From contig NZ_ATXC01000001.1 in NCBI RefSeq assembly GCF_000421485.1, forward strand, positions 1,233,087-1,297,086: a DNA stretch of 64,000 nt, in the 5' to 3' direction. Position 1 is the first letter of the stretch. Each line of letters starts with the position of its first letter. Of this stretch, positions 1 to 64,000 are shown piece after piece. The position numbers were made by a program, and so were the translations under genes. The notes under the pieces were generated by a model, which was given only the letters and a program-made list of their open reading frames with translations, was not told the origin of the DNA and searched no databases. This DNA is from Desulfurobacterium sp. TC5-1 (GTDB taxonomy: Bacteria; Aquificota; Aquificia; Desulfurobacteriales; Desulfurobacteriaceae).

Positions 1-1
1 A

Positions 2-1066
2 ATGGAACAGATAGTAAGAATACACTCTTCATCTGGAACGACTGGAAAACCAACAGTTGTAGGATACACAGAACACGATATGAAAGTTTGGCAGGAAGTA
101 ATGATAAGAACCTACCTTATGGCTGACGTTAATGAGAAAGATATTATCCATAACGCCTACGGCTACGGCCTCTTCACAGGCGGACTTGGATTTCACGATG
201 CTGCAGAGGCTCTCGGCGCAACCGTTGTTCCAGCAAGTGGTGGGTTTACTAAAAGACAACTTATGCTTATGAAAGATTTCGGTGCGACAATACTCTGCTG
301 TACTCCTTCTTTCGCACTCCACCTTGCAGAAGTGGCTAAGGAAGAGGGATACGATTTACAAAAAGATTTTAAACTAAGAGCCGGCTTTTTTGGAGCTGAA
401 CCGGCATCTGAGGGACTCAAAAAAACCGTCGCAGAAACGTGGGGAATAAGGTACGTAGAAGCATACGGACTGTCAGAAATAATAGGCCCCGGAGTGGCTG
501 CTACATGTGAATACGGACACCTCCATATATTTGAAGACCATTTTATCCCCGAGATTATTGACCCTAACACGGGTGAAGTCCTCCCGGACGGGGAGGAGGG
601 TGAACTTGTCCTTACAACCATAACAAAACAAGCTTTACCGATGATACGCTACAGAACAAAAGATATAACGGTTATCCATAGAGAACCGTGCCCCTGTGGA
701 AGAACGATACTCTACATTGAAAACATAAAGGGTCGTTCCGATGACATGCTTATAGTTAACGGTGTCAACGTATTCCCATCACAGGTTGAACACGTTATAA
801 CTCAGATAGAAGGGCTAACTCCGAACTACGTAATCGTCGTTGATAAAAAAGGGGTCCTTGACAAACTGGAAGTCTGGATAGAAGTAGATGAAAAACTTCT
901 AAAAGATGGAGTGGGAAGCCTCGATTCTCTCAAGAAAAAAATAGAAGAAGACATGTTGAACAGCTTATTCATCAATGCAAAAGTCAAATTGGTTGAACCG
1001 AAAACACTCGAAAGAAGCATGGGAAAAGCCAAAAGAGTCATCGATAGAAGAGAATTAAACATTTAA
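2..1066 (+). CDS. paaK: Phenylacetate-CoA ligase family enzyme, 5' end outside window
   Basis: AMP-forming aryl/acyl-CoA ligase of the PaaK group, which activates an aromatic acid with ATP and CoA through an acyl-adenylate. The visible 354 residues begin just before the P-loop-like motif [10 protein letters not shown]. They continue through an adenylate-binding motif, [12 protein letters not shown], near residue 155, and RYRTKDI near residue 218. Family members are about 430 residues, so roughly 80 N-terminal residues lie left of the window and the ATG at position 2 is internal. The stop is followed after 10 bases by an ACT-domain gene. Such PaaK/ACT pairs are common in anaerobes beside indolepyruvate or 2-oxoacid ferredoxin oxidoreductases. 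The exact substrate (phenylacetate, indoleacetate or another acid) cannot be read from the sequence. Confidence 0.9.
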
Positions 1067-1076
1067 GGAGGAAAAG

Positions 1077-1520
1077 ATGAAGGGCAAATACGCTGTTAAG
1101 CAGATATCAATATTTCTTGAAAACAGAAAAGGAAGACTATCAGACGTAGCCAAAACTCTTTCACTTGCAGATATAAACATCCGTGCCCTATTTTTAGCCG
1201 ACTCTTCAGAATTTGGAATTTTAAGGTTAGTTGTAAACAACCCTGAAAAGGCAAAAGCCGTTCTTTTGGCCGATAACTTCGCTGCCACAGAAACTGAAGT
1301 ATTCGCGGTAGAAGTTGAAGACAAACCCGGTGGATTCTACAACGTCGTAAAAGTTTTAGCGGAAAATGACATAGATGTAGAATATACCTACGCGTACGCG
1401 GGCTCTTCCTCAAAAGCCATCCTCTTTTTTAAAGTCAAAGATGCTCTATTTGAAAAGGCGGTAAAAGTTCTTGAAGAAAGCGGCGCAAAACTCCTTGAAG
1501 CCGCTTCAGTCTATAAATAA
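1077..1520 (+). CDS. Tandem ACT-domain protein, PaaK partner
   Basis: 147 residues made almost entirely of two ACT domains (about residues 3-68 and 72-144), the beta-alpha-beta-beta-alpha-beta fold that binds amino acids or related ligands. No catalytic domain is attached. The gene follows the ligase by 10 bases with an AGGAGG ribosome site directly before ATG, so it is probably co-translated. In anaerobic bacteria and archaea, proteins of this architecture often sit next to PaaK and are presumed to sense an amino-acid-derived ligand for the pathway. The ligand is unknown here. Confidence 0.88.
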   Translation: MKGKYAVKQISIFLENRKGRLSDVAKTLSLADINIRALFLADSSEFGILRLVVNNPEKAKAVLLADNFAATETEVFAVEVEDKPGGFYNVVKVLAENDIDVEYTYAYAGSSSKAILFFKVKDALFEKAVKVLEESGAKLLEAASVYK

Positions 1521-1534
1521 TAAGGAGGTAGCTT

Positions 1535-3115
1535 ATGGACTTCTTCTTTGCGGTAAGCCCAATTCTCCTCGTTCTTATCGGAATGCTTTTTTTCTCCCGA
1601 TCGGGCGTCTTCATGTCGGTGGCCGGCTGGATTTTTGCAGGTCTTGTAGCGTGGCTCTATTTCAAAACACCCCTTTCTGTCGTTATAGGCGCAAGTATTT
1701 ATGGAATTGTCAAAGCCTTTGCAATCACCTTTGCAGTAGCCTTTACAATGCTAATGATCTTCATAATGAAAGAGACTGGCGCTCTTTCTGAAGTCGTCAA
1801 AACAGTTCGTTCTATCACGACAAACAAAGTAGAACAGACACTGTTCATAGGAATGGGATTCGGTTCTTTAGCAACATCTCTTGGTGTGGTAACGCCAGCT
1901 CTATTCCCTCCTGTATTTGTGGCTCTTGGATTTACGCCTCTTGCTGCTGTTGCCATATCAATCCTATGCTACGATCCTCTCACATCCTTTGCACTTTTAT
2001 CTATCCCTATCACCCTCCCGGCAAGGGTCGTGTGGGGACCTTTTAACATAAAACCACCGGGAATAGCGAACCTTGAACAATTTATCTGGGTATTTACGCA
2101 GAAAATAACAATCTTTTTACCCGTAGTATCTGTCTGTTTTGCCCTTATGATGCTCTACTTTGTAGGAAAGTGGGAAGCTGTAAAGAAAAATTTCATCCCG
2201 GCTGTCGTTTCCGGATTGGTACTTTCACTTTCAGCTCTGGCAATGGCATACACAAAGGTTGTTCCCGTTGAAGTTATAGGTGTTCTTTCCGGCTTTTTCA
2301 CGATGATAGTTATCTACTTCATGTTCAGGAAGAGTGAAAAGACAGAAACAAAACTTGACAGTGCTTTCTTAAAAGCCATATCTCCATGGCTGTTTTTATT
2401 CATATTTTCTCTTATAACCAACTATCCACCTGTAAAAAGGTTCCTGGCCAATCTTCCAGGAAAGGTAGAAGTTCTTCCAATAATAGGTGGAAAAGTTATA
2501 GACCTGAACATATTCGCCCATGTTTACTTCTGGATACTCGTTGCGACTATTGTTTCGTTACCTCTCCTTAACCCGACAAAGGAACAGCTATCAAACGCCT
2601 TTAAAACATGGAAACAGAGAGTGAGCGGTCCCTTCATTGCCTATTCTCTATTCTTCGCAGTCGCATTTATAATGGCTTGGTCTGGAATGGAGATCGTAAA
2701 CGGAAAGCTAACAGCGGGAGCTAATTTTAAGGCAATGAACATGGACATAATCATCGGAACTACTCTTGCCCATATATTTGGAAAATTCTACCCATTGGTA
2801 TCACCTTTCTTAGGACTTTTAGGCGCATTCGTAGGCGGAAGTGAAACGGCATCAAACGTTCTCTTCGCAAAGATACAGTACAGTGCAATTGTAGCAACAG
2901 TGGGTGCTACCGCCTTCATGCCAGCGTACGGTGCACACGCAGTCGGCGGTGGAATCGCAAGTGCAATAACACCATCTAAAATCACAAACGCTGCCGCTCT
3001 TGTCGGACTGAAAGGAAAGGATGAAAGTAGCCTTTTAAAAACCATGATAATTCCTGTTTTAGCGATGACACTGTTTGTTGGTATTATGCTGCAGATAATC
3101 GTCTCAACAATGTAA
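1535..3115 (+). CDS. L-lactate permease (LctP) family transporter
   Basis: Polytopic inner-membrane protein of 526 residues with about a dozen hydrophobic segments. The region around residues 418-438 (SPFLGLLGAFVGGSETASN) matches the conserved SPFLG-LG-F--GS-TSSN block of the LctP/LldP lactate-glycolate permeases, and the C-terminal ITPSKITNAAALVGL stretch also fits the family. It starts 14 bases after the ACT gene behind AAGGAGG. Linkage to a CoA ligase suggests it may bring in a 2-hydroxy acid or an aromatic acid, but this is inference. Length agrees with the family (about 530-560). Confidence 0.85.
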   Translation: MDFFFAVSPILLVLIGMLFFSRSGVFMSVAGWIFAGLVAWLYFKTPLSVVIGASIYGIVKAFAITFAVAFTMLMIFIMKETGALSEVVKTVRSITTNKVEQTLFIGMGFGSLATSLGVVTPALFPPVFVALGFTPLAAVAISILCYDPLTSFALLSIPITLPARVVWGPFNIKPPGIANLEQFIWVFTQKITIFLPVVSVCFALMMLYFVGKWEAVKKNFIPAVVSGLVLSLSALAMAYTKVVPVEVIGVLSGFFTMIVIYFMFRKSEKTETKLDSAFLKAISPWLFLFIFSLITNYPPVKRFLANLPGKVEVLPIIGGKVIDLNIFAHVYFWILVATIVSLPLLNPTKEQLSNAFKTWKQRVSGPFIAYSLFFAVAFIMAWSGMEIVNGKLTAGANFKAMNMDIIIGTTLAHIFGKFYPLVSPFLGLLGAFVGGSETASNVLFAKIQYSAIVATVGATAFMPAYGAHAVGGGIASAITPSKITNAAALVGLKGKDESSLLKTMIIPVLAMTLFVGIMLQIIVSTM

Positions 3116-3180
3116 GAGAGGGTTGATTTTTACAGTTACAACACATTATAATGTTATGTAGAAAATTGGGGAGGTTAAAA

Positions 3181-3492
3181 ATGGCTTCAACGATGGAAAA
3201 ATCTATAAACTGGTCTCTTGCAGCTGTTTCCTTTATTTCAGTTGTTATGTATGCTTTCCTGCCTCTTGGAATTTTTGGAAACAACCTTGACTTCCAGCAC
3301 TTTCTTCTTCCAAAAGTTATCGTAGCCTTTATAGTAGCCATCGTAAGCGGCAAGCTCTACATGGGATATGCAAAGTTGAGGAAGCTTTCTCCAGAAGTTG
3401 TCTATTTCGGCCTTATCACAACACTTGGTATTACAGGGCTTTTGACCTACGTTATACTTGACCTTGCGCTGAAACTTTTTGGACTCGAGTAA
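3181..3492 (+). CDS. Small membrane protein of unknown function
   Basis: Encodes 103 residues with three hydrophobic segments (about residues 11-31, 43-60 and 74-98) separated by short basic loops, so an inner-membrane protein is likely. An in-frame ATG at 3151 has no ribosome site, whereas the ATG at 3181 is preceded by GGGGAGG at 3168-3174, so the later start was chosen. It lies 65 bases downstream of the permease and ends at a strong hairpin terminator, so it is probably the last gene of that transcript. I do not recognise the family. Confidence 0.7.
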   Translation: MASTMEKSINWSLAAVSFISVVMYAFLPLGIFGNNLDFQHFLLPKVIVAFIVAIVSGKLYMGYAKLRKLSPEVVYFGLITTLGITGLLTYVILDLALKLFGLE

Positions 3493-3520
3493 AAAAGGGG
3501 GCATATGCCCCCTTTTTTTT
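3491..3520. terminator. Bidirectional intrinsic terminator
   Basis: An almost perfect palindrome: A6-G5-C-ATAT-G-C5-T8. Read on either strand it gives a GC hairpin followed by a U run. It lies between two convergent genes, the small membrane protein (+) and bpsA (-), and can end transcription from both sides. Confidence 0.9.
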
Positions 3521-3527
3521 ATTTTTA

Positions 3528-4583
3528 TCAGGTAGTTGAACTTTCTGCATCATTGTAAATATCACCAACAATTGGCTCGTTAAAACCTTTAAATCCTCTC
3601 ACCGTTTCCACTCTAAACTGGGTTGATTTGTACCATATCTCCTTTGGTGGCTCTTTTACAGGCGTAAGCTGCCATCCTCTCATCTCTTCGTAGTAATCCC
3701 AGTTAACATACTCGTTAAAGTTGTGGAGAAGATCCGTTATAACAAGTCCCATATCAAGGAGAACCTTCTGAATCTTTCTCCACTTGTCAAGAGAGGACTC
3801 TCTTCTCGTTACACCAAAGTAACCAGCACACCTTTCAGATTTAAGAGTTGCAACACCTCTTCCAACAAAGGCCTTAATCGCCTCTACCGTTTCAGGGGGA
3901 TCACAAAAGAACGTATCGTAAGCACCTACAACATCGTCAGGAAGAGGCTGTCTCAAATCGTGAACTCTCGCATCAATATTGAGTCCATACTCATCAGAAA
4001 CCTCTTTGATAAACTTTATAAGCCTTTCGTCGATCTCAAGGATAGTAACTTTTTCAGGAAGTCCTGTAAGGGCAAGAGCAATACTCATGAGGTCGTCGTC
4101 ACCAAGAACACAAACCTTTTTTCCTCTCAAATCCCCCCTGTCATCGGCAAGAGCTACTCTTGCAAAGGAGTTTTCAGGTGTAACATAACCCTGATCGTAA
4201 CAGTGAATGGCCGGTGGTCTATTTTTTTGAATTTCAACAAACTTTTCAAAAGCCTCTTTCAATTCACCATCAATAACAACACCCCTTCCGTTACAGCAGG
4301 AACATCTGTGGGAAACGAACGGTTCTATTCCTGTTCTCTTTACAAAATCTGCGCCCTTTTCTGTTAATAGAATCTGGCTCCCTTCAAAAGCAAGCATGCC
4401 TTCTCTGTTAAGGATCTTCAAAATTTCTGCTACAAGTGGAAGCGGTTCGTCACAAAGGTCCACTATCTTCCAAAAATCACCGGTTGCAATGACAGCTTTA
4501 AGCACCTTTTCAACAGAAACGGGATAAGCCGGAACCTGTGTGTTCTTCTCCGCCTCCTGGGCAACCCTGGTCAAGAATTCCAT
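3528..4583 (-). CDS. bpsA: N4-bis(aminopropyl)spermidine synthase (branched polyamine synthase)
   Basis: Aminopropyltransferase that adds two aminopropyl groups from decarboxylated S-adenosylmethionine to the internal nitrogen of spermidine, giving a branched polyamine. The 351 residues show a winged-helix-like N-terminal part, a cysteine group (HRCSCC, residues 92-97), the family hallmark GDDDLMS (161-167) in a Rossmann-type domain, and DPPE (228-231). This is the DUF43/BpsA family known from Thermococcus and Thermus. It follows speE by 12 bases behind AGGAGG. Branched polyamines are known to stabilise nucleic acids at high temperature, which supports a thermophilic host. Confidence 0.9.
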   Translation of the reverse strand: MEFLTRVAQEAEKNTQVPAYPVSVEKVLKAVIATGDFWKIVDLCDEPLPLVAEILKILNREGMLAFEGSQILLTEKGADFVKRTGIEPFVSHRCSCCNGRGVVIDGELKEAFEKFVEIQKNRPPAIHCYDQGYVTPENSFARVALADDRGDLRGKKVCVLGDDDLMSIALALTGLPEKVTILEIDERLIKFIKEVSDEYGLNIDARVHDLRQPLPDDVVGAYDTFFCDPPETVEAIKAFVGRGVATLKSERCAGYFGVTRRESSLDKWRKIQKVLLDMGLVITDLLHNFNEYVNWDYYEEMRGWQLTPVKEPPKEIWYKSTQFRVETVRGFKGFNEPIVGDIYNDAESSTT

Positions 4584-4595
4584 CTACTTCACCTC

Positions 4596-5447
4596 CTATT
4601 TCTTAAATTCATCTATTACAAAGTTAGGAATCGCAAAAGCACCGTAGTGGATCTCAAGGTTGTAATATTTAAATTTTTTCTTCGTTCTTCTTACAACATC
4701 TTTCATCCTTTCAGATAACTCCTCCGGTGAAATTGTAAGAGGATCTTTACCGTTTGACGCAAATGTAAAACTCCACATACCGGAAGGGTAAGAAGGAATA
4801 AAAGCAAGATAAGGTCTGACCGTTGAAAAGACCTTTGTAAGATTTGAAACGACCATTACAAACTCTTTTTTCTGAGCAAAAGGTGATTCTGACTGAGTAA
4901 CAAAAACGCCATCGTCTTTCAGTGCCTTTTTAACATCCTCGTAAAATTCCTTTGAAAACAGAACAGCAGAAGGGCCAGCAGGATCCGAACAGTCAACTAC
5001 GATCACATCGTATTCATTCTCTTTCCCTTTAACAAACTCTCTCCCATCCTCGTAGTAGATAGAAACTCTCTCATCAGAAAGGCCAGAAGAGATTTCCGGA
5101 AACTCTTTTTTACAAAGCTCAACAACCTCTCTATCTATTTCAACCATATCAATATGGTCAGGATCATGCTTCAGTACTTCTCTAACTGTTCCACCATCAC
5201 CTCCACCGATAACAAGCACCTTTTCCGGTTTCCTTCCAAGGGTGAAAAGCGGAACATGAACTATCATTTCATGATAGATAAACTCATCCCTGTCAGTAGT
5301 TTGAACAGCACCATCAAGAACTAAAATCTTCCCAAAGGCCTCAGTCTCAAGGAGCATTATTTCCTGAAACGGCGTACTGTATTTACGGGCACCATAAACG
5401 TCAACAGAAAAACCAGCACCGTTAAACATCTCTGTAAACCTTAACAT
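4596..5447 (-). CDS. speE: Polyamine aminopropyltransferase (spermidine synthase family)
   Basis: Transfers an aminopropyl group from decarboxylated AdoMet to a diamine-type acceptor. The 283 residues contain the methyltransferase-like nucleotide motif GGGDGG (81-86), the gatekeeping stretch DGAVQTTDRDEF and the catalytic DCSDPAGPS. The start is ATG at 5447, six bases after GGGGAGG and overlapping the speB stop as TGATG; a GTG one codon upstream is less well spaced. Paired with agmatinase, it may use agmatine to make aminopropylagmatine, the thermophile route, rather than putrescine. Sequence alone cannot fix the acceptor. Confidence 0.92.
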   Translation of the reverse strand: MLRFTEMFNGAGFSVDVYGARKYSTPFQEIMLLETEAFGKILVLDGAVQTTDRDEFIYHEMIVHVPLFTLGRKPEKVLVIGGGDGGTVREVLKHDPDHIDMVEIDREVVELCKKEFPEISSGLSDERVSIYYEDGREFVKGKENEYDVIVVDCSDPAGPSAVLFSKEFYEDVKKALKDDGVFVTQSESPFAQKKEFVMVVSNLTKVFSTVRPYLAFIPSYPSGMWSFTFASNGKDPLTISPEELSERMKDVVRRTKKKFKYYNLEIHYGAFAIPNFVIDEFKK

Positions 5448-6250
5448 CACTCACCTCCCCAAAACTTTAAAATCATCTCCCTGATTATCTTCGCAGCCAG
5501 CATCTGTGTAATGCCTGAGGGGTCATAGGGGGGAGATACTTCAACAACATCAAATCCGGCAACTTTTACAGGTGGTAAATTATAGAGAATCTCGAAAAAT
5601 TCAACGGGATTTCCCCCACAGGGCTCAGGCGTCCCCGTACCAGGTGCAAAAGCCGGATCAAAGTAATCTATGTCAACCGTAAAATAGACAAAACTTTCCT
5701 CTCTTAAACGCTCGGGCAATCTTTTAATATCGATTCTTTCTATTAGAGGATTTTCATCTATCAGGTCAAACTCCTCCTTTGTACCGCTCCTTACTCCTAT
5801 CTGAATTATCCTGCACCCGAGCTCAAGAATTCTCCTCATAACACATGCATGAGAAAACCTCGTCCCAGAATACTCATCCCTCAAGTCGGCATGGGCATCA
5901 AAATGGACTATTGTTAGGTTATTATAACTTTTTTTAAGAGACCTAACAACAGGATATGTAACAGAGTGTTCACCGCCTATCATCACTGGAATCTCAAGTC
6001 TATCAGCAAAAACTTCCACCTCCTTCACCATTCTCTCAGGTGAAGCGGAAACTTCCACGTTTCCCACATCGGTAAACTCAACATCGACAAGGTCTCTTTT
6101 CAAAATAGGACTATAAGTCTCTAAGTTCTCCGAAAAAAACCGAACGCCATCGGGACCGAACCTGGTTCCGGGCCTGAAACAGGTAGTGCCATCGTAGGGA
6201 ACACCAAAAATAGTAACCTTTCCTGAATCCTTAGCACCGATAAATTTCAT
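5447..6250 (-). CDS. speB: Agmatinase / ureohydrolase family
   Basis: Binuclear-manganese ureohydrolase that removes urea from agmatine or from N1-aminopropylagmatine. Metal-binding motifs are GGEHS (residues 92-96), DAHAD (118-122) and a DIDYFDPAFAPG stretch further on; the 267-residue length is close to the family norm. The longest frame begins at 6280, but AAGGAG lies seven bases before the ATG at 6250, so that start was taken. It is the first gene of speB-speE-bpsA, consistent with arginine to agmatine to spermidine to branched polyamine. No arginine decarboxylase or AdoMet decarboxylase is in the window. Confidence 0.9.
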   Translation of the reverse strand: MKFIGAKDSGKVTIFGVPYDGTTCFRPGTRFGPDGVRFFSENLETYSPILKRDLVDVEFTDVGNVEVSASPERMVKEVEVFADRLEIPVMIGGEHSVTYPVVRSLKKSYNNLTIVHFDAHADLRDEYSGTRFSHACVMRRILELGCRIIQIGVRSGTKEEFDLIDENPLIERIDIKRLPERLREESFVYFTVDIDYFDPAFAPGTGTPEPCGGNPVEFFEILYNLPPVKVAGFDVVEVSPPYDPSGITQMLAAKIIREMILKFWGGE

Positions 6251-6302
6251 CCTTTTCTCCTTGTGGTAAAATTTATACAAACGCCCGCTGAGGAAATTAT
6301 AA

Positions 6303-6962
6303 ATGGATTATAAAATCAGGGGAACCAATATTTTAGGAATCGAAGTAATCGTAACAAAGGAAAACTGGAATATTGAAGAACTTAAGAAGTTCCTTATTGA
6401 AAAAAAAGCCATCTTAAAAAGAACAAGACTAATAATAACTTTTGATGATATTATACCGGAAGAGAAGGAAATAAAAGAAGTAGCCAATTTCTGTTCCCAA
6501 CTACCGGAAGTGTTTTTCTCCGGCTTTAAAACAAACAAAAAGGAAACCCGGGATCTATGTGTATCAGCCGGATTTCCCTGCGACATGTCAAAACTTGAAC
6601 TTGAAAAGCAGACAGAAAGAGCTTCAACGGAAGAGATAAAGTTCATAAAGAAGACCGTCCGTTCCGGCGAAAAGGTTTCATCCTCAGGAGACATAGCAAT
6701 ACTCGGAGATGTAAATCCGGGAGCAGAAGTTGAAGCCGGAGGAAACGTATATATATTTGGAAGCTTAAGAGGACTGGTTAAGGCCGGTATCGGGAAAAAA
6801 GAGTGTGAAGTAAGAGCACTGTTTGTTCAAACGCCAAGAATGGAAATTTGTGGAAGAGAAAAAATTTTTGAAAGAAATGAAAAATTTTTAAATTTCCGAT
6901 TAATATATAAAAATGATAAAATCAAAGTACTCGCGATGGAGAGGAGTAAAAATGGCCGATAA
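6303..6962 (+). CDS. minC: Septum site-determining protein MinC
   Basis: FtsZ-polymerisation inhibitor that blocks division near the poles. The 219 residues have an N-terminal alpha/beta domain (to about 100) and the C-terminal beta-helix domain with the signature GDVNPGAEVEAGGNVYIFGSL (about 139-159), which binds MinD. The C-terminal half of the beta-helix keeps the family pattern, though the usual HAG is KAG. It is divergent from speB across 52 bases and overlaps minD by 11 bases, so the Min proteins are made together. Confidence 0.93.
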   Translation: MDYKIRGTNILGIEVIVTKENWNIEELKKFLIEKKAILKRTRLIITFDDIIPEEKEIKEVANFCSQLPEVFFSGFKTNKKETRDLCVSAGFPCDMSKLELEKQTERASTEEIKFIKKTVRSGEKVSSSGDIAILGDVNPGAEVEAGGNVYIFGSLRGLVKAGIGKKECEVRALFVQTPRMEICGREKIFERNEKFLNFRLIYKNDKIKVLAMERSKNGR

Positions 6963-7749
6963 AGTTTTCTGCATAACTTCGGGGAAGGGTGGTGTTGGAA
7001 AAAGTACCGTAACTGGCAACTTGGCAACAGCACTGGCAATGAAGGGTTACAAAGTTGTAGCCATAGATGCAGATATAGGACTAAGAAACCTTGATTTAAT
7101 TTTAGGACTTGAAAACAGAATTGTTTATGACATAGTCCATGTTATAGAAGGGGTATGCCCGCCGGAGAAAGCACTCGTAAAAGATAAAAGAACAAAAAAC
7201 CTTTTCCTGCTTCCGGCAGCACAGACAAAAGATAAAAGTGCCGTTAAACCCGAAGATTTAGTTAGAATAGTTGAATCCCTCAGAGAAAAGTACGACTTTA
7301 TTTTCATAGATTCCCCTGCAGGAATAGAGGAAGGTTTTAAAACGGCCGTTGCACCTGCCGATGCGATACTCGTTGTAACAAATCCCGAAATGGCGTCTAT
7401 AAGGGATGCTGACAGAGTCACAGGACTTTGTGAAGCAATGGGAAAACCGGAACCCAAACTTATCGTTAACAGACTCGATCCGGCAAAAGTAAAAAACGGA
7501 GACATGTTAGATGCCGAAGATGTTGTTCAAATATTGGGTCTTGAGTTAATAGGCATAGTACCGGAAGATAAAAACATGGTTGCCTGTATAAACAGAGGCG
7601 AACCTGCCGTTCTTGTAAAGGAATCTATTGCAGGAAAAGCTCTGAGGAACATCGCCGAAAGAATACTTGGAAAAGAAGTTCCCTTTCTCAAACTTGAAGC
7701 AGATAACGGATTTTTATCAAAATTCAGAAAATTATTTGGCGGGAGCTGA
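6952..7749 (+). CDS. minD: Septum site-determining ATPase MinD
   Basis: ParA/MinD-type ATPase that binds the membrane in its ATP form, recruits MinC and oscillates with MinE. The deviant Walker A motif GKGGVGKST is at residues 11-19, with DADIGLRNLD nearby and a C-terminal amphipathic tail (LSKFRKLFG) as expected for membrane targeting. The longer frame from 6913 is rejected because GGAGAGGAG precedes the ATG at 6952, and MinD proteins start just before this sequence. 265 residues, normal for the family. Confidence 0.96.
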   Translation: MADKVFCITSGKGGVGKSTVTGNLATALAMKGYKVVAIDADIGLRNLDLILGLENRIVYDIVHVIEGVCPPEKALVKDKRTKNLFLLPAAQTKDKSAVKPEDLVRIVESLREKYDFIFIDSPAGIEEGFKTAVAPADAILVVTNPEMASIRDADRVTGLCEAMGKPEPKLIVNRLDPAKVKNGDMLDAEDVVQILGLELIGIVPEDKNMVACINRGEPAVLVKESIAGKALRNIAERILGKEVPFLKLEADNGFLSKFRKLFGGS

Positions 7750-7751
7750 AA

Positions 7752-7994
7752 ATGGGATTCTGGCCTTTCAATAAAAAACCAAGTAAAGACGTAGCAAAAC
7801 AACGACTTCAGGTAATCCTAAAATACGACAGAGCGGGGCTACCACCCAACGCTGTTGATGCGATTAAAAATGCTATTCTTAACGCCCTGAAAGATTTTCC
7901 TTTCGTTGACGTATCAGGAATAAAAATAAACTTCCCGCAGGACGATAGAGAAGAAAAAATTGAACTCGAAATTCCTGTAAAAACGGAACGATAA
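7752..7994 (+). CDS. minE: Cell division topological specificity factor MinE
   Basis: Eighty residues. The N-terminal stretch (GFWPFNKKPSKDVAKQRLQV) matches the MinE membrane-targeting and MinD-activating region, and the C-terminal half (about 30-80) is the dimeric topological-specificity domain. The ATG follows the minD stop by two bases. It stimulates MinD ATP hydrolysis and confines MinCD to the poles. The order minC-minD-minE is as in Gram-negative bacteria. Confidence 0.93.
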   Translation: MGFWPFNKKPSKDVAKQRLQVILKYDRAGLPPNAVDAIKNAILNALKDFPFVDVSGIKINFPQDDREEKIELEIPVKTER

Positions 7995-8086
7995 CTCCCC
8001 CTATCACAACCGGCAACTCTATTTCAAAAAATATTGTATAATTAAATGTAAATATACCTGTTTTGTAAACCTAATAGGGGGATGCC

Positions 8087-9673
8087 ATGAAACCAGAGAG
8101 AAACACAACCAGCTGGAAAAAGCTTCTGGGGGTTGTACTTTTTTCAGCACTGATAGCCGGATGTGGCGGCGGAAGCAGTACCAGTATGGCACCGCCTTCC
8201 ACCAACGGAACTACACCTTCAACTAACGGAACCACAGTGACGGATCCTTTCGCCCTCCCCTCAACACTATATCTCGCATTCACAGCAAACAATACTCTGA
8301 AAATCGTAAATACTACAAATCCGGTGGATGTAGAAACAGTTGATACGGTAAATGATACGACATATGTATACCATTTTAACTATTCCCATCCGGCGGTAAC
8401 TTCAGTCTATCCAAAATACGTTTTCTACATCGATAACGGAACAATTTACAGAATCAATCTTTTAACAAAGACGAAAACCCAGGTGTCTGCCATAACAAAC
8501 GCAAGCTATTTTTCAGGTGAATTGGATGAAGTGAATGATTATCCGGGATATATAGAAGTCGTCCTTGAAAACGGAACGACAACCGTCATCCCGACAAACA
8601 TGCCATCTACCACACTACCGGCACAATTCGGCGATTTCACCGTGGAATGGTTTATCGGAAAATATGACTCTGACGGTGCACCCCTCGGTGCAATTATAGA
8701 CAACGGAACATATTTGAAATACTGTCCGCTTGTTGCAAACGGACTGGATTTATCCAACTGCACAGATATATTGCCCTACTCTACTTATGCTGAAGCTATA
8801 ACAATCGGCACCAATCCTTTGAAAGTGCTGCTGAACAAAGACGATACGGAGATATATGCATTTTATCCCTACAACGGAACATCCGTTCTTCTTTACAACT
8901 CAACGGCCGACTCAAACAGTACCATAGATAACTGGAACTACGCATATGTAAATGACCACCTCTACATTTTGCAGTCAAACAGCACTGCCAACATGATAAA
9001 GAAAATAGATGCAACAACCGGCGCATCTACAACTGTATTTTCGTACGACAACCTGAATGGCTTCATCAGTCCTTCATCAACAAGTTTTGCAGTCAGCCCT
9101 TCAGAAACAGTGGGTGTAGCTTATCCCGTTGGAGCACTGGTAGGAGGAACACCAAGATACTATAATGAAGTAAAAGTTATCTACTCAAACACAACAGCGG
9201 TCGAAGTGGAAAGTTCAGCAAACTACTCCTACAATATAGGCGGATTTTTCGGTGAAAAACTCGGCTACCAGATGGTAAATGCAACGGAAAGTTACATAAA
9301 AATATACGATACTGTAGCAAACGCCATAACGTACAATGCTACCGGTGAACCTGCCGGAATCATTAAAAAAACTGCCTTTACCGTAACGGATAATTCAGAT
9401 ATTGATTCAGCAGAAACAGGATATACCATTATTTACAATGGAACCGACCTTCAGCTCTTTAATGCCACAACCCTGAACATTGATAAAACCATTCCTCTCA
9501 CGGGCACTCAGGATAACTGGATGGAAATAGAAGGATTTGGGAACAGAGTCCTCGGGGTCACAAGATTCACATCTACAAATAACAGCACTGAAATAATACT
9601 GCTTAATATTGGAAATGGCACAGTATCTCAAATCACAGATACAGCAACCATAGATGAATGGCCAGTTTACTAA
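8087..9673 (+). CDS. Sequon-rich surface lipoprotein of unknown function
   Basis: A 528-residue exported protein with a basic N-terminus, a hydrophobic segment and the lipobox LIAGC (lipid-modified Cys26), followed by a Gly/Ser/Thr-rich linker. The mature part has no motif I recognise; recurring short strands separated by YNGT/NST turns suggest an all-beta fold, perhaps propeller-like. It contains about 25 N-X-S/T sequons, 24 of them after the lipid cysteine, far denser than in neighbouring proteins. ATG follows a G-rich ribosome site (AGGGGGATGCC). A TATAAT at 8037-8042 could be the -10 box, but no good -35 is visible. Probably monocistronic; a palindrome follows the stop. Confidence 0.72.
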   Translation: MKPERNTTSWKKLLGVVLFSALIAGCGGGSSTSMAPPSTNGTTPSTNGTTVTDPFALPSTLYLAFTANNTLKIVNTTNPVDVETVDTVNDTTYVYHFNYSHPAVTSVYPKYVFYIDNGTIYRINLLTKTKTQVSAITNASYFSGELDEVNDYPGYIEVVLENGTTTVIPTNMPSTTLPAQFGDFTVEWFIGKYDSDGAPLGAIIDNGTYLKYCPLVANGLDLSNCTDILPYSTYAEAITIGTNPLKVLLNKDDTEIYAFYPYNGTSVLLYNSTADSNSTIDNWNYAYVNDHLYILQSNSTANMIKKIDATTGASTTVFSYDNLNGFISPSSTSFAVSPSETVGVAYPVGALVGGTPRYYNEVKVIYSNTTAVEVESSANYSYNIGGFFGEKLGYQMVNATESYIKIYDTVANAITYNATGEPAGIIKKTAFTVTDNSDIDSAETGYTIIYNGTDLQLFNATTLNIDKTIPLTGTQDNWMEIEGFGNRVLGVTRFTSTNNSTEIILLNIGNGTVSQITDTATIDEWPVY

Positions 9674-9684
9674 ATCCACAAGCG

Positions 9685-9706
9685 CCCCGGCATTTAAATG
9701 CCGGGG
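9685..9706. terminator. Palindromic hairpin between convergent genes
   Basis: A perfect 22-base inverted repeat, CCCCGGCATTTAAATGCCGGGG, lies between the stop codons of the sequon-rich lipoprotein (+) and the beta-barrel gene (-). Position and GC-rich stem suggest a two-way terminator, but neither side has a clean T run, so strength is uncertain. Confidence 0.65.
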
Positions 9707-9715
9707 CATTACTTC

Positions 9716-10300
9716 TCAAATTCTAACATTCATCCCGACTGCCAGGTTTACCCACCTGCTACCATCTATGTCTTTAAAAACAGATGCAAAACTTCCGTCA
9801 TAGGTGAAAAAGAGAGAAAATCTGTTAAACAATTCTCTTTCAAGGGACAGGGAAAAACCCGGAAAAAATCCGGAGAAAACATCCGTATCAAAAGAACCAT
9901 AACTATTATCTACCTGACTAAACAAATTAAAGTAGCCGGCAACACCCAATTTTACCGTGTAACCACTGCCTTTCCATATTTTATATCCAATTCCAGAATA
10001 ACCGTATATGGCTTTCATAAAATAAGTATCGGTATATCCAGAGTAAAAGAACAGCCTTTCAGCAGTTCCCATTAGAACCCCACCTGCATAGATAAACCAG
10101 CTGTCGGACACCGGATATTCAGCAGACATTGAAAATGAATTTAAAACACGGCTTTCCGTGGAAGCTGGATAATCAATAAAAAGGGCTCCTGCATTATTAA
10201 TAAAAGAAAATCCCGCAGAAAATCTCAGATTAACATCATCCTGACACAATCCAGAAACAGGGATAAGAAAAACAAACATAACCAATATCCATTTTCTCAA
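9716..10300 (-). CDS. Predicted outer-membrane beta-barrel protein
   Basis: Encodes 194 residues: a basic start and hydrophobic segment typical of a signal peptide (RKWILVMFVFLIPVSGLC), then alternating polar/aromatic strands with glycine-rich turns and a C-terminal strand ending VGMNVRI. This pattern fits a small 8-10-strand barrel. The start is taken as TTG at 10300, which overlaps the TGA of the upstream protease gene as TTGA and lies seven bases after GGAG; the ATG at 10339 would put an unlikely extension before the signal peptide. Coupled translation suggests it works with the protease lipoprotein. Family unknown. Confidence 0.7.
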   Translation of the reverse strand: MRKWILVMFVFLIPVSGLCQDDVNLRFSAGFSFINNAGALFIDYPASTESRVLNSFSMSAEYPVSDSWFIYAGGVLMGTAERLFFYSGYTDTYFMKAIYGYSGIGYKIWKGSGYTVKLGVAGYFNLFSQVDNSYGSFDTDVFSGFFPGFSLSLERELFNRFSLFFTYDGSFASVFKDIDGSRWVNLAVGMNVRI

Positions 10301-11436
10301 GGTAAAACTCCATAATAAGTTAATAAAAAATCGTCCCATAAAGTAGAGGAAAATGTGTTTAAGGAATCATTAAAATAATCTATAAAGAAATTATCCCTCT
10401 CATTCGGGAAATATATTGAAACACCTTTTAGATTTGCCCCCGTACTTTTAAAGTATATACCTTTTAAAACAGCCATAATCTGTACCGCAGCATTTTTTAC
10501 TTCAATACTTGTTGTTGTTGCATTTATTTCATCCGCAAAGGAATAAAGGTCAGCATAGAAAGGGAAATACTCCGTCTCAGGTTCTGTAGCATTACTCCTT
10601 GCAGAGTATATCTCCTGAAAAAGGGATGGTGTTCCGTTCAGGGCATAAGATGCAAAAAGGTTAACGGCAGAGGCTATGTCAGAAGCATTGGACGAAGAAA
10701 CAGCCGAAAGGGTACACTCCGGATAACAGTATTCTGTTCGGTTTGAGTAAAATTGATAATATGTATCCACCGCTGCCCTGCCCAGAGCTTCTCCCTGCCA
10801 ATCAGGATGTTCTTTCAGTTTTTCAATAAGAGAAAAATAATCCCAGCCGAATCCGGGCTCCGGAGCCTCCGAAGCAACAGTAACATTGGCAAAGTTCCTA
10901 AATGTATAAAAAACTTCAGTCATTCCTGCAAGGCACTCATCAAATCCAAGAAAGTCAAGATGGAAAGATAAATCATCAAGCACCTGTTTTATTTCTGCCA
11001 TTTTAAGGCTATCTTCCGCCGAATCATCAAAAGCGGCATTCTCCCATCCATCACCATGATCCCAGACAACGAGTGCAACCCTGCTAAATCGATATTTTTC
11101 AACAATTTTTTTCAAAAACAGCTTCAAGGTATAGGGATTTCCTGTATCCAAATTTCTGAATCTCTCAACAGGTTCAAGCCATCCCTTTTTTACCTCATAC
11201 AAGGTAGTTCCGTTTCCCCTATCACATAAAACAACGACTCTCACGTTATCATCAGAACCTGCTCTCATCATTTCACCTACATCATATGTTGCGAAGGTAG
11301 AAAGATTGTTGTCTCCTGCAACATAAACCGCAAATATCCATTTTGTATAGGAACTTTCCCGATAACCACACGAAAAGAGAAAGGGTATAAGCAGAATAAA
11401 AAACAGTTTTTTTAAAATTTTTTCTTCCCACATCAT
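10297..11436 (-). CDS. Clostripain-family (C11) cysteine protease lipoprotein
   Basis: Exported 379-residue protein with lipobox LFSC (Cys23). Peptidase C11 features are a WDHGDGW motif holding the catalytic histidine (His127) and GFDECLAGM with the nucleophile (Cys168), followed by the conserved ASEAPEPGFGW stretch. Clostripain-type enzymes cut after basic residues, but the specificity here is unknown. It carries nine N-X-S/T sequons. It lies downstream of the rplQ terminator, and an extended -10 (TG-G-TAGAAT, 11443-11448) puts the predicted transcript start almost at the ATG, so the mRNA may be leaderless. The gene following it in the direction of transcription is the beta-barrel gene, overlapped by its stop. 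Confidence 0.85.
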   Translation of the reverse strand: MMWEEKILKKLFFILLIPFLFSCGYRESSYTKWIFAVYVAGDNNLSTFATYDVGEMMRAGSDDNVRVVVLCDRGNGTTLYEVKKGWLEPVERFRNLDTGNPYTLKLFLKKIVEKYRFSRVALVVWDHGDGWENAAFDDSAEDSLKMAEIKQVLDDLSFHLDFLGFDECLAGMTEVFYTFRNFANVTVASEAPEPGFGWDYFSLIEKLKEHPDWQGEALGRAAVDTYYQFYSNRTEYCYPECTLSAVSSSNASDIASAVNLFASYALNGTPSLFQEIYSARSNATEPETEYFPFYADLYSFADEINATTTSIEVKNAAVQIMAVLKGIYFKSTGANLKGVSIYFPNERDNFFIDYFNDSLNTFSSTLWDDFLLTYYGVLP

Positions 11437-11442
11437 ACAGTA

Positions 11443-11448
11443 ATTCTA
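11443..11448 (-). promoter_or_regulatory. Extended -10 promoter element before the C11 protease gene
   Basis: On the minus strand TG-G-TAGAAT gives an extended -10. The region 17 bases upstream is a T-rich part of the rplQ terminator with no clear -35 box. The start would be at about 11436, the first base of the annotated ATG. Confidence 0.4.
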
Positions 11449-11460
11449 CCACTTTCAAAT

Positions 11461-11488
11461 AAACAAAAAAGGGGGCTTTAGAGCCCCC
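11461..11488 (-). terminator. Intrinsic terminator of the ribosomal protein block
   Basis: Stem GGGGGCT/AGCCCCC with loop TTAG at 11471-11488, followed on the minus strand by TTTTTTGTTT. It lies 27 bases beyond the rplQ stop and ends the long rpsL-to-rplQ transcription direction before the protease gene. Confidence 0.92.
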
Positions 11489-11514
11489 TTTCCTTAGAGA
11501 TAGAAAAAACTAAA

Positions 11515-11889
11515 TTATTCCTGCTCTTCTCCTGTTTCAACAAGCATAACAATAGCCGTTGGTGCAGCATCACCTTTTCTGTAATCGTAGTGAAGTAGCC
11601 TTGTGTAACCACCATTTCTATCTGCATATTTAGGTGCTATTTCGTTAACAACCTTAAATGCAACATCTTTTCTGGTAACAATTGCCAAAACTTCTCTTAA
11701 AGCCTTTACCTTATCCTCACCTTTCGCCTTTGTAATAACCTTATCTGCCAATCTTCTAAGTTCTTTTGCCCTTGCAACTGTTGTAACAACCTTACCATGT
11801 TCCATAAGGTCAGTAACAAGATTCCTGAGCATCATAACTCTGTGCTCTGTAGGCCTGCCGAGCTTCTTTCTCTTTATTCTATGTCTCAT
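11515..11889 (-). CDS. rplQ: 50S ribosomal protein L17
   Basis: 124 residues beginning MRHRIKRKKLGRPTEHR, the standard L17 opening that lies near the exit of the peptide tunnel. The start overlaps the rpoA stop by four bases (ATGA), so it is translationally coupled to rpoA. It is the last gene of the ribosomal block and is followed by a strong terminator. Confidence 0.98.
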   Translation of the reverse strand: MRHRIKRKKLGRPTEHRVMMLRNLVTDLMEHGKVVTTVARAKELRRLADKVITKAKGEDKVKALREVLAIVTRKDVAFKVVNEIAPKYADRNGGYTRLLHYDYRKGDAAPTAIVMLVETGEEQE

Positions 11890-12842
11890 TCTTTACCTCC
11901 AAGTTCAAGTCCTAATGAGGAAAGAACCTCTTTCACCTGAGCAATGGACTTGTTTCCAAGACCCTTAATCTTCTTAAGATCTGCTTCCGTTAGCTTAACG
12001 ATATCTCCTACTGTCTCAAGACCGGCTTCTTTCAGTGCCCTTAAAGCCCTTGACTTCAGGCCGGCTTCCTCAAGTGTCATTGATAGCTTCGTGTCAGCTA
12101 CTTCTTCTTCCTTTTCAACCTCTACAACTGCCGTCTCTGGAGAAGCCTCAGTAAGATTTGCCATAACGGAAGAGAAGTGCTCTATAAGGATTGAACACGC
12201 CTTGGCCAAAGCCTCCTTCGGCGTTACACCGCCATCAGTCCATATCTCCATAACAAGCTTATTATAATCTGTTCTTCTCCCTACCCTCGTATCTTCAACT
12301 CTGAAGGCAACTTTTCTAACAGGTGAAAAATCAGCATCAAGAGCTATCCATCCGAGTGTTGTTATGTCAAAGATTTCCTGAATCTCTTCTGAAAGTACAA
12401 ACCCTTTACCCTTATCTATACGAAGGTGCATCTCTATTTCTGAATTTTCATTATCAAGCGTTGCTATCTCCTTATCAGGTGTAAGAAGCTTAACCTGAGA
12501 AGGAAGCTCAAAGTCAGAGGCGAACACCTTACCGGGACCCTTCTTTCTAAGCTCAATAAATACAGGGCCATCACCGTAAAGGGCAAACCTTAACTCTTTT
12601 ATGTTAAGAACGATTTCCGTTAAATCTTCCACCACACCGGGAAGCGTTGTAAATTCGTGCCATGCTCCTTCAAACTTAACAGCCGTTGGAGCAGCACCTT
12701 CTATGGAGGAAAGTAGAACCCTTCTCAGTGCATTTCCGACAGTAACACCGTATCCTTTCTCCAGAGGCTCAACGACAAACCTTCCGTAGGTGTCGGTGTG
12801 CTCCTCCCAGCGGAACGTTTCCGGCTTGATAAATTCAATCAT
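11886..12842 (-). CDS. rpoA: DNA-directed RNA polymerase alpha subunit
   Basis: 318 residues. The N-terminal assembly domain (to about 230) contains GYGVTVGNALRRVLLSSIEGAA, and the C-terminal domain (about 255-315) has the DNA- and activator-binding helix-hairpin-helix (KIKGLGNKSIAQV). A charged linker with EKEEEV joins them. The gene sits between rpsD and rplQ as in most bacteria and initiates core polymerase assembly. Confidence 0.98.
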   Translation of the reverse strand: MIEFIKPETFRWEEHTDTYGRFVVEPLEKGYGVTVGNALRRVLLSSIEGAAPTAVKFEGAWHEFTTLPGVVEDLTEIVLNIKELRFALYGDGPVFIELRKKGPGKVFASDFELPSQVKLLTPDKEIATLDNENSEIEMHLRIDKGKGFVLSEEIQEIFDITTLGWIALDADFSPVRKVAFRVEDTRVGRRTDYNKLVMEIWTDGGVTPKEALAKACSILIEHFSSVMANLTEASPETAVVEVEKEEEVADTKLSMTLEEAGLKSRALRALKEAGLETVGDIVKLTEADLKKIKGLGNKSIAQVKEVLSSLGLELGGKE

Positions 12843-12868
12843 TATTTTCCTCCACTAAGGGTTAACTA

Positions 12869-13495
12869 TTACTTAGAGTAGAGCTCAACGATGAGGTTTT
12901 CAGCGATTGGAATCTCAATCTCTTCTCTTGTAGGCTCTGCCTTAACAATACCTTTAAAGTTTTCAGCATCAAGTTCCAGCCATGAAGGGATTCCCCTCTG
13001 CTGAGCAAGTTCCATACCTGAAATAATATCAGGGATGTTTCTGCTTTTCTCTTTAACCTCTATAACGTCTCCCGGCTTAACAAGGAAGGATGGCCTGTTA
13101 ACCTTCTTACCGTTTACGAGAATGTGACCGTGAACAACAAGCTGTCTTGCGTGCCTGTGTGATTTACCAAAACCCAACCTGTAAACAACATTGTCCAGCC
13201 TGCTCTCAAGAAGTTTAAGAAGGTTTTCACCTGTTTGTCCCTTCATCCTCTCGGCCATCTCATAGAAGCGCCTGAATTGCTCTTCCCTTACACCATAGTA
13301 GTACTTAACCTTCTGCTTCTCCATAAGCTGACGGCCGTAGTAAGAAATCTTCCTCCTGCTCTTCCCGTGCTGTCCTGGAGGATATGGTCTTCTATCTGTA
13401 ATAGCCTTCCCTTTCTGAGATTTCTCTTCCCCAACATAAATGTTAACGCCTAAACGGCGAGCTATACGCCATTTTGGTCCTGTATATCTACCCAT
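12869..13495 (-). CDS. rpsD: 30S ribosomal protein S4
   Basis: 208 residues with the S4 N-terminal domain and an S4 RNA-binding domain (RLDNVVYRLGFGKSHRHARQ, about 100-160). No cysteines are present, so this is the zinc-free form. Start is ATG at 13495, six bases after GGAGG; a TTG one codon earlier is disfavoured. S4 nucleates 30S assembly and in many bacteria represses the alpha operon. Confidence 0.97.
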   Translation of the reverse strand: MGRYTGPKWRIARRLGVNIYVGEEKSQKGKAITDRRPYPPGQHGKSRRKISYYGRQLMEKQKVKYYYGVREEQFRRFYEMAERMKGQTGENLLKLLESRLDNVVYRLGFGKSHRHARQLVVHGHILVNGKKVNRPSFLVKPGDVIEVKEKSRNIPDIISGMELAQQRGIPSWLELDAENFKGIVKAEPTREEIEIPIAENLIVELYSK

Positions 13496-13507
13496 CAACT
13501 ACCTCCA

Positions 13508-13906
13508 TTAAACTCTTCTTCTCTTTGGTGGTCTGCAACCATCATGAGGAATAGGAGTAACATCCTTAATCACTTTTACATTTAAACCGGTAGCCGCTAT
13601 TGCTTTAATAGCAGTCTCCCTGCCACCACCATTTCCCTTAATCCAGATTTCAACGTCCTTAACACCATAATCTGAAATGGCTTTCTTAGCGGCTTTTTCA
13701 GCAGCAAGCTGGGCAGCGTAAGGTGTGCTCTTTCTTGTACCCTTGAAACCCACCGTTCCACCGCTTGCCCATGTAAGAACGTTTCCTTCTTTATCGGTAA
13801 AGGTGATAATTGTATTGTTAAATGTTGTCTGTATATGAGCTATTGCATAACCAACAGTTCTTTTCGCCTTCTTCTTGGCACCGCCTCTTCTTTTGCCTCT
13901 TGCCAT
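13508..13906 (-). CDS. rpsK: 30S ribosomal protein S11
   Basis: 132 residues with the S11 core ([35 protein letters not shown]) and the basic tail ending PPKRRRV. It forms part of the 30S platform beside the E site. ATG at 13906 follows GGAGG; the TTG just before it is not needed. Confidence 0.98.
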
Positions 13907-13918
13907 CAATTACCTCCT

Positions 13919-14299
13919 TTACTTCTTAGTAGCCTTTTTCTTACCGGCTACCGTCTTCTTAGGACCTTTTCTCGTTCTGGCATTAGTTCTCGTTCTCTGA
14001 CCCCTCACTGGAAGACCAAGCCTGTGTCTGATACCTCTGTAACAACCGATATCAATAAGCCTTCTAATGTTCATGGCAATCTCTTTTCTGAGGTCACCTT
14101 CAACCTTGTACTCGTTCTCAATAATCTTTCTGATCTTTGCTATCTCTTCTTCTGTAAGATCTTTTACCCTCTTTTCGGGGTCTATGCCGGCTTCCTGACA
14201 GATTTTGAATCCGGTTTTAATACCTATTCCATAAATGTAAGCAAGTGAATAGGGAACCTTCTTGTTGTCAGGAATGTCAACACCTGCTATCCTTGCCAT
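13919..14299 (-). CDS. rpsM: 30S ribosomal protein S13
   Basis: 126 residues; helix-two-turn-helix region ([19 protein letters not shown]) and the [20 protein letters not shown] tail that reaches the P-site tRNA. It contacts the 50S subunit through intersubunit bridges. ATG follows AGGAGG closely, and rpmJ lies nine bases upstream in the direction of transcription. Confidence 0.98.
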
Positions 14300-14308
14300 T
14301 TTTCCTCC

Positions 14309-14425
14309 TTACTTACCCTGTCTCTGCTTGTGTTTTGGGTTTTCACAAATAACCCTTACCACGCCTTTTCTTTTGATGATTTTGCACTTTGGACAGATCT
14401 TCTTCACAGATGGTCTTACCTTCAT
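14309..14425 (-). CDS. rpmJ: 50S ribosomal protein L36
   Basis: A 38-residue gene, too short for a default gene finder. It reads [20 protein letters not shown] and ends KHKQRQGK, with zinc ligands Cys11, Cys14, Cys27 and His32: the zinc-binding (C+) L36. It lies between infA and rpsM, the usual place, with AGAGG upstream. Confidence 0.97.
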
Positions 14426-14486
14426 TCTACCTCTCCGTCATTTAAAGTTTTGTGCCGTTAGCCGCGGTCTTATTTTAAGGGACGGA

Positions 14487-14705
14487 TTATCCTTTCCTGA
14501 AAATAATTCTTCCCCTCGTAAGATCGTAGGGACTTAGCTCAACAACCACACGGTCGCCTGGCAGTATTCTAATAAAATGAACCCTCATTTTTCCTGATGC
14601 ATGAGCAAGAACCTGATGCCCGTTGTCAAGTTCCACCTTAAAGTAAGCATTGGGCAGAGCCTCGACAACCTTTCCTTCTACTTGAATGCCTTTCTCTTTT
14701 GCCAT
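14487..14705 (-). CDS. infA: Translation initiation factor IF-1
   Basis: 72 residues of a single OB-fold, [20 protein letters not shown] onward, ending RGRIIFRKG. Binds the A site of the 30S subunit during initiation. Start is ATG at 14705 behind GAGGAG, not the in-frame ATG four codons upstream. The gap of 61 bases before rpmJ is the longest in this part of the block and shows no gene. Confidence 0.97.
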
Positions 14706-14735
14706 GCTTCTCCTCATAAAAGCTTTTAGTTTTAA

Positions 14736-15509
14736 TTAAATTTCCGATAGAATTATATATCCATTTTCCGTAATGGCAACATCGTGCTCAAAATGAGCAG
14801 ATAGTTTACCATCTTTAGTAACAACCGTCCACCTGTCTCTCTTTACTTTCACCCTATAGGTGCCTTCGTTAACCATCGGCTCTATAGCAAAGGTCATTCC
14901 CGGCTCCAGCGTAATGTCAGGATAACCTTTGTAAACGTAGTTTGTTATTTGCGGCTCTTCATGGAGAGATCTGCCAAGGCCGTGTCCTGCATAGTCTCTT
15001 ACAACCGAAAAACCGTGCCCTTCAACGTACCTCTGTACAGCCCTGGAAATATCTATAAGCTTGTTTCCAGGCAAAGCCTGCTCTATACCTTTGTAGAGAG
15101 ATTCTTTAGTCACTTTCAAGAGCCTTTCAGCGCTTTCCGAAATTTTCCCGACTGGAAACGTTATGGCAACATCACCATAGAATCCATCTTTTATAACGCC
15201 AAAATCGAGGCTGACAATGTCTCCCTCTTTAAACACCTTCTTCTTCGTCGGTAGACCGTGGACAACCTCTTCATTCACAGAAACACAGATGGCTCCGGGA
15301 AAGCCAGCATACCCTAAAAAGGCCGGTTTTACACCGTATTCTTTACAGTAACTTTTAGCAAGCTTATCTATATCAAGAGCTGATACTCCCGGCTTTACCT
15401 CTTCTCCTATTTTAAGGAGAATCTCCATAGTTAGAGCCGCTGCATTCCTTAATCTGGCTACCTCTTCAGGGCTTTTCAAAATTATCTTTGGTTTAATCCT
15501 TTTAACCAT
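14736..15509 (-). CDS. map: Methionine aminopeptidase, type I
   Basis: 257 residues that remove the N-terminal methionine from nascent proteins. Metal-ligand motifs are visible: [13 protein letters not shown] (two aspartates), [15 protein letters not shown] (histidine), [11 protein letters not shown] and the late [10 protein letters not shown] (glutamates). No N-terminal zinc or SH3 extension. Overlaps the adk stop by eight bases, as often seen in the secY-adk-map-infA cluster. Confidence 0.97.
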
Positions 15510-16065
15510 TTACTCCTATTGCCTCTTCTATCTTACCTGTAATTTCGTCAATATCCCCAACACCGTTTATCTCTGCCAAAAGACCTTTGCTGGTGTAGTA
15601 ATCGATAAGAGGTGCTGTTTGTTTTCTGTAAACCTCAAGCCTATTGCGGATAACGTCTTCCTTATCGTCTGCCCTTCCTCTTGCAAGAAGTCTTTTAACT
15701 ATCTCTTCATCTTCAACGTTAAGGTAGATAACCTTATCAAGTTCCATTCCTATCTCTTTTAAAAGTTCATCAAGAGCTTCAGCCTGAGGAAGCGTTCTTG
15801 GAAATCCATCAAGGATAAAACCGTTCTTTCTAACATCATCCTGAGAAAGCCTCTCTTTTATAATGCCTATTATTACATCATCAGGAACAAGCTCTCCCTT
15901 GTCCATGTAAGACTTTGCAAGCTTTCCAAGCTCCGTTCCCTCTTTAACAGCCGCCCTGAGGATATCACCGGTAGCAATGTGAGGAACTCCATACTTTTCC
16001 GCTATTCTCACAGCCTGAGTCCCCTTACCGGCTCCCGGAGGTCCCAGGAATATAACTTTTATCAT
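15502..16065 (-). CDS. adk: Adenylate kinase
   Basis: 187 residues. The P-loop [10 protein letters not shown] starts at residue 8, and [14 protein letters not shown] carries the AMP-binding region. It is the short form: the LID is a brief loop ([11 protein letters not shown]) without the zinc ligands of long adenylate kinases. Converts ATP plus AMP to two ADP. Start overlaps the secY stop as ATGA. Confidence 0.97.
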
Positions 16066-17393
16066 CTTACTCCCCCAAATCCAGTTCTCCTGCGTCTCTT
16101 CCTCTTTCCTAAGAATCCTTCGTAAGAAACGTTCAGAGCAAAAGCCTCTATCCTTCTCAATGTATCAAGGGCAACACCAACAACGATCAGAAGTGCCGTT
16201 CCGCCAAAGTAAAACGGGAAATGCATTTTCTGCATAATTATGAGAGGAACAATAGCTATGGCTGTAAGGAAAACGGCACCTGCAAAGGTCAATCTTGAAA
16301 CGATCCTGTCAAGATATTCAACCGTGTCTTTACCGGCTCTAACACCCGGAATAAAACCACCTGCCTTGTTAAGGTTGTCGGCAATCTCTTCAGGATTGAA
16401 GATAACTGCAGTGTAAAAGTAGGTGAAGAAAAAGATAAGCACACCGTAAATAATCAGATAGGTTGGTGTTCCAGGTGTAAGAATCTGAGCTATCTTCTGA
16501 GCCCAGGAAGCGTGGATAAACTTTGTTATTGTTGCTGGAAACATCATAATTGATGCCGCAAAGATAATAGGAATAACGTTAGCAGGGTTAAGCTTTATAG
16601 GCAGAAAACTGGTGTATGTTCCGCCAACCTGAGGCGTTGAGCGTTTGGCATACTGAAGAGGAACTCTCCTTTCTGCCATTTCAACGTATATTACAAGTGC
16701 AGTCATTGTAAGAATAATAAGGATAATTCCTATCAATTTAAAAAGTGAAAGTTCTCCACTTTTAAACTGCGTAATCACGTTTATAACTGATGAAGGTATT
16801 CTGCTGACAATACCTGCAAAGATAAGCAGTGACATACCTTCACCAACACCATGTTCCGTTATCTTCTCGCCAAGCCACATAAGGAATGTTGAACCAGCTA
16901 CCAGCGTGGTAACGCAGACAAAAATAAATGTGAAACCGGGATTTGGCACTACAGGTATACCTGAAGGACTTTTCATGCCTTGAAGGCCTATAGCTATACC
17001 CAAAGCCTGAATAAACGCAAGTGCAACAGAACCGTAGCGGGTGTACTGGTTAATCTTTTTCCTTCCGTACTCACCCTCTTCTTTTGCAAGTTTTTCAAGA
17101 GATGGAAACGCAACGGTAAAAAGCTGCATTATAATGGAAGCACTGATGTAAGGCATAACGCCAAGTGCAAAAATTGTCAGCTTTGAAAGCGCACCACCGG
17201 AAAAGGCATCCATAAAACCGAACATCGTCCCCTGTGCTCTCTGGAAAAATTCAGAAAGAGCCGCAACATTAATACCCGGAGTTGGTATATGCGCTCCAAG
17301 CCTGAAAACGGCAAGGAGCGCAAACGTAAATAGAAGCCTCTTCTTTAATTCCGGTACTTCAAACACATTGGCAAATATCTTGGAAAGGTTCAT
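16062..17393 (-). CDS. secY: Protein translocase subunit SecY
   Basis: 443 residues with ten predicted membrane helices forming the Sec channel. Plug and early segments ([19 protein letters not shown]), the cytosolic [12 protein letters not shown] loop and the late [17 protein letters not shown] are typical. The tail is basic ([10 protein letters not shown]). Sits after rplO and is coupled to adk. Confidence 0.98.
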
Positions 17394-17396
17394 TTA

Positions 17397-17855
17397 TTAC
17401 CTCTCTATAATCTCACAAACGCCACCTGCTGCTTCTATCTTTTCCCTGGCAGATGCAGAAAACTTGTGGGCTCTAACTGTAAGCTTAACGTTAATCTCTC
17501 CATCCCCAAGAATCTTCACAGGCTTATTTCTCGCAACAAGTCCTGCAGAAGCCAAAACCTCAGGAGTAACCTCCGTTCCCTCTTCAAACCTGTTAAGGTC
17601 CTTAACGTTAACAACTTCATACTCTTTCTTGAAAGGATAATTAGAAAATCCTCTTTTTGGAAATCTCATGTAAAGAGGTGTCTGTCCACCTTCAAATCCT
17701 GGTCTTGTTCCACCACTCCATCCGGAACGAGCCTTCTGGCCTTTTTGCCCTCTACCGGAAGTTTTACCAACACCAGAACCATGACCTCTACCAACTCTCT
17801 TTTTCTCTCTAACGGCACCTTTATTTGGTTTCAGGTTATGTAATTTAAGTTCCAT
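17397..17855 (-). CDS. rplO: 50S ribosomal protein L15
   Basis: 152 residues with the glycine/arginine-rich N-terminal extension that threads into 23S rRNA ([20 protein letters not shown]) and the C-terminal [15 protein letters not shown] region. Stop lies three bases before secY, which fits translational coupling. Confidence 0.98.
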
Positions 17856-17856
17856 T

Positions 17857-18042
17857 TCACTCCTCCAGTGGTTCTACTTTTACAAGCTCTCTAACCTTAT
17901 CTATCATCCCTTCGATAGCAGGATTTAGCTCTTTAACAGTGCTTCTTCCTCTTTTTCTCAGACCAAGAGCCTCAAGTGTGGCTCTCTTCTTTTTACTCTT
18001 TCCGGCAAGCCCTCTTACAAGCGTTATCTTAACCTTAGCCAT
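17857..18042 (-). CDS. rpmD: 50S ribosomal protein L30
   Basis: 61 residues, [20 protein letters not shown] onward with [10 protein letters not shown]. Present between rpsE and rplO as in Gram-negative and Gram-positive model operons; some lineages lack it. Confidence 0.97.
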
Positions 18043-18045
18043 CTA

Positions 18046-18603
18046 TTACCTCCTGATAATCTCGCCTTCCGGCGTAATTCTTCTTCCCGGAAGCTTCCAG
18101 CGTCTTCTAAGCTCTTCGGTAGATACACCACGAAGCTGGGCAAACTCTTCAGGAAGTTTAAGTTTTTCAAGAGCCTTAATAACAGCCCTAACAACGGTGT
18201 GTGGGTTTGTTGAACCTATAACTTTCGTAAGAATATCAGTAATACCGGCTGACTCAAGAACTGCACGAACTGGAGCTGATGCAATAACTCCAGTACCAGG
18301 GGCAGCCGGTCTCATAATAATGGTTGATGCCCCGAATCTTTCCTGAATTTCAAAAGGTATAGTACCATCAACAACCGGAATTTTTATTAAGTTTTTCTTG
18401 GCATCTTCGGTAGCCTTTCTGATAGCATCTGGAACTTCAGACGCCTTACCTCTACCAAATCCAACAACGCCGTTTCCATCACCAACAACTACAAAGGCGG
18501 TAAAACTAAATTTTCTACCACCCGTAACTACTTTAGCGTTTCTGTTAATATGAACAAGTCTCTCTTTTAGCTCTAAACCTTCAGGTTTAACCCTCTTAGC
18601 CAT
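18046..18603 (-). CDS. rpsE: 30S ribosomal protein S5
   Basis: 186 residues from the ORF start, 185 from the chosen ATG at 18603 behind GGAGG. Double-stranded RNA-binding N-terminal domain ([10 protein letters not shown]-type loop, here [20 protein letters not shown]) and a ribosomal S5 C-terminal domain ([18 protein letters not shown]). Involved in decoding accuracy at the 30S entry site. Confidence 0.98.
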
Positions 18604-18614
18604 CAATTACCTCC

Positions 18615-18980
18615 TTAGAATTCTAAGCCACCTTCTCTGGCACCTTCGGCTATTGCTTTGATTCTACCGTGATAGATAAAACCACCTCTGTCAAATACAA
18701 CAGAAGTAATACCTTTAGCTTTTGCCCTCTCAGCTATAACCTGACCAACAACCCTTGCCGCTTCAGTTTTAGAGAGACCTTTAACCTTCTCTCTAACCTC
18801 TTTGTCAAGCGTTGAAGCAGCAACAAGCGTCTCGCCCTTTGTATCGTCAATAATCTGGGCATACATATGCTTAAGGCTTTTATAAACAGCAAGTCTCGGC
18901 CTTTCAGGTGTACCAAAGACTTTCTTTCTAACTCTTCTATGTTTCTTTGCTATTCGCTCTTTTCTCGTCATCTTAGCCAT
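18615..18980 (-). CDS. rplR: 50S ribosomal protein L18
   Basis: 121 residues with the 5S rRNA-binding L18 fold; [20 protein letters not shown] and the C-terminal [20 protein letters not shown] are conserved. Lies between rplF and rpsE. Confidence 0.98.
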
Positions 18981-19003
18981 TTTTACCCCTCTTAGTAAAG
19001 AGA

Positions 19004-19546
19004 TTACTTCTTAGCTGACTTACCAGCTTTAAGAATGATTCTTTCGCCTCTGTATCTTATACCTTTACCCTTGTAAGGCTCAGGAGGTCTAAAGGATCTG
19101 ATCTCAGCGGCAACCTGACCAACCTTCTGCTTGTCTATGCCGCGAACAAAAACGTTGTTATCTCTGTCAACCTCTATCTCTATACCTTCAGGAATCTGGT
19201 AGAGGACAGGATGGGAAAAACCAAGGTGTAATTCAAGTGTTTTCCCTTTAACAAAAGCCCTATAACCAAGACCTTTAATTTCGAGAACCTTTTCAAAACC
19301 CTTAGAAACACCTGTTACCATATTATTTATTATGGCTCTGGTTGTTCCGTGAAGAGCCCTCATCTGCTTTTCGTCGTTAGGCCTTTCAACAATTACCTTG
19401 TTGTCTTCCACCTTAATTGTAAGTTTCGGATTAAAAGTGAATTCAAGCTGACCTTTCGGTCCCTTAACAACAACGTGGTTTCCCGGTTTTACTTCAACCG
19501 TTACTCCCTGAGGTATCTCAACAGGCATCTTACCTATTCTTGACAT
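19004..19546 (-). CDS. rplF: 50S ribosomal protein L6
   Basis: 180 residues starting [15 protein letters not shown], with two L6 repeats and the conserved [14 protein letters not shown] near the C-terminus. The longer frame beginning at 19603 would overlap rpsH and add non-homologous residues, whereas AAGGAG and GGAG precede the ATG at 19546. Confidence 0.97.
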
Positions 19547-19574
19547 AGCTCCACTCCTTCTAAAATTTCTGGTT

Positions 19575-19997
19575 TTACCATACATAACAGAGAACTTCTC
19601 CACCTACACCAAGCTTCCTCGCTTTGTAACCGGGAATAATACCTTTATTGGTGGAGAGAATGGCAACACCAAGTCCCGCTTTAACAAGTGGAATATCTTC
19701 AACACCAACGTAAACCCTTCTACCAGGTTTAGAAATTCTCTTTATCTCGTTTATAACTCTTTCTCTGTTTGGACCGTACTTAAGGTGAACTCTGATGAGC
19801 TTCTTCTTGTTATCAGGATTTTTTGTCCTCTTAAATGGAACTTCTACGATCTCGTAGTCTTTTATAAATCCTTCCTCTTTGAGAATATTTGCAATTGCCT
19901 CGTTCACCTTTGAGTATGGCGCATCTACATACTCTTTATATACAAGGTTGGCGTTGCGAATTCTTGAAAGAAAATCTGCAACAGTATCCATCATCAT
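19575..19997 (-). CDS. rpsH: 30S ribosomal protein S8
   Basis: 140 residues with [20 protein letters not shown] at the start and [20 protein letters not shown] toward the end. Three consecutive ATG codons (19997, 19994, 19991) follow a GGAGAGGTAAGG ribosome site, so the exact first codon is uncertain by two residues. S8 binds the central 16S domain and represses spc mRNA in E. coli. Confidence 0.96.
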
Positions 19998-20022
19998 CTT
20001 GCCTTACCTCTCCATCGTGTTT

Positions 20023-20208
20023 TTACCAGCTTGCCTTTTTGACTCCAGGAATTTTACCCTGGAGAGCAAGCGTTCTGAAACAGAGTCTACACATACCAAA
20101 CTCTCTTATAAAACCTCTTGGACGTCCACATATTGGACATCTGTTGTACTTTCTGACTTTATATTTTGGCTCTTTCTGAGCTTTTACAATCAAAGCTTTC
20201 CTTGCCAT
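20023..20208 (-). CDS. rpsN: 30S ribosomal protein S14, zinc-binding type
   Basis: 61 residues, the short type-Z S14. Two CxxC pairs (RCPICG and MCRLCF) bind zinc, and the gene keeps the usual [11 protein letters not shown] ending. Located between rplE and rpsH. Confidence 0.97.
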
Positions 20209-20223
20209 TATGCCTCCCTACTG

Positions 20224-20778
20224 TTATTTCCTGAATGGGAATCCAAAAGCTTCAAGCAGAGCTTTGGCTTCCTCATCCGTTTTTGCAGTCGTGACGATAG
20301 TTATATTCATTCCCCTGATAGCATCCACCTTGTCGTAGTCTATTTCAGGGAAAACAACCTGTTCAGTCAAACCAAAATTATAGTTTCCTCTTCCATCAAA
20401 AGATCTTGGCGAAAGGCCTTTAAAGTCTCTAACCCTTGGAAGGGCAATTGAGATAAGCCTATCAAGGAAATCGTACATTCTGTCGCCTCTAAGCGTAACT
20501 TTAGCACCAATAGGCATTCCCTGACGAAGCTTAAATCCAGCTTCTGACCTTTTCGCCCTCCTCACGGAAGGCTTTTGACCTGTAATGAGTTCAAGATCTC
20601 TCATGGCATTTTCAAGAGCTTTAATGTTTTGAACGGCTTCACCAACACCCATGTTAACTACAATCTTTTCTATTTTTGGAATCTCCATAACGTTCTTGTA
20701 GTTAAACTTCTTCTGAAGTGCAGGTATAATCTCCTTCTTATACATCTCTTTAAGTCTTGGAACGTACTTCTCAGCCAT
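20224..20778 (-). CDS. rplE: 50S ribosomal protein L5
   Basis: 184 residues that bind 5S rRNA and contact the P-site tRNA. Recognisable blocks are [32 protein letters not shown] and [20 protein letters not shown]. Typical length and position. Confidence 0.98.
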
Positions 20779-20801
20779 CTTTCCTCCTTAAAACGCGCGG
20801 A

Positions 20802-21149
20802 TTACCGACCCGCCGGTTTGCTGATTTCATCAATAACGGCGCCTGAACGCTTAGCATACCTGATTTTCTTACCGTTTTCAAACCTGATACCAACCCTTGT
20901 TGGCTTTCCATCTTTAGGATCAGCAAGCATAACGTTACTTATGTGAATAGGTGCTTCTCTTTCTATAATGCCACCTTCAGGATACTTCTGGCTTGGTTTA
21001 AGGTGCTTTTTGACGATTCTTACACCTTCAACGATAACCCTCTCTTCCTCTGGAAGCACTTTGAGAACCTTTCCTACCTTTCCTTTATCCTTGCCGGCAA
21101 TAACAACAACCTTGTCACCGGCCTTTATTTTGAACTTCTTCTTAGCCAT
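20802..21149 (-). CDS. rplX: 50S ribosomal protein L24
   Basis: 115 residues starting with a KOW motif ([20 protein letters not shown]), an assembly initiator for the 50S subunit; [12 protein letters not shown] and [10 protein letters not shown] are conserved. Confidence 0.98.
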
Positions 21150-21161
21150 TAGAATCCTCCC

Positions 21162-21530
21162 TTAAATAACTTCCGGCGCAAGTGAAGCAATTTTAGTAAA
21201 TCCTTTCTGTCTCGCTTCCCTTGCAACAGGACCTAAAATACGGGTACCAAGGGGTTCACCCTGCTTGTTGAGTATAACGACTGCATTGTCGTCAAACTTT
21301 ATGTATGTCCCGTCAGGGCGTCTTACCTCTTTCTTTGTTCTAACAACAACCGCCCTGTAAACTTCTCCTTTCTTGGCAGTTGCGTTTGGGATAGAGTCTT
21401 TAACGGCAACAACGATAACATCCCCGAGGGACGCATACCTTCTGGTTGAACCGCCAAGCACCCTTATACACTGAACTTTTTTCGCCCCTGTATTATCTGC
21501 AACGTTTAAATATGTTTGAACCTGAATCAT
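21162..21530 (-). CDS. rplN: 50S ribosomal protein L14
   Basis: 122 residues, [38 protein letters not shown] and the [13 protein letters not shown] block. Forms an intersubunit bridge region on the 50S. Confidence 0.98.
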
Positions 21531-21553
21531 AGCTCTACTCCTCTTGCGGGGAT

Positions 21554-21829
21554 TTACTCACCAAGTTTCTTGGCTTTTTCAATAATCTCAATAACTCTCC
21601 ATCTCTTATGTCTTGAGAGGGGTCTTGTTTCCATAATTTTCACAACGTCACCAACCTGACACTGATTTGTCTCATCGTGTGCCATGTACTTTTTGGAAAA
21701 CTTAACCCTTTTACCGTAAACAGGGTGTCTGAATTCCCTTGTAACACGAACAACTACCGTCTTATCCATCTTGTCGCTTACAACGACACCTACCCTTACT
21801 TTTCTTCTATTAACTCTCGTTTCAGCCAT
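21554..21829 (-). CDS. rpsQ: 30S ribosomal protein S17
   Basis: 91 residues of an OB-fold: [20 protein letters not shown] and [20 protein letters not shown]. Primary 16S 5'-domain binder. Position after rpmC as expected. Confidence 0.98.
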
Positions 21830-21842
21830 TACTTCCTCCAGA

Positions 21843-22043
21843 TTAGAGCTTCACTCCACGCTCTCTGAGAATAGTCAGAATGCGAGCAATCTGCCTCTTT
21901 GTTTTTCTAATGTCAGCCGTACTTTCAAGCTGACCAAAGGCATTTTTAAATCTCATTTTCAAAAGGCTCTCCTTGAGCTCGACAACCATGTTTTTGAGCT
22001 CTTCAGTGCTTTTAGCCCTCAAATCTTCTGTCAACTTTTTCAT
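21843..22043 (-). CDS. rpmC: 50S ribosomal protein L29
   Basis: 66 residues, mostly two helices, with the signature [20 protein letters not shown]. Lies near the peptide exit tunnel, where it contacts trigger factor and signal recognition particle in known ribosomes. Confidence 0.97.
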
Positions 22044-22060
22044 TGCTTACCCCTTGATAC

Positions 22061-22474
22061 TTATATTTCTTCCCTTTTAACGATTCTACACTTAATGGGA
22101 AGTTTAAAAATAGCAAGCCTTAAAGCTTCCATAGCAACGTCTTCAGCAACACCCGCAACTTCAAACATTATCCTTCCAGGCTTAACAGGTGCTACCCACG
22201 TTTCAACGTTACCCTTTCCTTTACCCATACGAGTTTCGAGAGGCTTTTTAGTGTAAGGCTTGTCTGGAAAGATTCTTATCCAGACTTTACCGCCTCTTTT
22301 CATAGTTCTTGTCATTGCAACCCTTGCAGCCTCTATCTGGTTAGTCGTGATATAACCGGGCTCAAGGGCCTGAATACCGTAATCACCAAATGAAAGAGTG
22401 TTGCCTCTATATGATTTACCTTTGAGTCTTCCTCTCTGCTGCTTCCTAAATTTCGTTCTTTTAGGCATCAACAT
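22061..22474 (-). CDS. rplP: 50S ribosomal protein L16
   Basis: 137 residues (135 if the ATG at 22468 is used). [20 protein letters not shown] and the [13 protein letters not shown] loop are diagnostic. Helps position the A-site tRNA. The ATG at 22474 lies one base past the rpsC stop codon, so both candidate starts sit beside the rpsC terminus. Confidence 0.97.
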
Positions 22475-22476
22475 GG

Positions 22477-23175
22477 TTACTCACCCCTTGCCATTTCTTC
22501 TTTTACTTCTTTTTCGAGTCTCTTGAGAATCTCTTCTGTTTCATCCTTGTAAACGTCACCCTTGTAGATCCACACCTTAACACCGATAACACCGTACTTT
22601 GTCTGGGCAACTGCTGTGCCATAATCTATATCTGCACGAATGGTTTGTAAAGGAACCCTTCCTTCACGGTACCATTCTGTCCTTGCCATATCGGCACCAC
22701 CAAGTCTTCCGGCACACTGCACTTTGATACCTTTGGCACCTGCTCTCATAGCATCAGCAATAACCCGCTTCATCGCACGCCTGAACGCCACACGGCGCTC
22801 TAGCTGAGCAGCTACATTCTCAGCAACAAGCTGAGCGTTAAGCTGTGGATGTTTCACCTCTTCAATATCAATATGGACACTTTTCCCTGTAAGTCCTTCA
22901 AGGATTCTTCTAAGTTCTCTTACCTGAGTACCCTTTCTGGCTATGAGAAGGCCGGGTCTTGCAGCCCATATTCTGATATTGATCTTGTCGAGTGTCCTCT
23001 CAATATCTATACGGGCAATCCCCGCGTGATAGTACTTCTGCTTAATAAGCTTCCTAATCTTAAGGTCTTCATGAAGGAAGTTAACATACTTGCTTTTCTC
23101 TTTGGCAACCCATCTGGATTCCCAATCTTTTGTAATTCCAAGTCTAAATCCTACTGGATGTACTTTCTGTCCCAA
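22477..23175 (-). CDS. rpsC: 30S ribosomal protein S3
   Basis: 232 residues starting [20 protein letters not shown], with a type-II KH domain (about 40-110, [17 protein letters not shown]) and the C-terminal domain containing [20 protein letters not shown]. Part of the mRNA-entry helicase region. Confidence 0.98.
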
Positions 23176-23187
23176 AGCTTACCCCCG

Positions 23188-23583
23188 TTATTTTGATTCT
23201 TTTTCTCCTACCACAACTGTAATGTGGCAGGTTCTTCTTCTGATAACGTTTGCTCTACCCATAGCACGAGGTTTAACCCTCTTCATTGTAGGGCCTTCGT
23301 CAACATAGGCCTTTTTAACAAAGAGAGAATCTACGTCAAGTCCCTTCTGCTCAGCGTTAGCTATAGCACTTTTGAGAACCTTTTCAATCATCTTTGCCGC
23401 TTTTCTCGGGCAGTTAGCAAGTATGGCAAGAGCCTCTTCAACATGCTTGCCTCTTATAAGATCGATAACAAGCCTTACTTTAGAGGCTGACATTCTTGCC
23501 TTTCTCCAAACGGCTCTTGCCTCAACAGGAGCGGCAAAGCCTCTTTCACCTTCTTTATAGTAGTCTCTGTTCTCAACAGCCAT
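23188..23583 (-). CDS. rplV: 50S ribosomal protein L22
   Basis: 131 residues. The core ([20 protein letters not shown] and [20 protein letters not shown]) is normal, and there is an extra N-terminal stretch of about 20 residues ([16 protein letters not shown]) before the usual start. The long beta-hairpin lines the peptide tunnel. Confidence 0.97.
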
Positions 23584-23596
23584 CTTTTACCTCTCC

Positions 23597-23875
23597 TTAC
23601 TTCTTCTTGGCAACTTTCTGTCCGGCGTGACCTCTGAATGTTCTGGTAAGGGAAAACTCACCAAGCCTGTGACCTATCATTTGTTCAGTAACATAAACTG
23701 GAATAAACTTCTGTCCATTGTAAACTGCAAATGTGTGTCCAACAAATTCAGGTACGATAACACAGGCTCTATCCCATACCTTTATGACTCTCTTTTCACC
23801 AGTTTCGTTCATGGCTCTGACTTTCTTCAAAATCTTAGGGTTCACATAGGGACCCTTCTTCAGTGAACGTCCCAT
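23597..23875 (-). CDS. rpsS: 30S ribosomal protein S19
   Basis: 92 residues, [20 protein letters not shown] and [18 protein letters not shown]. Sits on the 30S head with S13. ATG at 23875 is preceded by GGAGG; the neighbouring TTG is disfavoured. Confidence 0.97.
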
Positions 23876-23887
23876 CAAAAACCTCCG

Positions 23888-24712
23888 TTACTTAGTCCTG
23901 CGTTTAATGATAAATCTGTCTGAGTACTTACGTTTAGGTCTTGTCTTATATCCTTTAGTAGGCTGACCCCAGGGTGTGACAGGATGCTTGCCGAATGTCC
24001 TGCCTTCACCACCACCGTGAGGGTGATCAACAGGGTTCATTGCAGTACCGCGAACCGTTGGTCTAATTCCAAGCCATCTTGACCTTCCAGCTTTACCGAT
24101 AACAATGTTCTCGTGATCGATGTTTCCGACCTGACCGATCGTTGCCATACAATCAAGGTGAACAAGTCTAAGTTCACCTGAAGGAAGTCTAAGCTGAGCG
24201 TAGTCACCAACTTTACCCATAAGCTGGGCAAAAGAACCTGCGGATCTTGCAAGCTGTCCACCTTTCTTTGGCTTAAGCTCAACATTGTGAACAATCGTAC
24301 CTACAGGTATATTTCTGAGTGGAAGGGCATTTCCTACCTTTATCTCAGCATCTGGACCGGCAACAACAGTATCACCAACTTTGAGACCATCAGGCCATAT
24401 TATGTACCTTTTTTCACCGTCAGCATAAACAAGAAGAGCAATCCTGGCAGACCTGTTTGGATCATACTCAATAGAAGCAACCTTTGCAGGAATACCTATT
24501 TTGTCCCTCTTGAAATCAATAATCCTGTATCTTCTTTTATGTCCACCACCTTTGTGTCTCGTGGTAATTCTTCCCTGGTTATTTCTACCTGTTCCCCTTA
24601 CAAAACCAACAGTAAGTGACTTCTCAGGCTCTTTCTTTGTAATCTCTGAGAAGTCGGAAACAGTCATAAAACGTCTGCTCGGGGTGTATGGTTTAAACTT
24701 CTTTATTCCCAT
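23888..24712 (-). CDS. rplB: 50S ribosomal protein L2
   Basis: 274 residues. N-terminal OB and C-terminal SH3-like domains; [20 protein letters not shown] near the end contains the histidine implicated in peptidyl transferase function. Normal length. Confidence 0.98.
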
Positions 24713-24729
24713 TGCTCAACTCCTCTTAC

Positions 24730-25053
24730 TTACAAGTTCTCAAGGTCAATTTCGTATCCCGGCTTGAGTGTTACTACAGCCTTCTTCCAGTCTCTTTTCT
24801 TTCCTTTTAAAAGCCTGATTCCCTTTCTTTTACCTTTAACAACCATGGTGTTAACTTTATCAACCTTAACATTAAAGATCTTTTCTACAGCCTCTTTTAT
24901 CTCCGGCTTTGTAGCATCCATTGCCACTTCAAAAGTAATCTTCGTAATCTTCCTGGTCTCTTTTGTCTTTGAACTCTTAACTTCCATGTTCGCAAGGCGA
25001 ACGCTCTTTTCCGTTACAATCGGACGGACGATTATATCATAAGGAGTCTTCAT
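24730..25053 (-). CDS. rplW: 50S ribosomal protein L23
   Basis: 107 residues, beginning [20 protein letters not shown], with a slightly long insertion ([15 protein letters not shown]) before the [19 protein letters not shown] block. Binding platform for trigger factor at the exit tunnel. Start overlaps the rplD stop by four bases. Confidence 0.97.
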
Positions 25054-25676
25054 CTTGATAACCTCTCCTCTAATTTAGGTAGAGTGGATTTGAAGAAGAT
25101 GCACTTATCGTAGCAGAGCATGTCATAAACGTTTAATCCGTCAATTTCAAGAAGCTTTACGTTTGGAAGGTTTCTGAAAGACTTCCATGTGTTCTCTTCA
25201 AGTTCAGGAACAACAATCAGAACCTTCTCATTTTCAAGTCCAAGATTCTTGAGAAACTCAACAGCCTGCTTTGTCTTTGGAGTTTCAAAGGCAAAATCTT
25301 CAACAACGATTATTGAACCGTCGCCAAGCTTACCCGCTACAACACTTCTAAGGGCAACCTTCCTAACCTTTTTAGGTAAGTTGTAAGAGTAATCTCTTGG
25401 CTTTGGACCAAAAACCACTCCACCACCTACCCACTGAGGTGCACGGATAGAGCCCTGTCTTGCCCTTCCTGTGTGCTTCTGAGGCCAGGGCTTCCTTCCA
25501 CCACCTCTAACTTCAGCTCTCGTCTTGGTAGAGTGGGTTCCTCTCCTGCGCTTTGCAAGCTGCCACTTAACTGTTTCCCATATAGCGTGGCTCTTTATAG
25601 GCGCATTAGCTATGTCATCACTTATAGAAACAGTCCCAACTTCCTGATTTGCAGTATTCAACACCTTAATTTCCAT
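25050..25676 (-). CDS. rplD: 50S ribosomal protein L4
   Basis: 208 residues. The extended tunnel loop ([40 protein letters not shown]) is clear. In E. coli L4 represses the S10 operon; no S10-type leader is evident here because tuf lies only 12 bases before rpsJ. Confidence 0.98.
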
Positions 25677-25686
25677 AGTTCACCCC

Positions 25687-26310
25687 TTACTTTCCTTTAA
25701 CTACTACAAAGGAGCCTTTATGTCCTGGAATAGCACCTTTAACAAGAATAAGGTTTTTCTCCGGAATTACATCAACGATTTCAAGGTTCTTAACCGTAAC
25801 CTGTGCATTACCATAGTGTCCTGCCATTTTCTTACCCTTGTGCACTCTGCCGGGGAATGCACAGGCACCTATTGAACCAGGACCTTCGTGGAAGTCTGAA
25901 CCGTGAGACTTTCTACCACCACCAAAGCCCCATCTCTTGTGGTAACCGGCGAAACCGCGACCTTTTGATGTTCCCGTCACATCCACCTTTTCGCCAGGCT
26001 GGAAAATTTCAACGGTTATTTTGTCACCAACGTCATACTTATCAACATCATCAAATTTAACTTCTTTAAGAAATCTTACCGGCTTAATACCAGCCTTTTT
26101 AAAGTGGCCTAAAAGTGGCTTTGGAAACTTACTCTCAGCCTTGTTCTTTTCCATAAAGCCAAGCTGAAGAGCAGTATAGCCGTCTTTGTCTTCTGTCTTT
26201 TTCTGAACAACAGTACACGGACCTGCCTCTATTACAGTAACGGCAAGTGCCTTTCCGTCTTCAGTAAAAACTTGAGTCATACCAATCTTTCTACCGAGGA
26301 TTCCTTTCAT
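25687..26310 (-). CDS. rplC: 50S ribosomal protein L3
   Basis: 207 residues: [20 protein letters not shown], and the conserved [20 protein letters not shown] finger region that approaches the peptidyl transferase centre. Assembly initiator of the 50S. Confidence 0.98.
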
Positions 26311-26325
26311 TGTTTCACCTCTTTA

Positions 26326-26637
26326 TTAGTCAAGCTTAATCTCTACATCAACACCGGCGGGAAGCTTGAGATCCATGAGCGCTTCCACGGTTTGAGGTTT
26401 TGGATTCTTAATATCAAGAAGTCTCCTATGTCTCCTTATCTCAAACTGCTCCTGCGAATACTTGTACTTGTGCGGAGACCTTATTACGCTCCATACGGAA
26501 CGTTTTGTCGGAAGAGGAATGGGACCGGCAACAATGGCGCCAGTCCTCTTCACTGTATCAATTATCTCCTGCACTGATCTATCAAGTAATCTATGATCAT
26601 AAGCCATAAGTTTTATTCTTATGCGATCCTGAGCCAT
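26326..26637 (-). CDS. rpsJ: 30S ribosomal protein S10
   Basis: 103 residues, [40 protein letters not shown]. Also the NusE transcription antitermination factor. First gene of the S10 group, 12 bases from tuf, so read-through from the tuf promoter is likely to supply the S10 genes. Confidence 0.98.
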
Positions 26638-26649
26638 TACCTACCCCTC

Positions 26650-27846
26650 TTAGTCTAAAATCTCAGTAACAACACCTGCACCTACAGTTCTACCACCTTC
26701 ACGGATAGCAAATCTGAGTCCCTCTTCTATAGCTACAGGTTTGAGTAGTTCTACTTCAAATGTTACGTTGTCTCCAGGCATTACCATCTCTACGCCTTCA
26801 GGTAGCTTTACCTTCCCTGTTACGTCTGTGGTCCTGAAGTAAAATTGTGGCTGGTATCCGTTGAAGAATGGTGTGTGTCTTCCGCCTTCTTCTTTTGAGA
26901 GTATGTATACTTCTGCCTTGAATTTCTTGTGGGGGTTGATTGAGCCAGGCTTGGCTACTACCATTCCTCTTTCTACTTCGTCTTTGCCTACGCCTCTTAA
27001 AAGTATTCCTACGTTGTCGCCAGGCATGGCTTCGTCAAGTAGTTTCCTGAACATTTCTATTCCTGTCGCTACTGTCTTGATCGGTTCTTCCCTTAGTCCA
27101 ACTATTTCTACTTCTTCGCCTACTTTGAGTGTTCCTCTTTCTACTCTTCCTGTTACTACTGTTCCTCTTCCTGAGATTGAGAATACGTCTTCTATCGGCA
27201 TGAGGAATGGTTTGTCTGTTTCTCTTACCGGTTCCGGTACGTATTCGTCAAGGGCTTGTACGAGTTCGTAGATTGGTTGACAGTCCGGGCATTCCGGTGA
27301 TGTGCATTCAAGTGCTTTGAGGGCAGATCCCCTGATTACCGGTACTTCGTCTCCAGGGAATCCGTATTCGTTGAGTAGTTCTCTTACTTCAAGTTCTACC
27401 AGTTCAAGTAGTTCTTCGTCGTCTACCATGTCGCATTTGTTTAGGAATACTACTATGTATGGTACGTTAACTTGTCTCGCAAGTAGTACGTGTTCTCTCG
27501 TCTGTGGCATCGGTCCGTCTGCAGCTGATACTACGAGTATGGCTCCGTCCATCTGGGCAGCACCGGTGATCATGTTCTTGATGTAGTCCGCGTGGCCAGG
27601 GCAGTCTACGTGGGCGTAGTGGTATTTGTCTGATTCGTATTCTACGTGGGCCGTCGCTATCGTGATTCCCCTCTCTCTTTCTTCCGGTGCTTTGTCTATG
27701 TTGTCGTATGATACTTCTTGTGCCATCCCTTTGAGTGCAAGACAGTGGGTTATGGCCGCTGTGAGTGTCGTCTTACCGTGGTCTACGTGTCCTATCGTTC
27801 CCACGTTCTTGTGGGGTTTCGTCCTTTCAAATTTTTCTTTCGCCAT
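26650..27846 (-). CDS. tuf: Elongation factor Tu
   Basis: 398-residue GTPase that brings aminoacyl-tRNA to the ribosome. G1 GHVDHGKT (19-26), G3 DCPGH (81-85), G4 NKCD (136-139) and SALK (174-177) are intact. Where other bacteria have a short charged loop after SALKALE, this protein has C-x4-C-x2-C (Cys181, Cys186, Cys189). Codon choice differs from the fusA gene beside it (GTA and CTA favoured over GTT and CTT). It has its own near-consensus promoter at 27912-27939, beyond a hairpin following fusA, which suggests separate strong expression. Confidence 0.98.
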
Positions 27847-27911
27847 GTTCCTTTCCTCCTTAAAACCTTATTGCTTTTTAAAAGAACAAAAAAAATTTTT
27901 CGCAGGTGTGA

Positions 27912-27939
27912 ATTATATTCCTTTCCCTGCAATTGTAAA
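27912..27939 (-). promoter_or_regulatory. Strong sigma-70-type promoter for tuf
   Basis: Minus strand: TTTACA (27939-27934), 16-base spacer, TATAAT (27917-27912). The predicted start near 27905 leaves an A/T-rich leader of about 60 bases ending in AAGGAGGAAAGG before the tuf ATG. Confidence 0.8.
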
Positions 27940-27952
27940 GTCCTTATAAAGT

Positions 27953-27974
27953 AAATCCCCCCGAAGGGGGATTT
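27953..27974 (-). terminator. Hairpin after fusA, terminator or attenuator
   Basis: On the minus strand AAATCCCCC-TTCG-GGGGGATTT: a nine-base-pair stem with a stable UUCG tetraloop, 15 bases beyond the fusA stop. The following ATTTACTTT is only a modest T tract, so partial termination before the tuf promoter is likely. Confidence 0.7.
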
Positions 27975-27989
27975 TAAAAGTTACAAATA

Positions 27990-30083
27990 TTACTTGCTTC
28001 TCTCACCTATTATCTGCTCGGCAACGTTTGATGGCACTTCTTCGTAATGGCTAAATCTCATTATGTAGGTAGCTCTACCCTGTGTCATTGAACGAAGATC
28101 AGTAGCGTAACCAAACATTTCGGCAAGAGGTACCATCGCCTTAATAACCTGAGCGTTTCCTCTTGCTTCCATACCCTGAACGCGACCACGTCTCTTGTTG
28201 AGATCGCCGATAACATCACCCATAAATTCTTCTGGTGTTGTTACCTCTACTTCCATTATTGGCTCAAGGAGAACAGGATTTGCCTTTTTGGCACCCTCTT
28301 TGAATGCCATTGAACCTGCAATCTTGAACGCCATTTCAGAAGAGTCAACTTCGTGGTATGAACCGTCAAAGAGTGTAACCTTTATGTCAACCATAGGATA
28401 ACCGGCAACAACACCTGTTTCCATGGCCTCTCTAACACCTGCTTCAACAGCCGGGATATATTCCTTGGGAACAACACCACCTTTAATTGTTTCATGGAAT
28501 TCAAAACCTTTACCAGGCTCAAGAGGCTCAATCTTAAGCCATACGTGACCGTACTGACCTCTACCACCTGTCTGCTTGATAAACTTACCTTCCTGAGTAA
28601 CTTCTTTTCTGATAGTCTCTCTGTATGCAACCTGAGGTCTACCAACGTTTACATCAACATTGAACTCTCTCTTAAGTCTGTCAACGATAATCTCAAGGTG
28701 AAGTTCACCCATACCGGAGATTATCGTCTGTCCTGTTTCGTGATCTGTTGAAACTCTGAAAGATGGGTCTTCCTTAGCAAGCTTTTGAAGAGCAATTGAG
28801 AGTTTTTCCTGGTCTGCCTTTGTTTTTGGCTCAACAGCAACAGATATAACAGGTTCTGGGAACTCCATAGCCTCAAGGATAATTGGATGATCTGGATCGC
28901 AGAGTGTATCACCTGTATAGGTCTCTCTTAAACCAACGGCTGCAGCGATATCACCGGCACCAAGCACCGGAATTTCTTCCCTTTTGTTTGCATGCATACG
29001 GAGAATTCTTGCAAGTCTTTCTTTCTTACCTCTTGTTGCGTTGTATACGTAAGAACCGGACTCCATTAAACCAGAGTAAACCCTGATAAATGTTAGCTGA
29101 CCAACATAAGGGTCTGTAAGGATCTTAAACGCAAGTGCTGAGAACGGCTCATCGTATGATGCGTGTCTCTCTTCTTCTTCACCTGTATTAGGATTAATCC
29201 CCTTAATAGGAGGAACATCAAGAGGTGAAGGGAGATAATCAACTACTGCATCAAGAAGAGGCTGAACACCTTTGTTTTTGAAAGCGGAACCGCAGAGCAT
29301 CGGGAAAAACTTAATTTCAAGAGTACCTTTTCTAATTGCAGCCTTTATCTCCTCAGGTGATATCTCTTCACCTTCAAGGTACTTCATCATTATTTCTTCA
29401 TCTACATCAGCAAGAGCCTCAAGAAGCTTTTCTCTGTACTCTTCTGCTATATCAACTAAATCTTCAGGAATCTCTTCTTCATGATACTTGGCACCAAGAG
29501 TCTCCTCTTCCCATATAATCGCCTTCATTGTTACAAGATCAACAACACCTTTAAAGTTCTCTTCAGCGCCAACAGGTATTTGAAGAGGAACTGGTTTGGC
29601 TCCAAGCTTCTCTTCAACATCATTAACAACCTGGAAGAAGTCAGCACCGATTCTGTCCATCTTGTTTACGAAGATAATCCTTGGAACCTTATATTTATCT
29701 GCCTGTCTCCATACAGTTTCTGTCTGAGGCTGAACACCACCAACAGAACAGAGAATTGTAACGGCACCGTCAAGAACCCTCAAAGAACGCTCAACCTCAA
29801 TTGTAAAATCAACGTGTCCCGGTGTGTCAACGATGTTAATCCTGTGATTTCTCCAGAAGCAGGTTGTTGTAGCGGAGGTAATGGTAATACCTCTTTCCTT
29901 TTCCTGCTCCATCCAGTCCATCTCAGCGGCGCCTTCGTGAACTTCACCAATCTTATGAATCCTTCCTGTATAGTAAAGGATACGCTCGGTCGTTGTTGTC
30001 TTTCCAGCGTCAATGTGGGCGATAATTCCTATGTTCCTTACTTTATCAAGAGGAACTTTAATATTCTTTGCAGCCTTACTCAC
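27990..30083 (-). CDS. fusA: Elongation factor G
   Basis: 697-residue translocation GTPase. G1 [14 protein letters not shown]3 DTPGHVDF, G4 NKMDRIGAD, then domains II-V ending in the [19 protein letters not shown] block. The frame is open to an ATG at 30095, but GGAGG lies five bases before GTG at 30083, so the GTG start ([11 protein letters not shown]) is preferred. Sits between rpsG and tuf as in the str operon. Confidence 0.97.
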
Positions 30084-30117
30084 AACGGCCTCCATTAATT
30101 CGTTTGATCTTTAAAAA

Positions 30118-30600
<483 letters not shown>

Positions 30601-30607
30601 CTAAAAA

Positions 30608-30988
30608 TTATTTTTTCTCTTTTGGTCTCTTTGTCCCGTACTTAGACCTTGACTGTCTTCTCCCCTCAACGCCAGCAGCGTCAAGAGCACCACGAATAAT
30701 CTTATAACGAACACCTGGAAGGTCTTTTGTTCTTCCACCCCTTACAAGAACAACTGAGTGCTCCTGAAGGTTGTGACCGATACCCGGAATGTAAGCAGTT
30801 ACTTCTATTCCGTTTGAGAGCCTTACCCTTGCAACTTTACGAAGAGCTGAGTTAGGCTTCTTGGGCGTGGTGGTAAATACCCTTACACAAACGCCCCTCT
30901 TCTGGGGATTACCCTGAAGCGCGGGTGCCTTTGAGCGTTTAATTTTCTTTTCACGCCCCTTTCTCACAAGCTGATTAATTGTGGGCAT
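30608..30988 (-). CDS. rpsL: 30S ribosomal protein S12
   Basis: 126 residues, [15 protein letters not shown] with [18 protein letters not shown] and [14 protein letters not shown]. The lysines where streptomycin-resistance changes occur (KKPNSA, GRTKD) are wild-type. The start is ATG at 30988 behind GGAGGAG rather than the upstream frame extension. First gene of the 19-kb ribosomal block. Confidence 0.98.
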
Positions 30989-31018
30989 ACTATCTCCTCC
31001 TATATAGTTTGGCGCTTG

Positions 31019-31048
31019 AATATAAGCAAATAGAACACCAATTGTCAA
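31019..31048 (-). promoter_or_regulatory. Main promoter of the str operon
   Basis: Minus strand TTGACA (31048-31043), 18-base spacer, TATATT (31024-31019), giving a short leader of about 20-25 bases before the rpsL ATG. It is the best promoter upstream of rpsL. Confidence 0.8.
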
Positions 31049-31061
31049 GGGATACTATCCC
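31049..31061. promoter_or_regulatory. Palindrome abutting the rpsL -35 box
   Basis: GGGATA-C-TATCCC is a perfect 13-base inverted repeat that ends exactly where the -35 TTGACA begins. It could be an operator or the remains of a small hairpin; no T tract follows. Confidence 0.45.
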
Positions 31062-31092
31062 GCTGAAAATTTATTAAATCATCTGTAAATTT

Positions 31093-32196
31093 TCAACGGC
31101 ACAAAGATTCAATTAGATCTTTCCACTTCTTTCCGGTTTCTTCTATAGAATACTTTTTTGCTGTTTCCACCGCTCTATTAGCAATCACTTCATATTCTTT
31201 TCTACCAAGCACAACTGCTCTTTTCATAGCCCCTGCCAAACCATCAACATCTTCTATCGGTGACGCAAAACCGTTTACTCCATCCTTTAAATATTCCCCA
31301 ATTCCTCCAGCAAGGGTTGAAATGACAACCTTTCCAGAAGCCATGGCCTGCAGAAGTGCCCCGGCTATTCCTTCAGAACGAGATGAAAGAACAAAAAAAT
31401 CGGCCGCCTGTAGAATCTTTTCTACATCTGTCCTGAAACCAGCATGAACAACCTTTCCTTCCAGCCCAAAGTCTTTCACCATCCTTTTTGCATCTTCCGA
31501 ATCGGTATTGTGTCCAACAAGCATCAATTTCCAGTTTTGTCCCGCAACCTTTGAAAATGCCTTCAGCAGTATGTCCTGACCCTTCCTATAAGGAAGCCAG
31601 TTTGCAACGTTAACAAACAATTTTTCATCTTCCGATATTCCAAACACCTCTCTTACAGCTAATCTATACTCATCTGAAGGGTAAAAACGTGAAAGATCTA
31701 TTCCACTCTCTATAACATGAAGCCTATCTGGAAAAAAGTTTTTCTCCCTCAATGCCTTAGCTACATCCTTTGAAACAACAACAATCGCATCGGCAAGATT
31801 GTATTTTAACTTTGCAGAAAAGAAGGACGGAATAAAACCAGAACGTCTCATAGCAACAAGCTTTGGACGCTTTCTCAAAAATCTCCAGAAAGGAAGGATA
31901 AAATTAAACGCACTTGAAGAATTTGGAACAACAACATCGTAATTTCCTTCCGCTATTATCTTATAGAGATTCCTGTAGGGATAAAGTCTTCTTTTTTCAC
32001 TTTTATGGCCCTTCTGAAAAAAACGGAGAGGTATTTTCCCCTCAAGCCTGCTTATAAGGTGACGATTCCCCGAGGCTAAAGCCATCTCTACATCAAAATA
32101 CCTTGAAAGCTGAAGAGAAACAAGATAGGTTTGTTCTTTCGTTCCACACCATCCGTCACCATCTATTATCTCAAGAACACGAATTTTCTTTCTCAA
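31093..32196 (-). CDS. Glycosyltransferase, GT4 type
   Basis: 367 residues with the two-domain GT-B layout. The N-terminal half holds a glycine-poor Rossmann segment. The C-terminal GT1/GT4 block includes NVANWLPYRKGQDILLKAF (about 195-213) and the nucleotide-sugar motif SSRSEGIAGALLQAMASG (about 271-288), an E-x7-E variant. The start is TTG at 32196 behind AGAGGTG. Acts in the cytoplasm on lipid-linked surface glycan, probably lipopolysaccharide core or O-chain given its MsbA-like and ligase-like neighbours. Sugar specificity unknown. Confidence 0.88.
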   Translation of the reverse strand: MRKKIRVLEIIDGDGWCGTKEQTYLVSLQLSRYFDVEMALASGNRHLISRLEGKIPLRFFQKGHKSEKRRLYPYRNLYKIIAEGNYDVVVPNSSSAFNFILPFWRFLRKRPKLVAMRRSGFIPSFFSAKLKYNLADAIVVVSKDVAKALREKNFFPDRLHVIESGIDLSRFYPSDEYRLAVREVFGISEDEKLFVNVANWLPYRKGQDILLKAFSKVAGQNWKLMLVGHNTDSEDAKRMVKDFGLEGKVVHAGFRTDVEKILQAADFFVLSSRSEGIAGALLQAMASGKVVISTLAGGIGEYLKDGVNGFASPIEDVDGLAGAMKRAVVLGRKEYEVIANRAVETAKKYSIEETGKKWKDLIESLCR

Positions 32197-32206
32197 AATT
32201 CACCTC

Positions 32207-33940
32207 TTATAGACTCTCGTTAAACTGTAATTCACATAACCTTTTGTATCTATCACTCATCGCCAGCAGATCCCTGTGACTCCCACGGGCAATAATCTTC
32301 CCATCTTCCATAAAAAGAATCTCATCACTGTTTAAAACAGTAGAAAGTCTATGAGCTATGGCAATAAGAATTTTATCTTTAAATATCCTGTCAACAGCAT
32401 CCTGAACAGCCTTCTCCGTTTCAGAATCAAGGGCACTGGTAGCCTCATCAAGAATAAGAACATCTGGATTTTTAAGAACTGCCCTTGCTATTGCTATCCT
32501 CTGTTTCTGACCACCTGACAGCTGAATACCACCTTCTCCAAGAAGCGTTTCATATTTTTCAGGAAGAGTCTCTATAAAATCATGAATATGCGCTATTTTA
32601 GCGGCTCTTATTATTTCTTCCATAGAGGCATCAGGTTTTCCTATCGCTATGTTTTCTCTTATTGTTCCCCTGAAGAGAACGATGTCTTGAGACACAAAGC
32701 CTATCCTCTTTCTCAAAGGACGCAATTTATAATCCCTTACATCCCTATTGTTTACTTTTAAAGTGCCAGAAGTTACATCAAAGAATCTCGGTATTAAACT
32801 CACCAATGTGGACTTCCCACTTCCCGTCTTGCCAACAATCGCATACTTCTTCCCCGAAACGAAAGAAGCATCTATACCTTTCAAAACTTTCTCTTCCCTG
32901 CCTGGATAGGAAAAATGAACATCCTCAAACTCTATCCTTGCTATGAAACTATCTAAGTTTAAAGAACCATCCTTAAGGGCATACTCGTCCGGAATAGAAA
33001 GAATTTTTTTTACCCTTTCGGCCACGGCAACTGCCTGCTGAATATTGTTGTAAGTGCTGCCAAGCTTTCTTATAGGTTCATACGCCATTATCAGGGCAAT
33101 AATAAAGGCAAAAAAACCGCCCGGCGTAAGTGTCCCTTCAACTATCCTGTAACCGCCGTAAAAGATTAACCCTCCTATAACAACACCGGCAATAATTTCA
33201 ACAATGGGAGGATAGATGCCCTGAATAAACTTTATCTTCATAAACTGCTTTACATAACGTTTATTCTCTTCTTTAAAAAGGTCGGAAAACCGCTCTTCAA
33301 GTAAAAAGAGTTTTACCTCTCTTATGTTTTTAACACCATCAAACAGATGAGCTGTAAGGTTAGCAAGTTTCTCCTGCATCCTGAAAGTGTACTTTTTAAC
33401 TTTTTTTCCAAACTCAGATATAACAATACCTATTAGAGGTAATGCAACAAATCCGGCAAAGGCAAGCCTGGGATCCATATAAATAACCGCAATCATCAAT
33501 CCTATAGATGTTGTAAGATCCCTCATAAAAGCAACAACGTATCTTGCTGTAAATTCCTGCAGAAGCGCCGTATCATTGATTATCTTTGAAACGAAAGAGC
33601 CCGCAGACTCTCCCTGAAGCACATCCATCGGTAGCCTCAAAACTTTATCGTACAAATCCTCTCTCAACCTTGCTATCACCGTTTGACCAAGGTATGAAGC
33701 TGTATAGTAACTGAAAAAGAAGGCAACCCCTTTAACAAGGAGAAGTCCTAAAAGAATAAAGGGCAGGAGTTTTAGCATATGTTCGTTTTTAGTAACGAAG
33801 ACAGAGTTTATTATATCCTTTATGAAATACGCAAGATAGGATGTTACCGCCGAATGAACCAACATGGCAACAACTGTAACTATCATTAAGAACTTGTACT
33901 CTTTAATGTAACTAAATAGCCACCAGGGAAACTTCTTCAA
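32207..33940 (-). CDS. msbA: MsbA-type ABC exporter (lipid A / lipid-linked glycan)
   Basis: 577 residues, a half-transporter with six membrane helices fused to an ATPase. Walker A GKTGSGKST (around 365), signature LSGGQKQR (around 474), Walker B VLILDEATSALD and the H-loop IAHRLST are intact. The homodimer most likely flips lipid A or another glycolipid to the outer leaflet. Start is TTG at 33940 overlapping the upstream TGA (TTGA), seven bases after AGGAG. Flanked by an O-antigen-ligase-like protein and a glycosyltransferase. The symbol is by similarity only. Confidence 0.85.
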   Translation of the reverse strand: MKKFPWWLFSYIKEYKFLMIVTVVAMLVHSAVTSYLAYFIKDIINSVFVTKNEHMLKLLPFILLGLLLVKGVAFFFSYYTASYLGQTVIARLREDLYDKVLRLPMDVLQGESAGSFVSKIINDTALLQEFTARYVVAFMRDLTTSIGLMIAVIYMDPRLAFAGFVALPLIGIVISEFGKKVKKYTFRMQEKLANLTAHLFDGVKNIREVKLFLLEERFSDLFKEENKRYVKQFMKIKFIQGIYPPIVEIIAGVVIGGLIFYGGYRIVEGTLTPGGFFAFIIALIMAYEPIRKLGSTYNNIQQAVAVAERVKKILSIPDEYALKDGSLNLDSFIARIEFEDVHFSYPGREEKVLKGIDASFVSGKKYAIVGKTGSGKSTLVSLIPRFFDVTSGTLKVNNRDVRDYKLRPLRKRIGFVSQDIVLFRGTIRENIAIGKPDASMEEIIRAAKIAHIHDFIETLPEKYETLLGEGGIQLSGGQKQRIAIARAVLKNPDVLILDEATSALDSETEKAVQDAVDRIFKDKILIAIAHRLSTVLNSDEILFMEDGKIIARGSHRDLLAMSDRYKRLCELQFNESL

Positions 33941-35190
33941 AGTTTTTCTCCTGAACGTAGTTTATCAAGAAGGTAAAAATTTATACCCAATATAAACATA
34001 AAACAGATCTTAACTTCAGCATCTGTAAAGTTATTCTCAAAGAAACCGGCTGCGGCAAAGCCAGCATACATAGAGGCAAAAGCGGCAAAAAGTGGCTCTG
34101 AAAATTGAGAAAAGCCACGAATATTCATTACCACTAAATACAGAATAAAACTGATATAACCAATCAACCCTAAAATTCCAAAATCTGTCAGGTATTTTAT
34201 ATATATGTTATGACTTAAACAGTGAAAGAAGTGCTTATCACAAAGATTCTCCACCCTGGGCGGCTTCTTCCCAAGAACTTTTTCATAGCTCTCAGGTATA
34301 TATTTACAACACATATCCTTACCTACAACCGGTGCACCAATCAATTTCTGCTTAAAAGAAAAGTCATTTCTAATAGCTTTGTAGTGTGAACGCCAGATGA
34401 TCAATCTTGTGGTATTGCTACCGTTAGTTTTTGTATTTAAAATGCTCTCAAGTCTCGCCTTTAAAGGTGTAAAAACAAAAGCCATACAGATGAAGATGGC
34501 AAAAAAACCGGAAAAATAGAAAAACCCTTTCCTTTTATAAATCAACAAAAACAGAAAAATCAAACCCACAAACATCCCTATCCAGTAAGAGCGGCTCTGA
34601 TTCAAAATAACCGATAGAAATAGAAAAACCGCCACAAGCCTGTAGAGTGAATTCTTATATCTAAGGCTCAACCCGACAAAAAGAAAGAGCAAGAGAAAAA
34701 GAACTCCCCCCGTAGTTAGCTGATGGAACAAACCTTTTGCCCTGACCGGCTCAAGAAACAAATGAAACCTTGAAAGCCGGAAATGCTTTATATTCTGATG
34801 AGTAAAAGCCTCAAATATTACAGAAAAGGCAAGAGCAAGAGAACTAAAAGATAAAAATTTCAAAAGTCTTTCTAAAGACAACCCTTTCTTAAGTCTATCA
34901 TAGACGAGAACCACTGGAAAAAGGTGATGATTCAAGGAACTCTGTTTCCAAGCTTTTCTAAAATCTTGTGAAAGAACAATAGAAACAGCCTCCGGAACTA
35001 CAAAAAAAGTTAAAGGTTTAAGATCAGGTAACTTTACACTTTCACCACCGAGTAAAAGTAAAACAAGGCCTAAAACACCAACACCAATAGCAATATTGTC
35101 ACCGGCTATAGAGAGAGGAATTGTAAAAGCAAGCAAATATACAGAAAGTGAAAGAAAAACTGCGCCAACTTTCAAAAGTTTCAATCTCAT
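33937..35190 (-). CDS. O-antigen ligase / Wzy-C family membrane protein
   Basis: 417 residues with about ten to twelve hydrophobic helices, and a large periplasmic loop (about residues 240-330) rich in Arg, His and Cys residues, including the block CLSHNIYIKYLTDFGILGL, which matches the conserved H-N of the Wzy_C/WaaL family. Such proteins join O-chain to lipid A-core or polymerise repeat units. ATG at 35190 is preceded by GGGAG; the longer frame from 35238 lacks a ribosome site. Overlaps the ABC exporter start. Confidence 0.8.
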   Translation of the reverse strand: MRLKLLKVGAVFLSLSVYLLAFTIPLSIAGDNIAIGVGVLGLVLLLLGGESVKLPDLKPLTFFVVPEAVSIVLSQDFRKAWKQSSLNHHLFPVVLVYDRLKKGLSLERLLKFLSFSSLALAFSVIFEAFTHQNIKHFRLSRFHLFLEPVRAKGLFHQLTTGGVLFLLLFLFVGLSLRYKNSLYRLVAVFLFLSVILNQSRSYWIGMFVGLIFLFLLIYKRKGFFYFSGFFAIFICMAFVFTPLKARLESILNTKTNGSNTTRLIIWRSHYKAIRNDFSFKQKLIGAPVVGKDMCCKYIPESYEKVLGKKPPRVENLCDKHFFHCLSHNIYIKYLTDFGILGLIGYISFILYLVVMNIRGFSQFSEPLFAAFASMYAGFAAAGFFENNFTDAEVKICFMFILGINFYLLDKLRSGEKL

Positions 35191-35256
35191 GAAAAGCTCC
35201 CAATCTCGGTTTGATAAAATTCTGTAGCAATAAATCAAATTCCGCAGGAGGCTAAT

Positions 35257-36855
35257 TTGAAACCTGTTAGAGCTATTATATCCGTATCTGACAAAACCGG
35301 CATCGTCCCATTTGCCAGAGAACTTAACAAAATGGGTGTAGAAATCATCTCAACAGGCGGAACGGCAAAGCTTCTAAAAGAAAACGACATTCCCGTAAAA
35401 GAGATCTCTGAAATAACCGGATTTCCCGAAATAATGGAAGGAAGAGTAAAAACACTCCATCCCAAAGTTCACGGTGGCATCCTATCTAAAAGAGACAACC
35501 CTGACCACATAAAAACGATGGAAGAATTAGGCATAGAGCGAATAGACATTGTCGTAGTTAATCTCTACCCCTTTAAAGAAACCGTTAAAAAAGGTTCTTC
35601 CTTTGAAGAGATCATAGAAAACATCGACATTGGCGGGCCAACAATGGTAAGGGCCGCAGCCAAAAATTTTAAGTACGTGGCCATAGTAACAGATCCTGCA
35701 GATTACGACAAAATCGTAGAAGAACTTAAGAGCACTGGCGAAATCTCGCTTAAGACCAGATTCTACTTAGCGAAAAAGGCCTTTAACCTGACAGCCCACT
35801 ATGATGCTGTAATAACAGAATACCTATTTTCCGTAAACGAAAAAGGTAAAAAGAACACTGAGCCGCCAGAATTCAGAAATCCACTAACAATCACATTTGA
35901 AAAAATTCAGGATTTAAGATACGGTGAAAATCCACATCAGAGAGCAGCATTTTACAGAGAGATATTTAACGAAGAACCCTGCGTAACAAACGCAGAAAAG
36001 ATACACGGAGCGAAAGAACTTTCCTTTAACAACATCTACGACATAGACGGTGCGTTCAATTTAGTATTGGAGTTTGACCCCGAAAAAGACGGCATCGCCT
36101 GCGCAATAATAAAACATGCCAACCCCTGCGGAATGGCTATAGGAAAAACACCTGAAGAGGCATATGAAAAAGCACTTAAAGTTGACCCGGTTTCCGCCTT
36201 TGGTGGTATCATAGCGTTTAACGCGACTGTTAACGAAGAGGTAGCTAAACTTATAGTTCAAAGATTTTATGAATGCATAATAGCACCGGAGTACTCTGAA
36301 AATGCCCTTGAAATACTAAAAACGAAAAAGAACTTAAGGGTGCTTACAACAAACGGCCTTAAAAATCTTACCCTGCGGGGTGAGAACTCACCGTTTGACT
36401 ACAGGAAAGTTGTTGGCGGAATGCTGGTACAGGATAGGGACCTCATCACAGTAGTACCGGAAAAGCTAAAAGTCGTAACAGAAAGAAAACCTACGGAAAG
36501 AGAGTGGAAAGACCTTCTCTTTGCATTTAAAGTAGTAAAATGGGTAAAGTCAAACTCTGTAGTTTACGCCAAAGACGGCGTTGCCATAGGAATAGGTGTA
36601 GGACAGACATCCCGCGTTGACGCTGCAAAATGTGCTGCTCTAAAAGCAAAAGAGATGGGACTTGACATGGAAGGATGCGTCCTCGCAAGTGAAGCTTTCT
36701 TCCCATTTAGAGACAGTGTTGACGAAGCTGCAAAGGTTGGTGTGAAGGCCATTATACAGCCGGGCGGTTCAATAAGAGACAATGAAGTAATAGAAGCGGC
36801 AAACGAACACGGAATGGCAATGGTATTTACAGGGATAAGACACTTTAGACATTAA
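35257..36855 (+). CDS. purH: Bifunctional AICAR transformylase / IMP cyclohydrolase
   Basis: 532 residues that complete purine synthesis from AICAR to IMP. N-terminal MGS-like cyclohydrolase (to about 195; KTGIVPFARELNKMGVEIIS, KTLHPKVHGGIL) and C-terminal transformylase (from about 200; KHANPCGMAI, and QPGGSIRD-EV near the end). Start is TTG at 35257 behind GCAGGAGG. Transcribed away from the glycan genes; the thioesterase gene follows by 10 bases. Confidence 0.96.
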   Translation: MKPVRAIISVSDKTGIVPFARELNKMGVEIISTGGTAKLLKENDIPVKEISEITGFPEIMEGRVKTLHPKVHGGILSKRDNPDHIKTMEELGIERIDIVVVNLYPFKETVKKGSSFEEIIENIDIGGPTMVRAAAKNFKYVAIVTDPADYDKIVEELKSTGEISLKTRFYLAKKAFNLTAHYDAVITEYLFSVNEKGKKNTEPPEFRNPLTITFEKIQDLRYGENPHQRAAFYREIFNEEPCVTNAEKIHGAKELSFNNIYDIDGAFNLVLEFDPEKDGIACAIIKHANPCGMAIGKTPEEAYEKALKVDPVSAFGGIIAFNATVNEEVAKLIVQRFYECIIAPEYSENALEILKTKKNLRVLTTNGLKNLTLRGENSPFDYRKVVGGMLVQDRDLITVVPEKLKVVTERKPTEREWKDLLFAFKVVKWVKSNSVVYAKDGVAIGIGVGQTSRVDAAKCAALKAKEMGLDMEGCVLASEAFFPFRDSVDEAAKVGVKAIIQPGGSIRDNEVIEAANEHGMAMVFTGIRHFRH

Positions 36856-36865
36856 GGGGGAAAGG

Positions 36866-37411
36866 ATGGCAGAAGAGCAAAAACAGCAACAACAGCAGGT
36901 AATCGTAGGGACCATGCAATACAGGGTAACGATGGGTGAAACGGATGCATACGGTGTAATGTACTACGCCAATTACTTCCATCTTTTTGAAAGAGGAAGA
37001 ACAGAGCTTTTCAGAGCTTTAGGTATTGAATATAGACAGATACTTCAGCAGAGACAAATTTTAATGCCTGTTGTTGAAACCGCCTGCAGATACATGGCCC
37101 CTATTGTTTACGACGACCTAATAACAATAGAAACGGCCATCACAAACATAGAGTCAAGAGGCATAAGGTTTGACTACAGAATAATAAGAGACGAAGCTGT
37201 ACTTGCGGTTGGATTCACACAGCACATATTTATAGACCCGCAGGGAAGACCTGTAAGTTTTGGAAAGGAAGTTTTAGAGCAACTCAAAGCCAAAGGCCTC
37301 ATACAGGAACAGCCACAGGAAGCAAAACCACCTGAAAGCGAGGAAGAGGTCCAGGAAAAGCTCAAAAAGTTTGTAATAGAAAAAATTCAGAAACCTGAAG
37401 AGAACAACTAA
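36866..37411 (+). CDS. Acyl-CoA thioesterase, YbgC/4HBT hotdog family
   Basis: 181 residues. The hotdog core (about 14-140) contains GETDAYGVMYYANYFHLFER, the family active-site motif with its catalytic aspartate in E-T-D-A. Unusual additions are a polyglutamine-rich start (KQQQQQ) and a charged tail (about 150-181). Likely hydrolyses acyl-CoA or acyl-ACP thioesters in the cytoplasm; the substrate is not evident. Follows purH closely. Confidence 0.85.
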   Translation: MAEEQKQQQQQVIVGTMQYRVTMGETDAYGVMYYANYFHLFERGRTELFRALGIEYRQILQQRQILMPVVETACRYMAPIVYDDLITIETAITNIESRGIRFDYRIIRDEAVLAVGFTQHIFIDPQGRPVSFGKEVLEQLKAKGLIQEQPQEAKPPESEEEVQEKLKKFVIEKIQKPEENN

Positions 37412-37455
37412 CAATCAGGAGGGGCCTATGCCCCCCTTCCTTCTTCGGAGAAACG

Positions 37456-38019
37456 ATGAAAAAGAGAAGCATAAAAGAAATTTTAGAGAGACGGAAGAAA
37501 AAGATAGATCACTCAAACGAAGTTCTAATAGGCAAAATCGTTGGAGCTCATGGGATAAAAGGTGATGTAAAAATTAAACCCGAATCTGACATTTTTGAGA
37601 GACAGATATCTCACGTTAAAACACTTTCTGGATACAGAGGAACGGCGAAAAAAAACCTTACAATTGAATCAATTAAGCCTTACAAAAACATATTCATAGC
37701 AAAGTTCAAAGAGATAGAAGACAGAAATCAAGCAGAATCTGCGATAAATACAGAACTTTACATAAAAAAAGAAGATACAGCACCTTTAGAAAGCAATGAA
37801 TTCTTCTTCGAAGATCTGATTGGTTGTACAGTAGTAACAGAAGAGAAAAGCACTGTAGGAAAGGTGAAAGAAATAATGGAAATGCCGGCAAGCCACATAC
37901 TTGTAGTAGAAAAGGAAGATGGGAAAGAAGCCCTTATACCGTTCATAGATGAATTTGTAAAAGATATAAACGTAAAAGAAAAAATAATCACAATAAAACC
38001 AATAGAGGGCCTCATCTAA
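37456..38019 (+). CDS. rimM: 16S rRNA processing protein RimM
   Basis: 187 residues: a basic N-terminal extension (about 20), the RimM beta-barrel domain starting VLIGKIVGAHGIKGDVKIKP (24-43) and the PRC-barrel (about 115-187). Assists 30S head maturation by binding S19. Its TAA overlaps the trmD ATG by one base. Confidence 0.95.
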   Translation: MKKRSIKEILERRKKKIDHSNEVLIGKIVGAHGIKGDVKIKPESDIFERQISHVKTLSGYRGTAKKNLTIESIKPYKNIFIAKFKEIEDRNQAESAINTELYIKKEDTAPLESNEFFFEDLIGCTVVTEEKSTVGKVKEIMEMPASHILVVEKEDGKEALIPFIDEFVKDINVKEKIITIKPIEGLI

Positions 38020-38810
38020 TGCCTTCTTTTGATGTTTTAACCGTCCTTCCGGGACTGTTTTCAGGCTTTCTCACAGAAGGCGTTATAGGAAGAGCCATAA
38101 AGTCGGGAAAGATCAGCGTAAAAATTCACAATTTGAGAGATTTCACAACAGACAGGCACAGAGTGGTTGATGATGTTCCTTACGGCGGTGGACCCGGCAT
38201 GGTTTTAAAACCGGAACCTATATTTCGGGCGTTTGATCACATCTGCGAAGAGAGGGGAAAAAAACCGTACGTAATTTTAACTGAACCCTGGGGAGAAACT
38301 TTTACACAGAAAAAAGCCATTGAATTATCAAAAAAAGAGAACATACTCATAATATGTGGAAGGTACGAAGGCGTCGATGAGAGAGTGAAAGCGATAGTAG
38401 ATGAAGAGATATCAATAGGAAACTATGTTTTAACAGGCGGGGAACTTCCAGGCATGGTAATAATGGACGCCGTTATAAGACTAATACCCGGTGTTCTCGG
38501 CAGCAGAGAATCTCTTGAAGCAGACTCCTTCAGTGACAGAGGCCTTATGGGATATCCAAACTACACAAGACCTGCAGAATATAGAGGAATGAAGGTTCCA
38601 GAAATCCTTTTATCAGGGCACCATAAAAAGATAGAACTGTGGAGGAAGGAAAAATCTATAGAAAAGACGTACCTTAGAAATCCATCATTAATAGAAAAAC
38701 TTCTTAAAGACGGAAAATTCTCAAAAGAGGAAGAGAGAATCGTCAGAGAGGTAATTAGAAAGTTTTCCAATAAGGTAAAAGGATCCAACGACGGCAATCG
38801 GTCTATCTAA
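38019..38810 (+). CDS. trmD: tRNA (guanine-N1)-methyltransferase
   Basis: 263 residues that methylate G37 of tRNAs to prevent frameshifting. The SPOUT trefoil knot region is clear: VDDVPYGGGPGMVLKPEP, ICGRYEGVDERV, SIGNYVLTGGELPGMVIMDA and the C-terminal RPAEYRGMKVPEILLSGHH. Tightly coupled to rimM; rplS, the usual next gene, is absent. Its last 90 bases overlap the end of folC on the opposite strand. Confidence 0.96.
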   Translation: MPSFDVLTVLPGLFSGFLTEGVIGRAIKSGKISVKIHNLRDFTTDRHRVVDDVPYGGGPGMVLKPEPIFRAFDHICEERGKKPYVILTEPWGETFTQKKAIELSKKENILIICGRYEGVDERVKAIVDEEISIGNYVLTGGELPGMVIMDAVIRLIPGVLGSRESLEADSFSDRGLMGYPNYTRPAEYRGMKVPEILLSGHHKKIELWRKEKSIEKTYLRNPSLIEKLLKDGKFSKEEERIVREVIRKFSNKVKGSNDGNRSI

Positions 38811-39947
38811 AACAGTTGAAATATCCTTCACAATAGCGGCAGAGCCTGAAAATTTTCTGATATCTTCAGCGGAAAGTGCCCTTTCATTATCTATTTCTGT
38901 AACAAATAATTGTCTTCCTCGCGATTTTGTATAGCCTTCAAGAATTGACATAACCCTTTTCACGTCTTTATCCCTTAAACCAGAATAAAGAACATCCACT
39001 TTTAGCTCGAGAAGCTTCAAAGTTTCAACAAACTTCTTTACGGCATCAGGATTATGGGCAACATCCACTATTAAAAGAGGTTTTTCCCTTACAATCTGAA
39101 ATCTTCCCGGAAGCTTCACGCTGGACAATCCCTTCACAGCTTTTGAAACTGAAAACTCTTCGCCAAGAACTTCTTTTAAAATAATCTTTGCAGCTGAAAC
39201 GGCCGTAGCACTGTTTACAGCCTGATGAAACCCGTAAAGAGGAACTAAAAAGCGAAATGCCGAATCCTCATCCCTGTAAAAAGCCTCTGTTCCTGAAAGA
39301 GAAACATTAACATCTAAAGTGGAAAAATCCCTGCCATAAGCGATAATCCTATCCGTAAACTTTTCTGCAAGCCTGAAAACAACCGGCAGATTATCGGAAA
39401 TAACAACAGGAATCCTATCCTTTACAACGTGCAACTTCTCAACAGCTATCTTCTCTATCGTATCACCAAGGTAATCTTTATGGTCAAAATCAATGTGGGT
39501 GATAACCGCTAAATCGTGAGAAATGGCGTTTGTAGCATCAAGCCTTCCGCCAAGTCCAACCTCGTAAACGACAAAATCACAATCTTTAAAAAGAAAAACA
39601 GCAAGCAAAAAAGCAGCCTCAAAGTAAGTCAGAGAGAATTTTTCAACAACAGGCAAAATTTCTCTAAACGCCCTATTCAAAGTCTCTGTATCAACCTGTC
39701 TGAGATCCAAGCGAAATCTCTCGTTGAACCTTAAGATGTGTGGAGATGTAAAAAGACCCACCTTTTTTCCGTGCTCCTTCAAAATAGAAGCAATACAAGT
39801 GGAAGTGGAACCTTTGCCGTTGGTACCGGCAACAATAACGGATGGAGGCAGAGAAAAAGAAAGGGTGCTTAAAGCACCCTTTATCCTGTCAAGCCCGATT
39901 TTCCAGACAAACTCTTTACTGGCAAAATAGGTCTCAAAATCAGTCAC
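38721..39947 (-). CDS. folC: Folylpolyglutamate / dihydrofolate synthase
   Basis: 408 residues of the Mur-ligase-like family that adds glutamates to folates. P-loop GTNGKGS (41-47), FTSPHILRFNERF, YEVGLGGRLDATNAI, ITHIDFDHKDYLG and the C-terminal VVGSFYLIGKL are present. Start is GTG at 39947, next to the accD stop. The last 29 codons, including the conserved GSFYLIG segment, lie inside the 3' end of trmD on the other strand. Confidence 0.95.
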   Translation of the reverse strand: MTDFETYFASKEFVWKIGLDRIKGALSTLSFSLPPSVIVAGTNGKGSTSTCIASILKEHGKKVGLFTSPHILRFNERFRLDLRQVDTETLNRAFREILPVVEKFSLTYFEAAFLLAVFLFKDCDFVVYEVGLGGRLDATNAISHDLAVITHIDFDHKDYLGDTIEKIAVEKLHVVKDRIPVVISDNLPVVFRLAEKFTDRIIAYGRDFSTLDVNVSLSGTEAFYRDEDSAFRFLVPLYGFHQAVNSATAVSAAKIILKEVLGEEFSVSKAVKGLSSVKLPGRFQIVREKPLLIVDVAHNPDAVKKFVETLKLLELKVDVLYSGLRDKDVKRVMSILEGYTKSRGRQLFVTEIDNERALSAEDIRKFSGSAAIVKDISTVLDRPIAVVGSFYLIGKLSNYLSDDSLFLF

Positions 39948-40802
39948 CTAAGCAACTACCTTCTCTGTAAACAGTTTAAGAAAATGGACTATCGTATCCT
40001 TTAAATCTTCCCTTGGAACAACCATGTCTATCAATCCGTGTTCAAGGAGAAACTCTGCCTTTTGAAAACCTTTTGGAAGTTTCTGTCTTATCGTTTGTTC
40101 AATGACCCGGGGGCCGGCGAAACCTATAAGAGCCCCAGGCTCTGCAATAATCACATCCCCTAAAAAGGCAAAGCTTGCAGAAACACCACCCATCGTAGGA
40201 TGGGTAAGAACAGAGATGTAAGGAACCCCCCTTTCCTCAAGACGAGCAAGGGCTGCTGATGTTTTGGCCATCTGCATAAGGGAGATAATTCCCTCCTGCA
40301 TCCTTGCTCCTCCTGAAGAAGAGATACAGATGAAAGGTATCCCTTCCTCTGCAGCCCTTTCTATGTTTCTTGTAATCTTCTCGCCGACCACCGAGCCCAT
40401 ACTTCCACCCATAAACTTAAAATCAAAACAGGTAACATACGCATCTATTTCGCCAATTTTTCCTTTAGCATTCACAACAGCATCTTTTAAACCCGTTTTT
40501 CTCTGAGCAGAAGCAAGTCTTTCAGTGTACGGTTTACGGTCACTAAACCCTAAAATATCTTTTGGCTCAAGCTCTGTATCAAGTTCCTCATACTCCCCTT
40601 TATCAAAAAGGGAAAAGAGTCTTTCTCTTGCTTCCATCGGAAAATGGAAGCCACACTTTGGACACACCATTAAATTCTTTTCAAGCTCACCTCTGAACAG
40701 AAGGCTTTTACACTCGTTACACTTTATCCATAAACCGGAAGGAACCGCTGAAGCTTTTGTTTCCCCGGTATCTATTCCTTTTTTAAACAACTTTCTAAAC
40801 AT
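39948..40802 (-). CDS. accD: Acetyl-CoA carboxylase carboxyltransferase beta subunit
   Basis: 284 residues. A zinc ribbon (Cys28, Cys31, Cys47, Cys50) precedes the carboxyltransferase fold with [11 protein letters not shown] and [18 protein letters not shown]. Partner of AccA in making malonyl-CoA. Three bases separate it from the ArsR-type regulator upstream, and folC follows immediately; accD-folC is a widespread pair. Confidence 0.96.
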
Positions 40803-40805
40803 ACT

Positions 40806-41117
40806 TTATCCCTTAAAGCAAATGATGTCAGGCAGTGTATTTAAAAGCTGAATAAAAGCGTCTGAAGAAATGGTGTAATAAACTTTATTCCCCTCTCTCT
40901 TTTTGTCAACTATCCCTTTATAGCGAAGTGTCCTGAGATGCTGCGAAAGAGAAGACTGAGAAATTCCCAATTCTTTCTCAAGGTCTGTTACACACATCGG
41001 TTTTTCTTTTAACTTAAAAAGAATCTTTAATCTTACCGGAGAAGCCAGCGCTTTCAGACATTCCGCTCCTTCTTCAAGTCTCCTGTCGTCAAGCATTTTA
41101 GAACCTGTCTTAGCCAT
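40806..41117 (-). CDS. ArsR-family transcriptional regulator
   Basis: 103 residues, a winged-helix DNA-binding protein (helix-turn-helix about 44-66, with ISQSSLSQHLRTLRYKGIV). It lacks the classical CVC metal site: Cys42 is followed by V-T. It has cysteines at 20, 42 and 100, which could act in redox or sulfur sensing. The ATG at 41117 follows AGGAGG; the longer frame is not supported. A perfect consensus promoter and an A/T palindrome lie upstream, suggesting self-regulation. It leads accD-folC, an unusual context for this family. Confidence 0.88.
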   Translation of the reverse strand: MAKTGSKMLDDRRLEEGAECLKALASPVRLKILFKLKEKPMCVTDLEKELGISQSSLSQHLRTLRYKGIVDKKREGNKVYYTISSDAFIQLLNTLPDIICFKG

Positions 41118-41140
41118 ATAAACCTCCTGAAAAGAATAAC

Positions 41141-41154
41141 AAAATATTAATTTT
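41141..41154. promoter_or_regulatory. A/T-rich inverted repeat, candidate operator
   Basis: AAAAT-ATTA-ATTTT lies between the predicted transcript start (near 41164) and the ribosome site of the ArsR-type gene, a place where its product could block its own transcription. Confidence 0.4.
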
Positions 41155-41170
41155 AGGTGCACTATTTTAA

Positions 41171-41199
41171 ATTATAGAAATCTTGTCTGGTGTTGTCAA
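41171..41199 (-). promoter_or_regulatory. Consensus sigma-70 promoter for arsR-accD-folC
   Basis: Minus strand TTGACA (41199-41194), 17-base spacer, TATAAT (41176-41171): a perfect match to consensus. This is the main element in the 178-base gap between cysQ and the regulator; the rest of that gap is A/T-rich with nothing else recognised. Confidence 0.88.
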
Positions 41200-41295
41200 T
41201 GTCTTATATGCTAAAAAATGAAATTCTATCTATTTTGTATCGAGAATTTAAAAAACCATCTCTCTCCAAAAATCAAAAACCACTTTTTAAGCCAT

Positions 41296-42120
41296 TCATA
41301 AAATAAAATCTTTTCTAAAAACAACAAAGTGCGGGTTCAATAAATCTCTTTTATTGTAAATTAATGGTTTACCTGTTTCATAATTAACAACCCGTCCGCC
41401 TGCCGCTTCAACAACTGCCTGGCCAGCCCCGGTGTCCCACTCCATTGTAGGTGCAAGCCTTGGATAAACATCAGCTTCCCCCTCTGCCACAAGACAGAGC
41501 TTTAAAGAACTTCCTTTAGAAACCGTTCTTATCTTGCCAAACCTCTCTTCCATCTCTTTTATAAAAGCCTCTGTTTCAGGATTTCTATGGGAACGGGAAG
41601 CAACAACAACCACTTCCTCTCTCTTACTCTCTACAGGAAGCCTTACCGCTACCTTTTCTATTTCGTTCCAGAACCTTTCAGGAGAAGTTATCTCTTCTAA
41701 AAAAGAAAATTTGCCATTTTCAACCTTGAAAGCTCCTATCTTTTCCGCTCCATAGTAAAGCGTTTTTACAACAGGTGCATAAACAACCCCTAAAATTGGC
41801 CTTCCATTCTCAATAAGAGCTATATTAACCGTAAATTCACCATTCCTCTTAATAAACTCTTTGGTTCCATCAAGCGGATCTATAAGCCAGAAGCGCTTCC
41901 ACCTGCTCCTCTTTTCATAAGGAACTGTTTTTCCTTCTTCCGAAAGTATAGGATAATCAGGAAGATGGGAAACTATTATCCTGTGAGAAAGCCTATCTGC
42001 TTCTGTAAGAGGTGATTTGTCCGCCTTTTCTTCCACCTCAAAATCTCTCTCATAGACAGAAAGAATAGCTTCACCGCTTTTTAAAGCTGTCGTTATTGCT
42101 GTAAAGAGTAAATCTTTCAT
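41296..42120 (-). CDS. cysQ: 3'(2'),5'-bisphosphate nucleotidase / inositol phosphatase family
   Basis: 274 residues of the FIG superfamily. Metal-binding motifs ILSEEGK (Glu), LIDPLDGTKEFI and EWDTGAGQAVVEAAGG are intact. CysQ removes 3'-phosphate from PAP or PAPS; the related inositol monophosphatase role is harder to exclude. Eleven bases after the GGDEF/EAL gene, with GAGG before ATG. Confidence 0.87.
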   Translation of the reverse strand: MKDLLFTAITTALKSGEAILSVYERDFEVEEKADKSPLTEADRLSHRIIVSHLPDYPILSEEGKTVPYEKRSRWKRFWLIDPLDGTKEFIKRNGEFTVNIALIENGRPILGVVYAPVVKTLYYGAEKIGAFKVENGKFSFLEEITSPERFWNEIEKVAVRLPVESKREEVVVVASRSHRNPETEAFIKEMEERFGKIRTVSKGSSLKLCLVAEGEADVYPRLAPTMEWDTGAGQAVVEAAGGRVVNYETGKPLIYNKRDLLNPHFVVFRKDFIL

Positions 42121-42131
42121 AATTCTATCCT

Positions 42132-43379
42132 CTATATATCTATTTTTACATCATACGGTTCAGGCTGCGGTTTACCTATGAACCATCCCTGACCAAGACC
42201 AACACCGATTTCTCTCATAAGTGTGTAATCCTCTTCGTCCTCTATAAACTCAGCTAAAACCCTCAGTCTAAAAGGCTTGGCAACCTCAACTATCGATTTC
42301 ATAATCGTCAGGTCCCTTATATCTCTCTTCGCTCCTTTAACGAATTCTCCGTCTATCTTAAGAATGTCTGCAGGAAACTTTTTAAGGTAACTGTATGAGG
42401 AGTAACCTGAACCAAAATCGTCAATAGCTATCTTTGCATTCATATCTCTAAAAATCTGAAAGATACTCTGAGCAACGTTCATCCCCATAACTTTCTGCGA
42501 CTCCGTAATCTCAATGACAATATTGGAAGAGTTTAGATTCCTATCTTTCACAACCCTCCATATATTATTGAGTTCCTTAAAAAAGTATTTCATAGAAAGA
42601 TTGAAGAAAAGCTTATAACTATTATCAAGATAAACAGAGGCCTTTTCAAAAATGATCTTATCTATTTCAGGAATTAGATTAAACGTGTTTGCAATATCAA
42701 TAATATAATCTCCTTTTAAAACTTCGTCACCGTGAAATATTCTGGCTAAAACCTCATAACCGTAAATTCTCCCTGTTCTGAGACTCACTATAGGTTGAAA
42801 GTAAGGAATCACTGTCCGCTTTTCTATAGCCTCAACAAGCTTAAGACGTATTTCCTGCATCTTATCAAAATTGCTCGATTCGTTATCTATAAAAACAATA
42901 CAGTTTTTTCCCCTCCTCTTTGCACTGTAAAGTGCCTCCTCGGCCTTTTTAAAGAGATCACACACATTCCCCTGATCTCTTGTGTAAAACGCAACACCGC
43001 AACTTGTGGTCAGAGAGAAAAAGTCCCTTCCTATTTTAAAGTTCAATCTCTCAAAATGCTTGTTGTATATCTCCTCTATTCTGCGAAACCCGAGCACCGG
43101 ATCAAGACCTCTAACAAGAATGGCAAAACTGTTTGAACCAACCTTACCAATAATGAAAGAAGAACAGTACCGGGTAACAACCGAACAGACCTTTTTAGCA
43201 ACGGCAGAAATTACTGCATCTCCCATACGGTAACCGTATGAAAAATTGACCAATTTAAAGTCATCAACATCAATGATGAAAAGAGCAAGGTTATCGTCTT
43301 TAAGAGATGCTACCTTCTCTAAAAACTCCGTCCTATCAAGAATAGCCAAAGAGGAACCACTTTTAAATTCATGGGTCAT
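42132..43379 (-). CDS. Cyclic-di-GMP phosphodiesterase with degenerate GGDEF and intact EAL domain
   Basis: 415 residues. The N-terminal GGDEF-type domain (about 10-165) keeps IIDVDDFK but has GSNSF in place of GG(D/E)EF, so it probably cannot make c-di-GMP and may bind GTP instead. The C-terminal EAL domain (about 180-410) has EVL for EAL, then [28 protein letters not shown] and GQGW, so the metal and substrate residues seem present. No membrane segment, so cytosolic. Overlaps the trpB stop as ATGA. Confidence 0.88.
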
Positions 43380-44581
43380 AACTTCAAATCTTCCCTTTCC
43401 GAAAGTATTTCTCCTATCTGGTTTACATCTTTATCACCACGGCCCGATAGATTCATTATAACAACTTTATTTTTCAATTTTGATCTATTTTTAATAAGCC
43501 ATGCCACAGCATGAGAACTCTCAAGTGCCGGAATAATACCCTCTGTTTTTGAAAGAATTTGAAACGCCCTTATCGCCTCCTCATCCGTAACCGCATCGTA
43601 TTTTGCACGGCCAATATGGTGAAGCAGAGCGTGTTCAGGGCCAACACCCGGATAGTCAAGACCCGCAGATACAGAATGTGTCGGTAAAACCTGTCCATCT
43701 TCGGTCTGAAGAAGGTAGGATTTGGCACCGTGAAGAACGCCAAGAGAACCTCTGCATATGCTGGCTGCATGCTTGCCGGTATCAAGGCCGTAGCCACCTG
43801 CCTCAACACCTATGAGTTCAACCTCTTCATCCTCAACAAACGGATAGAAGATTCCCATAGCATTACTCCCACCGCCAACACAGGCAACAATCATATCTGG
43901 GAGCCTTCCCTCTTTTTCAAGTATCTGTTCCTTCGCTTCCCTTCCGATAACAGCCTGAAAATCTCTAACCATTTCCGGATAAGGATGTGGACCTACAACG
44001 GAACCTATTATGTAGTGGGTTGTTCTAACGTTTGTAACCCAATCGCGAATCGCCTCATTTACTGCATCCTTCAGTGTTCTGCTTCCTGACTTAACAACCT
44101 CAACTTTCGCGCCTAAAAGTTCCATCCTGAACACATTCAGTGCCTGACGGTGAACATCCTCTTCACCCATATAAACAACACATTCAAGCCCTAAAAATGC
44201 ACAGGCCGTTGCCGTTGCAACACCGTGCTGACCGGCGCCGGTTTCAGCGATAATCCTCTTTTTTCCCATCTTTTTCGCAAGAAGAGCCTGTCCAAGAGCA
44301 TTGTTTATCTTATGAGCTCCGGTGTGGTTTAAGTCCTCCCTTTTAAGGTATATCCTGACACCGCCACCGATGTACTCAGACAAACCTCTCGCAAATTGAA
44401 GAGGTGTAGGCCTTCCAACGTAATCTTTTAAAAGCGCATTAAACTCTTCCTGAAACGCCTTATCATTCTTATAGTAGTAGTAGCTCTCTTCAAGTTCAGA
44501 AAGTGCCGCCATTAACGTTTCAGGGACAAACTTTCCTCCAAATATGCCAAACCTTCCAAATTTATCAGGAAATTTGTACAC
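43376..44581 (-). CDS. trpB: Tryptophan synthase beta chain
   Basis: 401 residues that condense indole and serine. PLP lysine is in [14 protein letters not shown] (Lys91), and the phosphate-binding GGGSNAMG lies near 237. This is the TrpB1 type that pairs with TrpA. Starts at GTG (44581) behind GAGGAG. trpA is not adjacent; the gene is coupled to a c-di-GMP protein instead. Confidence 0.95.
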
Positions 44582-44647
44582 GCTACACTCCTCCAGAAAA
44601 ATTTACAATGTAAAGTATAAAAGATATCCGAAAAATTTCCTAATAAA

Positions 44648-44673
44648 AAAGCCCCTCTTTAAAGAGGGGCTTT
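44648..44673 (-). terminator. Terminator of the metE-nrd operon
   Basis: Perfect 26-base palindrome with stem AAAGCCCCTCTTT; on the minus strand it runs into TTTTTTATTA. It follows the nrdD C-terminal gene by about 23 bases. Confidence 0.92.
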
Positions 44674-44696
44674 AAATGTACCGATATTAAAATCAG

Positions 44697-45230
44697 TTAA
44701 AGCATTGAGCTTAACTCTTCAAGGATGTGTTCAACATCCTCTTTTCTTACCTCTTTTCTTGTGGCAAAGTCTTCAACCCTTCCGTTCAACCAGAAAAGAT
44801 AGTTCGCCTCTTTGTAATCCTTTGAAATCTTGCCTCTCATTACTGGTCTAAAGTAACCAATAGGTCTTGACCAAAGGGTAACATCTTCAGAACCGCACCT
44901 TTCGCAGACCGTCTTTCTACCAACCATCTTATGACCACAGGTATTGCAGGTTGTTAAAAATGGTGTCTTTGTAAGGTACTGAATGGGAAAATTGTCAATT
45001 ATGTTGAATATGAGTTTTTCCTGCTCTTCCGGTGTCATCTCCTCTGCTGTGAAAAGGTGAAATATACTTCCGCCGGTAGCGTAACTCTGAAAGTGTGAAT
45101 TCACATCTATCTGCTTGAGCAAATCCCCTTCCTGAAACGGTGCCTGAAATCCCGACGTTAAGAACACCCTTTTATTTGCAGGATCACCATTTACACATAT
45201 CTTCGGTGTAATTTTCTGAACTTTCTCCAT
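44697..45230 (-). CDS. nrdD: Anaerobic ribonucleotide reductase, glycyl-radical C-terminal part
   Basis: 177 residues that match the end of class III NrdD: a finger loop region (YATGGSIFHLF), a zinc ribbon (Cys95, Cys98, Cys109, Cys112) and the glycyl-radical motif SRPIGYF with Gly125. On its own it lacks the catalytic barrel. It begins at ATG 45230, two codons after the TAA of the upstream part and in the same frame, with GGGAGG spaced six bases. The two proteins must combine to form one enzyme. A strong terminator follows. Confidence 0.92.
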   Translation of the reverse strand: MEKVQKITPKICVNGDPANKRVFLTSGFQAPFQEGDLLKQIDVNSHFQSYATGGSIFHLFTAEEMTPEEQEKLIFNIIDNFPIQYLTKTPFLTTCNTCGHKMVGRKTVCERCGSEDVTLWSRPIGYFRPVMRGKISKDYKEANYLFWLNGRVEDFATRKEVRKEDVEHILEELSSML

Positions 45231-45233
45231 CTC

Positions 45234-46778
45234 TTACCTCCCAACCGGTATATCAAATATGCGCTCTCCAAACTTCTCAAGCGCCCTATCTATAAATCTA
45301 TTAAGTTCCGGATCCACTGAAATCTCCTTTTCCCTCTCTCCTGAAAGTACCTGAGCAATGGCATTTGCAAAAGCGATATCCTTTTCAGCCATTCTGCACG
45401 CTGCGTTTTCAGACGGCGCATACTCAAGAGAGTAGAGAACCTGATCTTTCTCCATAAACTCGTGAAGCTTCTTGTAGAGATACTGAGCTATCCTGTGCGC
45501 ATACTCCTTTGCTTCATCGTTAAATAAACCGCCTTCAAAACCGGCATTAACCATGCCTTCATGTACACCAACAACGGAAAAGATGTTGAAGAGAGACTTA
45601 TCATCCTTTTGATAGAAAGAAAGATATGGATATAGATCGTTCCAGTGTTTTTTAAGCCATGCTCTCTTCCTTTGAAGAGCCTTTGCACCGATATCCATCA
45701 CGTAATCTATCATGGCCGTTAAAAAGTCAAAATCCTGCTTTGCAAGGAAGAGTAACCTGTTCATATTAATGGCATAAACACCTATACCGCCGACACCTGA
45801 ACCGGAATGGAATGGGTTGGAACCTGTTACCGCTTCAACCTGTGAAATATCAAACAGCATACGGCAACAGTTACTGTAAATCATACCCTCATCAAAGGGC
45901 TTTATGTAAGGATTTTTCTTCTTGTAGATGGAATCTTTCATAAATGGTTCTGTCTTGTAATTCTGAACGTAGAATCCTCCAAAGTACTCTGACTCCTTCA
46001 ACAGAAGCTTCCATGCAGGATTGTTCTTATCAAAATCGTCGGTTACATTAACCGTAATGAGCGGAAATGTAAAAGGATTTCCGTCTGCATCACCCCTCTT
46101 CATAGCTCTAATAAAAGCTTCATTTATCCTGTCAAAGTACTCTGAAGGAATCTCACCGTAGGTGTATGAGAGAAGTTCGCCTGCATATATAACAGGCTCA
46201 TCTTTTAGCCTCGTGTTTGGCTTCGCAAAATCAAGGGTTATGTTTGAAAACGGTGAGTTTCCACTTCTAAACGGAAGGTTAATGTTGTAGAGAAATTCCT
46301 GCCAGATGTTTTCAAGTTCATAATCGGTGTATTTTTTCTTCCCCGTTTTCTCCATGTGATAGAGGTAACCTGCAGCAACGGTTGATATATCGTTAAGAGA
46401 AGTTGCACCTGAAACTTCCTGTGCAACGAGACATATCAGATTCGCACACTGCATAAAGAGTGTTTCCAGTCTCTTTGGAGGCGCCGCCCTCCTTTCGTTT
46501 TTCGCATTACTCCTTAAGCCGTAAAACGCTATATCTTTGGAAGAAAGACCAATACAGTAAGCGGAAAGCCTGTATGTCTGATGATGGTAAGCCCATCCCT
46601 CTTCATGATGAATTCTGACAGGAAGCCCGTCATATATAACATCAAAGAGGTAATCTTTCATTACGTCACCAACAACAACATGTTCAAGAGTGGGAATTCC
46701 TCTAACAAAGTTCGCATTGTTTCTGGCAATATCATCATTACCGATGAAAAGGTCAATAAGCCTGAAATACTTGTTCAT
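45234..46778 (-). CDS. nrdD: Anaerobic ribonucleotide reductase, catalytic barrel part
   Basis: 514 residues covering the ten-strand barrel of class III ribonucleoside-triphosphate reductase, including QCANLICLVAQEVSGATS (about 109-126) and the active-site loop SNCCRMLF (about 300) with the thiyl-radical cysteine. There is no N-terminal ATP-cone. The frame stops with TAA at 45234-45236, and the rest of the enzyme restarts in frame two codons later, so the gene is split. ATG overlaps the nrdG stop by one base (TAATG). Confidence 0.93.
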   Translation of the reverse strand: MNKYFRLIDLFIGNDDIARNNANFVRGIPTLEHVVVGDVMKDYLFDVIYDGLPVRIHHEEGWAYHHQTYRLSAYCIGLSSKDIAFYGLRSNAKNERRAAPPKRLETLFMQCANLICLVAQEVSGATSLNDISTVAAGYLYHMEKTGKKKYTDYELENIWQEFLYNINLPFRSGNSPFSNITLDFAKPNTRLKDEPVIYAGELLSYTYGEIPSEYFDRINEAFIRAMKRGDADGNPFTFPLITVNVTDDFDKNNPAWKLLLKESEYFGGFYVQNYKTEPFMKDSIYKKKNPYIKPFDEGMIYSNCCRMLFDISQVEAVTGSNPFHSGSGVGGIGVYAINMNRLLFLAKQDFDFLTAMIDYVMDIGAKALQRKRAWLKKHWNDLYPYLSFYQKDDKSLFNIFSVVGVHEGMVNAGFEGGLFNDEAKEYAHRIAQYLYKKLHEFMEKDQVLYSLEYAPSENAACRMAEKDIAFANAIAQVLSGEREKEISVDPELNRFIDRALEKFGERIFDIPVGR

Positions 46779-47452
46779 TACGCCTCCACACTGTAAAAAG
46801 GATTAATTTGATAGGGAATCCCTGTTGACTCAGCAAAAGTTCTTATATCAGATAAGTCTTTCTCCGTTAATAAGGGATACCTAACAGTTCTTAATATAGT
46901 CAATTGAGAACCATTTTCAAGAGTGAATTTCTTAATTTTTTCAACAGATTTTTTTAAATTTTCAACATACCAGGATAATTTTTTATCATTTTCAAGTTTA
47001 TTAGAAAATAAAATCTGTTTAAATCTCGCTTTTTCTTCATCAGAATAAACATCTTTTATCGGAATTTTAATATCTAAAGCAAATCCATCCACCATTTTAT
47101 TCCTTATAAGCTCTTCTATTCTGTCAGGTAATGTTCCATTAGTATCTATCCTTACTGGAAAGTCTGCTTTCCTGATAAATTTTAAACCTTCCTCCAGTCT
47201 CTTTTCAAGAGTCGGCTCACCACCAGAGATAATTATCAGTTCAACGCCAAGGAGTTTTAGTTTATCAAGCTTCTCGGATAGTTTTTCATAAGAAATAAAT
47301 CCTGAACGGCTGTCAAACGAGAGTTTGTTATGGCACTGAAAGCATTCAAGGTTGCACAGGGGTATGTACGTATAGAGAACGGCTGATTGAACACCTGGCT
47401 GATCCTTAAACGTAACCGGCGTCTCAACATCAAGGAAAGGGGAGAGAGGCAT
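46778..47452 (-). CDS. nrdG: Anaerobic ribonucleotide reductase activase (radical SAM)
   Basis: 224 residues. The radical-SAM cluster motif C-x3-C-x2-C is at Cys33, Cys37 and Cys40, with the glycine-rich ISGGEPT for AdoMet. It uses a [4Fe-4S] cluster and AdoMet to place the radical on the NrdD glycine. The ATG at 47452 follows AGGAGG and overlaps the metE TGA. Longer than the compact E. coli NrdG (about 150), closer to the anaerobic activase type of Thermotoga-like anaerobes. Confidence 0.92.
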   Translation of the reverse strand: MPLSPFLDVETPVTFKDQPGVQSAVLYTYIPLCNLECFQCHNKLSFDSRSGFISYEKLSEKLDKLKLLGVELIIISGGEPTLEKRLEEGLKFIRKADFPVRIDTNGTLPDRIEELIRNKMVDGFALDIKIPIKDVYSDEEKARFKQILFSNKLENDKKLSWYVENLKKSVEKIKKFTLENGSQLTILRTVRYPLLTEKDLSDIRTFAESTGIPYQINPFYSVEA

Positions 47453-49614
47453 CACGCCTCCTCCCTCAATTCATGAGCAAGTGCAACGATGTTTCTTATT
47501 GCAGGAATACACTCTTCCCAGCGTCTTGTCTTAAGACCACAGTCAGGGTTAACCCAGAAGTTCTCCTTAGGAATAACCTTAAGCGCCCTCTCAACAATCG
47601 GCTTCATCTCTTCAACAGATGGAACGTATGGAGAGTGAATATCCCAGACACCAAGTCCTATCTGCCTGTCAAAGTTAACCTTCTCAAAGGCTTCTATGAT
47701 ATCACCTTTAGACCTTGAAGCTTCAATAGAAATAACATCAAAGTCCATAGCAAGAATATACTCAATTATTTCGCCAAACTCAGAGTAACACATGTGGGAA
47801 TGAATCTGAGTTTCCGGTTTTGACCTGGCGTGGCAAACTCTAAAAGACTTAACAGCCCAGTCAAAGTACTCATCCCAGTTTCTCTTCTTAATAGGTGCCT
47901 TTTCTCTGAAAGCAGCTTCGTCAATCTGAACAATCTTAATACCTGCTTCCTCGTAATCGGCAATCTCGTCTCTAATAGCCAGAGCTATCTGGTAAGCAAC
48001 CTCTGAAACCGGAATGTCTTCTCTACAGTAACTCCAGGCAATGATTGTAACAGGTCCTGTTAACATTCCTTTTACAGGCTTATCTGTGAGACTCTGGGCA
48101 AATGCTATCTCTTTAACGGTCATCGGCTCTGTTCTCTCAACATCACCAAAGATAATCGGCGGTCTGTAAGACCTTGTTCCGTAAGAAATAACCCATCCGT
48201 TACCTGTAGTTGCTATTCCTTCAAGCTTTTCCGCAAAGAATTCAACCATGTCACTCCTTTCAAACTCACCATGAACGAAAACATCTACACCAAGCTCTTC
48301 CTGAATCCTTATAGCCTTCGCAATTTCACCTTTTATAAACGTTTCATAATCCTGATCTGAAAGCTGACCCCTTCTGTTAAGAAGTCTCACCCTCCTTACC
48401 TCTTGAGTTTGAGGGAAGCTACCTATCGTAGTTGTCGGGAAGAGAGGAAGTTTTAATCTCTCTTGCTGAAGCTTAATCCTTTCTGCATAAGGAACAGGCT
48501 TATTGAAATCCGCCTCCGTAAGGTTTCTCACTCTTTCTCTTACACTCTCCCTTACACCAAAAGCTTTATCAATTCCTTCAATCCATGAACGTGCCTCATC
48601 TTCCTTACCTTCAACAACATCCGCTATAAGTTTAAGTTCGTTGAGCTTTTCTTCGGCAAAGGCAACCTTTGCAACAAGTTCAGGTGGCAACGTTGCGCCT
48701 TTAAGGTTTACAGGAAGGTGGAATAGTGGCGCAGCATTTGTAATAACAACATCGAACTTTTCTGACAGCTTCTTAATAATTTCCGCCTTTTTGAATATAT
48801 CAGCTCTCCAGACATTTCTTCCATCAACTACACCAGCATAAAGCGTCTTTCCTTTAGGATCTACCTTTTCAAGCTGTGAAAGGTTCTCTCCCCTATCGTG
48901 GACAAGGTCAACGCCAACACCTGCAACAGGAAGATCAAAAACAAACTGAAGATTATCCACACTGTCGTAGTAGGTGAAAACGTTTATCTTGGCATCAACA
49001 CCGTCAAAGGCTTTATAAGCTTCCTTTATGGCTTCAACTTCTCCGTCTGTAAGTTCCATAACAAAAGCGGGCTCGTCAAGGTGAACAGATTCAAAACCAT
49101 TAGACTTAAAGTATTCAGCATACTTGACCGCTAATTTCTTTAAAAGTTCACCAAACTTTCCTTCAGGAAGGTTTTTGGAAAGTTTAAGCAGTGTAAACGG
49201 ACCTATAAGATAAGCATTCTCTTTTATACCTTCGTGCTTGTTCCAGCCAAGTTTAAACTCTACCTCTTTACCTTCAAAATCGGGAACAAGGTAGTGATAG
49301 TTGGTGTTAAACCACTTGGTCATTTCAAGGGCATTCTTTCCACGGCAGAGGTTAAAGTACTCATCAAGGTTTTCTGCGCTGTAAATACCGAATATTAAAG
49401 CCGTATCAAAAAGGTTATCGTAAAAAGTCATCTCACCCTGTGGAAAGGCATCAACGTACTTTTTGTAAGTCTCCTCTCTCTTCTCATTAAGTTTCTTTAT
49501 CCCCTGTCTGAGTTCTTCTTCTGTGAGCTTACCGGCCCAGTACCCCTCTATAAGTGTTTTAAACTCTCTCTGCTTTCCTAAGCGGGGAAAGCCGTAACCG
49601 TAGGTTTTTGCCAT
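47452..49614 (-). CDS. metE: Cobalamin-independent methionine synthase
   Basis: 720 residues with both barrels of MetE: an N-terminal (TYGYGFPRLGKQREFK) half and a catalytic C-terminal half with zinc ligands in HSHMCYSEF (about 600) and NPDCGLKTRRW (about 690). Transfers a methyl group from methyltetrahydropteroyltriglutamate to homocysteine. Start is ATG at 49614 behind AGGAGG, not the upstream frame. It heads the nrdG-nrdD transcript, tying methionine supply to an AdoMet-using enzyme. Confidence 0.96.
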   Translation of the reverse strand: MAKTYGYGFPRLGKQREFKTLIEGYWAGKLTEEELRQGIKKLNEKREETYKKYVDAFPQGEMTFYDNLFDTALIFGIYSAENLDEYFNLCRGKNALEMTKWFNTNYHYLVPDFEGKEVEFKLGWNKHEGIKENAYLIGPFTLLKLSKNLPEGKFGELLKKLAVKYAEYFKSNGFESVHLDEPAFVMELTDGEVEAIKEAYKAFDGVDAKINVFTYYDSVDNLQFVFDLPVAGVGVDLVHDRGENLSQLEKVDPKGKTLYAGVVDGRNVWRADIFKKAEIIKKLSEKFDVVITNAAPLFHLPVNLKGATLPPELVAKVAFAEEKLNELKLIADVVEGKEDEARSWIEGIDKAFGVRESVRERVRNLTEADFNKPVPYAERIKLQQERLKLPLFPTTTIGSFPQTQEVRRVRLLNRRGQLSDQDYETFIKGEIAKAIRIQEELGVDVFVHGEFERSDMVEFFAEKLEGIATTGNGWVISYGTRSYRPPIIFGDVERTEPMTVKEIAFAQSLTDKPVKGMLTGPVTIIAWSYCREDIPVSEVAYQIALAIRDEIADYEEAGIKIVQIDEAAFREKAPIKKRNWDEYFDWAVKSFRVCHARSKPETQIHSHMCYSEFGEIIEYILAMDFDVISIEASRSKGDIIEAFEKVNFDRQIGLGVWDIHSPYVPSVEEMKPIVERALKVIPKENFWVNPDCGLKTRRWEECIPAIRNIVALAHELREEA

Positions 49615-49675
49615 ATTTCTCCTCCTGACATAAATAGATTTCATTAACGTTGGAGTTATTAATTCGGTAGATTGA

Positions 49676-49704
49676 ATTTTATATCCCCTGACTTACAGGT
49701 GCAA
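49676..49704 (-). promoter_or_regulatory. Probable promoter of metE-nrdG-nrdD
   Basis: Minus strand TTGCAC (49704-49699), 17-base spacer, TAAAAT (49681-49676), between lepB and metE. No riboswitch-sized leader is present. Confidence 0.5.
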
Positions 49705-49717
49705 GGAATGGTCTGGC

Positions 49718-50362
49718 TCAGTGAATCAGCTTTCCAATACGGAAAAGTCTTGGACGAAAATGAGTTGAATCCCAGGAAAAGAAAATAATTCTGGCAATTC
49801 CAACAATCTTATCTTTTTTGACAAATCCCCAGAATCTGCTATCGTAACTGTTGTTACGGTTGTCCCCCATCATAAAATACTCACCCGGCGGAACGGTAAA
49901 AACAGGGGTATTATCTCCTGCCGTTCCTGTTTTTAAAATGAAGTGATCCTTAAAAACGCCTTCTTTTACAGGTACTTCCTCATGAAACAGCTCTCCGGTG
50001 TACTTAATACCGTTTTCCTCGTAAGAGTAGGTGCCGGCCGGTGAATACTTCAGAGGTTTTCCGTTAATATAGACCCTACCGTTAATTACCTGAATCCTAT
50101 CGCCGGGAACAGCCATTATACGCTTTATGTAGTAAACATCCTCATTCAGGGGAAAGTGGAAAACGACCACATCCCCCCTTTGCGGCTTTCTGAAATGGTA
50201 GGTAACTTTATCAACAAGGATAAAATCACCTATCTGAAGAGTTGGCTCCATGGAACCTGACGGAATGTGGAACGATTGAACTATAAATGTCCTTATAATC
50301 AAAGCTAAAACTATCGCAACGGCAAAAGATTTTATGTTTTCATAAAGTTTATTCTCGTCCAA
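49718..50362 (-). CDS. lepB: Signal peptidase I
   Basis: 214 residues with one N-terminal membrane helix (about 10-30). The catalytic Ser37 lies in IPSGSMEP, Lys80 in YYIKRIMAVPGD, and the conserved GDNRNNSYDSR follows. It cuts signal peptides on the outer face of the inner membrane. Start is TTG at 50362 after GGAGAGGTG. Lies 53 bases after lepA, the classical pair. Confidence 0.93.
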   Translation of the reverse strand: MDENKLYENIKSFAVAIVLALIIRTFIVQSFHIPSGSMEPTLQIGDFILVDKVTYHFRKPQRGDVVVFHFPLNEDVYYIKRIMAVPGDRIQVINGRVYINGKPLKYSPAGTYSYEENGIKYTGELFHEEVPVKEGVFKDHFILKTGTAGDNTPVFTVPPGEYFMMGDNRNNSYDSRFWGFVKKDKIVGIARIIFFSWDSTHFRPRLFRIGKLIH

Positions 50363-50415
50363 AACACCTCTCCTTACAAATACTATTTTTAAACGGGACT
50401 AAATATAACACAAAA

Positions 50416-52212
50416 TTATTCCACCTTTAAAACGGCAAGGAACGCTTCCTGTGGCACTTCCACTTTTCCGAGCATTTTCATCTTTTTCTTACCCTCTTTC
50501 TGCTTCTCCAGGAGCTTCTTCTTTCTGGTGATGTCTCCACCGTAACATTTGGCGAGAACGTCTTTTCTGAGAGCCTTAACATTTTCCCTTGCAATGATCT
50601 TGTTGCCTATTGCTGCCTGAATTGCAACCTCAAAGAGCTGCCTTGGGATAATCTCTTTTAACTTCTCAACAAGCTGACGTCCTCTTTTGTAAGCCTTGTC
50701 CCTGTGAACAATCACAGAAAGGGCATCTATCGGTTTACCATTTATGAGAATATCCAATTTAACAAGATCGGACGGTTTGTAACCTATAAGTTCATAATCA
50801 AACGATGCGTAGCCCCGGGAAACAGATTTTAGCTTATCAAAAAAGTCAAAAAGTATCTCCGACAGTGGCATGTCGTACTGAAGCTCTACTCTTGTTTGAT
50901 CAAGATAGCTAAAGCCCTTCTGTTCTCCTCTCCTCTCCTGACAGAGCTGCATTATCGGACCGACATAATCAGCAGGCGTTATTATTGATGCTCTAATGTA
51001 AGGTTCCTCTATCTTCTCTATTTTCTCCTTAGGGGGCATTTCAGCAGGATTTTGAACATTAATGACCGTCCCATCTGTAAGCGTAACTTTGTAAATAACG
51101 CTCGGAGCCGTAGCTATGAGGTCAAGGCCGAACTCCCTTTCCAATCTTTCCTTTATAACTTCCATGTGGAGCAGTCCTAAAAATCCACAGCGAAAGCCAA
51201 AACCAAGAGCTGCAGAAGTTTCTGGCTCATAAAAAAGAGCTGCATCATTAAGCTTGAGCTTCTCAAGAGCCTCCTTCAAATCTTCATATCTGTCAGAATC
51301 AACAGGATAAAGACCGGCAAAGACCATTGGTTTTGCGGGCCTGAAACCTGGACATGGCTCTTCTGTAGGATTTTCAGCATCGGTAATCGTATCGCCAACC
51401 TGAGTATCTTCAATATTTTTAATATTTGCAGCTATATAGCCCACCTCACCGGGACCAAGTTCGTTGAGTTTTGTCATAAAGGGTGCCTGAGTACCAACCT
51501 CAACAACTTCAAACTCTTTGTTGTTAGACATAAGCTTTATCTTCATCCCCGGCTTTATAACACCATCGTAAACCCTGATAAATGGGATAACACCTCTATA
51601 GTTGTCGTAATAAGAGTCAAAAATCAGCGCCTTTAACGGTTTATCTCTGTCTCCTGAAGGGGGAGGAACCCTTTTCACAATGGCTTCAAGAATCTCCTTT
51701 ATTCCTATTCCCTCTTTAGCACTGGCAAGAATTGCATCTTCGCTGTCAAGTCCTAAAACCTCTTCTATCTGCTCTTTAACCCATTCCACATTGGCAGAAG
51801 GAAGGTCTATCTTGTTAATAACTGGAATAATCTCCAGATTTGCTTCTAAGGCCAGGAAAAAGTTTGCAATCGTTTGAGCCTCTATCCCTTGAGTCGCATC
51901 AACAACAAGCAGAGCCCCTTCACAGGCTGAAAGACTCCTTGAAACTTCATAAGAAAAGTCAACGTGCCCCGGCGTATCTATAAGGTGCATAACGTAATCT
52001 TTTCCATCGTCGGCGTGGTAGTTCATCCTGACTGCGTTGAGTTTAATGGTAATTCCTCTTTCCCTTTCAAGGTCAAGAGAATCAAGAAACTGTTCCTTCA
52101 TCTCCCTCTTTGAAACTGTTCCTGTATATTCAAGCAGCCTATCCGCGAGCGTCGATTTTCCGTGATCTATATGAGCAATGATGCAGAAGTTCCTTATCCT
52201 GCCTCTTTCCAT
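50416..52212 (-). CDS. lepA: Elongation factor 4 (back-translocase) LepA
   Basis: 598-residue GTPase related to EF-G but lacking domain IV, with GTP motifs [17 protein letters not shown] and NKIDLPSA and the LepA-specific C-terminal domain ([19 protein letters not shown]). Acts on stalled or mis-translocated ribosomes. ATG follows GGGAGAG. Confidence 0.97.
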
Positions 52213-52307
52213 ATTCTCTCCCTGAAGCTGTGTTTAAAAGAAATATATTCTATAGAAAAGCGAAGGAAAGAAAAATTGACACAAACCGTTAAATTAACAA
52301 AATAAGG

Positions 52308-52313
52308 TATAAT
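52308..52313 (+). promoter_or_regulatory. Possible -10 box for the polysaccharide export genes
   Basis: A TATAAT lies 44 bases before the Wzz-like start. A perfect TTGACA is at 52276-52281, but the spacing is 26 bases, too long for a normal sigma-70 promoter, so the -35 is uncertain. Confidence 0.3.
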
Positions 52314-52357
52314 TAAGCTGCAATTTCATCCGATACCATCAAAGTATGGAGACCTTT

Positions 52358-53560
52358 ATGGAAAAAGAACCTAAAGAACAGTTTCAACCACAGCCTTACT
52401 ATATAGAGGATGACGAAATTGACCTTTACGAATTATATCTAACATTAAAAAAGAGAAAAAAAATCGTCTGGGGAATAACCGGACTATTTACGCTGGTAGC
52501 CTTAATTTTATGCTTCGTACTTCCAAAAACATACAGAACAGAAATAACACTCATGCCTTTGGGAGGCGAAAGCAAGGGAGGTTTAAGCTCCCTCCTCTCC
52601 TCACTTCCAATATCACTTCCCGGAATGTCACAATCAGGCATAACCGTAGAATCAATCCTTAAAAGTCGCATCCTAAAAGAACAGATAATAGAAGATTTAA
52701 ACCTTTTACCCCTTCTCTTCCCCGATGAATGGGATAATGAAACAAAAACATGGAAGCTGGATGAGGACGAAAAGCCACCAACGCTTATAGACGGCGCAAA
52801 GGCTCTTGACGACCTTATCTCTGTATCTACAGATAAAACAACCGGAGTAATAACTGTTGATGTGGACTTTAAAAACGACCCTGAAATAGCCTATAAAATT
52901 GCAGAAGACCTATTAAACGCCACAAACAAAATTCTTGAAGAGAAAACCTTTACAGTATCAAAAAAATACAGGGAATACCTCGGTAAGCAACTGCAGGAAG
53001 TAAAAAGCAGGCTCGAGAAGCTTCAGAGGATATATGCCAAATTTACACAGGGAAAGATAAAAGAGATCCCCATGCTGTCATTTGACAACAACACCATTAA
53101 TAACGGCAAGAAAGAGGGCAGGCTTATCGCGGAAAGAGAAAAGATAAAAGCTGTTTTAGAAAGGGAAGAGCTTTCTCCTCAAGATAGGAAAAAACTTCAG
53201 GATAAATTAAATGAGATAGAAGCAAAAATAAAAAAACTGAAGACCGCCAGCACCTTTGTATCCGTTCCAAACTATCAATTCAATCTGATAAGGCTCAAGA
53301 CAGAACTTGCAATAACACAGGGACTCTACCAATCCCTTGTTCAGGAATATGAACTTGCAAAAGCACAGGAGATGAGAGACCAAATTGCATTTCAGGTTAT
53401 AGACCCCCCTTACATCCCGGAAAAACCTTACAAACCCAAGAAAGCACTCATGGTAATCGTGGGATTAATATCCGGTCTCTTTATCGGTATATTTGCCGCA
53501 TTTTTCAAAGAGTGGTTAGATAATGTAAAAGAAAGGCATAAAGCGGAGGAAAACGGATGA
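52358..53560 (+). CDS. Wzz-type polysaccharide chain-length determinant
   Basis: 400 residues with a polysaccharide co-polymerase layout: a cytoplasmic start, a membrane helix (about 37-57), a long periplasmic coiled-coil-rich region and a second helix (about 364-386) preceded by the proline-rich DPPYIPEKPYKPKK. No kinase domain is attached. ATG at 52358 is six bases after GGAG, better than the ATG four codons upstream. Overlaps the next gene by four bases (ATGA). Sets glycan chain length in the inner membrane. Confidence 0.88.
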   Translation: MEKEPKEQFQPQPYYIEDDEIDLYELYLTLKKRKKIVWGITGLFTLVALILCFVLPKTYRTEITLMPLGGESKGGLSSLLSSLPISLPGMSQSGITVESILKSRILKEQIIEDLNLLPLLFPDEWDNETKTWKLDEDEKPPTLIDGAKALDDLISVSTDKTTGVITVDVDFKNDPEIAYKIAEDLLNATNKILEEKTFTVSKKYREYLGKQLQEVKSRLEKLQRIYAKFTQGKIKEIPMLSFDNNTINNGKKEGRLIAEREKIKAVLEREELSPQDRKKLQDKLNEIEAKIKKLKTASTFVSVPNYQFNLIRLKTELAITQGLYQSLVQEYELAKAQEMRDQIAFQVIDPPYIPEKPYKPKKALMVIVGLISGLFIGIFAAFFKEWLDNVKERHKAEENG

Positions 53561-56466
53561 GAAAATATATATCCCTTTTAACCATAATCGCCCTCTCAGT
53601 TACATACATTCCTGAAACGCTCGCTGAAACGGTATCGGCGCCCTCAACATCAGGAACAAACATCCTTATCCAAAATCAACAAACGGGAACGATAACAGGT
53701 TCAACCTCATCCCTTCCTGGAATGGAAGCTGGAAGCCCTCTATCTTCAGGGACAGAATCAAATACTGTTGAAACGGCACCCTCCACCGAAACCTCACCTG
53801 TTGAAACAACAAATCCGGAAACAGAGATAAGCTCTCAAATAGAAGAAAAGATAAAAAGCCTAACCGAAACAGCTAAATCTGCTACCTTTACCGGTGAAGC
53901 AAGTCCCATAGAGGCCGGATTCTATACGAGAACAAAAACTTTAGGAATAAAACTAAAACAGTTCGGATACAACTTCTTCGTAGGGAAGAAATTGCCGGCT
54001 TTAAACATTCCCGTTGATAAAACCTACGTACTCGGGCCGGGTGATGAACTCTTTTTATATGTAATAGGAAACCCTCCCAACATTGACATATCCCAGATAA
54101 CGAAACTTGTCGTTGATAGAGAGGGAAAAATCTATATTCCCGGATTTGGCGTCTTTTATGTCTGGGGAAAAACGTTAGGTGAAGCTGAATCGCTTATATC
54201 AAAAGCTTTGGGAGTTAACATAAAACTCACCGTTGGAAGACTCAGAACGTTCCCCGTTTACGTTTCCGGAGAAGTCAGAAATCCAGGTGCCGTTATAGCA
54301 ACAGGTGCAAACACTGTAATCGATGCCATAATAATGGCCGGCGGTGTAAAAGGAACAGGAAGCCTGCGAAACATCATAGTAAGAAGAACAACACCAAACG
54401 GCGTAAAAACAATCCACATAGACTTTTACAGGCTTCTCCTTAAAGGAGAACCCATAAACATGAGGCTTAAAGATGGAGACGTGATTTTTATACCTCCAAT
54501 TAAAAAGGTTGCAGGAATCGGCGGCGGTGTAAGAAGACCGGCAATTTACGAATTGAAAGGTAACGAAACATTAAAGGATCTTATAAAGATGGCAGGCGGA
54601 GTTCTTCCATCCGCCTATAAATATAAAGTTGTCATTCAGCGCTATAAAAATAACGAATTCCTTGAAGTTATCGAAGGTTCCCTTTCAGATAAAAAATTTA
54701 TTTCCCAACCCCTCCACAGCGGCGATTTAGTGGTTATCAAAAAGGTTATTTCCGTTCCTCAAAACGCAGTAATGGTTGATGGATACACGGCCTATCCGGG
54801 ACTTTATGAGTATAAACCAGGAATGAAGCTTTCAGATATCCTGAAGCCGGATATGTTTCTCCTTGACACAAACATGAAATTTGGTCTTATCCTGCGCCAG
54901 TATCCTCCGGGAACACCACCTGAATATATAACATTTGCACCTGAGGACATCGTAAATGGCAACAAAGACATCCCTCTTATGCCAAGTGATACGGTTTATC
55001 TGTACAGGTTCGGGACAACAAAAAAAGTTGATTTTGATAAAGTAAAAGATGCCTTTGTCGTGGAAGGGGAGATAAAATATCCCGGCGTTTATGCTTACAG
55101 AAAAGGCATGAAGCTCTCAGAACTCCTAACACCCGACATGATTTCGATAAATACAAATCTTCATTATGCAGAAATCGACAGAAGAGACCCGGAAACCCTC
55201 GACATAAAAGAGATAAAAGAGTTTGCACCCATAGACATTCTAAACCACAAAACCGACATTGAAATAAAACCTCTTGACGTTATAAAGTTCTATCCAAAGT
55301 TTGTCTTTTCACCAATAAAGGTTTCCGGTGCTGTTAAAAACCCCCACTTTATTCCATATCACAGGGGGATGAAACTCTCTGATGCACTTTCCGGGATAGA
55401 ATTTACAAAAGACATTAAAAAACTAAAAGCCGACATCTACAGAGAACTATCCAGAAATGCAAAAAGCGCCTCCGCTCTTGAAAAGGCACAGAATATAAAA
55501 GTTCAGGCAGAAAGTGGTGCTGAAACGATAAAGAGCAATATAACTTCCGTTTACCTATACAATCTCCTTATGAAACACGATACAGACGCCAACATAACAC
55601 TGAATCCCGGCGACAGAATTGTCATAAGAGAGATTGCACCTGACGAAATCGTTGAAAAGGTTTCTGTATCTGGATATGTGAGAAATCCCGGAACATTTAA
55701 GATAACGTCAAAGACAACTCTTTACGACGTTTTAAAAGCTGCCGGTGGATTTAGAGAAAACGCATATCCAAGAGGCATTATAATTCTCAGAAACTCTGTC
55801 CGGACAATGGAAAAAGAGAGACTTTCAAAGGCTATTTTGCAGATGAGACAGGAACTTGAAAAGGAACAGGCAGGCATTATGCAGGCTGATCTATCCCAGC
55901 AGGAGCTTGCAGCAAGGCAGAGTGCCTTTGAATCAAAGAGAAAGCTCCTTGAGCTTATGGAAAAAACTCAGGTTTCAGGAAGAATAACGGGCATTGTTAT
56001 TCCTGAAGATTTGGAAAAACTTAAAAATTCTCCTTACAACATCCTCCTTGAAGACGGCGACCAGATTATAGTTCCTAAAAAGCCGTCAAGCGTCTTAGTG
56101 TTCGGTGAAGTTTACAATCCCGGTGCTATCGTTTACCAGAAAGGAATGACAGTTAAAGACTACCTCAAACTCTGTGGTGGTCTAACAAAAGACGCTGACA
56201 GAGAAAACATTTTCGTAATAAAGGCGGACGGAACAACACTATCCTCAGACAGGAAATTCTCCTTTATAACATGGAACACCCGTGAGAGACGATTCCTATG
56301 GGGAACTCCGGAAGAGGAGATACTGAACTACGAACTGCAACCGGGCGACGCCGTGATTGTTCCGACAAAGATACACGTTCCAACAATGTGGCGGCCGCTG
56401 ATAAGGGATGTAATCCAGATAATCTACCAGTCAGCTCTGACAGTTTACACAATTACACACATCTAA
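53557..56466 (+). CDS. Multi-SLBB polysaccharide export protein (Wza-like)
   Basis: 969 residues with a signal peptide. A poly-export domain (about 150-230, YVLGPGDELFLYVIGNP) is followed by seven SLBB repeats near residues 233, 321, 404, 498, 586, 701 and 845, each with a G-x-V/Y-x-x-P-G-type core (for example SGEVRNPGAV). The C-terminal helix TMWRPLIRDVIQIIYQSA resembles the outer-membrane helix of Wza. No lipobox is evident. Typical Wza has two SLBB repeats, so this is a much larger version that probably spans more of the periplasm. Confidence 0.9.
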   Translation: MRKYISLLTIIALSVTYIPETLAETVSAPSTSGTNILIQNQQTGTITGSTSSLPGMEAGSPLSSGTESNTVETAPSTETSPVETTNPETEISSQIEEKIKSLTETAKSATFTGEASPIEAGFYTRTKTLGIKLKQFGYNFFVGKKLPALNIPVDKTYVLGPGDELFLYVIGNPPNIDISQITKLVVDREGKIYIPGFGVFYVWGKTLGEAESLISKALGVNIKLTVGRLRTFPVYVSGEVRNPGAVIATGANTVIDAIIMAGGVKGTGSLRNIIVRRTTPNGVKTIHIDFYRLLLKGEPINMRLKDGDVIFIPPIKKVAGIGGGVRRPAIYELKGNETLKDLIKMAGGVLPSAYKYKVVIQRYKNNEFLEVIEGSLSDKKFISQPLHSGDLVVIKKVISVPQNAVMVDGYTAYPGLYEYKPGMKLSDILKPDMFLLDTNMKFGLILRQYPPGTPPEYITFAPEDIVNGNKDIPLMPSDTVYLYRFGTTKKVDFDKVKDAFVVEGEIKYPGVYAYRKGMKLSELLTPDMISINTNLHYAEIDRRDPETLDIKEIKEFAPIDILNHKTDIEIKPLDVIKFYPKFVFSPIKVSGAVKNPHFIPYHRGMKLSDALSGIEFTKDIKKLKADIYRELSRNAKSASALEKAQNIKVQAESGAETIKSNITSVYLYNLLMKHDTDANITLNPGDRIVIREIAPDEIVEKVSVSGYVRNPGTFKITSKTTLYDVLKAAGGFRENAYPRGIIILRNSVRTMEKERLSKAILQMRQELEKEQAGIMQADLSQQELAARQSAFESKRKLLELMEKTQVSGRITGIVIPEDLEKLKNSPYNILLEDGDQIIVPKKPSSVLVFGEVYNPGAIVYQKGMTVKDYLKLCGGLTKDADRENIFVIKADGTTLSSDRKFSFITWNTRERRFLWGTPEEEILNYELQPGDAVIVPTKIHVPTMWRPLIRDVIQIIYQSALTVYTITHI

Positions 56467-56481
56467 GCAGAGAGAGGAAGG

Positions 56482-57132
56482 ATGAAAAAGGTTATAGCAT
56501 ATACAGCAATTGCCATCCTGAGCTTCACGCCGGCTTACAGCTATACGGACCCGATAAATGTATCCGGAATAACAGGCTACATATTCACACCATCAGCGTA
56601 CATACAGCCTGAAAAGAGCATAACCGCAGGAGCAACTATAACCGACGGATTTAAAAATATCTTCCTCTCATCAGTCCCTTTTCCGGGATTAGAAGCAGGT
56701 ATAAGTTACGACTTTGAAGACAGCGACAACAAAAACCTTCACATAAAGTATCAGTTTCTTCCCGAGACAGAAGCTCTTCCGGCGATAGCCTTTGGGACAG
56801 ACATAAACGGCGATTCCACTCTCCATGGAAATTATGTCGTGGTCAGCAAATACTTTGACATTCCCGTTCCTCAAACCATTACGATAGGTTACGGAAGCGA
56901 TTTCTACAACGGATTCTTTGCAGGAAGTGAACTTCTGATACATCCAAAGCTAACATTTGTAACAGAATACATAGAACCTGACAGAAAAGACCTTAACGCT
57001 TTAAACATTAAACCTGTCATTCACACAAACTTTAGCTTAAAAGTGATGCCTATCAACAATCTTCAGATAACCCTTTATTACAACTTCGGAAGGGAAGCCG
57101 GCGTTAATTTAAATTGCTCCATTAAATTTTAA
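56482..57132 (+). CDS. YjbH-like outer-membrane beta-barrel protein
   Basis: 216 residues with a signal peptide (to about 20). The early GITGYIFTPSAYIQPEKSIT resembles the G-x-x-G-x-I-x-T-P-S-A motif of YjbH proteins, and later strands alternate with aromatic residues and end in KF, typical of barrels. YjbH is much longer in E. coli, so this is a reduced relative. It sits between the SLBB exporter and galE, so a role in exopolysaccharide export is likely. Confidence 0.72.
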   Translation: MKKVIAYTAIAILSFTPAYSYTDPINVSGITGYIFTPSAYIQPEKSITAGATITDGFKNIFLSSVPFPGLEAGISYDFEDSDNKNLHIKYQFLPETEALPAIAFGTDINGDSTLHGNYVVVSKYFDIPVPQTITIGYGSDFYNGFFAGSELLIHPKLTFVTEYIEPDRKDLNALNIKPVIHTNFSLKVMPINNLQITLYYNFGREAGVNLNCSIKF

Positions 57133-57143
57133 AAGAGGAAATA

Positions 57144-58121
57144 ATGAAGGTAGCGGTCACCGGCGGAGCCGGATACATAGGAAGCCATACCGTTAAACTT
57201 CTAAGAGAGAACGGCAATAAAGTTTTAGTGATAGATAATCTCTACAACGGTCACCAGGAAGCAGTACCGGACGATGTAACGTTCATAAAGTGCGACATAA
57301 GGAATACAGAAAACCTTAAAACAATCTTTAATGAGTTTAAACCTGAAGCAGTTATCCACTTTGCAGCGTTTATAGAAGTGGGAGAATCGACAAAAAATCC
57401 ACTTGCCTTTTACATTAATAACGTCTCGGGAACACTTTCCCTTCTATCTGCAATGGAACAAACAGCTGTAAACAGAATAATATTTTCTTCCACCGCAGCT
57501 GTCTATGGAAATCCGAAAACCGTTCCCATCCCGGAAACAGAACCGGTAAAACCGATTAACCCTTACGGTCAAACGAAAGCCTGCGTTGAAAAAGCCCTAA
57601 AGGACATATCTCAATTTGACAACCTGAGCTATGTCTCACTGAGATACTTTAACGCTGCGGGAGCCGACCCTTCCGGTCTCATAGGTGAATCCCACAACCC
57701 GGAAACACACCTTATCCCACTTGTTCTTAAAACGGCAAAAGGTGAAAGAGAACAGATATCCATATTTGGAACAGACTATCCAACACCCGATGGTACCTGT
57801 ATAAGAGATTACATCCACGTAAACGACCTTGCGAAGGCGCACCTTTTAGCTCTTGAATATCTCATGAGCGGCGGAAAGAGTGACATATTTAACTGTGGAT
57901 ACGGAAAAGGCTACTCTGTAAGAGAAATTATAGAGACGGCAAAAAAGGTTACAGGAAGGAATTTTAAAGTTATTGAAGAAGAAAGGCGGCAGGGAGACCC
58001 GGCTGTGCTTGTTGCAGATTCCAGCAAGCTTAGAAAAATACTCAACTGGAATCCGGAGTTTGACGACCTTGAATTCATCATAAAAACCGCCTGGAATTGG
58101 GAACTTAATAGAAGGTTTTAA
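57144..58121 (+). CDS. galE: UDP-glucose 4-epimerase
   Basis: 325 residues, extended short-chain dehydrogenase. NAD-binding GGAGYIGSH (7-15) and the catalytic Y-x3-K (Tyr141, Lys145) are intact. Interconverts UDP-glucose and UDP-galactose, supplying sugars to the glycan genes on either side. Length and order of motifs are normal. Confidence 0.92.
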   Translation: MKVAVTGGAGYIGSHTVKLLRENGNKVLVIDNLYNGHQEAVPDDVTFIKCDIRNTENLKTIFNEFKPEAVIHFAAFIEVGESTKNPLAFYINNVSGTLSLLSAMEQTAVNRIIFSSTAAVYGNPKTVPIPETEPVKPINPYGQTKACVEKALKDISQFDNLSYVSLRYFNAAGADPSGLIGESHNPETHLIPLVLKTAKGEREQISIFGTDYPTPDGTCIRDYIHVNDLAKAHLLALEYLMSGGKSDIFNCGYGKGYSVREIIETAKKVTGRNFKVIEEERRQGDPAVLVADSSKLRKILNWNPEFDDLEFIIKTAWNWELNRRF

Positions 58122-58123
58122 AG

Positions 58124-58471
58124 ATGAAAAAAGGTGTACTTTTTTTCTCCGCTTTACTTTTAGCCTCTTCACTAAATGTCAGAGCAGAAACGGGATGGCT
58201 CAAAAAGAGGAGAAAAGGTCTTATCTATTTTAAACCTTTCGTCACCGTTACATCACCAGATACTGTTGTAATATTCATAACACCTGAAGGAAAAGTGTAC
58301 AGAGGAACATGCAGGAAAAAAACCTTCTTACGCACCTGCAGGGTTACACCCGGGAAACGGTTTGACTCTCCATACGCAGAAATAAGATATATTGTCCTCA
58401 AAATCTCACCACCAGAAGCTCCAGAGATTCTCAAAACAGGTATCGTGAAAGAAAAGATAAAAGGTGAATAA
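58124..58471 (+). CDS. Small exported protein of unknown function
   Basis: 115 residues with a signal peptide (to about 21, ending VRA) and a basic, beta-rich mature part with two cysteines in TCRKKTFLRTC, which could form a disulfide. Starts two bases after galE and ends the polysaccharide transcript. I do not recognise it. Confidence 0.68.
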   Translation: MKKGVLFFSALLLASSLNVRAETGWLKKRRKGLIYFKPFVTVTSPDTVVIFITPEGKVYRGTCRKKTFLRTCRVTPGKRFDSPYAEIRYIVLKISPPEAPEILKTGIVKEKIKGE

Positions 58472-58497
58472 AATTTCAGAAATTTCCGCTCTATTTA

Positions 58498-58525
58498 TTG
58501 ACAGAAACTGCTAAAGTCCTATATT
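58498..58525 (+). promoter_or_regulatory. Promoter of the tRNA cluster
   Basis: TTGACA (58498-58503), 16-base spacer, TATATT (58520-58525); a TATTAT two bases further gives an 18-base spacer. A start near 58533 precedes tRNA-Thr by about 15 bases. Confidence 0.8.
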
Positions 58526-58547
58526 ATTCACCTGCAAGTTTAGATGT

Positions 58548-58624
58548 GCCGGCTTAGCTCAGCTGGCTAGAGCGGGTGACTTGTAATCACCAGGTCGGGG
58601 GTTCGACTCCCTCAGCCGGCACCA
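58548..58624 (+). tRNA. tRNA-Thr (anticodon TGT)
   Basis: 77 bases. Acceptor GCCGGCT pairs with AGCCGGC, discriminator A and encoded CCA. Anticodon stem GGTGA/TCACC with loop CTTGTAA gives TGT. T arm contains GGTTCGACTCC. Confidence 0.97.
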
Positions 58625-58633
58625 TAATCCCCT

Positions 58634-58719
58634 GGAGGGGTGGCCGAGCGGTCAAAGGCAGTGGACTGTAAATCCACCGGCTGACGCCTACGCAGGTTCG
58701 AATCCTGCCCCCTCCACCA
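58634..58719 (+). tRNA. tRNA-Tyr (anticodon GTA)
   Basis: 86 bases with a long variable arm (class II). Acceptor GGAGGGG/CCCCTCC, anticodon stem GTGGA/TCCAC with loop CTGTAAA giving GTA; discriminator A and encoded CCA. Confidence 0.97.
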
Positions 58720-58723
58720 TCAG

Positions 58724-58800
58724 GCGGGCGTAGCTCAGCTGGCTAGAGCATCAGCCTTCCAAGCTGAGGGTCGCGGGTTCGAATCCCGTCGCCCGCTCCA
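58724..58800 (+). tRNA. tRNA-Gly (anticodon TCC)
   Basis: 77 bases. Acceptor GCGGGCG/CGCCCGC, anticodon stem TCAGC/GCTGA with loop CTTCCAA giving TCC; discriminator T, encoded CCA. Confidence 0.97.
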
Positions 58801-58804
58801 TTAT

Positions 58805-59902
58805 CTACAAAACAAACTTCCCACTATCAATAACAGTTTTCTCTTCTCCAGAGTTTAACTCGACTACAAGTGTCGGTTTTTCAACGATAAAATCTATATG
58901 AACGTTTGCCCTTACATTTCCGCCAAAGGCGCTGTTATCTCCAACAGCTATGTGACAGGTTCCAAGAATCTTTTCACCTTCAAGTATATTGTCAAATCTG
59001 ACAGCCGCTTCATTGGTACCAATACCAAGCTCAGCAACGTTTCTGTTCTCTTCTCCCTTTTCAAAGATGGCATTCAGGTATTCAACAAGCTTTTTATCAC
59101 CGGAAACCGCAACAACCCTCCCATTTTCAACAAAAAACTTTGCAGGTTCTTCTAACTTTCTGTCAGGTGCCCAGTTTGTAACAAAAACACCCTCCGCACT
59201 TCCTTCAACAGGCGCTATAAACGCTTCACCCGCAGGTAAATTTCCAAAATTACCAGGGGAACATATCCTTCCAGTATCTGCTATACCTTCCCTACCAGCT
59301 ATATCCATAACAAGATCCGTTCCGGCATCAGAAACTATGCGTACCCTTTTTCCGGAAGAAAGAATCTCTGCGGCAGCAACGCTTCTCCTTTCCACCTCTT
59401 TCCAGTCTGCCTGCATAGACGTGTAGAACATAAACTCTTCAAACAGAGGCATACTGGCAAACCTTGAGCCAAAATGGTTACACAACTTTCTAAAAAGGGT
59501 ATGGCTTACGGAATCTTTATTGACGGCCACAAGAACTTCAGGGATTGGTGTACCTTCAAGAATTTTTACTATCTCTTCCTCTTCTCTATCTCCTATCGCT
59601 TTCTTGAGAACCTTTTCAAATAGACCTGCTGACTTTAATTCTTCAACTGCCTTTTTTCCAAAGGTAGCTATCCAGACATCCTCCGGCGGTTCAATGCCGT
59701 GCCTTCCGGTTGGAAGATACGTAAAATGAACAGCCTTAAGGACATAGTTCTTTAAAACGTTAAACATTCTACATCCTATAGACGCTTTTTCCGTATCAGT
59801 GATTATCAGCAGTTTTTCTCCACTTTTTAAACATAGGTTCTCTTCTGCCATTTTTTTTAGGGCAGCATCAACCTCACCATCCTTAAAATCCGCAACACCC
59901 AT
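58805..59902 (-). CDS. Aminopeptidase, M29-like family
   Basis: 365 residues. The C-terminal half carries the M29 blocks: NLPAGEAFIAP (metal-ligand Glu), AELGIGTN, GTCHIAVGDN (His) and ANVHIDFIV (His-x-Asp). M29 enzymes are thermophilic metallo-aminopeptidases. The N-terminal half is less conserved. Ends four bases from the end of tRNA-Gly on the opposite strand with no terminator between. Last gene of the HIT-nitrilase group. Confidence 0.82.
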   Translation of the reverse strand: MGVADFKDGEVDAALKKMAEENLCLKSGEKLLIITDTEKASIGCRMFNVLKNYVLKAVHFTYLPTGRHGIEPPEDVWIATFGKKAVEELKSAGLFEKVLKKAIGDREEEEIVKILEGTPIPEVLVAVNKDSVSHTLFRKLCNHFGSRFASMPLFEEFMFYTSMQADWKEVERRSVAAAEILSSGKRVRIVSDAGTDLVMDIAGREGIADTGRICSPGNFGNLPAGEAFIAPVEGSAEGVFVTNWAPDRKLEEPAKFFVENGRVVAVSGDKKLVEYLNAIFEKGEENRNVAELGIGTNEAAVRFDNILEGEKILGTCHIAVGDNSAFGGNVRANVHIDFIVEKPTLVVELNSGEEKTVIDSGKFVL

Positions 59903-59913
59903 CCTTTCACCCC

Positions 59914-60645
59914 CTATCTCATAGGAAGTTTTTTCTCAACCTGAGAAATTACAGAAAGATTAACCTCCGCACAGATAACAGATTCACCATCACCGGCTTC
60001 CGAAAGGATTCTTCCCCAGGGATCAACAACGGCAGAAAATCCGGCCATTTCCCCGACACCGTTTGAAGCCACTATAAATCTCTGATTTTCAACAGCCCTG
60101 GCTCTTAAGAGAACCCTCCAGTGCTCTCGCCGCGCCTTTCCCCACTGGGCAGAAACGGTAAAAATCTGAGCACCTTTCTGTTTTAAGTAGAGAAAAAGTT
60201 CAGGAAAACGAAGTTCAAAACAGATAAGGGGTGCCACAATACCACAGCAGGTTTCGGCTACTTTTAAATCATCAGGAATCAGTCCCGGAACAAAATATCT
60301 ATCCTCATCAAAAGGTGAAAACAGCTTTATCTTCGGTCTCGAAAGAACCTCTTTTCCTCTATCAACAACTTTCACAACGTTATAAAATTTACCGTTAACT
60401 TTTTCAATAATGGTAAACACAAAAACCGATGTAAAAGCTTCAGAAAACATCTTTAGAGAGTCAAAAACCGAAACGGAAAATTCAGCAGCTCTATCAAGAT
60501 TTCCATAATCAAATCCCGTAGGAAAGACCTCCGGGAAAACAACTATAGATGACGAAGAAGTAAAGTTAAGAAAGGTAAGAGCTCTATTCCAATTTCTCTC
60601 ATACTCTCCAGCAACCGTCTCAAATTGAACAGAGTAAGTTCTCAC
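59914..60645 (-). CDS. Nitrilase-superfamily carbon-nitrogen hydrolase
   Basis: 243 residues with the Glu-Lys-Cys triad: Glu39 in VFPEV, Lys105 in RPKIKLF and Cys142 in ICFELRFPE. It resembles omega-amidase-type members, but the substrate is not evident. Start is GTG at 60645 overlapping the HIT stop (GTGA). Confidence 0.87.
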   Translation of the reverse strand: MRTYSVQFETVAGEYERNWNRALTFLNFTSSSSIVVFPEVFPTGFDYGNLDRAAEFSVSVFDSLKMFSEAFTSVFVFTIIEKVNGKFYNVVKVVDRGKEVLSRPKIKLFSPFDEDRYFVPGLIPDDLKVAETCCGIVAPLICFELRFPELFLYLKQKGAQIFTVSAQWGKARREHWRVLLRARAVENQRFIVASNGVGEMAGFSAVVDPWGRILSEAGDGESVICAEVNLSVISQVEKKLPMR

Positions 60646-61022
60646 AGGCGCCTCTTGTAGATTCTTCTCTCTGGTATAACACCCCTGACACCGCCGGTGG
60701 GATCATCAATATCACCCTCATACCTTGGTATAAGGTGAACATGAAGGTGAAATATCGTTTGACCGGCAGCCTTACCTATATTTATACCAATATTGTAACC
60801 ATCAGGATGGAAGTTGGCATCAAGCAGCTTTTTCCCCTCTTCTATCAATTCCAGAATAGATTCTCTCTCCTCTTTTGTAATATCAAACCAGCTACTAACA
60901 TGTCTTTTCGGAATAATAAGCATGTGACCCGGCGTTACAGGATACCTGTCAAAGATGGCAAAACTGTACTCGTTTGAAAGAACAACTGGTAACTCTTCCC
61001 TCCTGCAAAACGGACAATCCAT
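60642..61022 (-). CDS. HIT-family nucleotide-binding protein
   Basis: 126 residues with the histidine triad HLHVH (92-96) in QTIFHLHVHLIPR, and an N-terminal CPFC pair. HIT proteins hydrolyse dinucleoside polyphosphates or nucleoside phosphoramidates. ATG has a weak AGAGGAAATA ribosome site. Leads the nitrilase and aminopeptidase genes. Confidence 0.93.
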   Translation of the reverse strand: MDCPFCRREELPVVLSNEYSFAIFDRYPVTPGHMLIIPKRHVSSWFDITKEERESILELIEEGKKLLDANFHPDGYNIGINIGKAAGQTIFHLHVHLIPRYEGDIDDPTGGVRGVIPERRIYKRRL

Positions 61023-61083
61023 TATTTCCTCTTATAGGGTTTTGGTAAAATAGATTATAAAGAGTTCTAACCAAGAGGTAAAC

Positions 61084-61683
61084 ATGAAAAAAGTTTTATC
61101 CATCATAATCGGTATTTTATGTCTAACTTTTTCCCCTGCACAGGCAGGATACCGTTCAATGTACGAATTTAACAGAACATACATGTCCGGCAGAAAATCC
61201 TTTGTAATTATTGGCTATTCAGCAAGTAGCGAACCTGCATTTGACAACTGTAGAAACATTGAAGTGGGCGTACTAACCTACAGAAACTACCTCCGCCACG
61301 GATACAGCTTTCTCTTTGGCTGGAAAAGTCTTGAAAGTGATGGAATCCGGAAAGTTGACTTCACATACAATTTTATCCTTCAATTTCCATTCATAGGTGC
61401 AAACAGACAAATCATAGCTGTCGGCAACAGTTTCACACTCGTTCCATTTTTCGGCATAGGAATAGGTGCCGGTGCAAGGACAGATAACTTCCCTGACTTA
61501 TATAAGTTCAGCGATACCGGAGACTGGTTTAGGGATACATTGGAAAATTATGTAGTCGCAAGAATAAAAACGGGATTTGACCTTACCGTTGCACCGGGAT
61601 TGGCATTTCAATTTATGTACTCCAAAAACCTTACGATGGACAAAGCTTCAACCGTATGGGCAGGGATAAATGTTGACTTTTAA
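61084..61683 (+). CDS. Predicted outer-membrane beta-barrel protein
   Basis: 199 residues with a signal peptide (cleavage near AQA, residue 21). The mature part alternates hydrophobic and polar residues with glycine turns and ends in NVDF, as outer-membrane barrels do. No named family recognised. AAGAGG precedes ATG. Confidence 0.68.
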   Translation: MKKVLSIIIGILCLTFSPAQAGYRSMYEFNRTYMSGRKSFVIIGYSASSEPAFDNCRNIEVGVLTYRNYLRHGYSFLFGWKSLESDGIRKVDFTYNFILQFPFIGANRQIIAVGNSFTLVPFFGIGIGAGARTDNFPDLYKFSDTGDWFRDTLENYVVARIKTGFDLTVAPGLAFQFMYSKNLTMDKASTVWAGINVDF

Positions 61684-61710
61684 AATACAGGTATTCTTCC
61701 AAAAGGTGCT

Positions 61711-62352
61711 ATGGAACCAATTGTTAAATCTTACCCATGGTTAAAGAGAAAAAGAGCTTACTACATCTGGCTAAAAACTGCAGGTGCACTAATAGCGAAG
61801 TTAGGACGCCTTCAGGTAGAAGGAGAGGAAAACATACCTGAAGAGGGTCCTGTTCTTGTCGTTTCAAACCACAGAAGTTTTGTTGATCCTCCCCTTGTAG
61901 CTTACGCCGTTATGAAAAGGCCTGTCTTTTTTATGGCAAAAGAAGAGCTTTTTAAAACGCCTATTCTCTCCAGCCTGATAAAGCACTGGGGAAACGGCTT
62001 CCCCGTTAAAAGGGGAAGTTCAGACCTAAAAGCTCTTAAAACTGCTCTTGCTGTCCTTAAAAAAGGTGAACTTCTTGCCATATTCCCTGAAGGAACAAGA
62101 GCACCAACCGGAAAGTTTCTAAAGCCCAAAATAGGCGCAGGAATGATAGCTGTAAAGGCAAACGTTCCTGTTGTGCCGTGCTTAATAACCGGTAGTGAGA
62201 ACCTTCTTCCAAAAGGGGCAAAATTTTTAAGGCCGGCAAATGTTAAAATCAAGTTTGGAAAACCTTTTAAACTCAACCTTGAAGATAAAAAAGAGAACTA
62301 CGTTAAAGCGGCAGACATAATGATGGAAAAGATAAAGGAGCTTGCAGGTTGA
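61711..62352 (+). CDS. plsC: 1-acyl-sn-glycerol-3-phosphate acyltransferase
   Basis: 213 residues. Acyltransferase motifs NHRSFVD (53-59) and FPEGTR (about 128) are clear, followed by PVVPC. Makes phosphatidic acid in the inner membrane. ispH starts inside its stop codon (TTGA). Confidence 0.92.
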   Translation: MEPIVKSYPWLKRKRAYYIWLKTAGALIAKLGRLQVEGEENIPEEGPVLVVSNHRSFVDPPLVAYAVMKRPVFFMAKEELFKTPILSSLIKHWGNGFPVKRGSSDLKALKTALAVLKKGELLAIFPEGTRAPTGKFLKPKIGAGMIAVKANVPVVPCLITGSENLLPKGAKFLRPANVKIKFGKPFKLNLEDKKENYVKAADIMMEKIKELAG

Positions 62353-63224
62353 AAATCGTAATTGCAAACAGTGCCGGCTTCTGCTGGGGTGTTAAAAGAG
62401 CGGTTAATATGGCCATTGAAGCTGCAAAAGAAAAGGGCATTGTGTATTCTTTAGGTGAACTTATACACAATCCTCAAGAAATAAAAAGGTTAGAAAACTT
62501 AGGGGTAAAAAAGATAGACTCTGTTGATGAAATAATTCCGAAAACAACTGTAATTATAAGGTCCCACGGTGTTCCACCAAAAATTATAGAAGCTTTAAAA
62601 GAAAAAAGTGTTGAAATAATTGACGCCACATGCCCATTTGTTAAAGCCATTCAGGATAAAGCTGTCTCTCTTGAAAAAGAGCACTTTCCGGTATGTATCC
62701 TTGGAAATAGTAAACATCCAGAAGTAATAGGTATCGCCGGTCACGTAAAAGAGCCCTTAATTCTTGAAACCGTGGAAGATGTCGAAAAGCTTCCTGAAAT
62801 GCCAAAGTTAGGTGTTGTATGCCAGACCACTCTTAATTCAGAATTTCTCTCATTAGCAACATCCATCCTTGTTCAAAAGATAAAAGAGATAAAAATTTAC
62901 AATACGATATGTAAGGCAACAAAGGTTCGCCAGGAAGAGGCGAGAAAGTTGGCTCATGAAGTTGACCTCATGATAATAATAGGCGGGAAAAATAGCTCAA
63001 ACACAACAAAACTCTACCTCATATCAAAAAAGGTAAACCCAAACAGCTTTCACATCGAATCGGCAGATGAAATAAAAAAAGAATGGTTCGATAATATAAA
63101 CAGTGTAGGAATAACGGCAGGGGCATCCACACCTCAGTGGATCATTGAAGAAGTGGTGGGAAGGGTAGAGACCATTTCCAAAGGGGGACAGGCAGTTGAA
63201 AGAGGATTTTGCAAAACTACTTGA
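62349..63224 (+). CDS. ispH: 4-hydroxy-3-methylbut-2-enyl diphosphate reductase
   Basis: 291 residues, last step of the non-mevalonate isoprenoid pathway. Iron-sulfur ligands Cys12 (AGFCWGVKRA), Cys95 (DATCPFVK) and Cys188 (NTICKATK) and the histidines 40, 73 and 123 are present. Start is TTG at 62349 overlapping the plsC stop, eight bases after AAGGAG. The last 29 bases overlap the S1-domain gene in another frame. Confidence 0.95.
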   Translation: MKIVIANSAGFCWGVKRAVNMAIEAAKEKGIVYSLGELIHNPQEIKRLENLGVKKIDSVDEIIPKTTVIIRSHGVPPKIIEALKEKSVEIIDATCPFVKAIQDKAVSLEKEHFPVCILGNSKHPEVIGIAGHVKEPLILETVEDVEKLPEMPKLGVVCQTTLNSEFLSLATSILVQKIKEIKIYNTICKATKVRQEEARKLAHEVDLMIIIGGKNSSNTTKLYLISKKVNPNSFHIESADEIKKEWFDNINSVGITAGASTPQWIIEEVVGRVETISKGGQAVERGFCKTT

Positions 63225-64000
63225 AGAATATTTTGAGAAGAGGGAAAAGAAAAACGACATAATAGAAGGAACAGTAATAAAAATAAACGGGAAAGACGTC
63301 TTCGTGGATTATGGGGGGAAGTCTGAAGGCATAGTGCCGGCAGATGAATTCGACAAAATACCCGCTGTTGGCGACAAGGTTGAGGTTTGTATCGTAGAAC
63401 CTGAAACGGAAGACGGCTATGCCCTTTTATCCGTTTCAACTGTAAGGACACTTAAAAAGTGGGAAGAAACGGCCAATAGACTTGAAAAAGAAAAAATTGT
63501 TGAAGGAACAATAAGGCAGAGAGTAAGAGGCGGGTACAAGGTTGATATAGGAAACGGTATATTTGCATTCCTTCCCCTTTCTCAGGTAGATATTATCCCG
63601 GTAACAAGGCCGGATAACTGGTTAGAAAGAAAAATAAAAGCAAAAGTTCTTTCTATAGACAGAAAAAGACAGAGCATCGTCATATCAAGAAGGCAGCTTA
63701 TAGAAGAAGAAAGGGCGAAAAAACGAAAGGAAATTATCGCACATTTAAAAGAAGGGAACATTGCTGAAGGAACGGTTAAAAATATTGTAGATTTCGGAAT
63801 ATTCGTCGATGTTAACGGTGTCGACGGTCTTATACATAAAAGCGACATTTCCTGGTCAGGCTTAAAATCACCCTTTGAAGTAACCTCAATAGGAAAAAAA
63901 ATAAAGGTAAAAATTATAAAAATAGACAGAGAGAAAGAGCGGTTATTCCTCTCTATTAAACGTTTAACAGAAGACCCTTTTGAAAGAATAGACGAAATTA
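63196..64000 (+). CDS. rpsA: S1-domain RNA-binding protein, 3' end outside window
   Basis: The frame opens after a stop at 63166 and the only usable start is TTG at 63196, eight bases after a G-rich site, 29 bases inside ispH. The visible 268 residues hold three S1 RNA-binding domains (about 22-85, 100-165, 190-258), including the motif GTVKNIVDFGIFVDVNGVDG, so this is probably ribosomal protein S1 or a close relative; normally 350-570 residues. In several Firmicutes IspH and S1 are one protein, which makes this overlap notable. Confidence 0.85.
   Translation, partial: MKEDFAKLLEEYFEKREKKNDIIEGTVIKINGKDVFVDYGGKSEGIVPADEFDKIPAVGDKVEVCIVEPETEDGYALLSVSTVRTLKKWEETANRLEKEKIVEGTIRQRVRGGYKVDIGNGIFAFLPLSQVDIIPVTRPDNWLERKIKAKVLSIDRKRQSIVISRRQLIEEERAKKRKEIIAHLKEGNIAEGTVKNIVDFGIFVDVNGVDGLIHKSDISWSGLKSPFEVTSIGKKIKVKIIKIDREKERLFLSIKRLTEDPFERIDEI

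Follow-up and report, generated by a model that had tools for sequence, protein, structure and literature searches.

The locus lies on the minus strand of the window, the 64,000-nucleotide stretch of Desulfurobacterium sp. TC5-1 DNA analysed here. Its first gene encodes a 225-residue nrdG-like radical SAM activase (46778..47455; Pfam Radical_SAM, 4.6e-15), whose best NCBIfam model is NrdG2 (TIGR02495, 2.5e-30, under that model's curated cut-off). The stop codon of nrdG shares one base with the ATG of nrdD chain 1, an ORF of 514 residues terminated by TAA (46778-45234). This TAA (45236-45234) is followed by a single GAG codon (45233-45231) and then, in the same frame, by the ATG at 45230 that opens nrdD chain 2, an ORF of 177 residues (45230-44697). 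The original prediction, that a single in-frame stop splits NrdD at this point, agrees with the ORFs in every position.

A Shine-Dalgarno sequence for chain 2, GGGAGG (45242-45237), lies within the 3' end of chain 1 at 6 nt from the ATG. It abuts the TAA and does not, as had been claimed, overlap it. GGAGG-like sites in relatives match it in position. An intrinsic terminator-like hairpin, with an 11-bp stem and then a T run (44648..44673), is found 3' of chain 2. Together with the overlap between nrdG and chain 1, it makes a single nrdG-chain 1-chain 2 transcription unit likely. Upstream, metE (47452-49644) shares 4 bases with the start of nrdG, an overlap which suggests that a single operon may comprise metE, nrdG and both nrdD genes.

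Catalytic residues and predicted structure

Both chains match the NRDD family PF13597 (562 positions), chain 1 over positions 2-427 (8.5e-62) and chain 2 over positions 437-547 (2.5e-21). As these parts are consecutive, the two chains together make up one NrdD. Chain 1 matched PF13597 only and not the class I/II barrel PF02867, which would mark a split class II NrdJab. Besides the ten-stranded barrel of NRDD type, further sequence features of class III, the anaerobic glycyl radical type of ribonucleotide reductase (RNR) that makes DNA building blocks, were found, namely the cysteines, the radical glycine, the Zn ribbon and an adjacent NrdG-like activase. The customary single polypeptide is missing here, a trait that does not define the class mechanistically.

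Chain 1 (45234..46778) carries most of the catalytic barrel, including the beta-A cysteine and the finger loop. Cys75 (46554..46556), invariant in split and fused relatives, takes the alignment position of the beta-A reductant cysteine that is conserved in RNRs. It was considered as the thiyl cysteine and rejected, since published work gives the reductant role to the beta-A cysteine and locates the thiyl site in the finger loop (PMC9669993). By homology the thiyl radical site is instead in the finger-loop double cysteine, Cys304-Cys305 (45864..45869), which is likewise invariant and belongs to the double-cysteine motif class described in the same work (PMC9669993). The finger loop reads NCCR and has no Met. 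A methionine at this loop of class III RNR has been tied to formate use (PMC9669993), and the reductant of the split NrdD is therefore likely to be of the thioredoxin type. NrdD2 and NrdD3 are both recognised by a third cysteine and the lack of a finger-loop Met, with an active-site Glu present in NrdD2 and absent from NrdD3. For this comparison, Glu452 aligns with the Glu of NIEQVPAE in the Thermotoga maritima enzyme and is a candidate for the active-site Glu.

The radical glycine and the Zn site had been placed on a separate small protein, and chain 2 (44697..45230) does carry both. An alignment of 16 sequences showed the Zn-ribbon cysteines C95, C98, C109 and C112 (44895..44948) and the radical glycine G125 (44856..44858) to be invariant. 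G125 lies in SRPIGYFRP, the aligned counterpart of RIVGYLVP in T. maritima NrdD.

An AlphaFold2 model was built from 32 sequences, including uninterrupted Aquificaceae NrdD, with the stop replaced by Gln so that the two chains were artificially joined. This joined model reached a pLDDT of 80 and a pTM of 0.84, and every top PDB match was an NrdD, from T. maritima (4u3e, Z 27.2 over 530 residues), S. thermophilus (9dau, Z 26.6) and T4 (1h79, Z 26.2). The junction (512-521) was modelled with very low confidence and is preceded by a helix (490-508). The end of chain 1 has about 25 extra residues, predicted to be helical, a stretch missing from fused relatives. The interface in the joined model is a prediction only, artificial joining being no proof of one. 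From the T. maritima alignment and the strand order of the model, we infer that the last barrel strand comes from chain 2, along with the Zn ribbon and the radical loop. Chain 1, originally described as the catalytic barrel, thus forms its main part but probably not the whole, as chain 2 appears to give the last strand.

The junction in Desulfurobacteriaceae and probable use of the enzyme

We examined 22 genomes of the Desulfurobacteriaceae, which are heat-loving bacteria of the deep sea. The records of these genomes carry the names Desulfurobacterium (here the own genus), Thermovibrio and Desulfurobacteriaceae. All have NRDD matches and both halves could be read in 21, one genome (G020) being excluded from the junction count because its contig ends before the second half. 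In all 21 independently assembled genomes nrdD consists of two genes. Comparison with relatives, called for in the original prediction, thus found every strain of the family split and one-gene NrdD only in other families of the phylum.

The form of the junction varies. Within the own genus (n=4) the halves are in frame and only 1-2 sense codons separate the stop from the chain 2 ATG. The stop corresponding to 45234..45236 is TAA in G000 and G011, TGA in G010 and a double TAATGA in G012. In 14 of the 21 genomes, all from other genera, chain 2 starts 8-20 nt upstream of the chain 1 stop, in a different frame. In G009 its ATG is out of frame and lies 4 nt past the first base of the stop, whilst the corresponding distance is 64 nt in G014 and 340 nt in G013. 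Simple readthrough is unable to join the frames in 17 of the 21.

The gap of G013 (L083, between 4395 and 4736) holds two small hydrophobic ORFs that separate the nrdD halves, and G014 has an apparent remnant. The break itself showed neither an intron nor an intein. Inteins were found inside chain 1 of several family members and a phage, at the catalytic Cys75 and finger-loop cysteines (L091:4439-8476, L085:4348-7146 and L133:661-3990). The insertion at Cys75 is present in G004, G021 and phage L133.

Both nrdD genes are under strong purifying selection, as judged by dN/dS between the two closest genomes, G000 and G011 (chain 1, 0.011; chain 2, 0.024). These low ratios and the recurrence in 21 genomes show that the two-gene arrangement is no chance feature. 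A ribonucleotide reductase is indispensable for free-living cells. One HMM search of the four draft genomes of the own genus (G000, G010, G011 and G012, three of them ~99% complete) found no PF02867 class I/II barrel, whereas other genera of the family have one or two. As no other reductase was detected in the own genus, the split NrdD is probably the one it uses, and chain 1 and chain 2 very probably work together. A different glycyl radical enzyme as the target of the activase was considered and rejected, since the Gly_radical domain of GrcA/YfiD (PF01228) was found in 0 of the 22 family genomes. Function in two chains is thus well supported by the genomic data.

A lone in-frame stop is the classic appearance of a sequencing error or of a recent pseudogene that leaves the reductase broken, but a split in 21 independently assembled genomes, with purifying selection on both halves of the only reductase found in the genus, leaves this explanation virtually no probability. 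The independent assemblies exclude sequencing error, so the TAA can be taken as real.

Split nrdD in phages and the probable separate translation of two chains

Split nrdD is also found on viral contigs. The IMG/VR contigs L132, L134 and L135 carry chain 1 and then chain 2, with identities of 72-76% in the best segments of chain 1 and 61-84% for chain 2. Full reading of L132 and L134 revealed a complete radical SAM nrdG homologue between the two chains, 38-45% identical to the NrdG of the window. In L133 a radical SAM ORF comes first, followed by a chain 1 gene that contains two inteins, and chain 2 lies a short gap further on. That these contigs are viral is supported by their genes for tail-fibre assembly, a UvsX-like protein, single-strand-binding protein and terminase. 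Searches of plasmids and cultured phages returned only distant ordinary NrdD. With a whole gene between the phage halves, readthrough cannot join them, and the phage contigs are thus the strongest case for two chains.

The original prediction offered two outcomes, a true two-chain reductase or readthrough of the stop. Readthrough or frameshifting that yields one NrdD protein would suit the own genus, in which the halves share a frame and only 1-2 sense codons precede the ATG. A readthrough gene should however keep a conserved single in-frame stop, which was not found among relatives, where both its identity and its context vary (TAA, TGA, TAATGA). The frames are not joinable in 17 of the 21 genomes, many of them having out-of-frame overlaps, and in g4 and the phages the halves are kept apart by gaps, by inserted ORFs or by an entire nrdG. 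Moreover, the conserved Shine-Dalgarno sequence and start codon would be superfluous. We therefore consider one protein made by readthrough very improbable as the general explanation, although low-level readthrough may occur in the own genus, the halves being in frame there.

By contrast, the two-chain option gains support from the varied junctions in 21 genomes and from the phage nrdG between halves. The changing stops, the double stop, the out-of-frame overlaps, the gaps, the inserted ORFs and the interposed nrdG all indicate two chains. It is highly probable that this is a class III RNR ordinary in all its catalytic parts and built of two separately translated chains.

For such an enzyme, ribosomes would begin chain 2 through translational coupling or reinitiation, using the terminal GGAGG of chain 1. 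The N-terminal part of chain 2 would then dock on chain 1, adding the last barrel strand and placing Gly125 beside the finger loop. NrdG would generate the radical on chain 2, at Gly125, from where it would move to the finger-loop cysteine of chain 1, and reduction of the NTP would begin. The active form would probably be a dimer of chain 1/chain 2 heterodimers.

Origin, precedents and other detached glycyl parts

Fused NrdD of this type occurs in Aquificaceae and in G121, at 38-43% identity to chain 1. In the chain 1 tree the split sequences from cells form one clade (99/96). Phage sequences fall outside this clade, and the fused NrdD sequences make up a separate group. The chain 2 tree agrees with weaker support and places one phage sequence among those from cells. 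The simplest reading of the trees is one split that predates the diversification of the Desulfurobacteriaceae.

The enzyme shares its fold, Zn ribbon, glycyl loop, double-cysteine finger loop and NrdG with T. maritima NrdD (PDB 4coi/4u3e) and with the fused NrdD of Aquificaceae and G121. These are single-chain enzymes, whereas here the linker after the barrel is broken and chain 2 has a new start. A cellular RNR on two polypeptides, both needed, is known from Pseudomonas aeruginosa as NrdJa/NrdJb, called in 2015 the unique example in a free-living organism (PMC4520616). That enzyme is however class II and B12-dependent, and its small chain carries out dithiol exchange and not radical chemistry. 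YfiD/GrcA and phage T4 Y06I are, like chain 2, small separate glycyl-radical proteins that complete a barrel protein (PMC8683613). YfiD gives a glycyl radical in trans to oxygen-cleaved pyruvate formate-lyase (PFL), and spare parts have been suggested for other glycyl radical enzymes (PMC8683613). It repairs a full-length PFL, whereas no full-length enzyme was found here. Phage nrdD and nrdA genes are similarly broken into pieces by introns, inteins and homing endonucleases (PMC3653736; Jug phages, PMC12363816). Many of those intron and intein splits can be rejoined by splicing, in contrast to the break described here, where no such element was seen. In the openly licensed literature we found no description of a split class III RNR in a cell, of Thermovibrio NrdD or of a Desulfurobacterium reductase. 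We thus found no published case of a two-chain class III RNR of a cellular organism, the split class II enzyme and YfiD being its precedents.

A glycyl part separate from its barrel was also found elsewhere in the phylum. In G121 and G124 a 703-residue NrdD ends before the radical glycine and is overlapped out of frame by an ORF of 54-61 residues with RVVGYYRP, with a radical SAM gene downstream (L141:3177-5457 and L142:2981-5246). In G135 the barrel chain (L107:2959-6432) has 1158 residues, two intein-like insertions and no radical glycine, whilst a 51-residue ORF with ARVVGYHRP (L143:3558-3710) adjoins a radical SAM gene on another contig. The G135 genome is 95% complete, and a search for class I/II reductases in it gave none. 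As the NrdD lineage and the break point both differ, detachment of the 51-61-residue glycyl peptide looks independent of the Desulfurobacteriaceae split. A genome-wide scan with two short peptide patterns gave matches solely in this phylum.

Several further NrdD C-termini were seen alone. Viral contigs, which may be incomplete, carry lone NrdD tails with a glycyl motif and no barrel match (L166:4001-4144, L167:3770-4108, L169:3117-3641 and L172:3692-4114). The L172 tail, of 141 residues, has the same break point as chain 2, and L169 has another domain after the glycyl motif. In the archaeal virus ANMV-1 (KP703175, L178:2234-2668) the gene named nrdD encodes 144 residues, only the C-terminal glycyl part, and no NrdD barrel occurs elsewhere in that record. 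This gene has been read as evidence of an oxygen-sensitive reductase (PMC4372165). An isolated 87-residue NrdD C-terminal fragment adjoins a partial radical SAM ORF in G079 (L144:3679-3939) and is apparently what remains of a lost nrdDG locus.

The main reason for keeping chain 2 separate might be that it serves as an exchangeable spare part, in the way that YfiD/GrcA serves PFL. Once O2 had cleaved the radical chain, a newly made small chain would take its place, a scheme that is compatible with the two-chain enzyme. In line with this, the oxygen-labile radical portion sits on a 20-kDa chain, has been detached again elsewhere in the phylum and is carried as lone NrdD tails by viruses, and spare parts have been proposed as possible for other glycyl radical enzymes (PMC8683613). 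The small chain is however obligatory and not spare, there being no full-length NrdD to repair, and the split may equally be neutral. We regard exchange as an unlikely main reason for the split. A broader idea is that the radical part of class III RNR has been detached repeatedly as an exchangeable subunit, once with 177 residues and once with 51-61, and that phage tails serve the reductase of the host. We hold this as a tentative possibility, with the balance somewhat against it; if true, the lone tails of phages would arm or repair the host enzyme.

A two-chain NrdD accounts for an in-frame stop that could easily be mistaken for an assembly error or a pseudogene. With such an enzyme three points can be tested directly: whether free chain 2 is enough for NrdG to recognise the glycine or the complex is required, by what route the radical loop comes into the barrel, and whether a radical chain damaged by oxygen is replaceable. 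Chain 2 is also a small protein substrate for studies of radical installation. Class III reductases are normally one chain, with the glycyl radical part regarded as an inseparable tail. The Desulfurobacteriaceae apparently depend on a two-chain NrdD, an indication that this part can exist as a subunit of its own.
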